DNA of 64,000 nucleotides from Azoarcus sp. Aa7. Lineage in GTDB: Bacteria > Pseudomonadota > Gammaproteobacteria > Burkholderiales > Rhodocyclaceae. The stretch covers positions 62,001 through 126,000 of the forward strand of contig NZ_QVLR01000019.1 of the NCBI RefSeq assembly GCF_014822185.1. The letters are read 5' to 3'. The notes beneath the pieces are model-generated. The model was not told the origin of the DNA. It saw only the letters and a list, made by a program, of their open reading frames with translations, and made no database searches. A program made the translations under genes and the position numbers. This document shows positions 1 through 64,000 of the stretch, in pieces (position 1 is the first letter of the stretch; every line of letters starts with the position of its first letter).

Positions 1-2
1 TC

Positions 3-1490
3 GTCGAGCCACAGTCCTCCGGCATCGGAGGAGGGGGATTTCTCGTCCATCATGACGCGCGAAGGGGCCGGACGAGCGCGTGGGACGGGCGCGAAACCGC
101 TCCCCGAGCCGTGGACGAGCATCTCTTCCTCACGCCGCAAGGGGACAAGATGGCCTTCCACGACGCCGTGGTGGGCGGGCGCTCGGTCGGCGTGCCGGGG
201 TTGCTGCGCATGTTTGCCGACGTCCACGCCCGTGATGGTCGCCTGACCTGGGCGCGCCTGTTCCAGCCCGCGATCCGCCTCGCCGCAGACGGTTTCACCG
301 TATCGCCACGCCTGCACAAACTGATCGCGCAGGACCGCTTCCTGAGTCGGGATGCGTCCGCGCGGCAGCTCTTCTTCGACGCCGACGGGCACCCGCTGGC
401 AGAAGGGGCCACGCTGCGCAATCCCCAACTCGCCGAGGTCTTGCGCACCGTGGCGGAGCAGGGCGCTGATGCCTTCTACGCAGGTCCGATCGCGCGCGAC
501 ATCGTCGACGCAGTCGCCTCCGGCCCTAACCCGGGGACGCTCTCGCTCGACGATCTCGCCGGCTACCGCGCGGTCGAACGTAGCCCGTTGTGCGGCAAGT
601 ACCGCGCCTACCGTGTCTGCGGCATGCCGCCGCCCAGCTCGGGTGCGGCCACCGTGCTGGCCATGCTCGGCATGCTCGAACGCTTCCGGCTCGGCGAGAT
701 TCCGCCCGATTCGGCGTTCGCCGCCCACCTGTTCAGCGAGGCGGGGCGGCTCGCGTTCGCCGATCGCGATGCATGGTACGGCGACCCCGCTGCGATGCCG
801 GCCGCGCCCGCGCAGCTGCTCGCGCGGGACTATCTGGACGGACGTGCCCGGCAGATCCGGCTCGACGACAGTCTCGACCGGGCCCGGCCCGGCACCCCGG
901 GCAAGGCGGCAGCGCCGCAAGCGGTGAACGTCGAGCAGCCCGCGACCTCCCATGTTTCGGTCGTCGATGCCGCCGGCAACGCCGTCTCCCTGACCGCCTC
1001 GATCGAGGATGCCTTCGGCAGCCGGCGCATGGTGCGGGGCTTCCTGCTCAACAACCAGCTCACCGACTTTTCCTTCGTGCCCGCCGACGAGCGCGGCCCA
1101 CATCCGAACCGCGTCGGCCCGGGCAAGCGCCCCCGCAGTTCGATGTCGCCGACGCTCGTGTTCGACGCGGGCGGAAAATTGCATGCCGTGACGGGCTCGC
1201 CGGGCGGCAGCCAGATCATCAACTATGTCGCGGAAAACCTCGTCGGCCTGCTCGACTGGAACATGGCGCCCGACGCCTTGCTCGCCCGCCCCCACGTCGG
1301 CAGCCGCAATGGCCCCACCGAGATCGAGGACCGCGCCGACGCACGGCAGCTGGCGGACGGCCTCGCCGCCTTCGGGCACGAAACCGTGATGCGCGACCTG
1401 ACCAGCGGGCTGGGCGTGATCGTCAGGCGGGGCAGGGAATGGGTCGGTGCGGCCGACCCGCGTCGCGAAGGCGCTGCCGCGGGATACTGA
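3..1490 (+). CDS. ggt: gamma-glutamyltransferase (5' end outside window)
   Basis: Gamma-glutamyltranspeptidase, an Ntn hydrolase that cleaves and transfers the gamma-glutamyl group of glutathione, normally in the periplasm. The frame is open from base 3, where it reads PQSSGIGGGGF followed by a WDGRETAP motif, both typical of the large subunit, so the true start lies upstream of the window. The autoprocessing/catalytic threonine is at 945-947 in a TSHVSVVD motif. It is followed by LLNNQLTDFSF and by GSPGGSQIINYV, the small-subunit oxyanion and substrate motifs. About 495 codons are visible, so roughly 50-90 N-terminal residues, including any signal peptide, are missing. It converges on the minus-strand gene at 1530. 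The family call is firm; substrate preference is not determined. Confidence 0.93.
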   Translation, partial: VEPQSSGIGGGGFLVHHDARRGRTSAWDGRETAPRAVDEHLFLTPQGDKMAFHDAVVGGRSVGVPGLLRMFADVHARDGRLTWARLFQPAIRLAADGFTVSPRLHKLIAQDRFLSRDASARQLFFDADGHPLAEGATLRNPQLAEVLRTVAEQGADAFYAGPIARDIVDAVASGPNPGTLSLDDLAGYRAVERSPLCGKYRAYRVCGMPPPSSGAATVLAMLGMLERFRLGEIPPDSAFAAHLFSEAGRLAFADRDAWYGDPAAMPAAPAQLLARDYLDGRARQIRLDDSLDRARPGTPGKAAAPQAVNVEQPATSHVSVVDAAGNAVSLTASIEDAFGSRRMVRGFLLNNQLTDFSFVPADERGPHPNRVGPGKRPRSSMSPTLVFDAGGKLHAVTGSPGGSQIINYVAENLVGLLDWNMAPDALLARPHVGSRNGPTEIEDRADARQLADGLAAFGHETVMRDLTSGLGVIVRRGREWVGAADPRREGAAAGY

Positions 1491-1529
1491 GTCGCGGGAG
1501 CCGGTCGGTACCCGTCTCCCGTGGGAAAT

Positions 1530-2159
1530 TCAGCCGGGCAGCGACGGATTCAGCGTGCAGGTGCCGGTGAGCTTCGCCTCGGCGAGCACGTGGCCGGCGA
1601 TCGCGTTGCGCACCTGGGCCCCGCCGAACTGGCCGTCGAGGCTGCAGCATTCCTTGTCCAGCGCGTACAGCGTGAACACGTAGCGGTGCACGAGTTCGTC
1701 GTTCCACGGCGGGCAGGGGCCGTCGTAGCCATGGTAGTTCCCGCGCATCGTTTCGTCCGCGGCAAACCACGCCGTGTAATCGTTGATGCCCTGACGCGAG
1801 CCGAGCGGCCCTTCCGGCCCGTTCTTCCCGCCCGGCGTCACGCCATCCGAAAAGCTGCCGGCGGCGATTTCCCGCAGGTCCGCCGGCAGGTCGATGACGA
1901 CCCAATGGAAGAAATCCACGCGCGGCAGGCTCGCCGGCACGACGCGCCCTTCCTGATTGACGTCGTCCCCCTTGCTCGGCACGTCCGGGTCGTGACAGAT
2001 CAGCACGAAGGAGCGCGTTCCGGCCGGCGCCCCGCTCCAGGCAAGATGCGGATTGCGATTGCCGCCGAGGCAGACATGGCCCTCTGCGGCAGGAATGCAG
2101 AACGAGAATTCGCCGGGGATTCGCGCCCCGTCGGCGAAGCTTTGGCTGCAGAGTTTCAT
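1530..2159 (-). CDS. YbhB/YbcL family Raf kinase inhibitor-like protein
   Basis: Bacterial phosphatidylethanolamine-binding protein fold (209 aa). The ligand-site signatures are visible: a CHDPDVP segment (DPDxP motif), FFHWVVIDLP, and a late GPCPPWNDELHRY-like stretch with PPxxxxHRY character. No signal peptide is seen, so it is probably cytoplasmic. The ATG at 2159 is preceded on the minus strand by AAGGAG at good spacing. Cellular role of the family is poorly defined; homologues have been linked to inhibition of proteases or kinases. It is a single gene between converging ggt and the downstream end of murJ. Confidence 0.9.
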   Translation of the reverse strand: MKLCSQSFADGARIPGEFSFCIPAAEGHVCLGGNRNPHLAWSGAPAGTRSFVLICHDPDVPSKGDDVNQEGRVVPASLPRVDFFHWVVIDLPADLREIAAGSFSDGVTPGGKNGPEGPLGSRQGINDYTAWFAADETMRGNYHGYDGPCPPWNDELVHRYVFTLYALDKECCSLDGQFGGAQVRNAIAGHVLAEAKLTGTCTLNPSLPG

Positions 2160-2258
2160 GCCAGGGAACTCCTTACATGTCGATCGGGAGAATCAATCGC
2201 ATCATTGTAGTGCCCCCGACGGTGTCCGTCGCGCCCCGATCGCGACGCAGCGCGTCTG

Positions 2259-3794
2259 TCAGGCCGCACGCCGGCGGAAGTCCCGCGGGCGGATCCCCAG
2301 CGCGAAGAGCGTCAGGAAGTACGCCGCGATTCCCCCCAGCACGACCGCGGACAGGTGCAGCACGCGCGTCGTCGCAAGCTGCACGTACCACCACGTCTCG
2401 TTGCCCATGCCGAACCACAGCACGACCCCGAGGACTGCCAGCGCGACCAGCAGGCGCAGCGTGAAAATCCCCCAGCGCGGCTGCGGCCGATAGACTCCGC
2501 GCCGGCGCAATCCCCGGTACAGCAGCGCCGCGTTCAGGAGCGAAGCGAGCCCGATCGACAGGGCGAGGCCGGCATGCTTGAGCGGCACGATGAACGCGAG
2601 GTTCATCAATTGCGTCGCGGCCAGCGTGATCAGCGCGATCTTCACTGGCGTGCGGATGTCCTGGCGGGCATAGAAACCGGGCGCCAGGATCTTCACCAGG
2701 ATCAGGCCGCTCAGCCCCACGCTGTAGGCGACCAGCGCGAGGCGCGTCTGCTGCACATCCGTTGCCGTGAAGGCGCCGTGCTGGAACAGCGTCGACAGCA
2801 GCGGCACGGCCAGCAGCGCCAGCGCGAGCGCCGCCGGCAGCGTGAGCATCAGCGTCAGGCGCAGTCCCCAGTCGAGGAGCGACGAGAAGGCTTTCGGCTG
2901 CTCGTCGGCGTGCAGTTTCGACAGGCTGGGCAGCAGGATCGTCCCTAGCGCGGCGCCGAGCAGGCCTGCCGGGAACTCCATCAGGCGATCGGCGTAATAC
3001 AGCCACGACACGCTGCCGCTTTCGAGGAAGGACGCGAAGATGGTGTTGATGATCAGCGACACCTGGCTCACCGAGACGCCCAGCATTGCCGGCAACATCA
3101 GTCTGGCGATGCGGCGCACGCCCGGATCGGACAGGTTGAGGTCGAAACGTGGCAGGAGTCCGATGCGCGCGAGCGGGCGCAGCTGCAGCGCCAGTTGCAG
3201 GATGCCGCCGATGAACACTGCCCATGCCAGCGCGAGGACTGGCGGGTCGAACCACGGGGCGGCGAACAGCGCCATGCCGATGAAGGAGAGGTTCAGCAGC
3301 ACCGGCGTGAACGCGGGAATGGCGAACCGGCTCCAGCTGTTCAGCACGCCGCCGGCAAGCGCCACCAGCGCCATGAACAGGATGTAGGGGAAGGTGATGC
3401 GGGTCAGTTCGACCGTCAGCGCGAACTTGTCCGACTCATCCGCGAACCCCGGCGCGGACACCCAGATGATCAGCGGCGCGGCGACGATGCCGATCGCGGT
3501 CACCAGCGTCACGGCCAGCGCGAGGGCAGTGGCCACGCGGCTGACCAGCTTGTGTGTCTCCTCCGGACCCTGGCGGTTCTTGTATTCGGCCAGAATGGGT
3601 ACGAAGGCCTGCGAGAATGCCCCCTCCGCGAACATCCGGCGCAGCAGGTTGGGCAGCCGGAACGCGACGAAGAAGGCGTCGGTCGCCATGCCGGCGCCGA
3701 AGGTGCGCGCAATCACGAAGTCCCGGACGAAGCCGAGGATCCGCGACAGCAAGGTCATGCTGCTGACGGTGGCAAGGGCGCGCAACAGGTTCAT
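2259..3794 (-). CDS. murJ: murein biosynthesis integral membrane protein MurJ (lipid II flippase)
   Basis: Inner-membrane MOP-superfamily flippase that moves lipid II to the periplasmic face for peptidoglycan synthesis. The 511-aa product has about 14 hydrophobic segments and the classic N-terminus [19 protein letters not shown] followed by LGFVRD. An in-frame TTG at 3812 would add six residues, but the ATG at 3794 gives the family-standard start, so I chose it. It is divergent from rpsT with about 120 bases between; this murJ/rpsT arrangement is frequent in betaproteobacteria. Essential housekeeping gene by family knowledge. Confidence 0.96.
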
Positions 3795-3917
3795 CGGGGG
3801 CTGCCGTGGCAAAAGACGCGATGATAGCCGCTGTTGCCCACCGGTGCACTTGCGCCTTGCCGATCGAATGGTTAAACTCGCGCGTTTTCAAGAACCACTC
3901 AACGGAAGAACATAGAT

Positions 3918-4184
3918 ATGGCCAACTCGGCACAAGCCCGCAAGCGCGCCCGTCAGGCGGTCGTGGCCCGCGCTCACAATGGCAGCCTCCGTTCTCGTCT
4001 GCGTACCGCGATCAAGGCTGTGCAAAAGGCCGTCGTCGGTGGCGACAAGGCTGCTGCTCAAGCGGTGTTCCGCACCTCGACGAGCACCATCGACAGCATC
4101 GCCGACAAGAAAATCATTCACAAGAACAAGGCTGCCCGCCACAAGAGCCGCCTGTCCGCAGCGATCAAGGCGATGGCCGCCTGA
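3918..4184 (+). CDS. rpsT: 30S ribosomal protein S20
   Basis: Small-subunit ribosomal protein S20, a primary 16S rRNA binder. The 88-aa product is lysine/arginine/alanine rich and starts [14 protein letters not shown], with the characteristic [10 protein letters not shown] segment near the C-terminus. Length matches the family (86-90 aa). A GGAAG ribosome-binding site lies about nine bases before the ATG. A plausible weak promoter (TTGCGC at 3850-3855, TAAACT at 3873-3878, 17-bp spacer) lies upstream in the shared murJ/rpsT region. It is followed directly by an intrinsic terminator, so it is probably monocistronic. Confidence 0.98.
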
Positions 4185-4203
4185 TCCTCGCGTTCTTGCG
4201 ACA

Positions 4204-4234
4204 AGAAAAACGGCGACCGAGGTCGCCGTTTTTT
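4204..4234 (+). terminator. intrinsic terminator of rpsT
   Basis: Perfect hairpin AACGGCGACC / GGTCGCCGTT with a two-base GA centre, followed by a run of T. It lies 20 bases after the rpsT stop. The flanking A-run and T-run would let it work in both directions, also serving the convergent DUF3579 gene. Confidence 0.9.
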
Positions 4235-4277
4235 ATTTCCGTTTCAGTCCTTGCGCGCTGGCGCTCGCGCGCCCCGC

Positions 4278-4574
4278 TCAGATCTTCACCTGGTCGTCGT
4301 CGATGCTGTCGACGACCAGGTCGTTGTCCTTCGCAAAGTTGATCAGGAACTTGTAGGCGAGCGGCTCGATGTCGTACAGCCTGGCGTCCACCAGCACGGC
4401 CTTGTGCCCCTTGAGCGTGCATCCCGGTCGCACATAGGGTGAATACATCATCCGGTTGTCGGCGCCGAAGGCCGACATGATTCCGCACAACCGATCGGCC
4501 CAGTCGCTCGGGCGGAAGGTCTTCCCGTCGCGCGTGACTCCAATGATGACGAAGCTTTCGATCGATTGGCTCAT
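4278..4574 (-). CDS. DUF3579 domain-containing protein
   Basis: Conserved protein of unknown function (98 aa) found mainly in betaproteobacteria. The sequence contains the family hallmarks FVIIGVTRDGKTFRPSDWADRL and MMYSPYVRP. It is probably cytoplasmic; no signal peptide or membrane segment is present. It is convergent with rpsT and divergent from argD, separated from the latter by about 360 bases. No catalytic motif is recognisable and I do not assign a function. Confidence 0.85.
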   Translation of the reverse strand: MSQSIESFVIIGVTRDGKTFRPSDWADRLCGIMSAFGADNRMMYSPYVRPGCTLKGHKAVLVDARLYDIEPLAYKFLINFAKDNDLVVDSIDDDQVKI

Positions 4575-4937
4575 AGGGCGAGACTCGGCGGCTGCGGGAA
4601 TTTCCGGGGGAATGGTGCGCCGGCTGCGGCCGGAACTGCGGGCACCGCGAAAGACGGGGCGGATTCTAGCAGAAATACCGCTGCTTTATCCCGCGATGCG
4701 ATGGATGATCCCGGAATGCGGATGCTGCCGCGAGCCGCAGATCGGTACCCGGGCAGGGTTGCCGCCAGTCCCGCTTTGCCCTCACCCGACAGGAGGGCGG
4801 ATGGTCGTCACAGCCCGCGTCTGTCGCTCCCGAACCTATACAACGCCTGCGGTTTTCGCTTAACATCAGCCTTCAACCTATTCACGGCGGCATGTGCCGC
4901 CGTGTGCGTTTCTGCTACATCCTGAACGGGGTCCCCC
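4575..4937. other. 363-base intergenic region upstream of argD
   Basis: No convincing gene. A perfect 10-bp inverted repeat (4883-4892 with 4895-4904, centre TG) lies 34 bases before the argD ATG and would form a hairpin in the argD leader. A possible -10 (TATACA, 4837-4842) precedes it without a good -35. I see no ARG-box-like palindrome. The region must also hold the promoter of the divergent DUF3579 gene. Confidence 0.5.
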
Positions 4938-6110
4938 ATGTCGCATCTCATGAACACCTACGCCAGACTGCCCGTTGCTTTCACGCATGGGGAGGGCGTC
5001 TGGCTCTTCGATGAGACCGGCAAGCGCTATCTGGATGCGCTTTCGGGCATCGCCGTGTCCACGCTGGGACACAACCACCCGCGGCTCGTGCGCGCCATTT
5101 CCGAGCAGGCGGCGAGCGTGCTCCATACCTCCAACCTGTACCGCATCCCGCATCAGGAGGAACTGGCCGACCGCATCGCCGCCCTGTCCGGCATGGACGA
5201 AGTGTTCTTCTGCAATTCCGGTTGCGAAGCCAACGAGGCCGCCATCAAGCTCGCGCGCTTCTACGGCCACAAGAAGAACGTCGACCACCCCGAGATCATC
5301 GTCATGGAAAACGCTTTCCATGGCCGCACGCTCGCCACTCTCTCGGCAACCGGCAACCGCAAGACGCAGGCTGGTTTCGAGCCGCTCGTGACGGGCTTCG
5401 TGCGCGTCCCGTACAAGGACATCGCCGCGATCCGCGCGGTGGGCGAGCACAACCACAACGTCGTGGCTGTCATGCTCGAGATGGTCCAGGGCGAGGGCGG
5501 CATCAACATCGCCGACGACGCCTTCCAGCGCGAGCTGCGCGCGATATGCGACGAGCGCGGCTGGCTGCTGATCTGCGACGAAGTGCAGTGCGGCATCGGC
5601 CGCACCGGCCACTGGTTCGGCTTCCAGCAATCGGGTGTCAAGCCGGACATCATGACGCTCGCCAAGGGCCTCGGTTCGGGCGTGCCGATCGGCGCATGCG
5701 TCACCGCGGGGCGCGCGGCCGGCCTGTTCGCGCCCGGCAACCACGGCTCCACCTTCGGCGGCAATCCGCTCGCGTGCGCTGCGGGCCTTGCGACGCTGGC
5801 CGAGATCGAAGACAAGGCGCTGCGGGACAACGCCGTCCGTGTCGGTGCCGCCATCTGCAACGGCATGCGCGAAGCGCTGGCCGGCGTGGCTGGGGTCGTG
5901 GACATCCGCGGCCGCGGCCTGATGATCGGCATCGAACTCGACCGCCCCTGCGGCGACCTCGTGCGCCAGGCGCTCGATGCAGGACTGTTGATCAACGTCA
6001 CGGCCGAACGCGTCATCCGGCTGCTGCCCGCGCTCGTGTTCACCGAGCAGGACGCCGGAACCCTCGTGTCGGCGCTCGCGCCGCTGGTGCGCAAGTTCCT
6101 CGCGCAATAA
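4938..6110 (+). CDS. argD: acetylornithine transaminase
   Basis: PLP-dependent class-III aminotransferase making N-acetylornithine from N-acetylglutamate semialdehyde in arginine biosynthesis. In the 390-aa product the cofactor lysine is K243 in LAKGLGSGVP, the phosphate-binding NSGCEAN is at 93-99, and the ICDEVQCGIGRTG segment carries the PLP-ring aspartate. Length matches ArgD (about 390-400). ArgD enzymes may also act as succinyldiaminopimelate transaminase; this cannot be decided here. It is followed after 11 bases by argF, so they form an operon. The ATG at 4938 follows a GGGG-type ribosome-binding site. Confidence 0.95.
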   Translation: MSHLMNTYARLPVAFTHGEGVWLFDETGKRYLDALSGIAVSTLGHNHPRLVRAISEQAASVLHTSNLYRIPHQEELADRIAALSGMDEVFFCNSGCEANEAAIKLARFYGHKKNVDHPEIIVMENAFHGRTLATLSATGNRKTQAGFEPLVTGFVRVPYKDIAAIRAVGEHNHNVVAVMLEMVQGEGGINIADDAFQRELRAICDERGWLLICDEVQCGIGRTGHWFGFQQSGVKPDIMTLAKGLGSGVPIGACVTAGRAAGLFAPGNHGSTFGGNPLACAAGLATLAEIEDKALRDNAVRVGAAICNGMREALAGVAGVVDIRGRGLMIGIELDRPCGDLVRQALDAGLLINVTAERVIRLLPALVFTEQDAGTLVSALAPLVRKFLAQ

Positions 6111-6121
6111 GGAGGCCCGGG

Positions 6122-7045
6122 ATGAACATGCCGCGGCACTATCTGCAGTTCAAGGATTTCACGCGCGAGGATTACGACTACCTGTTCGGCCGCGTGCGCT
6201 GGATCAAGGACAAGTTCAAGCGCTACGAACCGTATCACCCGCTGTTCGACCGCACCCTGGTCATGATCTTCGAGAAGGCCAGCACCCGCACGCGCCTGTC
6301 CTTCGAAGCCGGCATGCAGCAGCTGGGCGGGTCGGCGATCTACCTGAACACCCGCGATTCGCAGCTCGGTCGTGGCGAACCCGTCGAGGACGCTGCGCAG
6401 GTCATCTCGCGCATGAGCGACGTCGTGATGATCCGCACCTTCGAGCAGGACATCATCGACCGCTTCGCGGCGAACTCCCGGGTGCCCGTGATCAACGGGC
6501 TGACCAACGAATACCATCCCTGCCAGATCCTGGCCGACATCTTCACCTTCATCGAGCATCGCGGCTCGATCCAGGGCAAGACCGTTGCCTGGGTGGGGGA
6601 TGCCAATAACATGTCCTACACCTGGCTGCAGGCCGCCGAGGTTCTCGACTTCAAGGTCCGCGTGTCCACTCCTCCGGGCTACGCGATCGACCCCGCACGC
6701 GCCGGCCTTGCCGGTGCCGGACATTTCGAGCTGTTCGCCGACCCGATGGAGGCGTGCCGCGGTGCCGATCTCGTGACTACGGACGTATGGACGTCGATGG
6801 GTTACGAGGCCGAGAACGATGCGCGCATGAAAGCCTTCGCCGACTGGTGCGTCGATGCCGACATGATGGCGGCGGCGAACCCTGGCGCGCTGTTCATGCA
6901 TTGCCTGCCGGCGCACCGGGGCGAGGAGGTCACGGCCGAAGTGATCGACGGTCCCCAGTCCGTCGTATGGGATGAGGCGGAGAATCGGCTTCACGTGCAG
7001 AAGGCGCTGATGGAGTACCTCGTGCTCGGTAAGGTCGAAAGCTAG
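6122..7045 (+). CDS. argF: ornithine carbamoyltransferase
   Basis: Catalyses carbamoyl phosphate plus ornithine to citrulline. The 307-aa product carries the carbamoyl-phosphate loop STRTR at 54-58, the HPCQILAD motif, and the ornithine-site HCLPAHRGEE near the C-terminus. The frame is open far upstream inside argD, but the ATG at 6122 has an ideal GGAGG nine bases upstream and gives the family length. It is co-transcribed with argD (11-base gap). A 160-base gap separates it from argG. Cytoplasmic trimer by family knowledge. Confidence 0.97.
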   Translation: MNMPRHYLQFKDFTREDYDYLFGRVRWIKDKFKRYEPYHPLFDRTLVMIFEKASTRTRLSFEAGMQQLGGSAIYLNTRDSQLGRGEPVEDAAQVISRMSDVVMIRTFEQDIIDRFAANSRVPVINGLTNEYHPCQILADIFTFIEHRGSIQGKTVAWVGDANNMSYTWLQAAEVLDFKVRVSTPPGYAIDPARAGLAGAGHFELFADPMEACRGADLVTTDVWTSMGYEAENDARMKAFADWCVDADMMAAANPGALFMHCLPAHRGEEVTAEVIDGPQSVVWDEAENRLHVQKALMEYLVLGKVES

Positions 7046-7205
7046 TGAGTTTACCCGGCGCACGCGGGAGCGACCGTGTGTGCAGGGCAGAGCCGAAGGA
7101 ACAGGATTTGGCCGGGGCGTGCGATGGTTTCGCCGGCCCCGGAGCGAAAAGCGGTCGCGGCAACGCGGCCTTCAGTCAAGCGGTAAGGAATGAGCGGAAA
7201 TCCAC

Positions 7206-8435
7206 ATGAGCGACGTCAATAAAGTTGTCCTCGCCTATTCGGGCGGACTCGATACCTCAGTCATCCTCAAGTGGCTGCAGGACACCTACAAGTGCGAAGT
7301 GGTCACCTTCACGGCCGATCTCGGCCAGGGCGAGGAACTCGAACCCGCGCGCCAGAAGGCACTGAAGTTCGGCATCAAGCCGGACAACATCTTCATCGAC
7401 GACCTGCGCGAAGAGTTCGTGCGCGACTTCGTCTTCCCGATGTTCCGCTGCAACACTGTCTACGAAGGCGAGTACCTGCTCGGCACCTCGATCGCCCGTC
7501 CGCTGATCGCCAAGCGCCAGATCGAGATCGCCCGCGCCACCAACGCCGACGCCGTGTCGCACGGCGCGACCGGCAAGGGCAACGACCAGGTTCGTTTCGA
7601 ACTCGGCTACTACGCGCTCATGCCCGGCGTGAAGGTCATCGCCCCGTGGCGCGAATGGGACCTGCTCTCGCGCGAGAAGCTGCTCGCCTACGCCGAGAAG
7701 CACGGTATTCCCATCGAGATGAAGCACAAGCAGGGCGGCTCGCCCTACTCGATGGACGCCAACCTGCTGCACATCTCCTTCGAAGGCCGCCATCTCGAGA
7801 ACCCCGCCGCTGAAGCGGAAGAGTCGATGTGGCGCTGGACCGTGTCGCCCGAGGCCGCACCGGATGCCGCCGAATACGTCGACCTCGAGTTCGAGAAGGG
7901 CGATCTCGTCGCGATCAACGGCACGCGCATGAAGGCGCATGAACTGCTGGCCGAACTGAACAAGCTCGGCGGCAAGCACGGCATCGGCCGCCTCGACCTC
8001 GTCGAGAATCGCTATGTCGGCATGAAGTCGCGCGGCTGCTACGAAACCCCGGGCGGAACCATCCTCCTGCGCGCGCACCGCGCCATCGAGTCGATCACGC
8101 TCGACCGCGAAGTCGCCCATCTCAAGGACGACCTGCTCGCCCGTTACGCGAGCCTGATCTACAACGGCTACTGGTGGAGCCCCGAGCGCCAGGCGATGCA
8201 GGCGCTCATCGACCATACCCAGCAGACCGTCAACGGCTGGGTCCGCCTGAAGCTCTACAAGGGCAACGTCATCGTCACCGGCCGCGACTCGAAGACCGAT
8301 TCGCTGTTCGACCCGACGATCGCGACCTTCGAGGACGACCAGGGCGCATACAACCAGAAGGATGCACACGGCTTCATCCGCCTCAACGCGCTGCGCATGC
8401 GCATCGCCGCGAACGCCCGTAACAAGCGCGGTTAA
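7206..8435 (+). CDS. argG: argininosuccinate synthase
   Basis: ATP-dependent condensation of citrulline and aspartate to argininosuccinate. The 409-aa product has the N-type ATP-pyrophosphatase P-loop AYSGGLDTS at residues 10-18 and [15 protein letters not shown] for citrulline/aspartate binding. It completes an argD-argF-argG block; argH is not in the window. The 160 bases before it contain no gene; a weak GGAA-type ribosome-binding site precedes the ATG. Followed 12 bases later by a small membrane protein gene, probably co-transcribed. Confidence 0.98.
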
Positions 8436-8447
8436 GGAGCAGTCTGG

Positions 8448-8678
8448 ATGGAGGGTGACCCGATCATATTCGGGCTGACGGTGGCGGAATTCGAGGACTG
8501 GTCGCTCAAGATCCTCGTTTCCGCGCTGATCGTGTACATGTTGTTCATCATCGGCAACCTCGCGAAACAGTCGAAGGCAGGGCGGTACGGGACGATCTGG
8601 CTGTTCGTCGCGCTCGGCCTCGGTTTCATCGGATTCATCGCCAAGAGCTTCATCCAGAAATTCATGGGTATCGAATAA
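8448..8678 (+). CDS. DUF2788 small membrane protein
   Basis: A 76-aa protein with two predicted membrane helices (about residues 20-38 and 48-66) and the family signature LFIIGNLAKQSKAGRYGT between them. DUF2788 proteins are short inner-membrane proteins of unknown function found mostly in beta- and gammaproteobacteria. An AAGGAG ribosome-binding site lies about ten bases before the ATG. It lies between argG and ppnP with 12- and 14-base gaps, so transcription with the arginine genes is likely, although no functional link is evident. Confidence 0.85.
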   Translation: MEGDPIIFGLTVAEFEDWSLKILVSALIVYMLFIIGNLAKQSKAGRYGTIWLFVALGLGFIGFIAKSFIQKFMGIE

Positions 8679-8692
8679 GGAAGCCTCGTTTC

Positions 8693-9016
8693 ATGAGTAT
8701 TACCGAGAAGATCGACGGCGTCGCCGTCACGACCAAGGCCAGCGTCTATTTCGACGGCAAGTGCGTCTCGCACGCCATCACCTTCGCCGACGGTACCCGC
8801 AAGTCGGTCGGCGTGATCCTGCCCGCGACGCTGACGTTCAATACCGGGGCGCCCGAAATCATGGAAGGTGTCGGCGGCAGCTGCCGCGTGCGACTGAAGG
8901 GCGAAACTGAGTGGAAGACTTGGGTGGCTGGCCAGTCCTTCAACGTTCCGGGCAATTCGAGCTTCGATATCGAAGTGACCGGCGAGCCCTACCACTACAT
9001 CTGCCACTTCGGCTGA
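8693..9016 (+). CDS. ppnP: pyrimidine/purine nucleoside phosphorylase (PpnP family)
   Basis: Single-domain cupin of the DUF1255/YaiE family; characterised members phosphorolyse diverse nucleosides to base plus ribose-1-phosphate. The 107-aa product shows the family motifs KASVYFDGKCVSH, TRKSVGVILP, and a C-terminal SFNVPGNSSFDIE plus YHYICHFG. It is slightly longer than E. coli PpnP (94 aa). It lies in a compact run of small genes between argG and yajQ. Cytoplasmic salvage role inferred from family. Confidence 0.9.
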   Translation: MSITEKIDGVAVTTKASVYFDGKCVSHAITFADGTRKSVGVILPATLTFNTGAPEIMEGVGGSCRVRLKGETEWKTWVAGQSFNVPGNSSFDIEVTGEPYHYICHFG

Positions 9017-9037
9017 TCGCTGCGCAGGGAGCCGAAC

Positions 9038-9523
9038 ATGCCGTCTTTCGACATCATGTCAGAGGTCGATCAGCCCTCGCTGAAGAACGCCCTAGACGTC
9101 GCCAACAGCAAGATCGCCGGCCGCCATGACTTCAAGGGCACCAGCGCGAAGCTCGAACTCGGCGACAAGCTGATCACGATGTTCGGCGACACCGACTTCC
9201 AGCTCGACCAGATGAAGACCATCCTGCTGCCCGAGATGACGAAGAAGAGCGTCGACGTGCGTTGCCTCGATTACGGCGACGTGCAGAAGATCTCGGGCAA
9301 CAAGGTCAAGCAGGAAGTGAAGGTCCGGGTCGGCGTCGATCAGGATCTGGCCAAGAAGATCGTCAAGCTCCTCAAGGATAGCAAGATGAAGGTCCAGGCG
9401 GCGATCCAGGGCGACGTGGTGCGCGTTTCCGGCGCCAAGCGCGATGTGCTGCAGGACGCCATCGCGCTGGTCAAGAAGGAAGTCGTCGATTTCCCGCTGC
9501 AGTTCGGCAACTTCCGCGACTGA
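9038..9523 (+). CDS. yajQ: YajQ family cyclic-di-GMP/nucleotide-binding protein
   Basis: 161-aa protein of the YajQ family (two ferredoxin-like subdomains). It begins MPSFDIMSEVDQPSLKNALD and contains DFKGTSAKLE and the terminal DFPLQFGNFRD, all diagnostic. Xanthomonas homologues bind c-di-GMP and act with a LysR-type regulator; other homologues bind nucleotides, RNA or phage proteins. Which applies here is unknown. GGGAG ribosome-binding site at good distance. Followed after 17 bases by a YjfB-like gene. Confidence 0.95.
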   Translation: MPSFDIMSEVDQPSLKNALDVANSKIAGRHDFKGTSAKLELGDKLITMFGDTDFQLDQMKTILLPEMTKKSVDVRCLDYGDVQKISGNKVKQEVKVRVGVDQDLAKKIVKLLKDSKMKVQAAIQGDVVRVSGAKRDVLQDAIALVKKEVVDFPLQFGNFRD

Positions 9524-9540
9524 TACCGGCCGGAGGCATC

Positions 9541-9738
9541 ATGGACATCACTACCATCGCATCCATCGCCTCCGCCAACGCATCGACGTCCCTCAAGGCC
9601 CAGGCCTCCATCCTGATCCTCAAGAAAGCGATGGAGTTGCAGACGCTCAATGCGGCGCAACTCCTGCAGGCGCTGCCCACCCCCGCAGGCCCGACTCCGG
9701 GCGCAACCATCGGCGGGACGATCGACGTCTTCGTCTGA
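9541..9738 (+). CDS. YjfB-family putative motility protein
   Basis: Short 65-aa protein resembling the YjfB_motility family: it starts MDITTIASIASANA, then an amphipathic helix ending KKAMELQTLNAAQLLQALP, and a C-terminal GGTIDVFV. These proteins are found near flagellar or regulatory genes and their role is only putative. No flagellar gene occurs in the window. GGAGG lies four bases before the ATG. It probably ends the argG-ppnP-yajQ transcription unit. Confidence 0.72.
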   Translation: MDITTIASIASANASTSLKAQASILILKKAMELQTLNAAQLLQALPTPAGPTPGATIGGTIDVFV

Positions 9739-10071
9739 CCCCCTCCCGGCGCGGCGAACGGGCGCTCCGCCCGTCACGCCGCATCGACATATTGCCGGGC
9801 ACTTCCGTACCCGCCTCCTTCCAGATTTCGTAGTGCACGACCAGGCCGCCGCGATCTGAGCCCTCACTCCTCGTCGCGCGGGCGCTGGGCGCTCCGCGCA
9901 TGCGCAGGTGAACGGCCGTGCCGGTGCGCACGTGGTCGCCCCCGATGAATCGTGCGGATGAGCGGCCGGATCCCTGGGGGCAGTGCAGCGAATCATATTG
10001 CGAGAAGTCAATTGGCATATTATGTGTGAATGACAATAGAATTGTCACCGTTCCGCTTCGGGAGGGGTGCA
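9739..10071. other. 333-base intergenic region before the lone pseudopilin
   Basis: No supported gene. A GC hairpin ACGGGCG-CTC-CGCCCGT near 9759-9775 may end the upstream unit but lacks a T-run. The last 80 bases become AT-rich and hold a possible -35 TTGCGA (9998-10003) and -10 TATTAT (10018-10023) with a short spacer, followed by the dyad at 10031-10047. Confidence 0.4.
10031..10047. promoter_or_regulatory. TGACAAT-AGA-ATTGTCA dyad, possible operator
   Basis: Perfect inverted repeat with 7-bp arms and a 3-bp centre, located 25 bases before the chosen start of the GspH-like gene and just after a possible -10. The inner ACAAT-N3-ATTGT core matches the pattern of MarR/OhrR-type operators as I recall them. 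A second copy with 6-bp arms occurs at 57793-57807. Function is inference. Confidence 0.4.
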
Positions 10072-10671
10072 ATGCGTGTGCGTAAATGGATGAACGATGC
10101 CTGGCAAAGGCGGCAGCCGGCGCAGCGAAACGTTAAGCTTCAATATCGGCCGGTGTCGTCACGGGGATATTCACTCGTGGAACTGGCGGTGGTCGTGACC
10201 ATCGTCGGGGTGCTATCAGCGATCGCGGTACCGTCGTTTGCGCGGCTGCTGGCCGAGACGCGTGTAAGCGACGCGTCGAGCGATCTGTTCTCCGCGGTGG
10301 TTCAGACCCGATCGGAAGCGCTCAAGAGGCGCCACCGAATCATCCTGTGTCCGAGCGACGACGAGCAGGATTGTGCCGACACGGTTGAATGGAACCGGGG
10401 CTGGATCATGTTCGAAGACGGCAACGACAACGGCACGCGGGACACTGATGAGCCGCTGCTACGCATCGGTGAGATGCGGCCAAGCAACATCCGCATCTCG
10501 GGCGACGACAGCGTCGGTCGCTATGTATCCTACGTTGCCACCGGACGCACGCAGCAGCTCGCCACCGGCGCCTGGCAGGCTGGCACCTTGACGGTGTGCA
10601 GCGAGGGGATCGCGCGAAAGATCGTTATCAATCGCGTAGGCCGGCCACGCATGGCGCACGCAACTTGCTGA
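10072..10671 (+). CDS. GspH/FimT family pseudopilin
   Basis: Type IV pilin-like protein (199 aa) with a prepilin peptidase site SRG^YSLVELA near residue 34, then a hydrophobic N-terminal helix. The C-terminal GspH domain contains GWIMFEDGNDNGTRD. The ATG at 10072 follows GGAGG by eight bases; an upstream in-frame ATG at 10030 has no ribosome-binding site. The leader before the cleavage site is long and basic. It is a second FimT/FimU-like protein, separate from and convergent with the main minor pilin operon, so it may be an alternative priming pseudopilin. Confidence 0.88.
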   Translation: MRVRKWMNDAWQRRQPAQRNVKLQYRPVSSRGYSLVELAVVVTIVGVLSAIAVPSFARLLAETRVSDASSDLFSAVVQTRSEALKRRHRIILCPSDDEQDCADTVEWNRGWIMFEDGNDNGTRDTDEPLLRIGEMRPSNIRISGDDSVGRYVSYVATGRTQQLATGAWQAGTLTVCSEGIARKIVINRVGRPRMAHATC

Positions 10672-10742
10672 AAAGGTTCGCTTGCACGTTTGCGCAAAGG
10701 GGGACGTGCACAGGGCGGGCCAGCATTTCAATATTCGCAGGA

Positions 10743-10778
10743 CAAAAAAAGCGCGGGCCGCATCGTCGCGGCCCGCGC
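10743..10778 (-). terminator. intrinsic terminator of the pil minor pilin operon
   Basis: 11-bp perfect stem GCGCGGGCCGC / GCGGCCCGCGC (10751-10761 with 10768-10778) followed on the minus strand by seven T (AAAAAAA at 10744-10750 on the plus strand). It lies 20 bases after the pilY1 stop. Confidence 0.92.
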
Positions 10779-10797
10779 TCAGTTTCCTCAAGACTGA

Positions 10798-13700
10798 TCA
10801 GTCAATCTTCTTGTATCGATACACCTTGGTGCGATCCTTCCTGATCGGAATCTTCACATCGTCCCCGCAGATCGCGGATTGACAGTCCTCCCCGGGTTTC
10901 CCGCCGATGATGAACGGCACGATCTCCTTGGATCCATCAGGGTTGGTCACTTCGACCGTCCCCGTGACCGCGGACGGTGCCATCCCTCCGCCGACGAAAG
11001 TGGCAGAGCGGATTATCCCCTCCGGCGGGGGCGTTTCGCATGTCGCTCCGCCGTGCAGGAAACACGCGGCGTACCCGCGCGCCGTTCCGAGCGAGGAGCA
11101 GAGATCCTTGTTTTTCGCCTGGAAGGTACTGAAGTTGACCATGCCCCCGATCGTCGCGGGCGTCGTCACAACCTGCTCGTTCGGGCCTGCGTCGCTCGTG
11201 TCGTCGAGGTCGATGGCCCAGCCGCGCGGACGGGTTACGATCGAGTTGAATACAGGCAAGTAATCGAGCGTCGTGGTGCTGGTATTCATCAGGTGGCAGG
11301 AACTGCTCGTCATTGTTGTGTCACCCGCCGCATCGCAGTCCTGGCGGTCGTCGATCGTGACGAAACCCGACCTGACTCCGAACTCGTCCCAGAACCCGTA
11401 AAAGCGGTTCTTCACTTTTGCCGCCGCGGAGGTACTGAGCGGTTTTTCGCGATTGCCCGAACCGATCAGCAAGATGTTGAAGTTGCCGAACCGCACAACG
11501 TCGGGAGCATAGAGGAACTTGCGGTTGCGGATATTGGTGGATGACCAGTCCCCGACCGTCGCTACATGCGTGACGGTCCAATCCGCCTGGCTCTGGGTGC
11601 CCGTCTTCGTCGGATCAGTGAGGTTGATGCGCCACACGTTCCCGGCGGTATCGGCCGCATAGATCAGGTCGGTAAAGCCGTCGTCATTGGTGTCGGTCGG
11701 AACGAGGTCGGCCACTACGCGACCGGCGCCTGTTCCGAGATTGATGTATCGCAGTTGCGTCCCGGCGGCGGCGTCGAGCACGAAAATGCCGTTCCCGGTC
11801 GGTGCGCTGGCGCAGTCCCGGGGTTCCGTGTCTTCGCATGCATCGTAGCCGGCGCCGAAAACGGTGTAGAGCTTCGACTGGTTCTTTACGCGCACAACCC
11901 GTGGGGTCGACCAGGTTTGCCCGAGCTTTGTCGCGTCGCTGCCGCCGAAGCAGTTCCCGTTCTGGTCGCACCCGAATCGCCACATTGGTACCGGCGCGGA
12001 AGTCGTCGGATGCTGCGTGGCATTGAAAGCGTAGATCATCTTCCCGCCACGCCTCATCGACGGGTAGATATAGGTCACGCGCGAGCCTGTTCCGTCTGCC
12101 TTGTCGGGGCCGATGTATGCGCCGATGGAGCCGTCGAAGAAATAGTCCTTGGGCGCGGCGGGATCATCCTTGAAGGTGACCAGCGGGAAGTTGTCCCGAC
12201 TGCGCTTGAGACGCGATTTGAACTCGGGGGCGAGGAAGGCCCACAGTTCGTTGCCGCTGGACTCCGTCTTGTTGCCGTCGATCGCGCGGAACAGCCCATC
12301 GTCAGCCCCATAATAGACGACGACGTCGTTTGTTCCGTTGCTCCCGTAGTTGATGGCCAGCGGACGGGAATGGACGACTGCGCCGTGGGCAGTGGGTCGA
12401 ATGACGCTGGCGGTGCGTTGATACTGTTCATTTACCGTCGTCGTGGCCGAGTTGTAACCATCTCCGACGTTGTCGCCGCGGATCCACTTCTCGTCATCGG
12501 TTGTCACCGCGAAACTGGTGCCGGTCGTGCAGTTGGACGGGGCCGCCGCGCAAGTCGCGATCTTTCTGTCCGACGGGGTTGTGATTTCGCGCAACTGTTG
12601 CGCCACTCCGCCGCGTTCGACGACACGTCCGTCGGGCTTGTCGTTGAATTCCGATCCTACGCAGCTCCCGTCGGGAATGTCGTAGTCGGGCGTCGGTGAT
12701 TCGGTGACGGTCTTCCAGTATTCGCCCGAGTTCGTGGTCCAGTAGCTGCGCGCGCAGGCCTGCAGGAAGCCGGTATTCGCGTTGTCGATCGCCGACACGC
12801 CATCCGCGTCGGCGATGAAAAGCGAGCGGGTCGTCACGTCGTCGATAACGGTCTTCTGGAGCGCGAACTGGTACTGCTTCAGGTTGCCCGCCCAACGGGG
12901 GCGGGATTTCGTGTCCGGCCGGAACATGCCGATGAACACCTGATTGAGGTAGGTGCCCTGCGTGTTGACGCTGATCGGAAGCGAGGCTGACGCGAACGAG
13001 CTGTTGACGGCATTGATCTGCATGAAGATGGTCTTCAGACCGTCGACCAGCGCCTTGAGGTCACCATTCACCTTGAAGGCCCCGCCGACCCCCGAGCCAC
13101 CGTTGCGTGCCATGCTGTTGAGCAGGGCCGTCTGCGCCAGATCTTCCTTCTTATTGAAGACATTGATCGTGAATGTCTTCAACGGTTGATGGCCAGCCAC
13201 CGAACTGACGTCGGTGCGCGCGAGGAACTGGGCCCATTCGTCGGCAAACCGGATGTCTGCCTTGTTGGTGGTCGGGAACAACTGGGGCGGTTTGAGTCCC
13301 AGGTAGCCCATGACCTTGTTGGTCGCGGGGGTGACCGTCGTGTCGGAGCCGGATTCCTGGTTCGGGAACTGGTTGCCGATCACCACGAGGTAATTATTGC
13401 CGCATGAATCCTTGTTGATGGGGCTCTGGTAGGTGTCCCGGGAGCCGGTGACGAACGCCGCGGGATCCTCCATGTCCCTGAGAGACTGCGAGCCGATCTT
13501 CGCATCTTCGAGTGTATATCGTTTGGGGCCGAAACCTCTGGCGCCCGTGGGGCTTCCGGCGGTGGTGGCCGCAACGCCGTTGGTGTTCGCGTATCCGCCG
13601 AAATACTTGAACGCCTCGAACATTGCTGTCCCGTAATCGGTCGATGACGGTCCTTTGAACTCGGCGGACTGAATCTGGCTGTCGATCAGGGTGAAATCGT

Positions 13701-14166
13701 CTCGAAGGTTGGTGCAGCCCGCGGACAGCGGCGCAAGCGATTGAACTGCCCGACGGATATACCCGGATACGACGTTGCTGCCGTCTACCGTTCCCGACGT
13801 ATAGAGCATCAGCCCCAGATTGACGGTGAATGGCGCGCCGGTGTTGCAGGCGAGTTCATCGATGACTGCCTTGAGTGCCCGAACCTCGACCTGCCCTTGC
13901 GATAGTCTGGTGGTGGTGCCGAACACGAGCTCGACGTATTTGAGGCAGGTCTCGTCGCCATTACATTTTGTGCTGACTTCCGTCTTGTCCCACCCCTGAT
14001 CCATCGCCGACCAATTCGACGAGTTGTCGATGAACAGGAGAACATTGGGGGCCGCCTGGGTGGTCTGGGCCATCGTGTAGATGTCGATGTCCTCGGCCGC
14101 CACTGGTCGTGCGAGGCCGCTTCCCATCAAGGCAATCGCTAGGGCAATGCGTAGTCGCTTGCTCAT
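10798..14166 (-). CDS. pilY1: type IV pilus tip-associated protein PilY1
   Basis: Large secreted protein (1122 aa) that sits at the pilus tip and modulates retraction, adhesion and surface sensing. It has a signal peptide ending about residue 24 (PVAA^E), an N-terminal von Willebrand A-like domain with an altered metal motif (IDNSSNWS), and a C-terminal beta-propeller (Neisseria PilC/PilY1 type). The propeller carries the calcium loop DTNDDGFTDLIYAAD near 11665-11700. I chose the ATG at 14166 because a GGAG lies seven bases upstream and it starts the signal peptide; an ATG at 14202 overlapping the pilX stop (ATGA) is the alternative. Last gene of the pilE-fimT-pilV-pilW-pilX-pilY1 operon. Confidence 0.95.
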   Translation of the reverse strand: MSKRLRIALAIALMGSGLARPVAAEDIDIYTMAQTTQAAPNVLLFIDNSSNWSAMDQGWDKTEVSTKCNGDETCLKYVELVFGTTTRLSQGQVEVRALKAVIDELACNTGAPFTVNLGLMLYTSGTVDGSNVVSGYIRRAVQSLAPLSAGCTNLRDDFTLIDSQIQSAEFKGPSSTDYGTAMFEAFKYFGGYANTNGVAATTAGSPTGARGFGPKRYTLEDAKIGSQSLRDMEDPAAFVTGSRDTYQSPINKDSCGNNYLVVIGNQFPNQESGSDTTVTPATNKVMGYLGLKPPQLFPTTNKADIRFADEWAQFLARTDVSSVAGHQPLKTFTINVFNKKEDLAQTALLNSMARNGGSGVGGAFKVNGDLKALVDGLKTIFMQINAVNSSFASASLPISVNTQGTYLNQVFIGMFRPDTKSRPRWAGNLKQYQFALQKTVIDDVTTRSLFIADADGVSAIDNANTGFLQACARSYWTTNSGEYWKTVTESPTPDYDIPDGSCVGSEFNDKPDGRVVERGGVAQQLREITTPSDRKIATCAAAPSNCTTGTSFAVTTDDEKWIRGDNVGDGYNSATTTVNEQYQRTASVIRPTAHGAVVHSRPLAINYGSNGTNDVVVYYGADDGLFRAIDGNKTESSGNELWAFLAPEFKSRLKRSRDNFPLVTFKDDPAAPKDYFFDGSIGAYIGPDKADGTGSRVTYIYPSMRRGGKMIYAFNATQHPTTSAPVPMWRFGCDQNGNCFGGSDATKLGQTWSTPRVVRVKNQSKLYTVFGAGYDACEDTEPRDCASAPTGNGIFVLDAAAGTQLRYINLGTGAGRVVADLVPTDTNDDGFTDLIYAADTAGNVWRINLTDPTKTGTQSQADWTVTHVATVGDWSSTNIRNRKFLYAPDVVRFGNFNILLIGSGNREKPLSTSAAAKVKNRFYGFWDEFGVRSGFVTIDDRQDCDAAGDTTMTSSSCHLMNTSTTTLDYLPVFNSIVTRPRGWAIDLDDTSDAGPNEQVVTTPATIGGMVNFSTFQAKNKDLCSSLGTARGYAACFLHGGATCETPPPEGIIRSATFVGGGMAPSAVTGTVEVTNPDGSKEIVPFIIGGKPGEDCQSAICGDDVKIPIRKDRTKVYRYKKID

Positions 14167-14198
14167 TTCGGGGCTCCGTTTCGTTTGGGTATCGCGAT

Positions 14199-14831
14199 TC
14201 ATTTGCACGCAGACTGCGCTTCGGCATAGTCGATGCGCATTTCGACGCCCTGCGCCACCTGAGCCTTGGCGCTGGCGTTGGGAAGCTCGACGTTAGCCGT
14301 CATTTCCCAAAGCGAAGTGGCGCACAGCGAATTGCCCGACGTGTTGGTTGTGGGGTCGATGATCATTATGTCGTTGGATTTCCCGCCGAAGCAGGCGACG
14401 TTGGCGATCGGCACGTATTCCTCTACCTTTTCCACCTCCGTTTCCACTCCCGCTACCACTTCAGTGACGGTTACCGTCCGCTTTGCCAACAATTCGTTTT
14501 GTTTAATGTATCGGTAGCGCTTGCATTTAGGCGGAGGCACCGTGACCGTGTAGTTCGTTTCGGGCGTGACGGCCGCACCGGAAAATGCGGGAAGCGGAGC
14601 GCTCCGGTTAACGTTCCGAGCGGTGAACTCGTTCGAGTTGAGCGCCAGGTCCAGGTGATAATTGGCGGCGTCCTCCGCCTCCTTCTGGAACTGCTCGTTA
14701 CCTACGACGAGGAGGTTGGTGTTCGCAAGGCGGATTGCGGAGACCGCCAGCAGCGTGATCAGTATGAGCATGATCAGGCCGACGAAAAGTACTGCGCCCC
14801 GCTGCGGCGCGCGCGCTCGAAGATGCTTCAT
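14199..14831 (-). CDS. pilX: type IV pilus minor pilin PilX
   Basis: 210-aa PilX-type assembly protein. After a short basic leader with RGAVLF it has a long N-terminal hydrophobic helix (VGLIMLILITLLAVSA), and then NEQFQKEAEDAAN, the conserved PilX region. Position before pilY1 supports the name. The ATG at 14831 overlaps the pilW stop as ATGA and has GGAG upstream, indicating translational coupling. The open frame extends further upstream, but only inside pilW. Minor pilins of this set prime pilus assembly and connect PilY1 to the tip. Confidence 0.92.
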   Translation of the reverse strand: MKHLRARAPQRGAVLFVGLIMLILITLLAVSAIRLANTNLLVVGNEQFQKEAEDAANYHLDLALNSNEFTARNVNRSAPLPAFSGAAVTPETNYTVTVPPPKCKRYRYIKQNELLAKRTVTVTEVVAGVETEVEKVEEYVPIANVACFGGKSNDIMIIDPTTNTSGNSLCATSLWEMTANVELPNASAKAQVAQGVEMRIDYAEAQSACK

Positions 14832-15844
14832 TTTGTTCTCCGCCCCACGGGGTGGATCAGTTCGACATAGGTGCTGAAAACGTGCCGCTTGTATTTGTCG
14901 GTGAACGTCACGGGGCCCTTGGGGCCCAGCGCGAAGGTCTTGCTGCTGGCGTCGTAACCGGGCGACGGTTCGAGCGCACGGGCGAGCAGCCACAGGCGGA
15001 CGCCGACGATGTGGCGGAGCTGGGCCGCGGTCGGGGCGTCGCTGAAGAGGTCCGGCGAACCGTCGTTGCTGGTATCGATCGCGTATTCGAAAGACATGTC
15101 CTCGATGCCTTCGACCAGCGCTTGGACGTCCGGATTGGTGGTTCCGAGCGCCTCGGTGCGGAAATCGGCTCGTTTCAGCGTGGGAATGCCGTCGCCCGCA
15201 ACGTTGTTGCCGGCGATGAAGAAAGCTCGGCGCAGGTACTGACGGATCGGCGCCCGATTCGTCGTCTTGCAGTCGATTTGCTGAAGGTCGAAGGTGCCTG
15301 ATCCCGTCTTGACCCTGAACGGCTTGTCGGCAACTGCGCTGACGTACTCGTCACCGCACAGGGATACCTGCAGATAGCCGTTGTTCGCATTGAGTGCGTC
15401 CGGTGCAGTAACCGCGGTGGAGGCGCGCTGGACAAAAAGCAGTCCCGTTCCGCTCTTTGCGGAAATCGAGCAAGGGAAAGTGTCGGGCGTAAAGCCCTGA
15501 ACCGCGATATCCATCGAATCCTTCCAGACATCCACATCGGTCGAGCATGGGGTGGCAGTCGTGGAAGCAAGCGTGTCGGGAAGGTGAGCGATGGCATCGT
15601 AATAACCCGCCATCGAGATTTCGTCCCGCAGGATCTGGATCGCGTAGCGGCCGTTCTCGAGTTGCTGGGCCGCCTTGTCCAGTTCGCGCCGGGACTGACT
15701 GTTGTTGACGAAGATGGTCGTCATTGCGCCCATTACGAATAACCCTAGCGTCATGGCAATCATCAATTCGATGAGCGATATGCCACGCTCGCGCGAGCGC
15801 GAAACGCAGAGGCATGGCTGTGTGATCGATCCAGGTGCGTGCAT
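14828..15844 (-). CDS. pilW: type IV pilus minor pilin PilW
   Basis: 338-aa minor pilin. The prepilin peptidase site is RERG^ISLIELM, followed by a hydrophobic helix MIAMTLGLFVMGAMTT. The EISMAGYYD and EGIEDMSFEYAID segments are typical of PilW. Length is in the usual range for betaproteobacterial PilW (300-370 aa). The start at 15844 lies six bases after the pilV stop. Part of the tip complex with PilV, PilX, FimT/FimU and PilY1. Confidence 0.93.
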   Translation of the reverse strand: MHAPGSITQPCLCVSRSRERGISLIELMIAMTLGLFVMGAMTTIFVNNSQSRRELDKAAQQLENGRYAIQILRDEISMAGYYDAIAHLPDTLASTTATPCSTDVDVWKDSMDIAVQGFTPDTFPCSISAKSGTGLLFVQRASTAVTAPDALNANNGYLQVSLCGDEYVSAVADKPFRVKTGSGTFDLQQIDCKTTNRAPIRQYLRRAFFIAGNNVAGDGIPTLKRADFRTEALGTTNPDVQALVEGIEDMSFEYAIDTSNDGSPDLFSDAPTAAQLRHIVGVRLWLLARALEPSPGYDASSKTFALGPKGPVTFTDKYKRHVFSTYVELIHPVGRRTK

Positions 15845-15850
15845 GTTGGC

Positions 15851-16444
15851 TTACCCGGCAACTTGTTTCGGAATGAGGACGCGGGTGACGACTGCGCGCC
15901 GCAGACCTGCGCCGAAATCGACGTCTGCGGCGCACTGCGCCCCCGGGGTGTTGGCCGGGGGCGAAGCCGTCGGCCTCAGCCCTTGCCAGACGCCGACGAC
16001 GAAGAATTCGCCGAGTGCGTCATCGGTCGGTGGAACCGAAATCAGGCAGCCGCGCATGCCGATGGGAGCCCCGATGTTGCTGGTTCCTTTCTTTTCGGAC
16101 GCGCCCTTCATCGCATTGCTCCATTCGCACAGTTGCGAGCTGACGTCGGCAGCGTCTGCGCACGTGGCGGGCTGCGCGTCGCCGACACCGTAGGTGACCA
16201 GGCTCTGTGCCTTGAAAGTATCCACGTAGTTGCGTCCCGCGGAGACGCGGTCTGCCATGTCCTGCACCAGCATCAGCGCCATCGAACGCTGATAGGCTTC
16301 CATCTCGACTTCGTTCGCCTTGGACTGCAGCCCTGCGAGTCCCAGAAGTCCAATTGCCAAGATCACGATCGAAACCAGAACCTCGAGCAGACTGAAACCC
16401 TTCTGTGGGCGTCCTGGCTCGCTACAACGATGGTCACGGGTCAT
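15851..16444 (-). CDS. pilV: type IV pilus modification/minor pilin PilV
   Basis: 197-aa minor pilin with processing site QKG^FSLLEVLVS and an ILAIGLLGLAGLQ helix characteristic of PilV. The ATG at 16444 overlaps the stop of the upstream fimT-like gene (ATGA) and has GGAG at seven bases; an ATG two codons earlier has poor spacing. Cysteines near CLIS and GAQCAAD probably form the minor-pilin disulfide. Required for pilus priming by analogy with the Pseudomonas fimU-pilVWXY1 operon. Confidence 0.93.
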   Translation of the reverse strand: MTRDHRCSEPGRPQKGFSLLEVLVSIVILAIGLLGLAGLQSKANEVEMEAYQRSMALMLVQDMADRVSAGRNYVDTFKAQSLVTYGVGDAQPATCADAADVSSQLCEWSNAMKGASEKKGTSNIGAPIGMRGCLISVPPTDDALGEFFVVGVWQGLRPTASPPANTPGAQCAADVDFGAGLRRAVVTRVLIPKQVAG

Positions 16445-16926
16445 GAACATGCTCCCTCGGTCAGTCGCGGCCTGCCGGTGGTATCGAGGCGGATGCAGCG
16501 TTGTACGTTCGTTCCGGTAGTTGAAACGGTTATCGCGGTATTCGCGCCGCTGATCAGCCGGCCGGTAGTGCCGTAGACGATCGTGGGGTTTGCCGGAGTG
16601 AAGCTCAGTCCCGCGAGCGCCGATTGCGAATGCACGTCCTGACCGCCGACCTGAATCGTCCAACCCTTTGCGAGGTCGCTCCCCGACAGCGCGAAACTGG
16701 CATTCGCGTTGTTCTTCAACGCCTCGCTGCGGGCGACGACCATCGAGTCGTAGAGCGCCGACGATGCCGCGCGAACGCGCTGAGACGCGAGCAGTTCCTG
16801 GAACGACGGATAACCGATGGTGGTGAGAATTGCCAGTATCGCCAAGGCGATCATCAGCTCGACGAGGGAAAAACCCTCGGAACGGGCTTGCGCGTTCAGG
16901 CGGTCACGCACATTCGTCGTGTTCAT
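16441..16926 (-). CDS. minor pseudopilin FimT/FimU (GspH family)
   Basis: 161-aa pseudopilin with cleavage site SEG^FSLVELMIAL and a GspH C-terminal domain (GWTIQVG, then a C-terminal RCIRLDTTGRPRLTEGAC strand-rich end). It occupies the fimU/fimT position in the minor pilin operon. The upstream open frame overlaps pilE, but MNTTNVRDRL at 16926 is the natural start, two bases after the pilE stop. FimT-type members can bind DNA during uptake; FimU-type prime pili. The sequence does not separate these roles. Confidence 0.9.
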   Translation of the reverse strand: MNTTNVRDRLNAQARSEGFSLVELMIALAILAILTTIGYPSFQELLASQRVRAASSALYDSMVVARSEALKNNANASFALSGSDLAKGWTIQVGGQDVHSQSALAGLSFTPANPTIVYGTTGRLISGANTAITVSTTGTNVQRCIRLDTTGRPRLTEGACS

Positions 16927-16928
16927 GA

Positions 16929-17381
16929 TCACCGACCGCCCCAACAGTCCGCGGCGCTTCCGGAACCGGAAACCGACTTGGTTCCGGCCTGGTTGATGCG
17001 CAGGATGCCGCACTTGGCGTCCTGCGATGCCTGCGAGCCGGTGGGTTCGGCCTTTATCGTGAAGGCGGTTGCGGTGGGGGTTCCGTCAGCGCTGACAGCA
17101 TAGTGTTTGCTCACTTCTGTGGGCGGGGTGCCCATGCCGATGTCGCTCAGGGACCCGAACGTTCGCGCATCGAGGCGGTATTGCTGCTGTCGCGTCGCAA
17201 TGTCGAGCAGATGCGCGGTGGCGACACTGCGGTTCGCGCGCACGAGGTAGGACGTGTAGGCGGGGTAGGCAACGGCGGCGAGAATCCCGACGATCGCGAC
17301 GACGATCATCACTTCGATCAGGGTGAAGCCGTTGCGCATCGGCTGCTGTGCGGGTTGTTTCGAGTTCACGATCGAGTCCAT
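16929..17381 (-). CDS. pilE: type IV pilin PilE-like
   Basis: 150-aa type IV pilin with cleavage site RNG^FTLIEVMIVV and helix AIVGILAAVAYPAYTSY, then a C-terminal disulfide pair (DAKCGIL and AADCWGG). It is of PilE/minor type by its small size and its position in this operon. Start assigned at 17381 (MDSIVNSKQPAQQP leader); a start at 17339 (MRNG) is possible, and neither has a clear ribosome-binding site. It is the first gene of the operon here, whereas PilE is last in the Pseudomonas operon. Divergent from a FimS-like kinase 235 bases away. Confidence 0.88.
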   Translation of the reverse strand: MDSIVNSKQPAQQPMRNGFTLIEVMIVVAIVGILAAVAYPAYTSYLVRANRSVATAHLLDIATRQQQYRLDARTFGSLSDIGMGTPPTEVSKHYAVSADGTPTATAFTIKAEPTGSQASQDAKCGILRINQAGTKSVSGSGSAADCWGGR

Positions 17382-17616
17382 ATCATGAGGGGGTACGTGG
17401 ATGGTATGGTCGGAACTGCATCCTGGATAGAGGCTAGTCAAAGTCGGGCCAAAGCAGAAGCCGCGTCCGATGAGCGTCTGCTTTCGGCGCACGAGTGGCA
17501 GGCGGCCGCCTCGATGCACACTAAGCCGACGGTACCGCAGGTTGCCGGAGGGGCGGTAACCCCGCCCCGCGACACATGTGGCGGCGGCAGAATTTCTCTA
17601 CAGGAGTTTGGTTTCG

Positions 17617-18648
17617 TTGGACAACGCACCATCGCACGACGTCGTGACTCTTCCAGACTTCCATAACTTGGGCGTGCTGTTGCGCATCCTCGTCATTGCC
17701 GAGGCCGCCAATCTCGTAGCGCTCGCGGCCCATTCGCCGGACGTGATCGAGGCACTGAAGGGGGTCGGGGCGGTGGCGCTGCCCTTCGAGCTGTCGCTGC
17801 TGGCGATCGTCCTGTTGTTGTTCCTGGTGTCGCCGCTTCTGGCACGCCTTCCGTACCGGCGCGGCGTGGGGGTTGTGGTAGCGGTCGCTGCCTCCGTCGC
17901 GGGCGGGCTGGATCTCGCGTTCCATGCCTGGACGGGCGTGGTCCCCTGGGGGGCGGTACTGAAGTCTGCGGCGATCGCCGGCTTGCTTGCTGCACTGATC
18001 CTGGGCTACTTCAACTGGCGTCAGCGGGTTCTCTCGCCAGCCCTGGCAAAGGCGCGCCTGATCGCGCTGCAGTCCCGTATCCGGCCGCATTTCCTGTTCA
18101 ACAGCCTGAATACGGCGGTTTCGCTGGTGAGGCAGGATCCCCGGCTCGCGGAGCAGGTGCTGCTCGACATGTCGGATCTCTTCCGTGCGCTACTGAAAGA
18201 CAGTCGTTCCCTTGTTCCGCTCGCCGACGAGATCCGCCTCGCCGAGGCCTATCTGCAGATCGAACAGCTCCGTCTGGGTGAGCGCCTGCGGGTGCATTGG
18301 GATCGCGACGGCGCGCCTGTGTCGGTGAATGTCCCGATCCTGGTCCTGCAGCCGCTGCTCGAGAATGCGGTGCGTTACGGCGTGGAGCCGTTCGCAGAGG
18401 GGGGCGACGTGCATGTTTCGATCCGCGCCGGGGCGAGTGAACTCGTCATCGAGGTGACCAATTCGGTATGCGGCGGCGACTCGCCGGTTCCGTCCGGCAA
18501 CAGGATTGCGCTGGCGAACATCGAGGAGCGACTTGGCCTGTATTTCGATGCCGAGGGGACGCTGCACATCTCGACGCGAGACAAGCTATTCGTCGTCAAG
18601 GTGTGCGTGCCGTTGCGCGGTGCGCGTACGGCCGGCAAGACGGCGTGA
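17617..18648 (+). CDS. LytS/AlgZ(FimS)-type sensor histidine kinase
   Basis: 343-aa membrane histidine kinase of the His_kinase (LytS/AlgZ) family. The N-terminus LPDFHNLGVLLRILVI and four membrane helices (about 20-135) resemble AlgZ/FimS. The H-box is IRPHFLFNSLN with H158, the N-box LLENAVRYG, and a degenerate G-box ALANIEERLGLYF. Start assigned to TTG 17617, which has GGAG ten bases upstream; a GTG at 17578 is possible. In Pseudomonas FimS works with AlgR to activate the minor pilin operon; here the kinase is divergent from that operon, but no LytTR response regulator lies beside it. Partner and signal unknown. Confidence 0.88.
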   Translation: MDNAPSHDVVTLPDFHNLGVLLRILVIAEAANLVALAAHSPDVIEALKGVGAVALPFELSLLAIVLLLFLVSPLLARLPYRRGVGVVVAVAASVAGGLDLAFHAWTGVVPWGAVLKSAAIAGLLAALILGYFNWRQRVLSPALAKARLIALQSRIRPHFLFNSLNTAVSLVRQDPRLAEQVLLDMSDLFRALLKDSRSLVPLADEIRLAEAYLQIEQLRLGERLRVHWDRDGAPVSVNVPILVLQPLLENAVRYGVEPFAEGGDVHVSIRAGASELVIEVTNSVCGGDSPVPSGNRIALANIEERLGLYFDAEGTLHISTRDKLFVVKVCVPLRGARTAGKTA

Positions 18649-18747
18649 AGCGTCGCGATTTGGCAGGCGGGAGGCGAAAAGGTAGGCTGAGCGGTTGAGG
18701 CGTGCGCGTATTCCTGCATGTAAGTGGTGTTCTCATCTGGTAGGTAC

Positions 18748-19410
18748 ATGATGGTCGGATTTGTCGCGATGTTTCGGATTCCGTTACTGGTCGTTGCCGT
18801 TGCAGCCTCGCACCCCGTGCTGGCGGCGGATGTCGAGTTGGTCGGACTTTTCGGCAGAAAGGCGGTGCTGGTCGTGGACGGCGGAACGCCGCGCACGCTT
18901 GCGGTGGGCGAGCAGACCCGTGATGGGTTGCGTCTGGTCGATCTGACCGAAAATGCGGCGATCGTCGAGATCGGCGGAAAGAGGCAGAAAGTGGCGCTGG
19001 GCGCGGGCCCGGTTCGCAGCAGTTCGCGCGAGCAGGGCGGCGCTGCGGCGGTCAGTCTCGTCGCGGATGCGCGCGGACATCATTTTTCCAGCGGCAGCAT
19101 CAATGGCGCATCGGTGCGTTTCCTCGTGGATACGGGGGCGAGCATGGTCTCGATGGGCGCATCGGATGCGCGTCGCGCCGGGATCGATTTTCGCAAGGGC
19201 GTGGGGGGCGTGAGCCAGACGGCCAGCGGCCCGGCGAAGGTATGGAAGGTGAGGCTGGATACCGTGCGCGTCGGCGACGTCACGCTGCACGGCGTCGACG
19301 GGCTGATTCACGAGAACGATCTTCCGTTCGTGCTGCTCGGGATGAGTTTCCTCAGTCGCATGGACATGCAGCGGGAAGGCGATCGTCTGACGCTGCGCAA
19401 ACGGTTTTGA
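18748..19410 (+). CDS. retropepsin-like aspartic protease (TIGR02281-type)
   Basis: 220-aa exported protein: a hydrophobic signal segment (FRIPLLVVAVAASHPVLAA), then a GspC/PilP-like small beta domain (about residues 28-80), then a retropepsin fold with the single active-site motif FLVDTGASMVSMG and the later LLGMSFLSRMD. Such enzymes act as dimers in the periplasm or anchored to the inner membrane. Two adjacent ATGs (18748 and 18751) follow an AGG. Physiological substrate is not known. Followed nine bases later by a Nudix gene. Confidence 0.88.
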   Translation: MMVGFVAMFRIPLLVVAVAASHPVLAADVELVGLFGRKAVLVVDGGTPRTLAVGEQTRDGLRLVDLTENAAIVEIGGKRQKVALGAGPVRSSSREQGGAAAVSLVADARGHHFSSGSINGASVRFLVDTGASMVSMGASDARRAGIDFRKGVGGVSQTASGPAKVWKVRLDTVRVGDVTLHGVDGLIHENDLPFVLLGMSFLSRMDMQREGDRLTLRKRF

Positions 19411-19419
19411 GAGGTGGGT

Positions 19420-20040
19420 GTGACAGAGAAGGAAGGCTCGCGTTCGGGCGCACTCCGCGATGCCGAGTGGTTGCGTCGGCAATTCACGGAAGCGCGGCCG
19501 ATCGAGCCCGTGCACGACGACGGCAGCGTGTCGGGGCGGGACCTGCGGCCTGCGGCGGTGCTGGTGCCGGTCGTTGCGCGCGAACAGGCACTGACCGTGC
19601 TGCTGACGCGTCGCACCGATCATCTGCATCATCACCCCGGGCAGATCAGTTTCCCCGGCGGAAGGGTGGAGGAGACCGACGTTTCGGCGGTGATGACGGC
19701 GCTGCGCGAGACGGAAGAGGAGATCGGACTCGATCCCGATTGTGTCGAGTTGCTGGGCGAACTGCCGGAATACCGGACCGGCACCGGGTTTCGCATCACG
19801 CCGGTGGTCGGGCTGGTGCACCCGCCGTTCGACCTGACGCTCGACAGTTTCGAGGTCGCCGAGGCCTTCGAGGTGCCCTTGTCGCATTTTCTCGATCCGG
19901 CCAGGCACGAGAAGCACAGGGCGGAGTACCAGGGACGGATGCGCGAGTACTACGCGATGCCCTACGGCGACCACTTCATCTGGGGGGCAACCGCGGGAAT
20001 CCTCGTTTCGCTGTACCGATTTCTGGGTGAGGGAAGGTAG
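19420..20040 (+). CDS. CoA pyrophosphatase (NudL-type Nudix hydrolase)
   Basis: 206-aa Nudix hydrolase of the CoA-pyrophosphatase subgroup, expected to hydrolyse CoA and its derivatives to 4'-phosphopantetheine and 3',5'-ADP. The NuCoA motif (LLTRRTDHLHHHPGQISFPGG) directly precedes the Nudix box, whose catalytic part is ALRETEEEIGL. GTG at 19420 chosen; a GTG at 19414 is also in frame, and both sit on a GAGAGGTGG stretch. Cytoplasmic; probably co-transcribed with the aspartic protease gene. Confidence 0.9.
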   Translation: MTEKEGSRSGALRDAEWLRRQFTEARPIEPVHDDGSVSGRDLRPAAVLVPVVAREQALTVLLTRRTDHLHHHPGQISFPGGRVEETDVSAVMTALRETEEEIGLDPDCVELLGELPEYRTGTGFRITPVVGLVHPPFDLTLDSFEVAEAFEVPLSHFLDPARHEKHRAEYQGRMREYYAMPYGDHFIWGATAGILVSLYRFLGEGR

Positions 20041-20052
20041 TGCGACGGGCGG

Positions 20053-20080
20053 TTGCAGTTGACGTTGACGTCAACTGCAA
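20053..20080. promoter_or_regulatory. 12-bp-arm dyad containing TTGACGT-TG-ACGTCAA
   Basis: Perfect inverted repeat (20053-20064 with 20069-20080) 13 bases after the Nudix stop and 55 bases before the SDR start. Its core is a 16-bp palindrome of the form TTGACGT-N2-ACGTCAA, which resembles, as I recall, the LiuR-type (MerR family) operators of branched-chain amino acid catabolism genes. The trailing TTATTTT would also let it act as a weak terminator. Operator role is inference. Confidence 0.5.
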
Positions 20081-20134
20081 TTATTTTCCGCCTCCGTGAC
20101 GCCGCATGTGGACGGCGATGTAGAGGAGTTCGGC

Positions 20135-20902
20135 ATGAAGATCGAAAACAGCGTATTCGTGGTGACCGGGGGCGGCTCCGGTCTTGGCGCGGCAACGGCG
20201 CGCATGCTCGCGGCGGCGGGCGGCAGGGTGGTGCTTGCCGATGTAAACCGTGAGGGTGGCGAAGCGCTCGCGAAGGAGCTCGGGGCGAACGCCGTGTTTG
20301 CCCAGACCGACGTGACGAGCGAGGAGAGCGCCAAGGCGGCGATCGAGCGTGCGGTAACCGATTTCGGCGGGCTGCACGGGCTTGTCAATTGCGCCGGTAT
20401 CGCTCCGGCGGAAAAGATTGTGGGGCGCGAGGCGCCGCACCGCCTCGATTCCTTTGCCCGCACCATCAACGTCAACCTGATCGGCAGCTTCAACATGATG
20501 CGGCTTGCGGCGGACGTGATGTGCAAGGCGGCCCCGAACGAAGAGGGCGAACGCGGCGTGATCGTCAGCACCGCCTCGGTTGCCGCCTACGACGGCCAGA
20601 TCGGCCAGGCCGCCTATGCGGCGTCGAAGGCCGGGGTCGTCGGGCTGACGCTGCCTGTCGCGCGCGAGCTTGCCCGCTTCGGCATCCGGGTCATGACGAT
20701 CGCGCCGGGCATCATGGAGACGCCGATGCTGATGGGCATGCCCCAGGAAGTGCAGGATTCCCTTGGCAAGACTGTGCCGTTCCCGTCGCGCATGGGGCGT
20801 CCGTCCGAATATGCGGCGCTCGTTCGCCACATCGTTGAAAACGCCTACCTGAACGGCGAGACGATCCGTCTGGACGGCGCGATCCGTATGACCGCGAAGT
20901 AA
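20135..20902 (+). CDS. SDR-family 3-hydroxyacyl-CoA dehydrogenase (HSD17B10-like)
   Basis: 255-aa classical short-chain dehydrogenase: NAD site [16 protein letters not shown] motif, catalytic S-Y-K set ([21 protein letters not shown]). The whole sequence resembles type-2 3-hydroxyacyl-CoA/2-methyl-3-hydroxybutyryl-CoA dehydrogenases, including the [15 protein letters not shown] segment, so a role in isoleucine or fatty acyl-CoA oxidation is likely. ATG 20135 has GAGGAG upstream; the frame extends further but without a better start. Preceded by a palindromic operator-like site and followed by an intrinsic terminator, so it is transcribed alone. Confidence 0.88.
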
Positions 20903-20927
20903 GTCGCGTTCCGGATTGCCGGTCTGG

Positions 20928-20967
20928 GCAGGGGGCGTGCCGATGGTGGCCGCCCCCTGCGTCTTTT
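20928..20967 (+). terminator. intrinsic terminator of the SDR gene
   Basis: 10-bp perfect GC stem GCAGGGGGCG / CGCCCCCTGC (20928-20937 with 20951-20960), 13-base loop, followed by GTCTTTT, 25 bases after the SDR stop. Confidence 0.85.
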
Positions 20968-21082
20968 CCGGTCTCCGGATGGGGCGTTGGTCGGGATCGG
21001 GGAAGTGTGCTAAAAGTGCTTTCCTCCCCGTTTCATGCTGCGCTGCAGCGGCCGCCTGTCCGGCTTCCTTCCGCACGTTCCG

Positions 21083-23563
21083 ATGACCTCGTCCGATACC
21101 GCCGTTCCCGCTTCATCTCCTGCCGAGGAGTGCTACCACTGCGGACTGCCCGTCCCGCGGCAGACCCGCCACTACGTTGTGATCGACGGCGTCGAGCGGC
21201 GGATGTGCTGCGTGGGCTGCGAGGCGGTCGCGCGCTCCATCGTCGATAACGGGCTCACCGATTACTACCGGCACCGCGACGCGATGCCGGAGCCGCAAAA
21301 GGAGGCCCTGCCGGCGGAATTGCAGGAGCTCGGCCTGTTCGACCATCCCGATTTCCAGAAGAGTTTCGTCGAGCCCGTCGGCGAACACGAGCGGGAGGCG
21401 TCGCTGATCCTCGAGGGGATCACCTGCGCCGCGTGCGTCTGGCTGAACGAGCAGCACGTCTCGCGCCAGCCGGGCGTGTCGCTGGTCGACATCAATTACG
21501 CCACGCGGCGCGCGCGGGTGCGCTGGGACGAGCGCCGCACGCGGCTGTCGGACATCCTCGCGGCCATCCAGGCGATCGGTTACCGCGCCTATCCCTACGA
21601 CGCGGAGCGCTCCGAGCAGATCGCGCAGCGCGAACGTCGCTCGATGCTGTGGCGCGTGTTCGTCGCCGGCTTCGGCATGATGCAGGTGATGATGTACGCC
21701 TTCCCGGCATATGTCGCCGGGGAGGGCGACCTGACGCCCGACATCGAACTGTTGATGCGCTGGGCAAGCCTTGTGCTGACCCTGCCGGTGGTCGTGTATT
21801 CCGCGGCGCCGTTCTTCCGGCGCGCACTGCGAGACGTCAAGCTGCGCCGGCTTGGCATGGACGTGCCGGTTGCGCTGGGGGTGGGCAGCGCATTCGTCGC
21901 AAGCGTGTGGGCAACACTGACGGCGCGGGGCGAGGTGTATTTCGACTCGGTGACGATGTTCGTCTTCTTCTTGCTCTGCGGGCGCTACCTCGAAATGATC
22001 GCGCGACAGAAGGCCGTGCGCGGTGTGGAGGAGCTCGGCAAGGTCCTGCCGGCTTTCGCCGAACGGCTTCCGGGCTGGCCGTCCCTGACCGGCGAACGGA
22101 TTCCCGTCTCGCAGCTCGTGGCGGGCGACGTCCTGCGCATACGGCCGGGCGAGGTCGTTCCGGCCGACGGTGTCGTGATCGACGGGCAGAGCGAAGCCAA
22201 CGAGGCCTTGCTCACCGGGGAGAGCCTGCCGGTGCCCAAGTCGGTCGGCAGCGAGGTGACCGGGGGAAGCATCAACATCTCCAGTCCGCTTGCAATCCGG
22301 GTGGACCAGACCGGCGATTCGACCCGGCTCGCGGCGATCCGGCGACTGATGGAGCGTGCCGCAAGCGAGAAGCCGGCGATCGCCCGGCAGTCCGACAAGG
22401 TTGCCGTCGTGTTCATCATTGCGTTGCTGGTCCTGGCGAGCATCACCGGTCTGGTGTGGTATTTCGTCGATTCGTCGCGGGCCCTGTGGGTGTTCGTGTC
22501 GGTGCTGGTGGTGGCATGTCCGTGCGCCTTGTCGCTCGCGACGCCGGTCGCGCTCACGGTCGCGACCGATGCGCTGGCGCGGATGGGGGTGCTCGTGACC
22601 CGGGGGCATGCGATTGAGACGCTGGCGAACGCGAACCATTTTGTCTTCGACAAGACCGGCACCCTGACGCAAGGGCGCCTGACGCTCGAGGAAACGCTGC
22701 CGCTCGCCGATCTCGATGTCCGGCAGTTGCGGGCGATCGCAGGCGCGCTGGAGCAGTCGTCCGAGCACCCGGTCGCCCGGGCGCTGCGCCGCTCGGGCGA
22801 CGATGCGGATCTTCCCGTAGCCCGGAACCTTGCGTCGGAAACGGGCCAAGGGGTCACGGGGGCGGTGGATGGTGAATCGTACTGGCTGGGACGCCCCGAC
22901 TTCGTGGCCGGGCATCTGGGCTGCGATTTGCCGCCGAGCCTCGACGAGCTGTCGGGCCGCGGCGGCTCCGTCGTCGCTCTCGGTGGGCGGGGGCGCTGGC
23001 TGGGGCTCTTCCGCTTGGCAGACTTGCCGCGCCCGGAGGCCGGTCAGCTGACCGCTAAGCTGGCGGCCGAGGGCATCCGCACGACTGTGCTGAGTGGGGA
23101 CGCGCAGTCGGTCGCGGGGTCGATTGCGGCGCGCCTGGGGCTGGATGACGCGCATGGCGGGATGACGCCGCAGGGCAAGCGTGACTTCATAGCCGCCCTG
23201 CAGCGTGATCCGTCGGTGGTCGTGGCGATGGTCGGTGACGGCGTCAATGATGCGCCGGTCCTGGCCCAGGCCCATGTTTCGGTTGCGATGGGGGGAGGGA
23301 CCGAGCTTGCCCGCAACCAGGGCGACATCGTGCTGCTGAGCGAGAATCTGGCGGGGCTGGGGCGTGGCGTGGACCTCGCCCGGCGCACCCTGAAGGTCGT
23401 CCGGCAGAACCTGTGGTGGTCCTTCGCCTACAACTTCACCTCGGTCCCGCTCGCGATGGCGGGACTGGTCACGCCCTGGATGGCCGGGATAGGCATGGCA
23501 GGAAGTTCGCTGCTCGTCGTGCTAAATGCCCTGCGCCTGCAGGACTACCGCCGGGTAAATTGA
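21083..23563 (+). CDS. ccoI: cbb3 oxidase copper-loading P1B-type ATPase CcoI/FixI
   Basis: Heavy-metal P-type ATPase (826 aa) of the CcoI/FixI (CopA2) subgroup, which exports copper slowly for assembly of the cbb3 oxidase. Features in order: N-terminal cysteine domain with CYHCGLP and CCVGCEA; one HMA domain with GITCAACVW; eight membrane segments; the ion motif ACPCALSLATP; the phosphorylation site DKTGTLTQG; SEHP in the nucleotide-binding domain; GDGVNDAPVL. Start at 21083 (MTSSDTAVP) preferred over 21035; neither has a strong ribosome-binding site. Immediately followed by ccoS, which fixes the assignment as CcoI. Confidence 0.95.
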   Translation: MTSSDTAVPASSPAEECYHCGLPVPRQTRHYVVIDGVERRMCCVGCEAVARSIVDNGLTDYYRHRDAMPEPQKEALPAELQELGLFDHPDFQKSFVEPVGEHEREASLILEGITCAACVWLNEQHVSRQPGVSLVDINYATRRARVRWDERRTRLSDILAAIQAIGYRAYPYDAERSEQIAQRERRSMLWRVFVAGFGMMQVMMYAFPAYVAGEGDLTPDIELLMRWASLVLTLPVVVYSAAPFFRRALRDVKLRRLGMDVPVALGVGSAFVASVWATLTARGEVYFDSVTMFVFFLLCGRYLEMIARQKAVRGVEELGKVLPAFAERLPGWPSLTGERIPVSQLVAGDVLRIRPGEVVPADGVVIDGQSEANEALLTGESLPVPKSVGSEVTGGSINISSPLAIRVDQTGDSTRLAAIRRLMERAASEKPAIARQSDKVAVVFIIALLVLASITGLVWYFVDSSRALWVFVSVLVVACPCALSLATPVALTVATDALARMGVLVTRGHAIETLANANHFVFDKTGTLTQGRLTLEETLPLADLDVRQLRAIAGALEQSSEHPVARALRRSGDDADLPVARNLASETGQGVTGAVDGESYWLGRPDFVAGHLGCDLPPSLDELSGRGGSVVALGGRGRWLGLFRLADLPRPEAGQLTAKLAAEGIRTTVLSGDAQSVAGSIAARLGLDDAHGGMTPQGKRDFIAALQRDPSVVVAMVGDGVNDAPVLAQAHVSVAMGGGTELARNQGDIVLLSENLAGLGRGVDLARRTLKVVRQNLWWSFAYNFTSVPLAMAGLVTPWMAGIGMAGSSLLVVLNALRLQDYRRVN

Positions 23564-23569
23564 CCGACC

Positions 23570-23773
23570 ATGGAAAGTCTCTACATCCTCGTGCCGCTCT
23601 CGGTGGTGCTGGTGTTCGTGATCGGCGCGATCTTCTGGTGGTCGCTGCGCTCGGGTCAGTACGATGACATGGAAGGGCCCGCCTATCGCATGCTCATGGA
23701 CGACCGTGATCTGCCCGAAGGCCCGAAGCCGGAACAGTCCGAGGACACTCCCTCGCAGATCAGGAAACCGTGA
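23570..23773 (+). CDS. ccoS: cbb3-type cytochrome oxidase assembly protein CcoS
   Basis: 67-aa single-span membrane protein: MESLYILVPLSVVLVFVIG helix, then FWWSLRSGQYDDMEGPAYRML, which is the CcoS signature. Needed for incorporation of heme and copper cofactors into cbb3 oxidase. Six bases after ccoI, so in the same unit. Length is in the family range (45-75 aa). Confidence 0.95.
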   Translation: MESLYILVPLSVVLVFVIGAIFWWSLRSGQYDDMEGPAYRMLMDDRDLPEGPKPEQSEDTPSQIRKP

Positions 23774-23820
23774 TTCCCGCGGCACGGGGAATGTACCCTC
23801 CGTTCGCCGCAAAGGGTTTG

Positions 23821-23869
23821 TTGATCTACGTCAACGCCCCGGAGAAGGAGGATAGGCATACTTTTCCTA
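23821..23869 (+). promoter_or_regulatory. class II FNR-dependent promoter in the ccoS-ccoN gap
   Basis: FNR box TTGAT-CTAC-GTCAA at 23821-23834 (consensus TTGAT-N4-ATCAA, one mismatch). A -10-like CATACT at 23857-23862 predicts a start at about 23869, placing the box centre at -41.5, the standard class II spacing. Its Fnr is probably the product encoded at 36615-37355. Confidence 0.75.
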
Positions 23870-23975
23870 CGGTTTTCGAGATTGGTGCGTCGCGATTCGA
23901 TCGCGCCAATCGGGTAAGGAATTTTTGTCTCTCTGTTGGGGTTGGGGGTGCGCTTGATGCGCACCCTTTTTTTTT
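23869..23975 (+). ncRNA. candidate FNR-activated small RNA or attenuated ccoN leader
   Basis: About 105 nt from the predicted FNR-controlled start to a strong intrinsic terminator. It contains a first stem (GATTGG at 23880-23885 with CCAATC at 23906-23911, inner stem CGCGA/TCGCG), then an unpaired stretch with GTCTCTCTGTTGG, then the terminator hairpin. No open frame with a ribosome-binding site. The layout (FNR promoter, short structured RNA, poly-U terminator) is like E. coli FnrS in plan, not in sequence. Alternative: a leader whose terminator is conditionally read through into ccoNOQP. Confidence 0.55.
23946..23975 (+). terminator. intrinsic terminator upstream of ccoN
   Basis: GGGTGCGC / GCGCACCC stem (23946-23953 with 23959-23966), loop TTGAT, followed by nine T. 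It is 380 bp after the ccoI stop and 173 bases after the ccoS stop, and lies before ccoN, so it ends either ccoIS read-through or the short RNA starting near 23869. Confidence 0.9.
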
Positions 23976-24037
23976 GCCCGAAAGCATGAGCTATGATGCC
24001 GTAATTAAAACCATGCTCACAACAGGTATTTTTTGTA

Positions 24038-24082
24038 AGTGGGTATTTTCACCCACTACTGCAGTGCAATAGAATGTCGGTC
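24038..24082 (+). promoter_or_regulatory. second promoter for ccoNOQP with overlapping dyad
   Basis: -35 TTTCAC (24047-24052), 17-bp spacer, -10 TAGAAT (24070-24075), predicted start near 24082, 82 bases before ccoN. The -35 is covered by a dyad AGTGGGT-N6-ACCCACT (24038-24044 with 24051-24057), a possible regulator site. No FNR box is present here. Confidence 0.45.
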
Positions 24083-24163
24083 GTTGTCACGAGCCCGTGG
24101 CGAGCCGCTGCACATGCTCTCCCGGACTGGTGCTGAAGTTTTCTTCATCTCAAGGGGAGTTCC

Positions 24164-25588
24164 ATGCAATCGCAGGCGACTTATAACTACAACGTCGTCC
24201 GCCAGTTCTCCATCATGACCGTCGTATGGGGAGTGGTGGGCATGCTGGTGGGGGTGATCGTCGCGGCACAGCTTGTCTGGCCCGAGCTCAATCTGGGCGA
24301 GTGGCTGCATTTCGGCAGGCTGCGTCCACTCCACACGAATGCCGTCATCTTTGCTTTCGGCGGCTGTGCACTGTTCGCGACCTCGTATTTCGTCGTGCAG
24401 CGGACATGCCACACGCCGCTGTTCGCGCCCGGGCTGGCGACCTTTACATTCTGGGGCTGGCAACTGGTGATCGTGCTGGCGGCGATTTCCCTGCCGCTGG
24501 GCTTCACGTCCGGTAAGGAGTACGCCGAGCTCGAGTGGCCGATCGACATCCTGATTGCCGTCGTGTGGGTGTCCTACGCGATCGTGTTCTTCGGCACGAT
24601 CGCGAAGCGCAAGACCAGCCACATCTACGTTGCGAACTGGTTCTTCGGCGGCTTCATCCTCACGGTTGCGTTGCTCCACATCGTCAATAGCGCCGCGCTG
24701 CCGGTCAGCCTGACGAAGTCCTACTCGGCCTATGCCGGCGTGCAGGACGCGATGATCCAGTGGTGGTATGGCCACAACGCGGTGGGCTTCTTCCTGACCG
24801 CGGGCTTCCTCGGCATGATGTACTACTTCGTGCCGAAGCAGGCCGAGCGTCCGGTGTATTCCTATCGCCTGTCGGTGGTGCACTTCTGGGCGCTGATCTT
24901 CACCTACATGTGGGCGGGTCCGCACCACCTGCATTACACCGCGCTGCCGGATTGGACTCAGTCGGTGGGCATGATCTTCTCGCTGATCCTGCTGGCGCCG
25001 TCCTGGGGCGGCATGATCAACGGCGTGATGACGCTGTCGGGTGCGTGGCACAAGCTGCGCACCGACCCGATCCTGAAATTCCTGATCACCGCGCTGTCCT
25101 TCTACGGCATGTCGACCTTCGAAGGTCCGATGATGTCGATCAAGACGGTCAATGCCCTGTCGCACTACACGGACTGGACCGTCGGTCATGTGCATTCGGG
25201 TGCGCTCGGCTGGGTCGCGATGATCTCGATCGGTTCGATGTACTACCTGATCCCGCGCATGTATGGCAAGACCCAGATGTACTCGGTCGGGCTGATCAAC
25301 ACCCACTTCTGGATCGCGACGATCGGCATCGTGCTGTATATCGCCTCGATGTGGATCGCCGGCGTGATGCAGGGTCTGATGTGGCGCGCCACCAACCCGG
25401 ACGGCACGCTGACTTACTCCTTCGTCGAGAGCGTGAAGGCGAGCTATCCATTCTGGGCGATCCGCCTGGCGGGCGGTGTGATGTTCTTCACCGGCATGCT
25501 CATCATGTTTTACAACATGGTCAAGACGATGGCGGGCGAGAAGGCGTATGAGGCGCCCGTGGTCGCCCCTGCTGCCGCTCACGCTTAA
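24164..25588 (+). CDS. ccoN: cbb3-type cytochrome c oxidase subunit I CcoN
   Basis: Catalytic subunit of the high-affinity terminal oxidase (474 aa, 12 or more membrane helices). It carries the low-spin heme ligand histidine H57 in RLRPLHTNA, the binuclear-centre region [11 protein letters not shown], the CuB histidine pair in [12 protein letters not shown], and the [12 protein letters not shown] motif with the heme b3/low-spin ligands. Ribosome-binding site AAGGGGAG before the ATG. First gene of ccoNOQP; supports respiration at low oxygen. Confidence 0.98.
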
Positions 25589-25603
25589 TCGGAGAGACAG
25601 GAC

Positions 25604-26236
25604 ATGGCTCAATCGAAACACGAATTCATCGAGCGCAGCGTCGGCTGGCTGATCGTGCTGACCCTTCTGACGGTCAGCGTCGGCGGCCTCGTCGAGATCG
25701 TTCCGCTGTTCTTCCAGAAGACCACGACGACCGCGATCGACCGCACCGGCAAGCCGCTCAACGTCAAGCCGTATGAACCGCTGCGTCTGGCGGGGCGCGA
25801 CATCTATGTGCGTGAAGGCTGCTACAACTGCCACTCGCAGATGATCCGTCCCTTCCGCGCGGAAACCGAGCGTTACGGCCACTACTCGGTCGCGGGCGAA
25901 TACATCTACGACCGTCCGTTCCAGTGGGGTTCGAAGCGTACGGGGCCGGACCTCGCGCGGGTCGGCGGCCGTTATTCGGACGAATGGCATCGCGTGCACC
26001 TGATCAATCCGCGCGACGTCGTGCCGGAATCGAACATGCCCGCGTTCCCGTGGCTGCAGCGTCCGGTCAAGGCCGACGACATCGAGGACAAGATGCGCGC
26101 GCTGCAGACGCTGGGACACCCCTACACCGCCGAGGAAATCGCCGGTGCGCGGGCCGCGCTCGAAGGCAAGTCGGAAATGGACGCCATCGTTGCCTACCTC
26201 CAGGGGTTGGGCATCGCTCTGTCGAACTTCAAGTAA
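25604..26236 (+). CDS. ccoO: cbb3-type cytochrome c oxidase subunit II CcoO
   Basis: Membrane-anchored monoheme cytochrome c (210 aa): N-terminal helix (residues 13-33), heme motif CYNCH at 73-77, and axial methionine region [10 protein letters not shown]. Passes electrons from CcoP to CcoN. Starts 15 bases after ccoN with GGAGA ribosome-binding site. Confidence 0.98.
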
Positions 26237-26253
26237 GAAAAAGGAGAAGCGCC

Positions 26254-26433
26254 GTGGATATCAACGATCTCCGGTCCTTGGTCACCGTGCTCGGTCTGGC
26301 CTGTTTCGTCGCCATCTGCATATGGGCATACAGCAGGAGCGCACGGGCAGGCTTCGAGGAGGCGGCGCGACTTCCCTTCACCGATGATGATGCGCCGGCC
26401 CTCTCCGGGGGACGGCACAGCAAGGAAGGATAA
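26254..26433 (+). CDS. ccoQ: cbb3-type cytochrome c oxidase subunit CcoQ
   Basis: Small 59-aa single-helix subunit starting at GTG 26254 (MDINDLRSLVTVL), with AAGGAG upstream. The helix VTVLGLACFVAICIWAYS and the tail EEAARLPFTDDD match CcoQ/FixQ, which stabilises the oxidase. It sits between ccoO and ccoP, two bases before the latter. The open frame extends upstream inside ccoO, but only this part is the gene. Confidence 0.93.
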   Translation: MDINDLRSLVTVLGLACFVAICIWAYSRSARAGFEEAARLPFTDDDAPALSGGRHSKEG

Positions 26434-26435
26434 AA

Positions 26436-27341
26436 ATGGCTGACTTTATTAGCGGCTTCTGGAACGCGTACGTGATGGGCCTGGTGGGCCTGAGCCTGCT
26501 GTTCTGTCTGTTCGTGCTCATGTCGAACAACAAGCGGGAAACCGGGCCGGTCGAGCTCCACGGCCACGTGTGGGACGAGAACCTCGCCGAGTACAACAAC
26601 CCGCTGCCGCGCTGGTGGTTATACCTCTTCTGGATCACGCTGATCTTCGCGGTGGTGTATCTGGTGATGTATCCGGGCTTCGGCAATACGAAGGGTGCGC
26701 TGGGCTGGAGTGCCGTCGGTCAGTACGAGACCGAAATGCGGGTGGCCGAAGAGCGTTACGCCCCGATCTTTGCCAAGTACCAGGGCATGGACGTCGCCGC
26801 GGTCGCGATCGACGAAGAGGCGCGCGGTGCTGGCAAGCGCCTGTTCGTGACCTACTGCGCCCAATGCCACGGCGCGGACGCCCGCGGTGCGAAGGGCTTC
26901 CCGAACCTGACCGACAAGGCGTGGAACTGGGGTGGCGAGGCCGAGACGATCAAGACCACGATCACCGGCGGGCGCATGGGCATGATGCCGCCGTTCGGGC
27001 CGGTGCTGGGGCCTGAGGGGGTCAAGGACGTGGTGAACTACGTGCGTTCGCTGTCGGGGTTCGCCCATGATTCGCTGCGCGCCCAGCGCGGGGTGGAGCT
27101 GTTCCAGCAGAACTGCGTCGCCTGTCACGGCCCCGAGGCGAAGGGAACCCAGGCGATGGGCGCTCCGAACCTGACGGACGGCGACTGGTTGTACGGTTCG
27201 ACCGAAGCGGTCATGACTGAGACGGTGCAAAACGGTCGTACCAACCGCATGCCCGGATTCGGGGAGTTCCTCGGCGAGGCCAAGGTCCATCTGCTGGCGT
27301 CGTATGTGTATGGCCTCTCGAACCAACCGGCCGCCAAGTAA
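26436..27341 (+). CDS. ccoP: cbb3-type cytochrome c oxidase subunit III CcoP
   Basis: Diheme membrane cytochrome c (301 aa). Two N-terminal helices (about 8-30 and 60-80) with the family motif HVWDENLAEYNNPLPRWW between them. Heme motifs CAQCH at 141-145 and CVACH at 227-231. Accepts electrons from soluble cytochrome c. Ribosome-binding site AAGGA before ATG 26436. Last structural gene of the oxidase. Confidence 0.98.
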   Translation: MADFISGFWNAYVMGLVGLSLLFCLFVLMSNNKRETGPVELHGHVWDENLAEYNNPLPRWWLYLFWITLIFAVVYLVMYPGFGNTKGALGWSAVGQYETEMRVAEERYAPIFAKYQGMDVAAVAIDEEARGAGKRLFVTYCAQCHGADARGAKGFPNLTDKAWNWGGEAETIKTTITGGRMGMMPPFGPVLGPEGVKDVVNYVRSLSGFAHDSLRAQRGVELFQQNCVACHGPEAKGTQAMGAPNLTDGDWLYGSTEAVMTETVQNGRTNRMPGFGEFLGEAKVHLLASYVYGLSNQPAAK

Positions 27342-27376
27342 GTCGAAAATCTGAATTGGCTGTACTGCTGCTGAGT

Positions 27377-27396
27377 CCCCGGGGTTCGCCCCGGGG
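27377..27396 (+). other. GC-rich hairpin between ccoP and ccoG
   Basis: CCCCGGGG-TTCG-CCCCGGGG, an eight-pair stem with a tetraloop, not followed by a T-run on either strand. Its position after ccoNOQP suggests an mRNA-stabilising or processing element that separates oxidase subunits from assembly genes. Function is inference. Confidence 0.5.
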
Positions 27397-27438
27397 AAAA
27401 TTCTTGCCAGTAAATCAGAAGATACGGATATAGCGATA

Positions 27439-28869
27439 ATGAGCGATCCGGTACGGGTGCGCGTGGTCCAGAAATCGCAGCGTCGGGAAGAGCAAGGCGA
27501 TGAGCTGTATGCGGCCAGGCAGAAGATTCATGTCCGGTCGGTGAAGGGCGTCTTTGCAAACTGGCGTTGGGGCCTCGTCTGGCTGACCCAGATACTCTAT
27601 TACGGCCTGCCGTGGCTGACCTGGAACGACCGTCAGGCGGTACTGTTCCACCTAACCGAACGCAAGTTCTACGTGTTCGGCTGGGTCTTCTGGCCGCAGG
27701 ACGTGTTCTATCTGGCGATCCTGCTCATCATCTCCGCCTACGCCCTGTTCTTCTTCACCGCGATCGCCGGTCGTCTGTGGTGCGGATACGCCTGTCCGCA
27801 AACGGTCTACACCGAAATCTTCATGTGGATCGAAGAGAAGATCGAGGGCGACCACAACAAGCGCCGCAAGCTCGAGGCTGCGCCTATGGATGCGCGGAAG
27901 TTCGGTCTGAGCACGGCCAAGTTCTCGGCGTGGGGGTTGTTTTCGCTGTGGACCGGTTTCACGCTCGTCGCCTATTTCACTCCGGTCGAGGAGCTACTGC
28001 AGTCCGCCGCGACGTTCGGCTTCGGGCCGTGGGAGATCTTCTGGATCCTGTTCTACGGCGGCTTCACCTATCTGTTCGCGGGCGTGTTGCGCGAGCAGGT
28101 GTGCAAGTACATGTGCCCCTATGCGCGTTTCCAGAGTGTCATGTTCGATCCGGATACTCTGGTCGTGACTTATGACGAGGAGCGGGGCGAGCCGCGCGGA
28201 GCCCGTCGCAAGGGCGTGGCGCCGCGCAGCGTCGGAGTGGGGGATTGCATCGACTGTGGCATCTGTGTGCAGGTGTGCCCCACGGGTATCGACATCCGCA
28301 AGGGACTCCAGTACGAGTGCATCGGATGCGGTGCCTGCATCGACGGTTGCGATCAGGTGATGGACAAGATGGGTTATCCGCGCGGGCTGATCCGTTATTC
28401 GACCGAGAACGCGCTGCGCCGTCATTGGGGCCGGAGCGAGATCGTGCAGCACGTGCTGCGCCCGCGCACGCTGATATACGGCGGCGTTCTGGTCCTCATC
28501 CTGCTGGCGACGGTGTGGAGCCTGGCAACGCGGTCGGACCTGCGCGTGGACGTGATCCGCGATCGCGCAACGCTGGCGCGCGAAGTCGCGGGCGGGTTGA
28601 TCGAGAACGTCTATCAGCTGCGCATCATGAACATGCAGGAAGTCACGCGCCCGGTCGTCGTGCGCGTGTCCGGTCTCGAGGGAATCCGCCTGGAAGGGGC
28701 GCAGCAGTTCGAGATCAAGCCGGCGATGACCGAGTCGGTGACGGTGCAGGTACAGGTTCCGCCCGAGGCGGCGACGCCCGGCAGCCACGCGATCGTTTTC
28801 GAGATCGGCGTTCCGGGCGACTCCGGTGTTGCCGTCCGCGAACGCACGACTTTCCTTCTTCCGCGCTAA
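27439..28869 (+). CDS. ccoG: cytochrome c oxidase accessory protein CcoG (RdxA/FixG)
   Basis: 476-aa polyferredoxin with about five membrane helices; proposed to reduce Cu(II) for cbb3 assembly. Motifs in order: CGYACPQTVYTEIFMWIE, LREQVCKYMCPYARFQSVM, then two [4Fe-4S] binding runs CIDCGICVQVCPTGID and CIGCGACIDGC, and a C-terminal immunoglobulin-like periplasmic domain. No strong ribosome-binding site. Directly upstream of ccoH, as in other cco clusters. Confidence 0.96.
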   Translation: MSDPVRVRVVQKSQRREEQGDELYAARQKIHVRSVKGVFANWRWGLVWLTQILYYGLPWLTWNDRQAVLFHLTERKFYVFGWVFWPQDVFYLAILLIISAYALFFFTAIAGRLWCGYACPQTVYTEIFMWIEEKIEGDHNKRRKLEAAPMDARKFGLSTAKFSAWGLFSLWTGFTLVAYFTPVEELLQSAATFGFGPWEIFWILFYGGFTYLFAGVLREQVCKYMCPYARFQSVMFDPDTLVVTYDEERGEPRGARRKGVAPRSVGVGDCIDCGICVQVCPTGIDIRKGLQYECIGCGACIDGCDQVMDKMGYPRGLIRYSTENALRRHWGRSEIVQHVLRPRTLIYGGVLVLILLATVWSLATRSDLRVDVIRDRATLAREVAGGLIENVYQLRIMNMQEVTRPVVVRVSGLEGIRLEGAQQFEIKPAMTESVTVQVQVPPEAATPGSHAIVFEIGVPGDSGVAVRERTTFLLPR

Positions 28870-28883
28870 TCAGGAGCAAACGC

Positions 28884-29396
28884 ATGCGCAGTGCAAACAT
28901 GCACAAAACCTTGGAACCGTGGTACCGGCAGGGCTGGCCCTGGTTCCTGATCGCCATTCCTGCAGTAGCCGTGGTCGCAGGGATGGTTACCTTGTGGCTT
29001 GCCGTGAGCACGTGGGACGGTCTGGTCGTAGACGACTATTACCAAGAGGGAAAGGCGATCGAAAAGACGATCGCACGCTCGCAGAGGGCCGCTGAACTGG
29101 GATTGCTGGCCGACGTCAGGTTGCGTGCGGAGGAGGTGACGCTCGATCTTTCTTCCACGGCCAACGCTACGCTACCGCCTACCGTGGTGTTGACGATTTC
29201 CCATCCGACGCGCGGGGGAATGGATCAAGTGGTCGTGCTGAAACGCCGTGACGGCGTGTTTGCGGCACCGCTTGCGCCGCTGTCCGCCGGACGGTGGCTG
29301 CTGCAGGTGGAGGACGAATCGCGCAGCTGGCGCATGAACGGGTCGGCGAACATTCCCGCCGATTCCGTGATCCGCATCGTTCCCGCCAAGTCCTGA
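28884..29396 (+). CDS. ccoH: FixH/CcoH family protein
   Basis: 170-aa protein with one N-terminal membrane helix (WFLIAIPAVAVVAGMVTLWLAV) preceded by EPWYRQGWPW, and YYQEGKAIEKTIARS after it, all FixH signatures. CcoH is an assembly factor that contacts CcoN. The longer open frame upstream is a shadow of ccoG; ATG 28884 has AGGAG upstream and starts 14 bases after the ccoG stop. Confidence 0.92.
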   Translation: MRSANMHKTLEPWYRQGWPWFLIAIPAVAVVAGMVTLWLAVSTWDGLVVDDYYQEGKAIEKTIARSQRAAELGLLADVRLRAEEVTLDLSSTANATLPPTVVLTISHPTRGGMDQVVVLKRRDGVFAAPLAPLSAGRWLLQVEDESRSWRMNGSANIPADSVIRIVPAKS

Positions 29397-29419
29397 TCGC
29401 CGCAACGCAGGGGGATGCA

Positions 29420-29656
29420 ATGCTGAAATGGATTCAGGTGCTTTGGCCGTCCTTTCTGGTGGCCGGTCTTGCCGAGGCGGTCTTCTTCACGGTGATCGAT
29501 CCGCAGGAGCTCTATCTCTTCGGCGAACCCGTGCATTACTCGCTCACGGCCACATACTCGATCGGCTTCTTCGGTTTCTGGCTGGTGGGCGCAGCGTCCA
29601 GTCTGCTGACGCTGTTCTTTCAGCGCAGCGCCGCGGAGATCAACCGGAAGGCGTAA
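29420..29656 (+). CDS. small two-helix membrane protein after ccoH
   Basis: 78-aa protein with two predicted membrane helices (about 6-27 and 45-67) and a polar loop VIDPQELYLFGEPVHYS. GGGG lies just before ATG 29420. I do not recognise a named family. Its place 23 bases after ccoH and before a convergent gene suggests it belongs to the cco assembly operon, where it could be an extra assembly or stability factor. Function unknown. Confidence 0.7.
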   Translation: MLKWIQVLWPSFLVAGLAEAVFFTVIDPQELYLFGEPVHYSLTATYSIGFFGFWLVGAASSLLTLFFQRSAAEINRKA

Positions 29657-29719
29657 TATCGGCATCGGGCGGCGGTTCCTCGCTGCCCGATGCGCATGGA
29701 GCAAGCGATCGGCCGCGGG

Positions 29720-30163
29720 TCAGCGGTAAACGAGTACGGGGGTCTTGCTGTGGGTGAGAACCTTCTGCGTCTCGCTGCCCAGGAGCAGGCCGGCGATGCC
29801 GCGGCGCCCGTGTGACGCCATGAAGATCAGGTCGCAGCCGTGGCGTTCGGCGGCGTCGATGACTGCTTCGTAAGGCACCTCGTTGACGATCGTGTCGGTG
29901 TCGGAGGCGACGCCTGCCGCGTCCGCCGCGCTTTTCGCTGCGTCGAGGATGCGTTTCGCCTCGTCGGCAGCTGCTTTGCTGAACTGTTCCGGCGTGGTGG
30001 GATCGATCAGCGCCCCTTCCCCGTATATCGGCATGGGAAAGTCGGGCTGTGCGTAGAAGAACGTGATGCGCGCACCGGCGTCCTTCGCGAAGGACACGGC
30101 ACGGGCCACGGTGCTCTCGGATAGCGGAGAGCCATCGGTGGGGACCAGTATGTGCTTGAACAT
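29720..30163 (-). CDS. universal stress protein (UspA family)
   Basis: 147-aa single-domain Usp. N-terminal MFKHILVPTDGS, and the ATP-binding motif near the end, GSHGRRG-like: ASHGRRGIAGLLLGSETQKV, followed by TKTPVLVY-type VLVYR. Start at 30163 (GGGAG upstream) rather than the frame start 30187. The promoter has a perfect TATAAT and an upstream FNR box at the class I distance, so induction at low oxygen is expected, as for Anr-controlled Usp proteins of Pseudomonas. Confidence 0.94.
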   Translation of the reverse strand: MFKHILVPTDGSPLSESTVARAVSFAKDAGARITFFYAQPDFPMPIYGEGALIDPTTPEQFSKAAADEAKRILDAAKSAADAAGVASDTDTIVNEVPYEAVIDAAERHGCDLIFMASHGRRGIAGLLLGSETQKVLTHSKTPVLVYR

Positions 30164-30190
30164 CGTGCATCTCCCAATGTTTTGCAAGGA

Positions 30191-30260
30191 CAGGTCGATT
30201 ATAGCCAGCCCGCTTGTGCGAAAGCGACGGTAACGATGTCTGGCTGTTGATTCCCGTCAA
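30191..30260 (-). promoter_or_regulatory. FNR class I promoter of the usp gene; box shared with the divergent MBL gene
   Basis: On the minus strand TATAAT occupies 30203-30198, giving a start near 30191. FNR box TTGAT-TCCC-GTCAA lies at 30247-30260, centred about 62 bases upstream (class I). On the plus strand the same box is about 42-44 bases before a possible start near 30295-30297 (weak -10 around 30285-30290) for the MBL gene, a class II distance. Confidence 0.7.
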
Positions 30261-30308
30261 GCTTCGTCGCTATCGCGTCACTCAGTCAATAGTCATGTCG
30301 GAGGTCGC

Positions 30309-31718
30309 ATGGAACTGACATTTTTCGGCGCCGCCGGGGAAGTTACAGGCTCGTGTGCGCGTCTGCACTACGACGGCGGCGCGTTTCTCGTGGACTGCGG
30401 CCTGTTCCAAGGCGGACGGGACGCGGATCGGAAGAATTTGCAGGCACTCGATTTCGACCTGCGCGGAATCGATTTCGTGCTCCTGACGCATGCCCATCTG
30501 GATCACTCCGGCCTCGTCCCGCGGCTGGTATCGCTTGGTTACAAGGGAAAGATCTACGCCACGGCGGCGACCGTGGACCTCTTGGGCGTGATGCTGCTCG
30601 ATTCGGCGCACATCATGGAAAAGGAGGCGGAGTGGATCAACCGGGGCAAGCGTCAGCGGAATGTGCGTCGCGGCTACGAGGCGGGGCCGCTGTATACGGT
30701 CAACCAGGCGCGCGCGAGCCTGGCGAGCCTGCGCAAGGTGTCGTACGGCGAAGAGCTCCATCCGCACCCGGGCGTTCGCTGCCGCTTCCATGACGCCGGA
30801 CACATCCTCGGGTCGGCGGTGATCGAGCTCGACATCGAATCGGGTGGCGCTGTGCGCAAGGTGGTGTTCAGCGGCGATCTCGGGCAGCCGACCCGACCGG
30901 TGCTCCGCGACCCCACCCCCGTGCCTGAGGCCGACTTCCTCGTTGTCGAGTCGACCTACGGCAATCGCGCTCACCGCGCGATGGCCGAAACCGAGAGGGA
31001 GCTGATCGCCATCCTGCGGGATACGCTGGAGCGCAGGAAGGGCAATGTCATCATTCCCGCGTTCGCGGTCGGCCGCACGCAGGAGATGCTGTTCGTGCTC
31101 GCGAACCTTGTGCGCCAGGGTAGGGTGGATGCGCTCGATGTCGTCGTCGACTCGCCCATGGCGTCAGCGGTAACCGAACTCACGCTGCGCTACGACGAAC
31201 TCTGGGACGACGAGACGCGCGAACTGCTGCAGTGGATTCGCGCGCACGGCGAGCGCATGCGCCTGAGATTCGTGCAGGATGTGGAAGAGTCGAAGGCGCT
31301 GAACAACGAACGTTCGGGGCTGGTGATCATCTCGGCCAGCGGCATGTGCGAGGCCGGCCGCATCAAGCATCACCTGCGCTACAACATCGACCGCAGCGAG
31401 TGCAGCGTCGTGATCTGCGGTTTCCAGGCGGCCGGTACGTTGGGCCGGCGCCTGGTCGACGGTGCCCGCGCGGTCACGCTGTTCGGCGTGCGGGTGCCGG
31501 TGCGGGCGGCGATCCACACGATAGGCGGCCTGTCCGCCCATGCCGACCAGCCGGCCTTGTTGGCATGGCTGTCGAATTTCGTGCGGCCGCCGCGGCATAC
31601 GTTTGTCGTGCATGGCGAGCAGGAAGCCGCAGCGGCACTGGCAGATGCGGTCGATGAGCGGCTGGGCTGGCCGCATGTCACGGTTCCGGTTGCGGGGCAC
31701 TGTTATAGTTTGACTTGA
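30309..31718 (+). CDS. MBL-fold beta-CASP RNA-metabolising hydrolase
   Basis: 469-aa metallo-beta-lactamase fold protein of the RNase/CPSF73-like (beta-CASP) type. Zinc motif THAHLDHSG at residues 60-68, HDAGHILGSA and SGDLG for further ligands, beta-CASP insert with PAFAVGRTQE, a SGMCEAGR motif, and GGLSAHAD plus VHGE at the C-terminus (RMMBL). Predicted exo/endonuclease acting on RNA. GGAGG ribosome-binding site. Expression probably FNR-linked through the shared box; 29 bases before phaC. Confidence 0.93.
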   Translation: MELTFFGAAGEVTGSCARLHYDGGAFLVDCGLFQGGRDADRKNLQALDFDLRGIDFVLLTHAHLDHSGLVPRLVSLGYKGKIYATAATVDLLGVMLLDSAHIMEKEAEWINRGKRQRNVRRGYEAGPLYTVNQARASLASLRKVSYGEELHPHPGVRCRFHDAGHILGSAVIELDIESGGAVRKVVFSGDLGQPTRPVLRDPTPVPEADFLVVESTYGNRAHRAMAETERELIAILRDTLERRKGNVIIPAFAVGRTQEMLFVLANLVRQGRVDALDVVVDSPMASAVTELTLRYDELWDDETRELLQWIRAHGERMRLRFVQDVEESKALNNERSGLVIISASGMCEAGRIKHHLRYNIDRSECSVVICGFQAAGTLGRRLVDGARAVTLFGVRVPVRAAIHTIGGLSAHADQPALLAWLSNFVRPPRHTFVVHGEQEAAAALADAVDERLGWPHVTVPVAGHCYSLT

Positions 31719-31747
31719 GTGTCATCGCGAGTGCAGGAGCGTCGCCT

Positions 31748-33499
31748 ATGAAGAACGGAACGACAACCAGGAAGCACGCTGCGGGCGACCCTCCGCGGTC
31801 CGTGCGGCGGGCGCTGAGAGAGATCCACGACAGCGTCGAAGGAAGTCTCGATCCGCTCGGGATGGCTGCCCCCATTGTGCATGCGCAACTCGCATGGCTT
31901 TCCCATCCCCAGGAGCTTGCGGAGCGCATGGTGGAGCTTTCGAGCGACCTGTGGCGCCTGCAATGGCATTCCACCTGTCGCGCGATGGGGCTGGTCAGTA
32001 AGGATCCGGTCGTTCCCAATGCCGATGATGCGCGCTTTTCGGATCCCGTGTGGACCGATTCGGCGACGTGGGATCTGACGAAGGAGTGGTACCTCGCATT
32101 CACGCACCACATGCAGGACATGCTCTTCGACACGCCGGGACTCTCGAGCAAGGAGCGCCGCCGTGCCGCGTTCTGGTGGCGGAAGTGGCTTAACGCTGTT
32201 GCGCCGACCAATTTCCTCTGGACGAACCCGGTCGCCATCCGCAAGGCCATCGAGACGAAGGGTGAGAGTCTCGCCAGTGGCGTGCGGAACATGCTCGCCG
32301 ACCTCGAGGCGGGCGAGATCCGCCTGAGCAGTCCGGGCGATTTCAAGGTGGGGGTGACACTCGGCACCACCGAGGGGGCGGTCGTCTTCCGCAACCGTCT
32401 GCTCGAGGTGATCCACTACGCGCCGACGCAGCCCAAGGTGCACGCGGAACCGGTCGTGATCGTCACGCCGTGGATCAACAAGTTCTACATCCTCGACCTC
32501 ACGCCGAAGAAGAGCATGGTCCGCTACCTGCTGGATCAGGGCCTGGATGTGTTCATCACGAGCTGGAAGAACCCCGATCCGTCGATGCGCGACGTCACCT
32601 TCGACAGCTATCTGGAGGACGGCGTCCACGCCATCGTCGAGACGGCACGCCGCTTCACCGGTGCGCCGAAGGTGCATGCGGTCGGGTACTGCATCGGCGG
32701 CACCGCCCTGGCGATGTACATGGCATGGGCGAACCGCCGCTTCGGCGCGGATGAGGTGCCGGTGGCGGACTGGACCCTGTTCACTACTCTGGTCGACTTC
32801 CATCGTCCGGGCGACATCGAGGTGTTCATCGATGGGGCGAGCGTCCGCTTCCTGTCGGAGAACATGGCCCGCAAGGGCTTCCTCGAAGGCAAGGAAATGG
32901 CTTCCGCCTTCCGTCTGCTCCGCTCCAACAGCCTGATCTGGCACTACGTCGTGCACGGCTGGCTGTATGGCGAGGCCCCTGCACCCTTCGACGTGCTGTA
33001 CTGGAACATGGACGCCACGCGCATGCCCTATGCGATGCATTCGTGGTACCTGCGCGAACTCTATCTCGAGAATCGCCTGATCGAGGTGGATGGGCTGACG
33101 ATATCCGGCCAGCCCATCGATCTTTCGCGCATCGTTCAGCCGCTGTATGCCGTCGCAGCCGAAGACGATCACATCGCGCCATGGGAGCAGGCGTATCGCA
33201 TCAACAATCTCGTCACCGGTCCGCGTCGTTTCGTGCTGTCGAGCTCGGGCCACATCCTCGGCATCGTCAATCCTCCGGTGAATCCGCCGAAGCGCAAGTA
33301 TTGGGCGGCGGCGGCGCGCCGCACGGACAAGGCCGACGACTGGCGCAAGCACGCGGAAGAGCATGACGGCAGCTGGTGGAACGACTGGATGGCTTGGCTC
33401 AAGCCGCGTTGCGGCACGCTCGTCGAGGCCCGCCCGGCGGCGTCCGCGGCATTTCCCGAATTGGCGAGGGCGCCCGGCCAGTACGTCCTCGAACGCTGA
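31748..33499 (+). CDS. phaC: class I poly(3-hydroxyalkanoate) synthase
   Basis: 583-aa PHA polymerase with lipase-box-like GYCIGG (residues 313-318; catalytic Cys315) and the rest of the triad in AAEDDHIAPW (Asp) and SSSGHILGIVNPP (His). N-terminal PhaC_N region with WKWF-like FWWRKWLNAV. Polymerises 3-hydroxyacyl-CoA to storage polyester at the granule surface. ATG 31748 has GGAG nine bases upstream; the frame opens at 31715. No phaA, phaB, phaR or phasin gene is adjacent; it follows the MBL gene by 29 bases. Confidence 0.95.
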   Translation: MKNGTTTRKHAAGDPPRSVRRALREIHDSVEGSLDPLGMAAPIVHAQLAWLSHPQELAERMVELSSDLWRLQWHSTCRAMGLVSKDPVVPNADDARFSDPVWTDSATWDLTKEWYLAFTHHMQDMLFDTPGLSSKERRRAAFWWRKWLNAVAPTNFLWTNPVAIRKAIETKGESLASGVRNMLADLEAGEIRLSSPGDFKVGVTLGTTEGAVVFRNRLLEVIHYAPTQPKVHAEPVVIVTPWINKFYILDLTPKKSMVRYLLDQGLDVFITSWKNPDPSMRDVTFDSYLEDGVHAIVETARRFTGAPKVHAVGYCIGGTALAMYMAWANRRFGADEVPVADWTLFTTLVDFHRPGDIEVFIDGASVRFLSENMARKGFLEGKEMASAFRLLRSNSLIWHYVVHGWLYGEAPAPFDVLYWNMDATRMPYAMHSWYLRELYLENRLIEVDGLTISGQPIDLSRIVQPLYAVAAEDDHIAPWEQAYRINNLVTGPRRFVLSSSGHILGIVNPPVNPPKRKYWAAAARRTDKADDWRKHAEEHDGSWWNDWMAWLKPRCGTLVEARPAASAAFPELARAPGQYVLER

Positions 33500-33554
33500 T
33501 CGGCCCTCCGGTCAGCGGCTGGATCCGGCGGTGGATCGGGCCGGCGCCGCCCGA

Positions 33555-33568
33555 TTGACGCCTGTCAA
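33555..33568. promoter_or_regulatory. FNR/Dnr-like palindrome between convergent genes
   Basis: TTGAC-GCCT-GTCAA, a symmetric FNR-type site, 55 bases after phaC and 58 bases before the end of the Dnr-like gene. Both neighbours end here, so it is not an ordinary gene promoter; it could drive an RNA antisense to the regulator or be chance. Confidence 0.35.
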
Positions 33569-33626
33569 GGTCACCCGGGGCCGGCGCACCGAGAATCTCT
33601 CGGCAAGACCCGCCAACGGGTGCCGG

Positions 33627-34313
33627 TCAGCCCTGATGGCGGGCCAGGCGGGCGGGGTTCAGCAGGGAGATGTGCTTACCGTGTACCGTGATGAGTCCGG
33701 CGTCGGACAGGTCGTGAAAGATGCGCGACAGCGTTTCGGGCGTCAGATTGAGCCGCGAGGCGATGACCTGCTTGCTGGTCGGCAAGGCGATGTCGCAGGC
33801 GCCGTCGCTTTCGCTGTCGACCTGCTGCAGCAGGTAGCCGATCACGCGCTGCATGCTCGACCGCAGCGAGTAGGTCTCGACGTCCTGGATCATGCCGTGC
33901 AGGCGGATCGCCATGCCGGCGAGGAGTTTGCGCGCGAATCCCGGATCCTGGTCGATGAGCTCGGACACCACCGCCTGGCCGATGTGCAGCAGCTGTGTCG
34001 ACGTGAGGGCTTCGGCGAAAACCGGGTAGGGACGGTTGAGGAACATTACGGCCTCGCCGAAGGTGTGCATCGGGCTGATGATCTCGACTACCTTTTCGTT
34101 GCCCTGCGCCGACGAGACCGCGAGCTTCATCTGACCCGAGACGACGTAGTAGAAGCCATGCACGGGAGCGCCGCGCTGGAACAGGATTTCGCCCTTGTCG
34201 AGGTGGCGTTCGCGGGTGAAGCGGGCAACACGGTCGATCTCCTCTGCAGTCAGTTCGCTGAAGAAAGAAACCTGGCGCAGTGCAGTGGGAATATCGACTG
34301 GACGGTTGGGCAT
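33627..34313 (-). CDS. Crp/Fnr-family regulator, Dnr-like (nitric oxide response)
   Basis: 228-aa Crp/Fnr protein without the N-terminal cysteine cluster of Fnr, so not an [4Fe-4S] oxygen sensor. The effector domain segment PVHGFYYVVSGQMKLA and FGEAVMFLNRP resembles Pseudomonas Dnr, a heme-dependent NO sensor. HTH: TSKQVIASRLNLTPETLSRIFHDL. Start at 34313 has GGAG upstream. Divergent from nnrS, which supports control of the NO response. Assignment as Dnr is by resemblance and context. Confidence 0.85.
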   Translation of the reverse strand: MPNRPVDIPTALRQVSFFSELTAEEIDRVARFTRERHLDKGEILFQRGAPVHGFYYVVSGQMKLAVSSAQGNEKVVEIISPMHTFGEAVMFLNRPYPVFAEALTSTQLLHIGQAVVSELIDQDPGFARKLLAGMAIRLHGMIQDVETYSLRSSMQRVIGYLLQQVDSESDGACDIALPTSKQVIASRLNLTPETLSRIFHDLSDAGLITVHGKHISLLNPARLARHQG

Positions 34314-34416
34314 CTCGGACTCCGTGGAGAAACCCGTGCATTTTAACCCGCAACCCGACACGGGCCGCGATCCGGCGTCCCGCAGACTGTCTCCGCTGGG
34401 GGCGACAGGAGCCAAG

Positions 34417-35640
34417 ATGCAAGCGCACGCGAAGCCGGTTTCGACCTCATTCATGCTGTTTGTCGCACCGCACCGGACAATGTTTCTGTCTGGTGCCGTG
34501 ATGCTTCTCGTGAGTTTCGCGATGTGGGCAGCGGAACTCGGCGCCCGCGCGGGGCTGCTGCCGGCGATCGGCTGGGTTCTCCCGCCGGGGTGGATGCACG
34601 CCCTGCTCGTGACGAGCGGTGTGTTTCCCTTCTTCATGTTCGGTTTCCTCCTTACCGCCATGCCGCGCTGGCAGGGCTACGACGAGATTGCGGCAGGACG
34701 CTGGCTCTGGTCCTGGCGTCTGCTGGCGGCAGGATGGGCGCTGGTCATCGTGGGCATGGTCGTGCCCGGCGTCGTCGTCCCGGGCCTGGTAATGGTGTTT
34801 GTCGGATGGGGCGGGGTGCAGCGCATCTTGTGGCAGGTCGCGCATCACGGCGACCTGGAGGCGCTGCATGCCCGCCTCGTGTGCTATGCGATGATCGCCG
34901 GAATGGCCGCCGTACTTGCCTGGCTTGGCTTTGCGCTGAGCGGCAACCCGGTCTGGGCGCGCATCGCAATCGAGATTGCAGTGTTCTGCTCGCTGCTGCC
35001 GGTGTTCTTCGGCGTGTGTCATCGCATGGTGCCGTTCTTTTCGAGCAGTGTGATCCCGGCCTACGTTATGGTGCGTCCCCTGTGGGTACTGGTGCTGGTC
35101 GTCGGCGGAAGCGTCGTGCATGCTGCGCTCGACGTGGCGGGATGGCTGTCGCTGCGCTGGATCGTCGACGCTCCCGCCGCCTTTGCGGCCCTGTGGCTGT
35201 CGCGGCAGTGGAGGCCGGTGCCGGCCATGAAGGTGCCGCTGCTGGGGATGCTGCACATCGGTTTTCTCTGGCTCGGAATCGCGCTGACTCTCTTCGCCAT
35301 CCAGGGGGGCGCGTCCCTGCTGGGCTACAGCGTGCTGGGCATGGCGCCGCTGCATGCGCTGGGCGTCGGATTCTTCGGCTCCGTCCTGATGGCGATGGTG
35401 TCGCGGGTCACCCTCGGACACTCGGGCCGCAAGCTCGCTGCGGATCGCCTGACCTGGGCGCTGTTCCTCGGTCTCGAGGCGGTCGTCGTCGTGCGCATTG
35501 TCGCGGAACTCGTTCCCGCGGGCGGGTCGGCGATCGTCATGCTGCTGGCCGTGCTCGGCTGGCTGGGCGTGTTCGGCGCGTGGGCGTCGCGCTACCTGCC
35601 GATCTACTGGCGTCCGCGCAGCGATGGACGCCCAGGCTGA
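34417..35640 (+). CDS. nnrS: NnrS family protein
   Basis: 407-aa heme/copper membrane protein with about 12 helices that relieves nitric oxide stress. Visible family features: FPFFMFGFLLTAMPRWQ, GVCHRMVPFFSSSVIP, GVGFFGSVLMAMVSRVTLGHSG. Starts at ATG 34417 (AGGAG upstream), not at the frame opening inside the regulator. Head of an nnrS-sirB2-hemerythrin unit with a six-base gap and then a 4-base overlap. Regulation by the divergent Dnr-like protein is likely, although I found no clear TTGAT-N4-ATCAA site in the 103-base gap. Confidence 0.93.
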   Translation: MQAHAKPVSTSFMLFVAPHRTMFLSGAVMLLVSFAMWAAELGARAGLLPAIGWVLPPGWMHALLVTSGVFPFFMFGFLLTAMPRWQGYDEIAAGRWLWSWRLLAAGWALVIVGMVVPGVVVPGLVMVFVGWGGVQRILWQVAHHGDLEALHARLVCYAMIAGMAAVLAWLGFALSGNPVWARIAIEIAVFCSLLPVFFGVCHRMVPFFSSSVIPAYVMVRPLWVLVLVVGGSVVHAALDVAGWLSLRWIVDAPAAFAALWLSRQWRPVPAMKVPLLGMLHIGFLWLGIALTLFAIQGGASLLGYSVLGMAPLHALGVGFFGSVLMAMVSRVTLGHSGRKLAADRLTWALFLGLEAVVVVRIVAELVPAGGSAIVMLLAVLGWLGVFGAWASRYLPIYWRPRSDGRPG

Positions 35641-35645
35641 GCGCA

Positions 35646-36044
35646 ATGTATCAGCCGATCAAGCACCTGCACATCCTGTGCGCGATCCTGAGCATCAGCG
35701 GATTCGTGCTGCAGGGCGTCTGGATGATGCGGCGCAGTCCGCTGCTGGATCACCGCGTCACGCGCACCCTGCCGCACGTCATCGACACCGTGTTTCTCGG
35801 CAGCGCGATCACGCTTGCGACCATGAGCGGCCAGTACCCCTTCGTCGCGCCGTGGGTCACGGCAAAGGTCGTCGCGCTGGTTGTCTACATCCTTCTCGGC
35901 GCGACCGCGCTGCGTTGGGGGGGCTCCATGCGCATCCGTGTGTTGGCGCTGTTCGCGGCCGTGTTTACCTTTTCATGGATCGTGTCCGTGGCCCTGAGCA
36001 AGGACCCGGCAGGATTCCTCGCGTTTGCCGGAGTGTTCCGATGA
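35646..36044 (+). CDS. SirB2 family membrane protein
   Basis: 132-aa four-helix protein with the SirB2 pattern: KHLHILCAILSISGFVLQGVWM, LPHVIDTVFLGSAI and WVTAKVVALVVYILLG. SirB2 was first named in Salmonella invasion gene control, but its biochemical role is unknown. It starts 6 bases after nnrS and its stop overlaps the next start (ATGA at 36041-36044), so it is part of the NO-response unit here. Confidence 0.88.
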   Translation: MYQPIKHLHILCAILSISGFVLQGVWMMRRSPLLDHRVTRTLPHVIDTVFLGSAITLATMSGQYPFVAPWVTAKVVALVVYILLGATALRWGGSMRIRVLALFAAVFTFSWIVSVALSKDPAGFLAFAGVFR

Positions 36045-36571
36045 CCGATTCGCTGATTCCTTCGTCCCCGGGTTTCGAGACGCCTCTCGAGATGCTCGAA
36101 GCCTGCCATGAGCGCCTGCAGGCGCAGCTTGCGACCCTGGCGCGGCTCGCCGCATGGCTGCCGGAGCATGGCCCGGACCTGCAGGCGCAGCAGGCGGCAG
36201 CCAACGTGATGCGCTACTTCGACATCGCTGCCGTGAAGCACCATCAGGACGAGGAGGACGATCTCTTTCCCGTCCTGCGGGCGCGTGCCGATGACGCCCG
36301 GAGCGCCGAACTCGGCACGCTCATCGACTGGATTCTGGCCGATCACCAGAAGCTCTTTGCCGGCTGGGCACGGATGCGGGCACGGCTCGAGCGCATCGCC
36401 GGCGGCGAAAATGCCGATCTGTCGCCCGCGGATGTCGAGGAGTTCGCCGACGCCTACCGTCGTCACATCCAGCGCGAGGAGGGCGAACTGTTGCCGATCG
36501 CGCGCAGTCTGCTTTCCGATCACGACATTGCCGTCCTGTCGGGAACGATGACCGCGCGGCGGCGTCAATAG
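36041..36571 (+). CDS. hemerythrin HHE domain protein
   Basis: 176-aa helical bundle with di-iron ligands of the HHE cation-binding type: CHERLQAQLATL, AVKHHQDEEDDLFPVL, ILADHQKLFAGW, YRRHIQREEGELLP. Start ATG 36041 overlaps the SirB2 stop. Hemerythrin-like proteins bind O2 or NO, or help repair iron-sulfur clusters (YtfE/DnrN). Coupling with nnrS suggests a nitric oxide role. Convergent with fnr. Confidence 0.9.
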   Translation: MTDSLIPSSPGFETPLEMLEACHERLQAQLATLARLAAWLPEHGPDLQAQQAAANVMRYFDIAAVKHHQDEEDDLFPVLRARADDARSAELGTLIDWILADHQKLFAGWARMRARLERIAGGENADLSPADVEEFADAYRRHIQREEGELLPIARSLLSDHDIAVLSGTMTARRRQ

Positions 36572-36614
36572 CGCGTAGCGCCGGCGGCCGGCCCGGTAAT
36601 GGGATGGGGGGCCG

Positions 36615-37355
36615 TCAGGGGCGCGGCGACGGGGGCTGGATCAGCCGCTTCAGGCCGACGATGTCCAGGATGCGGATGTGCTTCTGCTGCACCGCGATCA
36701 GGCCCTCGTCCTGGAATTTCGAAAAGGCACGCGACACCGTTTCGAGCTTCAGGCCGAGATAGGAGCCGATCTCCTCGCGGGTCATGCGGAGGTGGAACTC
36801 TGCCGGCGAGAAGCCGCGCGCCGTAAAACGCTGGGACATGTTGAGCAGGAAGGCCGCCAGGCGTTCTTCCGCCCGCATGGAGCCGAGGAGGGTCATCACG
36901 CCATGGTCGCGCACGATTTCGCGGCTCATCACCTTGTGGAACTGCAATTGCAGGCCCTCGACCACGCGCGACAGCTCTTCGAGCTTGCTGTACGCGATCA
37001 CGCAGACTTCGCTGTCCTCCAGCGCGATCGCGTTGCACGAATGGGCTTCGGTGCTGATGCCGTCGAGGCCCAGCATCTCGCCGGTCATCTGGAAACCGGT
37101 AACCTGCTCGCGCCCGTCCTCGAGCAGCACGTCGGTCTTGAACGAGCCGGCGCGGATCGCGTAGATCGCTTCGAAGGGATCGCCCGCGCGATACAGATGC
37201 TGTTGCCGCTTGATCTTGCGACGCGCGCCGACGAGTTCGTCGAGACGGTCGATTTCCGATTCCGACATCCCGAACGGCAGGCACAGTTCGACCAGATTGC
37301 ACTGGGAACATGCGACCTTCAGACTCGCAACTGTAATCGGCACCGTCGCCTTCAT
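36615..37355 (-). CDS. fnr: Fnr/Anr oxygen-sensing transcription regulator
   Basis: 246-aa Crp/Fnr regulator with the [4Fe-4S] ligands C16, C19 and C25 (C-x2-C-x5-C) and C107, in the same pattern as E. coli FNR. The HTH ESS-type recognition helix is in LGLKLETVSRAFSKFQ (E..SR contacts TTGAT). ATG 37355 assigned; a GTG six bases earlier (37361) has better spacing to a GAAGGA. Divergent from hemN with an FNR box between, suggesting autoregulation. Likely master of the three FNR boxes in this window. Confidence 0.95.
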   Translation of the reverse strand: MKATVPITVASLKVACSQCNLVELCLPFGMSESEIDRLDELVGARRKIKRQQHLYRAGDPFEAIYAIRAGSFKTDVLLEDGREQVTGFQMTGEMLGLDGISTEAHSCNAIALEDSEVCVIAYSKLEELSRVVEGLQLQFHKVMSREIVRDHGVMTLLGSMRAEERLAAFLLNMSQRFTARGFSPAEFHLRMTREEIGSYLGLKLETVSRAFSKFQDEGLIAVQQKHIRILDIVGLKRLIQPPSPRP

Positions 37356-37420
37356 TTGCACGATAATATCGTTCCTTCTACATCGACCGAGAAGTGGCAG
37401 GCGTCCGGCGGAATGGACCG

Positions 37421-37434
37421 TTGATCCACGTCAA
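37421..37434. promoter_or_regulatory. FNR box between fnr and hemN
   Basis: TTGAT-CCAC-GTCAA, same half-sites as the boxes at 23821 and 30247. At the class II distance it predicts a hemN start near 37469, at or just inside the first possible hemN codon, and an fnr start near 37386 on the other strand. Could serve both genes. Confidence 0.7.
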
Positions 37435-37467
37435 CCACGAAACTGCGGCTTTTTGAGATCGTACGGA

Positions 37468-38880
37468 ATGCACTCAAGCGATACAACCATGACCAGTCAG
37501 AAAGATCTTGTCTTCGACCAGCAGTTGATTCGTCGGTTCGACATCAACGGGCCGCGCTACACGTCCTACCCGACGGCCGATCGCTTCGTTGAAGCGTTCG
37601 ATGCCCGTGCATTGCGGGACTGGCTGGCGCAACGTGGCGTCGGGGGCGTGAGTAAACCGCTCTCATTATACTTCCACATCCCGTTCTGTAACACGATCTG
37701 CTACTACTGCGCCTGCAACAAGATCATCACCAAGGATCATGCGCGCTCTGCCAAGTACCTGAAATATCTCGACAAGGAAATCGAGATGCAGGCTGCTGCA
37801 CTGGGCGGCAGCCATCAGGTGACGCAGCTGCACCTCGGCGGTGGCACGCCGACCTTCCTGTCGCACGACGAGTTGCGCCAGCTCATGGATTCGGTGCGCC
37901 AGCGCTTCACGCTGGTACCGAACGGCGAATACTCGATCGAGGTTGACCCGCGCAAGGTCGATTTCGATACCGTGAAGCTGCTCGCCGACCTCGGGTTCAA
38001 CCGCATGAGCGTCGGTGTGCAGGACTTCAATGAAGAGGTGCAGGAGGCGGTCAACCGCATCCAGAGCTACGACGAGACCAAGCTCGTGATCGACGCGGCC
38101 CGCGCCACCGGCTTCAAGTCGATCAGCATGGACCTGATCTACGGCCTGCCGCGCCAGAACATCATCAGCTTCAACCGCACGCTCGAACAGGTGCTGGAGC
38201 TGTCGCCCGATCGCATCTCCCTGTACAGCTACGCGCACCTGCCGGGCCTGTTCAAGCCGCAGCGGCGCATCGCGATCAACGACATGCCTACTTCGGACAC
38301 CAAGCTGCAGATCCTGCAGCTGGCGATCCGCCGTCTGACCGAGGCGGGCTACGTCTACATCGGCATGGACCACTTCGCGAAACCGGACGACGAGCTGACG
38401 ATCGCCCAGCGCCAAGGGCGTCTGCACCGGAATTTCCAGGGCTATTCGACGCAGGCCGAGTGCGACCTGCTGGCGTTCGGCGTCTCGGCGATCGGCAAGA
38501 TCGGTCCGGTGTACTCGCAAAACGTGAAGACGCTCGATGAGTACTACGATGTCCTCGATCGCGATGAACTGCCCGTCCTGCGCGGAATCGAGCTTACCGC
38601 CGACGACCTGTTGCGTCGTTCGATCATCCAGGCCCTGATGTGCCATTTCGAGTTGTCGATCGACTCGATCGAGATCGCACACCTGATCAAGTTCGACGAA
38701 TACTTCGCCGAGGAACTCGAGGATCTCAAGGCGATGGAGGAAGCCGGGCTGCTGAAGGTCAGCGACAAGTGGATCAGCGTGCTGCCCCCGGGGCGTTTGC
38801 TGGTGCGCGGCATCGCGATGGTGTTCGACCGCTACCTGCGCGCCGACCGCGAGCGCGCGCGCTATTCGAAGGTCATCTGA
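37468..38880 (+). CDS. hemN: oxygen-independent coproporphyrinogen III oxidase
   Basis: Radical SAM enzyme (up to 470 aa) converting coproporphyrinogen III to protoporphyrinogen IX without oxygen. [4Fe-4S]/SAM motif CNTICYYC (C74, C78, C81), the LGGGTPTFL segment, and the HemN C-terminal domain. ATG 37468 is in frame; ATG 37489 (MTSQKDLVFD) is an alternative that fits better if transcription starts at the FNR-predicted 37469. Supplies heme for the low-oxygen oxidase; FNR box 34 bases upstream. Confidence 0.96.
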   Translation: MHSSDTTMTSQKDLVFDQQLIRRFDINGPRYTSYPTADRFVEAFDARALRDWLAQRGVGGVSKPLSLYFHIPFCNTICYYCACNKIITKDHARSAKYLKYLDKEIEMQAAALGGSHQVTQLHLGGGTPTFLSHDELRQLMDSVRQRFTLVPNGEYSIEVDPRKVDFDTVKLLADLGFNRMSVGVQDFNEEVQEAVNRIQSYDETKLVIDAARATGFKSISMDLIYGLPRQNIISFNRTLEQVLELSPDRISLYSYAHLPGLFKPQRRIAINDMPTSDTKLQILQLAIRRLTEAGYVYIGMDHFAKPDDELTIAQRQGRLHRNFQGYSTQAECDLLAFGVSAIGKIGPVYSQNVKTLDEYYDVLDRDELPVLRGIELTADDLLRRSIIQALMCHFELSIDSIEIAHLIKFDEYFAEELEDLKAMEEAGLLKVSDKWISVLPPGRLLVRGIAMVFDRYLRADRERARYSKVI

Positions 38881-38936
38881 ACCGGACCTGCTGCCCACGG
38901 CCGCGGGCTGTACGGGCCGAGAGAAGGTGATACAGT

Positions 38937-38967
38937 GCGGGCGTCCTCGGGCGCCCGCTTTGTTTTT
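38937..38967 (+). terminator. intrinsic terminator of hemN
   Basis: Stem GCGGGCG / CGCCCGC (38937-38943 with 38952-38958), followed by TTTGTTTTT, 57 bases after the hemN stop. Confidence 0.85.
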
Positions 38968-39011
38968 CCGTCTCGCGGCCCCGGGCTTCTCCCGCCTTGC
39001 CGACCATCGCC

Positions 39012-39719
39012 ATGCCTGAAACCGGTTACATCGCAGCCTTCCTGATCGGCCTTCTGGGAGGCACGCACTGCGTCAGCATGTGCGGCGGCATCGTCGGCGC
39101 GCTCACCGTGAACATGCCGGGCCGGACCGGGCGCCAGTGGCCGGTTCACCTCGCCTACAACCTCGGCCGGGTCGCGACCTACACGATGCTGGGCGGGGCG
39201 CTCGGTGCCCTCGGCACGGTCGGCATGCTGTTCTCGGACATCCTTCCCGTGCAGATGGGCTTGTACGTGCTCGCGAACCTGATGCTCGTCGCCTTGGGCC
39301 TGTACCTGACCGGCTTCACCCGGCTGCTCGCGCCGGTGGAGCGGGCGGGCCTGGTGCTGTGGAAACGAGTGCAGCCCTTTACCGCACGCTTCATCCCCGC
39401 CCGTTCGGTCGGGCAGGCCCTGCCGCTGGGGCTGTTGTGGGGATTACTGCCCTGCGGCCTCGTCTACAGCGTGCTGACGACGGCGCTGGTGACCGGTTCG
39501 GCCGGGCGCGGGGCGGGGCTGATGCTGGCTTTCGGGCTCGGCACGCTGCCGAACCTGATGCTCGCGGGCATGGTGTTCAAGCGCTTTCGCGATATCACGC
39601 GCAATCGCCGCGTGCGATTCGTCGCCGGGATGCTCGTGCTGGGGTTCGGCGTGTTCGGGCTGTTTCATGCGCCCAGCCTCGGCGGCGCCCTCTGGCGCGG
39701 CGTCGTGTGCGAGGTCTGA
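39012..39719 (+). CDS. TauE/SafE-like (DsbD_2) membrane protein
   Basis: 235-aa protein with about six helices; the first helix has the family motif GGTHCVSMCGGIVGAL with cysteines C20 and C24, and LLWGLLPCGLVYSVL later carries a second conserved cysteine. Annotated elsewhere as sulfite exporter TauE/SafE or DsbD-like; commonly located in cco-hemN-anr regions, where a role in metal or thiol handling for cbb3 assembly is suspected. ATG 39012 has no clear ribosome-binding site. Separated from hemN by a terminator. Confidence 0.82.
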   Translation: MPETGYIAAFLIGLLGGTHCVSMCGGIVGALTVNMPGRTGRQWPVHLAYNLGRVATYTMLGGALGALGTVGMLFSDILPVQMGLYVLANLMLVALGLYLTGFTRLLAPVERAGLVLWKRVQPFTARFIPARSVGQALPLGLLWGLLPCGLVYSVLTTALVTGSAGRGAGLMLAFGLGTLPNLMLAGMVFKRFRDITRNRRVRFVAGMLVLGFGVFGLFHAPSLGGALWRGVVCEV

Positions 39720-39728
39720 GCGGCGCCG

Positions 39729-40184
39729 TCAGGGCGTCTGCCTGGCGGATCGGGCGCCAGCCTTGCCCCGCGGCGCGGGGGGCGGCTCGGCAGCGTTAGC
39801 GAGCGCGTGGAGAATCGGGCAGGGGGCGGGTGCCTCGGTATGCTCGCAACAGGTCACGAGTCCCTGCAGCGCGCTGCGCATCTCCTCCAGTTGGCGGATG
39901 CGCGACTCGACGTCCGCGATCTTGGACAGGGCGAACGCACGTGCCCGCTCGCGGTCTGTTTCTTCGTCGAGGGCAAGCAGGTCGCCGACCTCGTCGAGAC
40001 TGAAGCCGAGCGACTGGGCGCGGCGGATGAAACGCAGGCGGGCGAGTTCGTCGTTGTCGTAGACGCGAAACGCGCCCTTGCGTGCGCCGTTCGGCGACAG
40101 CAGGCCGCGGCGCTGGTAATAGCGCACCGTCTCGACGCCGACTCCGGCCGATTTCGCCAGCGCACCGATCGTGAGATCGTTCAT
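39729..40184 (-). CDS. MerR-family metal-responsive regulator
   Basis: 151-aa MerR regulator: winged HTH LTIGALAKSAGVGVETVRYYQRRGLL, coiled coil, and a C-terminal metal loop TCCEHTEAPAPCPIL. The C-x8-C spacing matches MerR and ZntR rather than the C-x7-C of CueR, yet the residue equivalent to MerR Cys82/ZntR Cys79 or CueR Ser77 is not cysteine or serine, so the metal is uncertain. It is divergent from copA and the promoter between has a 20-bp spacer, so copper control of copA-copZ is the simplest reading. Confidence 0.85.
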   Translation of the reverse strand: MNDLTIGALAKSAGVGVETVRYYQRRGLLSPNGARKGAFRVYDNDELARLRFIRRAQSLGFSLDEVGDLLALDEETDRERARAFALSKIADVESRIRQLEEMRSALQGLVTCCEHTEAPAPCPILHALANAAEPPPAPRGKAGARSARQTP

Positions 40185-40189
40185 GGTAG

Positions 40190-40221
40190 TTGACTCCGTA
40201 CTCGGGTACTGGGTCTAGACT
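40190..40221 (+). promoter_or_regulatory. MerR-type promoter/operator of copA-copZ
   Basis: -35 TTGACT (40190-40195), spacer of 20 bp, -10 TAGACT (40216-40221). The spacer holds a dyad GACTCCGTAC-TCGG-GTACTGGGTC with 8 of 10 positions matched. The overlong spacer is the hallmark of MerR-family activation by DNA untwisting. Confidence 0.82.
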
Positions 40222-40295
40222 GCCATCAAGCGTTCCGTTCCGCAATCGGCGAACGGAATGCGCGGACCCCGGGCATGCATAATGGAGTGGTGCAG

Positions 40296-42698
40296 ATGAG
40301 TGCTCCCGAAACGACAATGAAAAGTCCGACCCTGGAACTGCCGGTTTCCGGGATGACCTGTGCCGCATGTGCGGCGCGGATCGAGAAGGTGCTGAAGCGA
40401 CTGCCGGGTGTCGATGCTTCGGTCAACCTCGCCGCGGAAAAGGCACGCGTGAGTTTTGCCAACCCCGCGAGCGGCCCCGAGCAGGTGATCGCAGCGATCC
40501 GCAAGGCGGGTTTCGATGTGCCGCAGGCCACGATGGAACTTGCCATCACGGGCATGACCTGCGCGGCGTGCGCGACGCGGCTGGAGAAAGTCCTCAACCG
40601 GCTTCCGGGTGTGGATGCGACGGTGAATTTTGCGACCGAGCGCGCGACACTGCGTTACCAGCCCGGTCTCGTGGTGCCGGAGGCGATTCGCGAGGCGGTA
40701 CGCCGCGCGGGCTTCGCGGGTGTCGAGACGGGCGTTGCCGCGCGCGAGCAGCAGCGCCTGCAGCAGGAACAGGCGTGGAAGCGGGAGATGCAGCGCTTCT
40801 GGATCTCGGCCCTGCTCACCTTGCCGCTGTTGGCGCAGATGCCCCTGATGTTCGGCGGACAATCGGCGGGTGCGCATGAACTCGTCCCCCGCTGGATCCA
40901 GTTGCTACTCGCCACGCCGGTACAGTTCTGGATCGGGGCGCGCTTCTACCGCGGCGCGTGGTCCGCTCTGCGCGGCGGAGGGGCAAATATGGATGTACTG
41001 GTGGTGCTCGGCACGTCGATGGCGTGGATCTACAGCACGGTCGTGACGCTGCTCGGTCGTCACGACCTGCACGTGTATTTCGAGGCGTCGGCGACGATCA
41101 TCACCTTGATCCTGCTCGGGAAATTGCTTGAGGCGCGTGCAAAGGCGCGCACGACGGCGGCGCTCGACGCCCTGTTGCGCCTGCAGCCGAAACTCGCGTT
41201 CGTCGAACGCGACGGCGAGATTGTTTCCGTCCCCGTCGAGACCCTGCAGCCCGACGACCGGTTCGTCGTGCGCCCCGGCGATGCCATTCCGGTGGATGGC
41301 GAGGTCGAGTCGGGCGAGTCCGCAATCAACGAGGCGATGCTGACCGGGGAAAGCATGCCGGTCGACAAACGCCCCGGGGAAAAGATCTTTGCCGCGACCC
41401 TGAATGGCCAAGGGGTCTTGCGTTGCCGGGCGACCGGGGTCGGAGCACACACGCTGCTGGCGGGAATCATCCGCATGGTCGAGCAGGCCCAGGGGTCGAA
41501 AGCGCCGGTGCAGCGGCTCGCGGACCGCATCGCGGCCGTATTCGTGCCGGTCGTCGTGGCGATCGCCGCGCTCACTTTCATCGGATGGTGGTGGCTGGCA
41601 GGGGATTTTGCGCAGGCATTGATCAGCGCCGTCGCGGTGCTGGTGATCGCATGTCCCTGCGCGCTCGGGCTGGCCACCCCGACTGCGATCATGGTCGGAA
41701 CGGGGCAGGGCGCGCGCGCGGGGATGCTCGTCAAGAATGCCGAGGCGCTCGAGCTGGCCGAAAAGATTCGCGTGCTCGCGGTCGACAAGACCGGCACGCT
41801 GACCGAAGGCTCGCCCGAGGTGAGCGACGTGATCCCCGCCGCCGGCCGAAGTCGCGAGGAGTTGCTCGCGATCGCGGGCGCCCTCGAGGCGACGAGCGCT
41901 CACCCGATCGCCGCAGCGATCGTCCGCGCCGTGCGCGAATCGGGCGTGTTACTGCCGGCCGCAGCGGACGTCATGGCCGTGGCGGGCAAGGGGCTTGCGG
42001 GCCGCGTCGACGGACGCGACGTGGTCATCGGGACGCAGGCCTTTCTCGATGAACGGCAGGTGGCGGTGGACGCGGCTGCCTGCGAGCGGATTGCGGCGGG
42101 GGGCAAGACCCTCGTTGCCGTTGCCGTTGACGGAGTGTTCGCAGGCGTCATCGGCGTGGCGGACCGCGTTCGCGCCGATTCGGCCGCCGCGGTGGCTCGC
42201 CTCAAGGCGCGCGGCCTGCGGGTGGTGATGCTGACCGGCGATCACCCGGCGACGGCCGCTGCGATCGCGGCGCAGACGGGCATCGAGGATTGGCGCGCCG
42301 GCGTGCTGCCGGGGGACAAAGCCGCGGCGGTGCAGGCGCTCGCAGGCCATGGACGGGTCGGAATGGCCGGAGACGGCATTAACGACGCGCCGGCGCTGGC
42401 GGCGGCCGACGTGTCGTTTGCTATCGGTGTCGGCGCCGACGTCGCGGTCGAGGCCGCGGACATCACGCTGGTGAGGAACAGCCTGCATGGGGTTGCCGAC
42501 GCGATCGATCTGTCGCGGGCGACGCTGTCGAAGATCCGGCAGAATCTGTTCTTTGCCTTCATCTACAACGTGCTGGGCATTCCGCTGGCGGCATTGGGAC
42601 TTCTCAATCCCGTAATTGCCGCTGCGGCGATGGCGATGAGTTCGGTTTCGGTGGTCACCAATTCGCTGCTGCTGCGGCGCTGGGCGCCGGACCGCTGA
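40296..42698 (+). CDS. copA: Cu(I)-exporting P1B-type ATPase CopA
   Basis: 800-aa ATPase with two N-terminal HMA domains (GMTCAACAARIEKV and GMTCAACATRLEKV), eight membrane helices, ion motif ACPCALGLATP, DKTGTLTEG phosphorylation site, a SAHP nucleotide-domain motif, GDGINDAPAL, and the last helix MSSVSVVTNSLLL typical of Cu(I) transporters. ATG 40296 chosen for GGAG at eight bases; the frame opens at 40275. Detoxifies cytoplasmic copper, distinct from the assembly ATPase CcoI at 21083. Followed by copZ. Confidence 0.96.
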   Translation: MSAPETTMKSPTLELPVSGMTCAACAARIEKVLKRLPGVDASVNLAAEKARVSFANPASGPEQVIAAIRKAGFDVPQATMELAITGMTCAACATRLEKVLNRLPGVDATVNFATERATLRYQPGLVVPEAIREAVRRAGFAGVETGVAAREQQRLQQEQAWKREMQRFWISALLTLPLLAQMPLMFGGQSAGAHELVPRWIQLLLATPVQFWIGARFYRGAWSALRGGGANMDVLVVLGTSMAWIYSTVVTLLGRHDLHVYFEASATIITLILLGKLLEARAKARTTAALDALLRLQPKLAFVERDGEIVSVPVETLQPDDRFVVRPGDAIPVDGEVESGESAINEAMLTGESMPVDKRPGEKIFAATLNGQGVLRCRATGVGAHTLLAGIIRMVEQAQGSKAPVQRLADRIAAVFVPVVVAIAALTFIGWWWLAGDFAQALISAVAVLVIACPCALGLATPTAIMVGTGQGARAGMLVKNAEALELAEKIRVLAVDKTGTLTEGSPEVSDVIPAAGRSREELLAIAGALEATSAHPIAAAIVRAVRESGVLLPAAADVMAVAGKGLAGRVDGRDVVIGTQAFLDERQVAVDAAACERIAAGGKTLVAVAVDGVFAGVIGVADRVRADSAAAVARLKARGLRVVMLTGDHPATAAAIAAQTGIEDWRAGVLPGDKAAAVQALAGHGRVGMAGDGINDAPALAAADVSFAIGVGADVAVEAADITLVRNSLHGVADAIDLSRATLSKIRQNLFFAFIYNVLGIPLAALGLLNPVIAAAAMAMSSVSVVTNSLLLRRWAPDR

Positions 42699-42722
42699 AC
42701 CGATTTCTCGGGAGAAGCTGAA

Positions 42723-42932
42723 ATGGCGGAAGTGACGATCAAGGTCGAGGACATGAGCTGCGGCGGCTGCGTGCGCAACGTGACGACGGTCCTCAAGGCG
42801 CTGCCGGGCGTGAGCGACGCCCAAGTGTCGCTCGATGCGGCCCAGGCCGTGGTCCGGTACGATCCGGCGAAAGTGTCCGTCGAGGCGATGCGTGCGGCGG
42901 TGGAGGATGCAGGCTTCGCTTGCCCTGCCTGA
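42723..42932 (+). CDS. copZ: copper chaperone CopZ (HMA domain)
   Basis: 69-aa single HMA domain with metal motif MSCGGCVRNV at about residues 11-20. Delivers Cu(I) to CopA. It follows copA by 24 bases in the same unit. Convergent with tonB. Confidence 0.92.
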   Translation: MAEVTIKVEDMSCGGCVRNVTTVLKALPGVSDAQVSLDAAQAVVRYDPAKVSVEAMRAAVEDAGFACPA

Positions 42933-42948
42933 CGAGGCTTGGCTGGGG

Positions 42949-43794
42949 TCAGTCGTCGAGGCGGAAGGCGATGGGCACCAGAAGCGAACTGTCGATGGGT
43001 GTTTCGCCCTGGCGTGCCGGCACGAACCGCCATGACCGCACGGTTTCGAGCGCTGCGTCGTCCAGTCGCGGATGTCCGCTGCTGTGGGCGATTTCGACGG
43101 CCTCTGCTCGTCCGTCGGCGCGAACGCGCACACGCAACGTGACCTTCCCTTGTTCGCCGCGGCGTCGGGACAACTTCGGATATTGCGGAGCAGGGTTGTC
43201 GAGATAGGCGGCGTCGAATCTCGATGCGTGGAACGACGTTCCTGCCCCCGGCGTGGTCGCGGCCGACGCCGGCGCGACTCCCGCGACGCTCGCTGGCGCC
43301 GGGGGGGCGGGTGCGGCGGGTGCGTGCGGATGTCCACCCGGTTGCCGCGGTTCTTCATGCGTCTGCGGCGAGTGCGTGTCGGGCGTCGTGCGCCCGATGG
43401 CAGGTGCGGGCGCTTCCGCGGGAGGCGGGTGGCCGGCAGGAGGTTCCTTCCGGCGTCCCGGGGTTCGCGCGGGCGGCGGGGCGATCTGCTGCCGTGCGGA
43501 AAGGGCCGCATGCGTGGAGGGAGCATCGTGCGGATCGGGTGACGCGATGGCCGTGTCGGGCCGGGGCCGGACATCAGCCGCAAGCAGGCGGACGCTGATC
43601 GCCGCAGTCTCCGCCGGTTGCGGTACCTGATGCGGACCTCCGCCCAGGCCCGAGAGCGCGGCCAGCCCGGCCGCGTGTGCGCCGGCGACCGCAGCCAACC
43701 ATCCCCAATGGACCGCCCGCAGCCCGTGCTTCGGGCGGCGCGATGGTGGCGAGGCCGTGGGAGGCGTTGCGTGCATCCGGAGTGGGGCGTTCAT
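42949..43794 (-). CDS. TonB-family energy transducer
   Basis: 281-aa protein: N-terminal membrane helix (WGWLAAVAGAHAAGLAALSG), a long proline-rich linker (about 60-185), and a C-terminal TonB domain NPAPQYPKLSRRRGEQGKVTLRVRV with SSGHPRLDDAALETVRSWRF. Powers outer-membrane receptors. No exbB, exbD or receptor gene is in the window. A TATAAT (43816-43811 on the minus strand) lies about ten bases before the predicted start, and no ribosome-binding site is visible. Confidence 0.92.
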   Translation of the reverse strand: MNAPLRMHATPPTASPPSRRPKHGLRAVHWGWLAAVAGAHAAGLAALSGLGGGPHQVPQPAETAAISVRLLAADVRPRPDTAIASPDPHDAPSTHAALSARQQIAPPPARTPGRRKEPPAGHPPPAEAPAPAIGRTTPDTHSPQTHEEPRQPGGHPHAPAAPAPPAPASVAGVAPASAATTPGAGTSFHASRFDAAYLDNPAPQYPKLSRRRGEQGKVTLRVRVRADGRAEAVEIAHSSGHPRLDDAALETVRSWRFVPARQGETPIDSSLLVPIAFRLDD

Positions 43795-43940
43795 GCAATC
43801 AGGGCGCGCGATTATAGCGTGCCGGGCGGAATGCCCGGGGGTACCGGCTGCCCCGTCGGGTCGCCGAATGTTTCAAGCTGCCGACGACGCAGGGCATTTC
43901 CACATATAATTCGCCCACAAAATTTTCACGGGAGGGAAGT

Positions 43941-44468
43941 ATGGGTTTCGATCAGGTGAAGGCCGGCAAGGACGTGCCGAACGACATCAACGTCATCATC
44001 GAGATTCCGGCGCAGGCCGATCCGATCAAGTTCGAGGTGGATAAGGACAGCGGCGCCGTGTTCGTCGACCGCTTCATGGGCACCTCGATGCGTTATCCGA
44101 TCAACTACGGCTACGTTCCGCACACCATCGCCGGTGACGGCGACCCGGTCGACGTGCTGGTCGTGACGCCCTTCCCGCTGCTGCCGGGCGTGGTGATCCG
44201 CTGCCGTCCCGTCGGCGTGCTGAAGATGGAAGACGAGTCGGGCCAGGACGCGAAGGTTGTCGCGGTTCCCGTCTCCAAGCTGACCCCGCTGTACGACAAG
44301 GTCCAGACCACCGACGACCTGCCCGAGCTGCTGATGAAGCAGACCGTACACTTCTTCGAGCACTACAAGGATCTCGAGCCGGGCAAGTGGGTCAAGGTGC
44401 TGGGCTGGGGTTCGGTCGAAGACGCCAAGAAGGAAATCCTCGACGGTCTCGCCGCCGCCGGCAAGTAA
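43941..44468 (+). CDS. ppa: inorganic pyrophosphatase
   Basis: Family I soluble pyrophosphatase (175 aa). Active-site signature DGDPVDVLV; also [11 protein letters not shown] and [16 protein letters not shown]. Hydrolyses PPi and pulls biosynthetic reactions forward. A TATAAT at 43905-43910 is the likely -10; GGGAGG precedes the ATG. Ended by a strong terminator, so monocistronic. Confidence 0.98.
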
Positions 44469-44492
44469 GCCCGAGAGCGTTCGCAGGATGAC

Positions 44493-44526
44493 GATGGCCC
44501 GCCCGAGAGCGGGCCATCTGCATTTT
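44493..44526 (+). terminator. intrinsic terminator of ppa
   Basis: Perfect 10-bp stem GATGGCCCGC / GCGGGCCATC with loop CCGAGA, followed by TGCATTTT, 24 bases after the ppa stop. Confidence 0.8.
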
Positions 44527-44543
44527 CGGGGGTGTCGGAAGTC

Positions 44544-44975
44544 CTACCCGAGCTTGCAGTCGCTGGCGAGCGGCTTGTTGGTGTCGCGGTCGAGGAGGAG
44601 GCTCTTCCACGGCAGATCGATCCATACCAGTCCGCTGCGCTCGTCCTCGAAGCGCGGCAGGCCCGAGTGCGACGGATTGCGCGCAAGCTGGTAGCGTTTG
44701 CCGCTCCATCCGATCTGGACCTGGTGGGCATCGCCGGTCGAACGCTGCACGTCGACGCGTCGTCCCATGTCGCAGCGATAGGTGCCGCTCGCGAGCTTGA
44801 ATTCGAGCTGCTGGTTGTCGACGCTTGCCGGCGTGTCGAGAACGCCCGGTTCGGCGCCCGTGGCTGCAGAGGGTGCGGGCGGCGTGGTCGAACAGGCGGC
44901 GAGCGCGAGAAGCGGGGCGAGGAGTGCGAAGCGGACGCGCATCGAATGACCCGAAGGAGAACTTGATGATTGCAT
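44544..44975 (-). CDS. lipoprotein with MliC-like C-terminal domain
   Basis: 143-aa predicted lipoprotein: lipobox LLALAAC, a short linker, then a domain with FKLASGTYRCDMGRRVDV and a final ASDCKLG whose cysteines probably pair. The domain loosely resembles the MliC/DUF3011-type lysozyme inhibitors, a weak call. Start ATG 44975 has GGGGAG eight bases upstream; ATG 44942 (MRVRFALL) would give a shorter leader. Divergent from nadE. Confidence 0.7.
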   Translation of the reverse strand: MQSSSSPSGHSMRVRFALLAPLLALAACSTTPPAPSAATGAEPGVLDTPASVDNQQLEFKLASGTYRCDMGRRVDVQRSTGDAHQVQIGWSGKRYQLARNPSHSGLPRFEDERSGLVWIDLPWKSLLLDRDTNKPLASDCKLG

Positions 44976-45107
44976 TCTAGTTCTCCCCGTCGGACATCGT
45001 CCGGGCTGTGCGCAGTCAAGCGTAACAGAAGGTTTCCCGTGCCGCGGCGGCCGTTCGCGCGGGTGTCCTGCTGCCGGGATGGCGGCCGACGCGGTATAGT
45101 TGCGCCC

Positions 45108-46733
45108 ATGAAACAGCATGCTCAATCGCTCTCCATCGCCGTTGCCCAGCTGAATTGCACGGTGGGCGACCTGAAGGCGAACGCCGACCGGATCATCCGC
45201 GCCCTCGATCAAGCCCGCTCGCTCGGTGCCGACCTCGTCCTGACGCCGGAACTCGCGCTGTCGGGCTACCCGCCCGAAGACCTGTTGCTGCGCCCGGATT
45301 TCTATCGCGCATGCGCGCGCGAGGTGTCACGCATCGCCGAGCATACGCAGGGCATCACCCTCGTGCTCGGCCATCCGGAAGCGCGGCAGGCGAAGCGCTA
45401 CAACGCCGCTTCGGTGATCCGCGACGGGCGGATCCTGACCACCTATCACAAGCATCGCCTGCCGAACTACGAAGTGTTCGACGAGGAGCGCTATTTCGAC
45501 CACGGGCGGGCCGCCTGCGTGTTCGACCTGAAGGGCGTCAAGCTCGGCGTGAATATCTGCGCGGACCTGTGGGAATCCGGTCCGGCAGAACTCGCGCGCG
45601 CCGAGGGGGCGCAGGTGCTGCTCGGCCTCAATGCGTCGCCCTACCACATGAACAAGCTTCAGCGCCGCTACGAGGTGTTGCGCGAGCGCGTCGGCGGCAC
45701 CGGCTTGCCGGTCGTTTACTGCAATATGGTGGGCGGGCAGGACGAACTCGTGTTCGATGGTGCCTCGTTCGCGCTCAATGCGGACGGCTCGCTCGCATGG
45801 CAGGCGTCGGCATTCGACGAACGCCTCGACATCGTCTGCCTGCATGACGGGCGCTGGGCTGACGGCGAGCAGGTCGAAGCGCGTCCGATCGAAGCCGAGG
45901 TGTATGAAGCGATCAAGGTCGGCGTGCGCGACTACCTGGGCAAGAACGGCTTCCCGGGCGCCCTGATCGGGCTTTCCGGCGGCATCGACTCCGCGTTGAC
46001 GCTGTGCATCGCGGTCGATGCCTTGGGCGCCGACAAGGTGCGTGCGGTGATGATGCAATCGCCCTACACGGCGCAGATGAGCCTCGACGATTCGCGCGAA
46101 CTGGTGGCGAACCTCGGCGTCCGCTACGACGAAATTCCGATCGAACCGGCGATGAGCACGTTCGCTGGCATGCTTGCCGATCAGTTCCGCGGCCTTCCGG
46201 CCGACACGACCGAAGAGAACCTGCAGAGCCGCATCCGCGGCATGATCCTCATGGCGCTGTCGAACAAGACCGGTGCGATCGTGCTCACGACCGGCAACAA
46301 GAGCGAGATGGCAACCGGCTACGCCACGCTGTACGGCGACATGGCGGGCGGCTTCGCGGTGCTCAAGGACCTCTACAAGACCTTCGTGTTCCGGCTTGCG
46401 CGCTGGCGCAATACGGTCAGCCCGGTGATTCCGGAAAACATCATCACGCGTCCGCCCTCGGCCGAGCTGAAGCCGGACCAGAAGGACCAGGATTCGCTCC
46501 CGCCGTACGAGGTCCTCGATGCGATCATCGAGGCCTACATGGAGCGCGACGAATCGCCGCGGGAGATCGTCGCTGCCGGCTACCCGGAGGCGGAGGTGCG
46601 TCGGACGGTGGCGATGCTCAAGCGCAATGAATACAAGCGCCGCCAGGCGCCGGTCGGGATCCGCGTCACCAAGAGAGGATTCGGCAGAGACTGGCGTTAT
46701 CCGATAACATCGCGCTATCAGGACGAATATTGA
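45108..46733 (+). CDS. nadE: glutamine-dependent NAD+ synthetase
   Basis: 541-aa two-domain enzyme. N-terminal nitrilase-fold glutaminase with Glu in TPELALSGYPP, Lys in YHKHRLPNYEVFDE and Cys in GVNICADLW; C-terminal synthetase with P-loop LSGGIDSALT. Converts deamido-NAD to NAD using glutamine. ATG 45108 lacks a ribosome-binding site and a TATAGT (-10) ends eight bases before it, suggesting a leaderless transcript. Followed by glnB, as in many proteobacteria. Confidence 0.96.
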   Translation: MKQHAQSLSIAVAQLNCTVGDLKANADRIIRALDQARSLGADLVLTPELALSGYPPEDLLLRPDFYRACAREVSRIAEHTQGITLVLGHPEARQAKRYNAASVIRDGRILTTYHKHRLPNYEVFDEERYFDHGRAACVFDLKGVKLGVNICADLWESGPAELARAEGAQVLLGLNASPYHMNKLQRRYEVLRERVGGTGLPVVYCNMVGGQDELVFDGASFALNADGSLAWQASAFDERLDIVCLHDGRWADGEQVEARPIEAEVYEAIKVGVRDYLGKNGFPGALIGLSGGIDSALTLCIAVDALGADKVRAVMMQSPYTAQMSLDDSRELVANLGVRYDEIPIEPAMSTFAGMLADQFRGLPADTTEENLQSRIRGMILMALSNKTGAIVLTTGNKSEMATGYATLYGDMAGGFAVLKDLYKTFVFRLARWRNTVSPVIPENIITRPPSAELKPDQKDQDSLPPYEVLDAIIEAYMERDESPREIVAAGYPEAEVRRTVAMLKRNEYKRRQAPVGIRVTKRGFGRDWRYPITSRYQDEY

Positions 46734-47123
<390 letters not shown>

Positions 47124-47135
47124 GCGGCGTCCGTA

Positions 47136-48203
47136 TCAGGGGCGGGTCGCGTTACCCGCCCTGAGCAGCACCAGCAGGGCCCCCGAGCCGCCGTCGTGCG
47201 GGCCCGCCTGACAGAAGGCCAGGATCTCCTCACGTTGCGCGAGCCAGCCGCGCGACAGGTGTTTCAGGATGGACTGCTTGCCCGGCGAGCCGTGGCCCTT
47301 GCCGTGGATCACCCGAACGCAACGCCGGCCCTGCTGCAGGCTCGCGGTGAGAAAATGACCGAGCTCCTCGCGCGCCTGGTCGCGATTGCAGCCGTGCAGG
47401 TCCAGTTGGGCCTGCAGCACCCAGCGGCCGCGGCGCAGGTCGGTGAGCACGCGGCGCGGCAGCCCCGGCCGCAGGAAAGCCGCCTCTTCGCCCGTTTCCA
47501 GCCGGTCTTCCAGCGTCATCGGCGCTTCCATCGATTCGCGCAGCGCTTCGCGCTCGTCCTCGATGTGCTTCAGCGGGTGCGGCTGGGGCCGGGGGGCTTC
47601 GAGCTCGGCGCGATTGCGCGCGTCGACCGGTTTGGCGCCGCGTACCGCGTAGCGGAAGAGATCGGTCGGGTCGGCGCTGTCCGCGTCCGCGGGCAGCAGC
47701 AGGACCTCGTGCCCCGGAGCGCCGGACGCCGCGGGCGTGTGTGTTTCGTGATGCCGTGCATGGTGGCGCTCCACGGCGACCTCGGCGCGGTTGCCGTGAT
47801 CGATCGGGAGGACGTCTTCCATTGCGAAGCGGAAGAGCTCGCCGTCGTCGCGGGGTGTCCGCCGCCGCGGCGGGGTCGCAGGCGATGCGTCTTCGGATTC
47901 CGGTGCTTGCGGGCGGCGAACGGGTGGAGGTTTCGGTGTTTCGAGCTCGGCCCTCCGCGCCGACGGCGGCAGCGGCTTCACGTCCTGCAGCGCAGCGCGG
48001 AACAGGCCGTTGTCGGTGTCGTCCGTGTCGGCGGCCGGGGAGCCGCCCGCATCGCTGCCGGTGGCAGGGTGCTCGATCCGGCGTCCGAGCACCCGCTCCT
48101 CGCGCAGCTTGCCGCGCAGCGGGGCAAGCCCTTCGAACGGACTTTTCGATCGCCCGCTCCGGTCAGCCGGGCGGCACGAGGCCGGGCGGGGCGGGCGCGG
48201 CAC
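47136..48203 (-). CDS. Smr/MutS2-domain protein with three internal repeats
   Basis: 355-aa protein ending in an Smr domain (LDLHGCNRDQA, RVIHGKGHGS, GGSGALLVLL), a nuclease or nucleic-acid-binding module. The N-terminal two-thirds contain three imperfect copies of a D-x-x-LFR-x-A-x-x-x-P-x-x-x-x-RAE-x-x-x-P unit at about residues 61-93, 119-150 and 178-208; usual relatives have one. Start is GTG 48203, the only plausible in-frame start, four bases after the trxB stop, so co-transcribed with trxB. Converges on glnB. Confidence 0.88.
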   Translation of the reverse strand: MPRPPRPASCRPADRSGRSKSPFEGLAPLRGKLREERVLGRRIEHPATGSDAGGSPAADTDDTDNGLFRAALQDVKPLPPSARRAELETPKPPPVRRPQAPESEDASPATPPRRRTPRDDGELFRFAMEDVLPIDHGNRAEVAVERHHARHHETHTPAASGAPGHEVLLLPADADSADPTDLFRYAVRGAKPVDARNRAELEAPRPQPHPLKHIEDEREALRESMEAPMTLEDRLETGEEAAFLRPGLPRRVLTDLRRGRWVLQAQLDLHGCNRDQAREELGHFLTASLQQGRRCVRVIHGKGHGSPGKQSILKHLSRGWLAQREEILAFCQAGPHDGGSGALLVLLRAGNATRP

Positions 48204-48207
48204 GGGA

Positions 48208-49329
<1,122 letters not shown>

Positions 49330-49387
49330 TCACGCCGTCGGCCATACTCGCGCCGATGCTCATTGCACTGCCGTTTCCGGAGGTTCC

Positions 49388-50059
49388 ATGACACAGGCTA
49401 CTGCAGTTTCCACGGCCGCTCTGAGGACGTTTCCGCTGTTTCAGGGGCTGTCCGACGAGACCTTGCTGGCGGTGGCGCACTCGGCAGTAATGCGGCGAAT
49501 TCCCCGCGGCCAGGGGGTGCTGCATGCGGGCGACCGCAGCGACTTCGTGTATTTCGTGCTCACCGGCAGCCTCAAGGTGATCGTCAGCGACGAGGACGGG
49601 CGCGAAGTGATCCTCAGCATCCTGGGGCAGGGCGAACTCTTCGGCGAAATGGGGATATTTGGCGAGCAGCCGCGATCGGCATCTGTCGTCGCGGTGACGC
49701 CGGCAGACCTGGTGCTGATTGCCAAGCACGACTTCCGGCGCATCATGCAGGAGAACTTCGAGGTCGCCTGGCGCATCATGTGCAATCTCGCCGACCGCCT
49801 GCGCAATGCCGACCGCAAGATCGAATCGCTCGCGCTGATGGACGTGTACGGGCGGGTCGCGCGACTGCTGCTGGAGATGTCGGAAGACGTCAATGGCGAG
49901 GCGGTCGTCGTGCGCAAGATCACCAAGCAGGATATCGCAAAGATGATCGGCGCCTCGCGCGAGATGGTGAGCCGCGTGATGAAGGATCTCGGGTCGCAGG
50001 GGCTCATCGAGGAAACCGATCACGGCATCGTCCTGCGCGATCGCCTGAACGACGTCTGA
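49388..50059 (+). CDS. Crp/Fnr-family regulator (Crp-like)
   Basis: 223-aa regulator with cyclic-nucleotide-binding domain containing FGEMGIFGEQPRSASVVA, close to the phosphate-binding cassette of Crp (RSA), and HTH ITKQDIAKMIGASREMVSRVMKDL. No N-terminal cysteine cluster. ATG 49388 has GGAGG six bases upstream; TATAAT at 49312-49317 is a likely -10. Third Crp/Fnr member in the window, after the Dnr-like and Fnr proteins. Effector not known; a nucleotide is possible. Confidence 0.88.
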   Translation: MTQATAVSTAALRTFPLFQGLSDETLLAVAHSAVMRRIPRGQGVLHAGDRSDFVYFVLTGSLKVIVSDEDGREVILSILGQGELFGEMGIFGEQPRSASVVAVTPADLVLIAKHDFRRIMQENFEVAWRIMCNLADRLRNADRKIESLALMDVYGRVARLLLEMSEDVNGEAVVVRKITKQDIAKMIGASREMVSRVMKDLGSQGLIEETDHGIVLRDRLNDV

Positions 50060-50170
50060 GGGCAGGGCGCAGCCTCCGCTGTATCGCTTCGCAACAGCGT
50101 CAGCGGCGGGGATGGCTGATCGCATATAATCGCAGATTGTCGATTTTCCTGGGCCTTCGTTCCCGCGCCG

Positions 50171-52483
50171 ATGTCGTCCCGTCAGTCTTCCCGTTTCCAG
50201 CCGCTGCCGGAACGGATTTCCCTCTTGCTGCAGGAAGCGCGCTGGTTGATTCTCGGCGTGATGTCGTTGTATGTCGGGCTGGTCCTGCTCGGCTACAGCA
50301 AGTCCGACCCCGGCTGGTCGCACGCCGCCGAAGTCGCGCGCGTCAGCAATCCCGGCGGGCGTTTCGGCGCCTGGCTGGCCGACCTGCTCTACTATCTGTT
50401 CGGCCTGTCCGCGTGGTGGTGGGTCGTGTTTCTCGGCTACGCCCTCGTGTGGGGATTCCGGCGCCTGCGCCATGACGTCCAGCTCGACCGCCGCTCCTTC
50501 TTCTTCGTCCTGACCGGGTTCTTCGTCGTGCTGTTGTCGAGCAGCGCGCTGGAGTCGCTGCGTTTCTACTCGCATGGTGCCAGCGTGCCCTTGGGGCCGG
50601 GCGGCCTCGTGGGCGTCGAACTGGGCGAGCTCGTGCAGCGCTACCTCGGCTTCACCGGCGGCACGCTACTGCTGCTGGCTCTGTTTGCGTCCGGGCTGAG
50701 CCTGTTCTCGGGCATCTCCTGGCTTTCGGTGATCGAGCGCGTCGGGCTCTCGCTGGAGCGGGCGTGGGTGGGGGCGCAGGCCGCATGGCAGGGATGGCAG
50801 GACCGCAAGGCCGGTCAGCAGGTCGCGCAGAAGCGCGAGGCGGTCGTCGAAACGAAGCGCCGCAAGACGGTGGCGGAGCCTCCTCCGCAACTGCGCATCG
50901 AACCCGCGGTCGTCGAGGTGCCGAAGTCGGAGCGTGTCGAGAAGGAACTCCGGCAGGAGCGCCAGCAGTCGCTGTTTGCCGATCTGCCGGCGCCGGCCGG
51001 TGCGATACCGCCACTGAGTCTGCTCGACCAGCCCTCGGGCGAAGTCGAGCCGCCTGCGGCCGAGGTGCTGGAATTCACCTCGCGCCTCATCGAGACCAAG
51101 CTCGGTGACTTCGGCGTCGAGGTCAAGGTGCTGGCGGCCTATCCGGGACCGGTTGTGACGCGCTACGAGATCGAACCGGCGACCGGGGTGAAGGGCAGCC
51201 AGGTCGTGAATCTCGGCAAGGATCTCGCGCGTGCGCTGTCGCTCGTGTCGATCCGCGTCGTCGAGACGGTGCCGGGCAAGTCCTGCATGGCACTCGAGCT
51301 GCCGAACATGAAGCGCCAGACCGTGCGCCTGTCGGAAATCCTCGGTTCCAAGGCCTACCACGACATGCATTCGGCGCTGACGGTGGCGCTCGGCAAGGAT
51401 ATCGGCGGCCAGCCGGCCGTCGCGGATCTCGGCAAGATGCCGCACCTGCTGGTCGCCGGCACGACAGGTTCCGGCAAGTCGGTCGGTATCAACGCGATGA
51501 TCCTGTCGCTGCTGTACAAGGCGGGGCCCGAGAAGGTCCGCCTGATCATGGTCGACCCAAAGATGCTGGAGCTGTCGATCTACGAGGGCATTCCGCATCT
51601 GCTCGCTCCGGTCGTCACGGACATGAAGCATGCCGCCAATGCGCTCAACTGGTGCGTGGTCGAGATGGACAAGCGCTACAAGCTGATGGCAGCAGTCGGC
51701 GTGCGCAACCTGGCCGGCTTCAACAAGGCCGTCATCGAAGCGGAAAAGGCCGAAAAGCCGCTGACCAACCCGTTTGCGATCAACCCGGACAATCCCGAGC
51801 CGCTCGAGCAGCTGCCGCATATCGTCGTGATCGTCGACGAGCTGGCGGACATGATGATGGTGGTCGGCAAGAAGGTCGAGGAGCTGATCGCGCGGCTCGC
51901 ACAGAAGGCGCGCGCGGCCGGCATCCACCTGATCCTCGCGACGCAGCGTCCGTCGGTCGACGTCATCACCGGCCTGATCAAGGCCAACGTGCCGACGCGC
52001 ATCGCCTTCCAGGTGTCGAGCAAGATCGATTCGCGCACCATCCTCGACCAGATGGGGGCGGAAACGCTGCTGGGCATGGGCGACATGCTGTACCTGGCTC
52101 CGGGCACGGGCCTGCCCGTGCGCGTGCACGGTGCTTTCGTCGCTGACGAGGAGGTGCACAAGGTCGTCGACTACCTCAAGCGAAGCGGCCCGCCCGACTA
52201 CGTAGACGGCATCCTGGCTGCGCCCGAGGACGATCTCGATGCGGCGCTCGGCGGAGGTGGAGGCGGAGAGGGGGATGGCGAGGCCGATCCCTTGTATGAC
52301 CAGGCGGTAGAGGTGGTCATCAAGACGCGGCGTCCGTCGATTTCGCTGGTGCAGCGCCATCTGCGCATCGGCTACAACCGTGCGGCCCGTCTGATCGAAC
52401 AGATGGAGCGTGCCGGGCTTGTGTCGGCGATGGGGGCGAACGGCAATCGCGAAGTGATCGTGCCGGCCAAGGAGGGCGAGTGA
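50171..52483 (+). CDS. ftsK: DNA translocase FtsK
   Basis: 770-aa septal DNA pump. Four to five N-terminal membrane helices (about 18-185), a short linker, and the RecA-like motor with Walker [13 protein letters not shown] and Walker [14 protein letters not shown]. The C-terminal gamma domain ([22 protein letters not shown]) reads KOPS and activates XerCD. The linker is short compared with E. coli FtsK, as in many betaproteobacteria. TATAAT at 50125-50130 is a likely -10. Its stop overlaps the lolA start. Confidence 0.97.
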
Positions 52484-53121
52484 GTCTTACCGGAGTTGTC
52501 TTCAGGGCGGGGCTGCGCCTTGGCGCCGCGTTGGCGCTGGTGTGCGCGACGGGCGTCGCGTCGGCCGGCGGAATCGCGCAGCTGCGGCAGTTTGTCGATG
52601 CCGCGCGCAGCGCGCAGGGTGAGTTCGAGCAGACGGTGTTCGCGGCGTCGGGGCGCAAGCCGCAGCGCGCGAGCGGCAGTTTCATATTCGCGCGTCCGGG
52701 CAAGTTTCGCTGGACGTACGACAAGCCGTATGCACAGGTGCTCGTCAGCGACGGCGATAAGCTGTGGTCTTGGGACCGCGACCTGAATCAGGTCACGGTC
52801 AAGCGCCTCGGCGACGCGCTGGGCAGCACGCCGGCCGCGATCCTTGCCGGCGACGACGCGATCGAGCGCAATTTCGAACTCGCCGAGGCCGGATCGTCGG
52901 ACGGGCTGGAATGGGTGCACGCGAAGCCGAAGCAGGCCGACAGCAGCTTCGAGTCGATGCGCATGGGCTTTGCGGGCGGAGCCCTCAAGCGCATGGAGCT
53001 GAAGGACAACTTCGGACAGACGACGCTGATCGAGTTCCGCTCGCTGGTTGCCGGCGCACGCCCCGATCCCGCGCAGTTCCGTTTCGTGCCGCCGCCCGGC
53101 GCCGACGTGATCGGCGACTGA
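52480..53121 (+). CDS. lolA: outer-membrane lipoprotein carrier LolA
   Basis: 213-aa periplasmic chaperone that ferries lipoproteins from LolCDE to LolB. Signal peptide to about residue 29 (VASA^G), then [20 protein letters not shown] and [13 protein letters not shown], which are LolA hallmarks. GTG 52480 overlaps the ftsK TGA (GTGA), so translation is coupled. ftsK-lolA-rarA is a common order in proteobacteria. Confidence 0.95.
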
Positions 53122-53135
53122 GGCCCGCGCCGGCG

Positions 53136-54476
53136 ATGGCTGATCTCTTCGATTCGCTGGAACCGCCGCGCGTGCCGCTGGCCGAGCGGATGCGGCCGAA
53201 ACGGCTCGACGAGATTGCCGGCCAGCGCCATCTCGTGGGCCCCGGGAAACCGCTGCGGCTCGCGTTCGAATCCGGCAAACCGCATTCGATGATCCTGTGG
53301 GGGCCGCCCGGCGTCGGCAAGACCACCTTGGCGCGGCTGATGGCGCAGGCCTTCGATGCCGATTTCGTCGCGTTGTCGGCGGTGTTCTCGGGCGTCAAGG
53401 ATATTCGCGAGGCGGTCAGCCAGGCGCAGGCCGCCAAGGCGCGGGGCCGTCACACGATCCTCTTCGTCGATGAGGTGCATCGCTTCAACAAGGCCCAGCA
53501 GGATGCCTTCCTGCCCTATGTCGAACAGGGACTGGTCACCTTCATCGGCGCGACGACGGAAAATCCCTCCTTCGAGGTCAATTCCGCGCTGCTGTCGCGT
53601 GCGGCGGTGTATGTGCTGGAGCCGCTCGATGATGAGGCCATGGGCGGATTGTTCGAGCGCGGACGGGCGACGGCATGCCCGCAGCTCGACTTCGAGGAGA
53701 CGGCGCGCGAACGCATGATCGGCTTTGCCGACGGCGATGCGCGGCGGCTGATGAATCTGATCGAGCAGGTGCAGGTCGCGGCCGAGACGGCGGGCGTGAA
53801 TCCGGTCACCCCGGAATTCGTCGACGAGGCCTTGGCGAGCAAGCTCAGGCGCTTCGACAAGGGGGGCGAAGCCTTCTACGATCAGATTTCGGCCCTCCAC
53901 AAGTCGGTGCGCGGCTCCAACCCGGATGCGGCCCTGTACTGGCTGTGCCGGATGCTCGACGGTGGAGCGGACGCGCTCTACCTCGGCCGCCGACTTGTAC
54001 GCATGGCCGTCGAGGACATCGGCCTGGCCGATCCGCGTGCGCTGGAAATTGCGTTGAACGCCTGCACGACTTATGAGCGGCTGGGGTCGCCCGAAGGCGA
54101 ACTGGCTCTCGCGCAGGCAGTGATATTCCTTGCCTGTGCCGCGAAATCGAATGCCGTGTACAAGGCCTACAACGCTGCGCGGCAATACGTGGGGAACGAC
54201 GTGTCGCGCCCCGTGCCGCTGCACCTGCGCAACGCGCCGACGCGGCTCATGAAGGAACTGGGCTACGGCAAGACCTACCGCTATGCCCACGACGAGCCGG
54301 AAGCCTATGCGGTGGGCGAAACCTACCTTCCCGACGGGCTGGCGCCGCCGGGCTGGTATCGTCCAACGCCTTACGGAATGGAAGCGCGCATCGCAGCCAA
54401 GCTCGAGCATCTGCGCGAACTTGACGCCGCTGCGGCGCTGGACCCCAGGCCCGGCGCGCGCGGCAAAGCGGAATAA
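53136..54476 (+). CDS. rarA: replication-associated recombination protein A (RarA/MgsA)
   Basis: 446-aa AAA+ ATPase related to clamp loaders, acting at stalled forks. Walker A WGPPGVGKTT at 55-64, Walker B ILFVDEVHRF, GATTENPSFEVN sensor 1, and the C-terminal MgsA helical domain (SVRGSNPDAALYWLCRML, GNDVSRPVPLHLRNAPTRLMKELGYG in part). ATG 53136 is 14 bases after lolA; the frame opening at 52764 is a lolA shadow. Confidence 0.96.
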   Translation: MADLFDSLEPPRVPLAERMRPKRLDEIAGQRHLVGPGKPLRLAFESGKPHSMILWGPPGVGKTTLARLMAQAFDADFVALSAVFSGVKDIREAVSQAQAAKARGRHTILFVDEVHRFNKAQQDAFLPYVEQGLVTFIGATTENPSFEVNSALLSRAAVYVLEPLDDEAMGGLFERGRATACPQLDFEETARERMIGFADGDARRLMNLIEQVQVAAETAGVNPVTPEFVDEALASKLRRFDKGGEAFYDQISALHKSVRGSNPDAALYWLCRMLDGGADALYLGRRLVRMAVEDIGLADPRALEIALNACTTYERLGSPEGELALAQAVIFLACAAKSNAVYKAYNAARQYVGNDVSRPVPLHLRNAPTRLMKELGYGKTYRYAHDEPEAYAVGETYLPDGLAPPGWYRPTPYGMEARIAAKLEHLRELDAAAALDPRPGARGKAE

Positions 54477-54491
54477 GGCGTTCCCGGAGCC

Positions 54492-54755
54492 TCAGTGGGG
54501 CAGGGGATGGTCGGCCATGAAGCGCGCCTGGACGTCCTTTGCGCGTTCGGCCTGTGCGAGGTCGCCGCGCTCGGTGGCCCGGTCGATCAGGTCCTGCATA
54601 TATCCTGTAAGTACGAGAACGCCCTCGGTAGTCTGGACCATGCCGCAGACGATCTGTGCGGCAGCTCCATCGGGGATTCCCTCGTGCTCGGCAATCAGTG
54701 CAACTTCGTCGTCGGTCAAATCGCAGTAATCAAGGCAGTCTCGGATCGACAGCAT
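54492..54755 (-). CDS. conserved small acidic protein
   Basis: 87-aa protein beginning MLSIRDCLDYCDLTDDEVALIAEHEGIP. I recall similar uncharacterised proteins in many proteobacteria (pattern CLxLSxLTxxEVxAIAEHExxPE). No membrane segment; predicted mostly helical. ATG 54755 has GAGGAG at six bases; ATG 54761 is too close to it. A good sigma-70 promoter precedes it (54812-54839). Function unknown. Confidence 0.75.
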   Translation of the reverse strand: MLSIRDCLDYCDLTDDEVALIAEHEGIPDGAAAQIVCGMVQTTEGVLVLTGYMQDLIDRATERGDLAQAERAKDVQARFMADHPLPH

Positions 54756-54811
54756 ACGCATCTCCTCAAATTTGGCATGCGCCGTCTGCGCGGCGTTTCC
54801 TGTGAATATTT

Positions 54812-54839
54812 ACTATAAGCCACGGGGCGCCGAATTCAA
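54812..54839 (-). promoter_or_regulatory. sigma-70 promoter of the small acidic protein gene
   Basis: On the minus strand: -35 TTGAAT (54839-54834), 16-bp spacer, -10 TATAGT (54817-54812). Predicted start near 54805, about 50 bases before the ATG. Confidence 0.65.
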
Positions 54840-54840
54840 G

Positions 54841-54935
54841 GAAGAGTTTGCTCATTATGTTTCGATAAATTGTTGATTTGATTAATATAATTGTGCATTG
54901 CGGCATCGGGGCGATTTTGCCCTAGAATGTCATGA
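54841..54935 (+). promoter_or_regulatory. AT-rich promoter region of serS
   Basis: About 50 bases near 54850-54900 are unusually AT-rich for this genome and hold TATAAT at 54886-54891; a second -10-like TAGAAT lies at 54923-54928. No good -35 accompanies either. UP-element or IHF/Fis-type binding is possible. The remaining leader up to 55020 shows nothing further. Confidence 0.4.
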
Positions 54936-55002
54936 AACAGAACGAGTTGGCGGCGGAACACAAGGTGCCGTCGCAGTATTCAGCGCCTATTCATTGAATT
55001 GA

Positions 55003-57803
<2,801 letters not shown>

Positions 57804-57843
57804 TGTCCTGAAAGTGCCACTTCCCTGCCGTGTCCGAATCTTG

Positions 57844-57859
57844 TGTATTAGAAAATACA
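57844..57859. promoter_or_regulatory. TGTATT-AGAA-AATACA dyad before the AhpD-like gene
   Basis: Six-bp perfect inverted repeat ending 19 bases before the ATG, followed by a partial third copy of the half-site (AAATACA, 57861-57867). Position suggests a repressor site near the transcription start. Confidence 0.4.
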
Positions 57860-57878
57860 GAAATACAAGGAGAGCACC

Positions 57879-58244
57879 ATGGCTGGAAAGTCTTTCGTCC
57901 ATATCACGCGCGATGTGTCGAAGTCTCTTGAGACCTTGCGGGCGGAAACTCCCGAGGCGATGGACGGATTCAGCCAGCTGGCGCGAGCCGCCTTGCGCGA
58001 CGGAGCTCTTTCCGCGCTGAACAAGGAGCTGATCGCGTTGGCGATCGGTGTCGCTTCGCGCTGCGATGCCTGCACCGGATTTTACGTGAAGGCGTTGATC
58101 CGCCTTGGGGTGACCCGCGAGCAGCTGATGAAGACGCTCGCGATCTGTACCTACATGGGCGGCGGGCCGACCCTGATGTATGCGGCGGAGGCGGTGCGGG
58201 CGTACGAAAAATTTCAGGAAGCTGGTGCGAAGGTGCCAGCCTGA
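57879..58244 (+). CDS. AhpD-like carboxymuconolactone decarboxylase family protein
   Basis: 121-aa helical protein with the AhpD redox motif CDACTGFYVKA (C62, C65) preceded by ELIALAIGVASR. Members with this CxxC-x-x-x-H/Y pattern often act as alkylhydroperoxidases or thiol redox partners; here the usual histidine after the CxxC is replaced by TGFY, so peroxidase activity is uncertain. AAGGAG ribosome-binding site. Two palindromes lie upstream. Transcribed alone, ahead of the tRNA genes. Confidence 0.87.
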   Translation: MAGKSFVHITRDVSKSLETLRAETPEAMDGFSQLARAALRDGALSALNKELIALAIGVASRCDACTGFYVKALIRLGVTREQLMKTLAICTYMGGGPTLMYAAEAVRAYEKFQEAGAKVPA

Positions 58245-58284
58245 CAGCATCGGGCGCATGCATAAAAAAATTTTTGTGTTGTTG

Positions 58285-58312
58285 TTGCCCCGCAGAATTT
58301 TCTGCGTATAAT
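58285..58312 (+). promoter_or_regulatory. promoter of tRNA-Ser
   Basis: -35 TTGCCC (58285-58290), 16-bp spacer, -10 TATAAT (58307-58312), then a GC-rich discriminator as in stringently controlled tRNA promoters. The spacer is filled exactly by the dyad CGCAGAA-TT-TTCTGCG. Confidence 0.75.
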
Positions 58313-58346
58313 TCGGCCTCCCGCAAGGCTAGCCCGTGCGGGAGCC

Positions 58347-58436
<90 letters not shown>

Positions 58437-58463
58437 AGCAGCACAAAGAGTTAGAAAACGTTG

Positions 58464-58491
58464 TTGACGCAAGATTAAAGCCTGCTATAAT
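58464..58491 (+). promoter_or_regulatory. promoter of tRNA-Arg
   Basis: -35 TTGACG (58464-58469), 16-bp spacer, extended -10 TGCTATAAT ending at 58491. A dyad with 9-bp perfect arms (GCAAGATTA at 58469-58477, TAATCTTGC at 58488-58496) spans spacer and -10. Confidence 0.8.
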
Positions 58492-58507
58492 CTTGCTTCT
58501 TCAAAAA

Positions 58508-58584
58508 GCGCCCGTAGCTCATCTGGATAGAGTACTTGGCTACGAACCAAGGGGTAGGGAGTTCGAATCTCTCCGGGCGCGCCA
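58508..58584 (+). tRNA. tRNA-Arg (anticodon ACG)
   Basis: 77 bases including encoded CCA. Acceptor stem GCGCCCG pairs with CGGGCGC (58574-58580); anticodon loop CT-ACG-AA; TTCGAAT T-loop. A34 is expected to be edited to inosine, reading CGU/CGC/CGA. Confidence 0.98.
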
Positions 58585-58592
58585 CAGATTCA

Positions 58593-58631
58593 AGCAGAAA
58601 GGCCAGTCGAAAGACTGGCCTTTCTGCTTTT
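58593..58631 (+). terminator. intrinsic terminator after tRNA-Arg
   Basis: 16-bp perfect stem with GAAA tetraloop (58593-58608 with 58613-58628) followed by T residues, nine bases after the tRNA. Probably also ends the convergent small membrane gene. Confidence 0.93.
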
Positions 58632-58680
58632 CCGATCCCGTCGGTGTCCGTTCTTGTCTGAACGGGCGTCCGAGGGCGTG

Positions 58681-58887
58681 TTACATCGCGTTGTACAGAT
58701 ATGCGAACACGATGAGGCCCATTGCGATCCAGGCAACGAGAAACGCAGGCCAACGCACCCTGTTGAACCAGGTGTCGTTGATCCGCCGTTTCGGTGCTGC
58801 GTCCGGATCGACCGCCTGCGTGCGACGGTCCTCGGTGGAAAGCTCCGGCGGTGCGCCGTGGCCGGAGTGGTAATTGATGGCTGACAT
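58681..58887 (-). CDS. small single-span membrane protein
   Basis: 68-aa protein: polar N-terminal half (STEDRRTQAVDPDAAPKRR) and one C-terminal membrane helix (WPAFLVAWIAMGLIVFAYLY). Very strong ribosome-binding site (GGAGGAGGGGG) before ATG 58887. I do not recognise a family. It lies downstream of the SulP gene on the same strand, about 190 bases away. Real by coding style and start signal; function unknown. Confidence 0.75.
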   Translation of the reverse strand: MSAINYHSGHGAPPELSTEDRRTQAVDPDAAPKRRINDTWFNRVRWPAFLVAWIAMGLIVFAYLYNAM

Positions 58888-59079
58888 AGTGGCCCCCTCC
58901 TCCCGAACATCTATTCGTTGGTCACGGGTCGCGTCCGGTGGCGACCCGTATCCAGTATAGACAGCCGCCATGCGGGCTGCTGCCGGCGTCGAAAGTCGCC
59001 CTCGGCGCACGTGAACGAAAATGGGGACGCCCGTGGCGTCCCCGGTGCGACGGGCGTCCGAGTCGATCGTTCTCGGCGC

Positions 59080-60648
59080 TTACGCGCCGGATGCCTGGAT
59101 ACGCTGGAATACCTCCGGAAGATTCACGACACGGTTGCCTACCAGCGTGATGCGCTGCCGGGGGATGCCTGCACGATGCAGCTTGTCGGAGTTGGTGCGC
59201 TCCGCGACCCATACCTGCACGTGCGGATAGCGGTCGAGCAGGTCGGCGAGCATCAGTGCGCCGGTCGCGTCGAGGTAGGACATCTCGCACAGGTTCAGCG
59301 TCCGCACCTTGCCGTCAGCAAGACGCGTGGCGATCTCGCCCGCCGCGTTGGAACTCGTCAGGAAGCTGATGCCGTGATTGACCGTAAGCACCGCTTGTCC
59401 GCGCACGTCGTGCACGTCGACTCGATGGTCGCTCAGCATGCCGCGCAGGGCGAGGATGAGCATCAGGGCGATCCCCACCGGAACCGAGACCGTCAGGTCG
59501 ATGGTGACGGTCAATATCACCGTCAGGACCGTGAGCATGCCCTCGCGGGCGTCGATCCGCGCGATGGTGCGGATTTCGTGCACCTCGATGAGGCGGCGCG
59601 CGGTGAGCAGCAGCACCGCGGCGAGCGAGGCCATGGGCAGCAGGCTGATGGCGCCGTAGAGGAGAGCGACGAAGGCGGCGAGGAATACGGCGTGCAGGAT
59701 GGCGGCTGTTTTTTCCGTGGCGCCGCTCATGATGTTGGTGCTGCCGCGCACGATTACGCCCGAGGTCGGCAGTCCGCCAATGAAGGGGACGACCAGGTTC
59801 GCCAGCCCGAGACCGAACAATTCGCGGTCCGGGTTGTGACGGGTATTCGTCATCGCGTCCAGTGCTTTGGACGAGAGCAGCGATTCGACGGCGATCAGGA
59901 TGCCTAGTGTGAACGCGGCCGGGATGATCTTGTCCAGGTGGGTCGTCAGTGCTGCGAGGAAGTCGGGCGAGATGCCGACGCTGCTGACCGAAATCTCGTA
60001 CAGTGCGCCGATGGTGCGCACGGGGTGGCCGGCGCTGGCCAGCGCCAGCGACAGGGAGGTGCCCGTGAGCAGCGCGACCAGAGGCGCAGGCAACCATTTC
60101 GCCATGCGCGTCCGGCCCCACAGCAGCGCAGCGACGACCGTCGTGACCATGACCACCAGTTCCCATGGGTTGCCTTCGCGCAGATGGGTGGCTGTGTAGG
60201 TGAGTTTTTCGATGATGTCATGCCCCGTGGCCTCGATCCCGAGCCCGGCCGGAATCTGGCCGAGCAGGATCAGGACGCCGATGCCGGTGGTGAAGCCGAC
60301 GATGACCGAGTGCGGCATCAGTTCCATTGCCTTGCCAAGGCGGAGCAGGCCGATGGCAATGACGACCAGGCCGGCGAGGAAGGTCGCCGCGAGGAGGACT
60401 TGCGGACCGTGTTCGGCGATCAAGCCGTAGATGATGGTGATGAAGGCGGCTGCGGGGCCGGAAACCTGGAAGCGGGAGCTGCCGAACAGGCCGGCGATGA
60501 GGCCGCCAGCGACACCCGAGACTATGCCGGCCATGGGGTTTGCTCCCGATGCAATCGCGAAGGCGATGCATAGCGGAAGGGCGACGACTGCGACGATGAA
60601 GCCGGCAAAGATGTTGTTGGGGCTGAATCCCGAAATAAGTGTTTTCAA
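59080..60648 (-). CDS. SulP-family anion transporter (probable bicarbonate uptake)
   Basis: 522-aa SulP permease with 10-12 helices and a C-terminal STAS domain (about 410-522; NLCEMSYLDATGALML). N-terminus TLISGFSPNNIFAGFIVAVVA and GLFGSSRFQVSGPAAAF are typical. Start is TTG 60648, supported by AGGAGGT seven bases upstream; no ATG is nearby. It follows a beta-carbonic anhydrase gene by 38 bases on the same strand, an arrangement that points to bicarbonate (BicA-like) rather than sulfate transport. Confidence 0.92.
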   Translation of the reverse strand: MKTLISGFSPNNIFAGFIVAVVALPLCIAFAIASGANPMAGIVSGVAGGLIAGLFGSSRFQVSGPAAAFITIIYGLIAEHGPQVLLAATFLAGLVVIAIGLLRLGKAMELMPHSVIVGFTTGIGVLILLGQIPAGLGIEATGHDIIEKLTYTATHLREGNPWELVVMVTTVVAALLWGRTRMAKWLPAPLVALLTGTSLSLALASAGHPVRTIGALYEISVSSVGISPDFLAALTTHLDKIIPAAFTLGILIAVESLLSSKALDAMTNTRHNPDRELFGLGLANLVVPFIGGLPTSGVIVRGSTNIMSGATEKTAAILHAVFLAAFVALLYGAISLLPMASLAAVLLLTARRLIEVHEIRTIARIDAREGMLTVLTVILTVTIDLTVSVPVGIALMLILALRGMLSDHRVDVHDVRGQAVLTVNHGISFLTSSNAAGEIATRLADGKVRTLNLCEMSYLDATGALMLADLLDRYPHVQVWVAERTNSDKLHRAGIPRQRITLVGNRVVNLPEVFQRIQASGA

Positions 60649-60686
60649 GTTGACCTCCTGAATTTGTGGGCGCGCGCTGCGGTGTC

Positions 60687-61400
60687 TCACGACGCCGCAA
60701 GCAGGGCCGTCGTACGCGTTCGGACCGGAAGGCTGGGCCGGACGAGAGGTGCGAAGGCGAGTTGCTCGGGGTCGTACGTTTCGACGACTCCGCGTTCGAT
60801 GACGTAGTACCAGCCGTGAAGAGTCAGGCTGCCCTCGGCGACGCGACGGGCAACTGCCGGGTAAGTCATCAGGTTTGCAAGGTGTTGGACGACCATGGCC
60901 TTTTCGGTGGCGCGCATGACGTGCTCGCGCTCCTCGCGACCACGGAACCGGGTTCGGGCGGAGAAGGCGTCATGAGCTCGCTGCGCCAGGACGAGATCGC
61001 GCACCCGGCTTCCCTGTGCGAGCCATTTGCGCGTGAGCGCCAGCTCGTCGGGATGCTCGGTCTGGTACAGGGCGGCGCACGCACCGCAGTGCGAGTGACC
61101 GCAGACGACGATTTCCGAGACTCCGAGGACGGTTACCGCGTACTCGATGCCGGCACCGGTGGAACTGCATTCCTGCCCCGGACGGTGCGAGGGAACCATG
61201 TTGCCGACATTGCGCATCACGAACAGATCGCCCGGGTCGGACTGGGTGAGGGCATGAGGGACGATGCGGGAGTCGGCGCAGGTTATGAACAGCGTGTCGG
61301 GGTTTTGCCCTTCGCGCACGAGTTCGACGAACTTCGACCGGTTCTTCCGGAAGTAGCTGCGATGAAACCGTGCGACGCCTTTGACGAGGGAATCAACCAT
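60687..61400 (-). CDS. beta-class carbonic anhydrase
   Basis: 237-aa zinc enzyme interconverting CO2 and bicarbonate. Zinc ligands C41 (TCADSR, with the D43-R45 dyad), H102 and C105 (CGHSHCGAC). ATG 61400 has GGAG eight bases upstream. Forms an operon with the downstream SulP transporter, so it probably processes imported bicarbonate for carboxylases. Confidence 0.95.
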   Translation of the reverse strand: MVDSLVKGVARFHRSYFRKNRSKFVELVREGQNPDTLFITCADSRIVPHALTQSDPGDLFVMRNVGNMVPSHRPGQECSSTGAGIEYAVTVLGVSEIVVCGHSHCGACAALYQTEHPDELALTRKWLAQGSRVRDLVLAQRAHDAFSARTRFRGREEREHVMRATEKAMVVQHLANLMTYPAVARRVAEGSLTLHGWYYVIERGVVETYDPEQLAFAPLVRPSLPVRTRTTALLAAS

Positions 61401-61717
61401 CTTGAAGCTCCTGTGAAGACGGGGAACGGCACTTGCCGCCAGTCCCTAGCGCAGTTTCCATGCCAGCGGAGCTAATACCCTTTCATATCAATGGTTTTGT
61501 CGTGCAGCGGAAGGGGCTGCCCGGAGGTGGTGTTGCAGTGCGCCAAAAAACTGTCGGTTCCTGACGACTTGATTCGCGTCGATCGGCCAGCTTATTGATT
61601 CGCAACGGGAATGCGTGTCGCCGGAAAGCGACGGCCTCCCGTGGGGTGTCCACTCCGGACTTGATGAGCGCTGTGCCGCCCCGCAGCGAAACGTTCGGCG
61701 ACGCCGCGCGGTATCCG
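61401..61717. other. 317-base region between carbonic anhydrase and sir2
   Basis: No supported gene: the only long minus-strand frame here (61488-62132) mostly overlaps sir2 out of phase. The region holds the carbonic anhydrase promoter, which I could not place. A near-FNR site TTGAT-TCGC-GTCGA (61569-61582) has one mismatch more than the convincing boxes. Confidence 0.4.
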
Positions 61718-62554
61718 TCAGCGGCGCAGGAACTCCCAGTGCCTGTGAATCTCCCTCAGCGCGGCAAGACCGCCCGACGGGACCGACAGGCCCTTGTCGC
61801 CGGGAATCTCGGGTGCGCGGGGGTTGATGCGCACGAGGGTTCCACCCGCGTGCTCGCTGAAGCGGCGGATCGTCGGGATGTCGACGCCCGCACCGATCTC
61901 GATGACGACGAGGCGCTCGACGCGTTCGAGCCACGCCGCCAGCGCTTCCCGCAGCGCGGCGCTGCGGGTATCTATCCAGTCCCAGTCGTCGAACATCAGG
62001 ATGTTCGGGCGCGCTATCCCGCCGCAGTGGGGGCAGCGGGGCGGTTCCGAGTCGAGGCGGCATTCCGCTTCGTCGACCTGGGGGGCGAACCCGGTGGCTT
62101 CCCAGATTGTGTCCCGGCACGGCTGAAGACACTGCAGATGATGGATCGATCCATGGATTTCTGCGACGTGGGAGGGATTGAATCCGGCCTTCTGGAACTG
62201 CCCGTCGACATTGCTCGTCAGGACGAAGGCGCCCCAGGGCATATCGTCCGCAAAGTCGCGCAGAAGGCGGAAGCCTTCATGCGGAACGGTCTCCCGGTAG
62301 AGCCGCAGGCGGTGTCCGTAGAATCCCCAGGCGCGTGCAGGGTCTGCACGGAATGCGGCAGGGTTGGCGATCTCGGTGAACGATGTGCCGCTGTGGGCGA
62401 GTGCGGGATAGGCCTTCCAGAAGCCCTCGTTGCCGCGAAAGTCGGGCAGGCCCGAATCGACCCCCATGCCGGCGCCGGCCGTGACGAGGAGGGCGTCGGC
62501 GCTCGCGATGGCTGACGCGCAGCGCTCCAGCGGGGACGAGAGGTCGGCATTCAT
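61718..62554 (-). CDS. Sir2-family NAD-dependent protein deacylase
   Basis: 278-aa sirtuin. NAD site TAGAGMGVDSGLPDFRG (25-41), TSNVDGQF, catalytic His in EIHGSIHHLQC, a Cys4 zinc site (CLQPC and CPHC), and EIGAGVDIPTIRRF-like nucleotide end. It has the bacterial Sir2-like form with FxxPALAHSG region. Removes acyl groups from lysine. Followed 22 bases after by the MltB-like gene upstream on the same strand, so possibly in one unit. Confidence 0.9.
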   Translation of the reverse strand: MNADLSSPLERCASAIASADALLVTAGAGMGVDSGLPDFRGNEGFWKAYPALAHSGTSFTEIANPAAFRADPARAWGFYGHRLRLYRETVPHEGFRLLRDFADDMPWGAFVLTSNVDGQFQKAGFNPSHVAEIHGSIHHLQCLQPCRDTIWEATGFAPQVDEAECRLDSEPPRCPHCGGIARPNILMFDDWDWIDTRSAALREALAAWLERVERLVVIEIGAGVDIPTIRRFSEHAGGTLVRINPRAPEIPGDKGLSVPSGGLAALREIHRHWEFLRR

Positions 62555-62576
62555 GGCGGGCGAAGCCCGATCAGCC

Positions 62577-63797
62577 TCAGCTGCCTTCGCCCTGTGCGGT
62601 TCCGGCGAGGCGGCGCAGCACGTTCAGCATGTAGCGGCCGGCCCGGCCGTCCGGCTCAAGTCCGTTCGTCTTCTGGACATCCTGAATGGCTTCGCGGCTG
62701 GTCTTTCCGATCAGCCCGTCGATCTCCCCGACCGGATACCCGAGGCGCATCAGCAGGGTTTGCACCTCACGGCGTTCGGCCCGTGAAAGGCCGGGATCGT
62801 CTGTCGGCCATGGTTTGACGAAGGCTCCGCCACCGCGCAGCCGGTCGGACAGATGGGCGATCGCAAGCGCGTAGGTTTCGGCGGCGTTGTACGAGTAAAG
62901 CGCGTCGAAGTTCCGCTGCACGAGGAAGGCGGGCCCACCTTCGCCCGCGGGCAGCAGAACGGCCGCAGCCGTGGTCGAGGCGTCGAGCGGGACGCCATCG
63001 ACGCGCTGGACACCCAGCCGCGCCCATTCCGCGATCGAGCGCTTGTTGTGCCTGCCTGCGAGCGAGAAGTCGAACCCGACCGGTAGCGTCACCTCATGGC
63101 CCCACGGCTGTCCGCTGACCCAGCCGGCCTTGGCAAGGAAATTCGCCGTCGAGGCGAGGGCGTCGGGAATGCTGTCGATGAGATCGCGCCGTCCGTCGCC
63201 ATCGAAGTCGACCGCGACCCGGGCGAAGGTAGAAGGCATGAACTGCGTGTGCCCGAAGGCGCCCGCCCACGATCCGGTCAGCCGCGCTGCGTCCACGTCG
63301 CCGTTCTCGATGATCTTCAGGGTGGCGAAGAATTCGCCACGGAAGAAACTCTGCCGCCGACCGAAGCAGGACAGGGTGGAGAGCGAGGTGAGCAGCGGGC
63401 GCTTGCCGAAATTGCGACCGAAGTTGCTCTCGACGCCCCATACGGCCACGATCATTTCCCGGTCGATGCCGTATTGCGCTTCGACCTTCTGCAGCGTGGC
63501 TGTCCATTGTTCCATCATCGCCCGGCCATCGGCGATGCGTTCGTCGTCGACGAGTCCTGCCAGGTAATCCCAGATCGGCGTGCGGAATTCCGGCTGGTAA
63601 TCGAGCAGGCCGAGGACGGAACGGTCCGGTTCGAGCGCCCGCGTGAGCACATCGAAAGTTTCCGCCTTGATGCCGCGTGTCTGCGCTTCCGAGCGCAGTT
63701 CCCCGATGCAGCGTTCGAATGAAGCGTCGGCTGCCGCGGGCAGCGAAAGCAGGGTGGCAACCAGGGCGCTGCAGGCAACGGCGGGCTTCAGGATCAT
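62577..63797 (-). CDS. lytic murein transglycosylase, MltB family
   Basis: 406-aa secreted protein: signal peptide (MILKPAVACSALVATLLSLPAAADA), SLT_2 catalytic domain with Glu in VWGVESNFGRNFG and GSWAGAFGHTQFMPSTF, and a C-terminal peptidoglycan-binding domain (LLMRLGYPVGEIDGLIGKTS). ATG 63797 chosen because it begins the signal peptide; no ribosome-binding site is visible. Expected to remodel peptidoglycan in the periplasm. Confidence 0.93.
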   Translation of the reverse strand: MILKPAVACSALVATLLSLPAAADASFERCIGELRSEAQTRGIKAETFDVLTRALEPDRSVLGLLDYQPEFRTPIWDYLAGLVDDERIADGRAMMEQWTATLQKVEAQYGIDREMIVAVWGVESNFGRNFGKRPLLTSLSTLSCFGRRQSFFRGEFFATLKIIENGDVDAARLTGSWAGAFGHTQFMPSTFARVAVDFDGDGRRDLIDSIPDALASTANFLAKAGWVSGQPWGHEVTLPVGFDFSLAGRHNKRSIAEWARLGVQRVDGVPLDASTTAAAVLLPAGEGGPAFLVQRNFDALYSYNAAETYALAIAHLSDRLRGGGAFVKPWPTDDPGLSRAERREVQTLLMRLGYPVGEIDGLIGKTSREAIQDVQKTNGLEPDGRAGRYMLNVLRRLAGTAQGEGS

Positions 63798-63956
63798 CGC
63801 GGGCAAACGGTGGGGCGCGGAGATGCGGGTAGATGGTACTCCCGTTGCCGGTGGTGTGCAGCGGGGAACGAGATGCTCGGCCAATTGTGGCATCCTTGAA
63901 AAATTTGAGCGATTGTCGCGGGGGCCCGTAACCGCTGCAATGCCCGCGAGCCGCCA

Positions 63957-64000
63957 ATGGAAGTCGTTCTTGGAGTCATCCTGCCGGTATTCGGTACCCT
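63957..64000 (+). CDS. probable AEC-family transporter (start only; truncated by window end)
   Basis: The last 44 bases open a frame MEVVLGVILPVFGT, which closely matches the first helix of auxin-efflux-carrier-type permeases (typically ILPVFxLIxxGY). Only 14 codons are visible and the ribosome-binding site is weak, so the call rests on pattern alone. Divergent from the MltB-like gene. Confidence 0.4.
   Translation, partial: MEVVLGVILPVFGT

Follow-up and report, generated by a model that had tools for sequence, protein, structure and literature searches.

FnrS is an FNR-activated small RNA (sRNA) of enterobacteria. The available part of one report names sodB, marA and grxD among its targets (PMC10993149). 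In betaproteobacteria, AniS of Neisseria is made under oxygen limitation, and its targets were called 'elusive' in 2017 in the extract available of PMC5362039. S17/bdhR1 of Bordetella is a betaproteobacterial sRNA linked to Hfq, in which a conserved C/U-rich stretch pairs near ribosome-binding sites; the accessible passages of the report also describe the S17 core as conserved in Aromatoleum aromaticum and call RF02278, the 'Betaproteobacteria toxic sRNA', related to S17 (PMC11722255).

The locus considered here is the gap between ccoS and ccoN at a cbb3 oxidase locus, within the window, i.e., the whole 64,000-nucleotide stretch of DNA that was analysed. Only two tRNAs in the window reach their Rfam cut-off, and no other family does. 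FnrS gives no Rfam row around the gap up to E 5 (23500-24300) or up to E 1 (23860-23990), and the scores of AniS (RF02274, 17.6 bits), SorX (RF02784, 27.6 bits) and SorY (RF02651, 25.5 bits) at the locus do not meet the respective cut-offs of 50, 46.6 and 111 bits. S17 was compared via RF02278, not through the S17 sequence itself. RF02278 (cut-off 50) yields 15 matches up to E 10 in the own genome, i.e., the genome of the window, none of which lies on the contig holding the ccoS-ccoN locus (C19). Six copies are above the cut-off, on contigs C6 and C28, and possess the core GTCTCCTCCACCCTCCTCC or a close variant. Membership of the ccoS-ccoN RNA in S17/bdhR1 was rejected because these copies are located elsewhere and carry a different core, and the two appear to be different RNAs. 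No description of the ccoS-ccoN RNA was found in the full-text literature among the matches listed, with most subscription papers outside the search, and the passages available of PMC6456745 and PMC10987360 contain nothing on it. The preliminary description of this DNA had known of no account of such an RNA at this locus, which holds with respect to Rfam families at cut-off (besides tRNAs) and to the literature matches listed.

Architecture of the ccoS-ccoN Gap

The same description had reported an FNR box at -41.5 from a predicted start, followed by a folded 5' stem, a C/U-rich stretch and an intrinsic terminator with an 8-bp stem and nine T. The box, the -10 hexamer and the implied start at 23869 were confirmed at this spacing (Table 1). 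The terminator was recovered by its coordinates and by a terminator scan, which lists it with 10 pairs when G-T is allowed. The 5' stem corresponds to a hairpin in a stretch (23860-23978, 119 nt) with a folding z of -3.3, for which 0 of 200 shuffles are equally stable. The C/U-rich stretch exists as well, but it is only part of the conserved piece, as the core continues as GTTGGGGTTGGGG.

Table 1. Coordinates and identification of the locus features, candidate targets and related elements
Feature	Position or locus	Strand	Remarks
ccoS	23570..23773	+	upstream neighbour; NCBIfam TIGR00847, 72.2 vs cut-off 28.35 bits
FNR box TTGATCTACGTCAA	23821..23834	+	exact; centre at -41.5 relative to the implied start
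-10 hexamer CATACT	23857..23862	+	spacing from the FNR box puts the box at -41.5
proposed sRNA transcript, ~107 nt	23869..23975	+	5' end deduced from the spacing of the promoter, 3' end from the terminator; no transcript data
5' hairpin of the RNA	23880..23911	+	sequence varies among genera, folding kept
pairing core TCTCTCTGTTGGGGTTGGGG	23928..23947	+	23930-23943 invariant in 52/52 aligned rows
intrinsic terminator	23946..23975	+	8-bp stem 23946-23953/23959-23966, then T9 23967-23975
ccoN	24164..25588	+	downstream neighbour; NCBIfam TIGR00780, 783.5 vs cut-off 583.15 bits
fnr (likely activator gene)	36615..37361	-	NCBIfam NF008365, 249.3 vs cut-off 228 bits
alpha/beta hydrolase	own genome		core-complement site before start
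acetaldehyde dehydrogenase	own genome		site before start; TIGR03215, 468.7 vs 282.25 bits
BoxD	own genome		site before GTG start; NF008868, 819 vs 444 bits
glutathione-transferase-like protein	own genome		core-complement site before start
YfhL-type ferredoxin	own genome		site 33 nt upstream of start, before ribosome-binding site; follows gene read as korB
ferredoxin element	L002 1500-1575; also L062, L063, L065-L070		Aromatoleum
TusE/DsrC family	L265		above curated-model cut-off; perfect 18-nt complement
AhpF	L254		above curated-model cut-off
NifS	L255		above curated-model cut-off
phasin	L253		above curated-model cut-off
IspH	L381		above curated-model cut-off; Aromatoleum search, shorter pattern
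formate dehydrogenase gamma	L401		above curated-model cut-off; Aromatoleum search, shorter pattern
glutathione peroxidase	L399, L405		above curated-model cut-off; Aromatoleum search, shorter pattern
Fe-superoxide dismutase	L263		best match below cut-off, 293.7 vs 348 bits
aconitase B	L271		fragment
ThiC	L382		fragment; Aromatoleum search, shorter pattern
WrbA-like	L256		best match, below cut-off or fragment
NifB-like	L282		by domains
RF02278 copies	C6 100254-103926 (L483-L485, L487, L488); C28 9110-9175 (L486)		five within 4 kb on C6

The window contains four exact boxes of the form TTGAY-N4-RTCAA, where 200 single-base shuffles contain 0.025 on average. The fnr gene is itself inside the window, about 13 kb from the sRNA gene, and a gene for Hfq is present in the own genome.

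Apart from the box in the gap, exact FNR boxes are found at 37421-37434, between fnr (minus) and hemN (plus; NCBIfam TIGR00538), at 30247-30260, upstream of a universal-stress-protein-like gene (29720-30187, minus), and at 33555-33568, in the gap of the convergent genes 31715-33499 (plus) and 33627-34661 (minus), the latter of which encodes a Crp/Fnr-type regulator.

Conservation Across the Rhodocyclaceae

For comparison, the genus was taken as Aromatoleum and the family as Rhodocyclaceae in the wide sense, both of which are inferred. A 201-base query was searched against 121 genomes, comprising 17 of the genus (own genome included), 56 of other genera of the family and 48 from the rest of the order. 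It matches 59 of the 121 genomes, i.e., 17/17 in the genus and 42/56 in the other family genera, while 0/48 genomes from the rest of the order match. The 59 loci span 43 genera, with CcoS upstream in 58 (more than 1.2 kb away in L028 and L053) and CcoN downstream in 55, none being found in the DNA examined around L020, L037, L048 and L053. An exact FNR box is located within 230 nt upstream of the core in 58 of the 59 loci (the exception is L028), and in 55 of these 58 the box start is followed, at a distance of 35 or 36 nt, by a -10-like hexamer. The core alignment consists of 52 of the 59 loci, with seven congeners omitted, and exhibits 14 consecutive invariant positions, TCTCTGTTGGGGTT, just before the terminator. 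The terminator stem covaries: five of its eight pairs are changed on both sides (21 cells), with a score that none of 500 shuffles attains. In all 59 loci, the stem is followed by six or more T in a row, and compared to single-base shuffles, the 5' part of the RNA is more stably folded (z < -1) in 49 of the 55 loci of testable length. The preliminary description had called for covariation analysis and would have been refuted by a lack of conservation of box, stem and terminator in related genomes; conservation was found instead across the 59 loci, with the exact box in 58 of them.

A covariance model of the core and terminator extends this distribution, matching 249 of 297 family genomes at E <= 0.001 and 231 of 297 at E <= 1e-8, the latter tally being made by hand; only part of the matched loci were inspected. 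Core matches in named genomes amount to at least 117 stretches, of which 80 were examined, showing the terminator in 79, the exact box in 76 and ccoN no more than 700 nt from the core match in 67, with several of the misses at contig ends. One of these 80, L142, is a target-like site and not an sRNA gene. When 300 genomes of the order were searched, three genomes outside the family reached E <= 1e-8 (G472, G491 and G368). G472 and G491 belong to other families, perhaps through misbinning, and have a copy at their cco loci. The match in G368 (E 2.5e-11) was rejected as a copy of the RNA because the core is missing and the 3-kb locus holds no cco gene; the weaker matches outside the family were mostly terminators or partial.

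The neighbourhood of ccoN raises the question of whether the transcript is merely a leader of the cbb3 operon (ccoNOQP), in which case a transcript started by FNR would either stop at 23975 or read through into ccoN. This had been the second possibility in the preliminary description. The T run is 188 nt from ccoN on the same strand, and 11 of the 17 Aromatoleum loci, i.e., the window's clade, have no second exact FNR box before ccoN, so that read-through could contribute there. However, a second exact FNR box is located between the terminator and ccoN in 42 of the 59 loci, and 30 of these 42 boxes have their own -10 at 35-36 nt, suggesting that ccoN has its own FNR promoter. Furthermore, conservation is highest in the sequence preceding the terminator and not in an alternative stem, the stem and T run are kept in 59/59 loci, and the core complement is enriched at distant gene starts, as described below. 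The leader is disfavoured and was rejected as the main reading, being judged improbable, but read-through cannot be ruled out in the clade to which the window belongs.

In the Aromatoleum clade without the second FNR box, an inverted repeat around TGGGTATTTTCACCCA (window 24038-24057) is conserved before ccoN, and likewise the string GTGCAATASAATG (window 24064-24076). These are perhaps the operator and promoter of another regulator.

It was further considered that the gap encodes or overlaps a small protein. The earlier statement that no open frame fits has to be qualified for the window itself, where minus-strand frames and a 100-codon GTG frame (23770-24072, plus) cross the RNA; among the nearest relatives of the window, a fragment of the GTG frame remains uninterrupted over the length of the RNA. 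However, with its 54-codon fragment examined in 20 loci, the plus frame proved to be diverged or interrupted by stop codons in the other relatives. A closed frame within the RNA is absent from 33 of 58 loci, and the 58 loci compared have no short internal frame in common. Since the plus frame is not kept beyond the nearest relatives and no short frame is shared, the coding reading was rejected and is considered very unlikely, although only the plus strand was compared.

Complementary Sites at Gene Starts

An sRNA acting in trans through its conserved core would be expected to find complementary sites in mRNAs. The core complement, with a prefix disfavouring sRNA genes, was searched as the target pattern in 297 family genomes. 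It gives 69 matches in 64 genomes, 17 of which are sRNA genes, leaving 52 sites; 60 of the 69 matches were examined, eight of them flagged as sRNA genes, and the other nine were placed at sRNA loci by coordinate or identical flank. The controls for the 52 sites are 11 matches with the reversed pattern and 20 with the permuted pattern. An ATG frame of at least 80 codons starts no more than 40 nt after the site in 39 of the 52 cases, compared to 6 of 20 for the permuted control (Fisher p 0.0008), and the ATG is 4-20 nt from the site in 32 of these 39. Target prediction against ribosome-binding sites had been proposed earlier as a check, and the pattern search shows complementary sites close to start codons. 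This proximity is partly expected because AGAGA within the target sites resembles a Shine-Dalgarno sequence; the permuted control, which keeps the 3' part, reaches the 6/20 given above.

The sites also co-occur with the RNA. Among the 231 genomes that have the RNA, 46 contain such a site, compared to 2 of the 66 in which the RNA is missing or weakly matched (p 0.0005), whereas the permuted pattern is found in 17 of 231 versus 3 of 66 (p 0.58), both by hand tally. These enrichment tests treat related genomes as independent and ignore shared ancestry, and the strict pattern finds no site in 185 of the 231 RNA-bearing genomes. The co-occurrence bears on another possible role, namely that the conserved sRNA mainly titrates Hfq, another protein or another sRNA, and does not pair with mRNA. 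Rich in G and nearly invariant, the core might serve as a protein-binding motif, and it is conserved over more positions than any single target requires. However, the complementary sites both accompany the RNA across genomes and sit at start codons, and titration is considered quite unlikely as the main function, compared to pairing with mRNA.

In the own genome (5.39 Mb), CCCCAACAGAGA with at most one mismatch has seven matches: the sRNA, one tRNA-like stretch (by reading) and five sites 12-33 nt before start codons. These five sites have duplex energies between -29.5 and -35.9 kcal/mol, which 0 to 3 of 300 permuted cores equal; because the sites were picked by match, the energies are descriptive and constitute no test. 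A permuted 12-mer has eight matches, two of them near a start, and the difference in start proximity is not significant in the own genome alone (5/6 versus 2/8, p 0.10). Across the 17 Aromatoleum genomes, there are 139 matches, including 17 to the sRNA, compared to 66 for the reversed control (hand sums). Among the 122 non-sRNA matches, 104 were examined, and in 80 of these a frame of 60 codons or more has a start codon no farther than 45 nt away, which is a lax criterion. The site is carried by boxD leaders at 8 loci in 8/17 Aromatoleum genomes, by acetaldehyde dehydrogenase leaders at 8 loci in 7/17 and by the glutathione-transferase-like gene at 6 Aromatoleum loci. Four of the boxD loci and one acetaldehyde dehydrogenase locus were assigned from the leader, the automatic ATG being in the wrong frame.

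The ferredoxin is not obviously an aerobic gene, and its site, which is farther upstream, might act differently from the others. In 9 of the 17 Aromatoleum genomes, an element consisting of a hairpin and a near-perfect complement of the 3' half of the sRNA precedes the ferredoxin gene, and it resembles the end of the sRNA, copied in inverted orientation and now part of an mRNA. The second BLAST match in the own genome (C107) was also considered as a paralogue of the sRNA. This was rejected, as the match is antisense to the mRNA in the korB-ferredoxin gap and lacks a T run and an FNR box; a target or an inverted copy is the better interpretation.

Across the family, the majority of the target families turned up in a single genus or in few genera. 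Eleven of the family-wide sites, in three genera (g11, g42 and g2), belong to TusE/DsrC-like genes, ten of them identified by reading translations. The target-like site L142 mentioned above, probably from the same genome as L265, is also a perfect complement to the core. The AhpF sites (L254 and L289) are more than 70 nt from the start. The matches at NifS, NifB-like and ThiC genes do not fit a list of purely 'aerobic genes', and several matches inside coding sequence are plausibly chance sites.

The sodB set was found by protein search and not by the pattern (66 of 76 genomes; 30 loci examined, one without a recognisable start). Excluding the pattern-found leader and one from outside the family, 27 sodB leaders were tested. 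Their mean duplex energy with the core is -23.7, compared to -17.1 (sd 1.8) with permuted cores and -20.1 with the reversed core, and 0 of 300 permuted cores pair as well on average. Taken singly, most leaders surpass shuffles by a small margin only, many come from congeners, and two leaders from genomes without the RNA (G043 and G021) pair about as well as the rest.

Proposed Function

What is observed at the locus, i.e., the box, its spacing, the conservation, the covariation and the complementarity with its enrichment, leads to the first possibility of the preliminary description, an FNR-activated sRNA, for which the box, -10 spacing, core and terminator are conserved family-wide and the target sites adjoin start codons. 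The features looked for, namely an FNR-type promoter of its own, a terminator of its own, a conserved core and complementary sites at start codons, are all present on sequence evidence. With high confidence, the ccoS-ccoN gap is predicted to carry a trans-acting, probably Hfq-dependent sRNA of FnrS-like logic, which would repress via pairing of its core. This reading is well supported by comparison, but not by experiment.

When oxygen falls, FNR would bind its box and, as an activator at -41.5, would drive the transcript of about 107 nt from its start to the terminator (Table 1). The RNA would act in trans, capped by the variable 5' hairpin, with the nearly invariant core UCUCUGUUGGGGUU(G/C)GGG as the putative seed. 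The terminator and U tail are the usual Hfq-binding end, and Hfq would probably hold the U tail. Together with Hfq, the core may pair with CCCCAACCCCAACAGAGA-like sites overlapping or just upstream of ribosome-binding sites and block translation, above all of genes needed with oxygen. Predicted candidates in Aromatoleum are boxD (aerobic benzoyl-CoA degradation, box pathway), acetaldehyde dehydrogenase and the glutathione-transferase-like protein, plus the ferredoxin, and candidates elsewhere in the family may include SodB, AhpF, TusE/DsrC and Fe-S proteins. The RNA probably turns down oxygen-related genes when oxygen is scarce. In the absence of expression data, FNR dependence, the transcript ends, Hfq binding and repression are all inferred.

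Members of the Rhodocyclaceae such as Aromatoleum, Thauera, Azoarcus, Dechloromonas, Accumulibacter and Zoogloea are important in denitrification, phosphorus removal and anaerobic aromatic degradation, and they switch between oxic and anoxic conditions. A wider proposal, to which we give even chances of being right or wrong, is that an undescribed family-wide riboregulator at the cbb3 oxidase locus is the post-transcriptional oxygen switch of the Rhodocyclaceae, in which one near-invariant core silences the aerobic degradation of aromatics (box pathway, acetaldehyde dehydrogenase), the defence against superoxide and peroxide, and sulfur-relay genes, the targets being rewired from genus to genus and the core frozen. 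The control of benzoate genes is attributed to transcription factors such as BoxR and BzdR in the available passages of PMC6449761, which make no mention of 'FNR' or 'small RNA'. A conserved sRNA with an FNR promoter able to reach boxD, sodB, ahpF and other genes would add a post-transcriptional layer, and its core, promoter and list of targets can be tested right away.

Comparison with Known Systems

AniS resembles the ccoS-ccoN RNA in its terminator with a U tail. SorX and SorY of the alphaproteobacterium Rhodobacter have CUCYCUGUUGG before a GC-rich terminator in common with the window (23900-23972); whether this reflects homology or convergence is unsettled, and these two RNAs differ in being named for singlet oxygen resistance. 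The likeness to FnrS is that sodB is also a predicted target of the ccoS-ccoN RNA, by predicted pairing only. In contrast to FnrS, the ccoS-ccoN RNA has another core, another gene position and another host group, and its predicted targets in Aromatoleum include aromatic-degradation genes.
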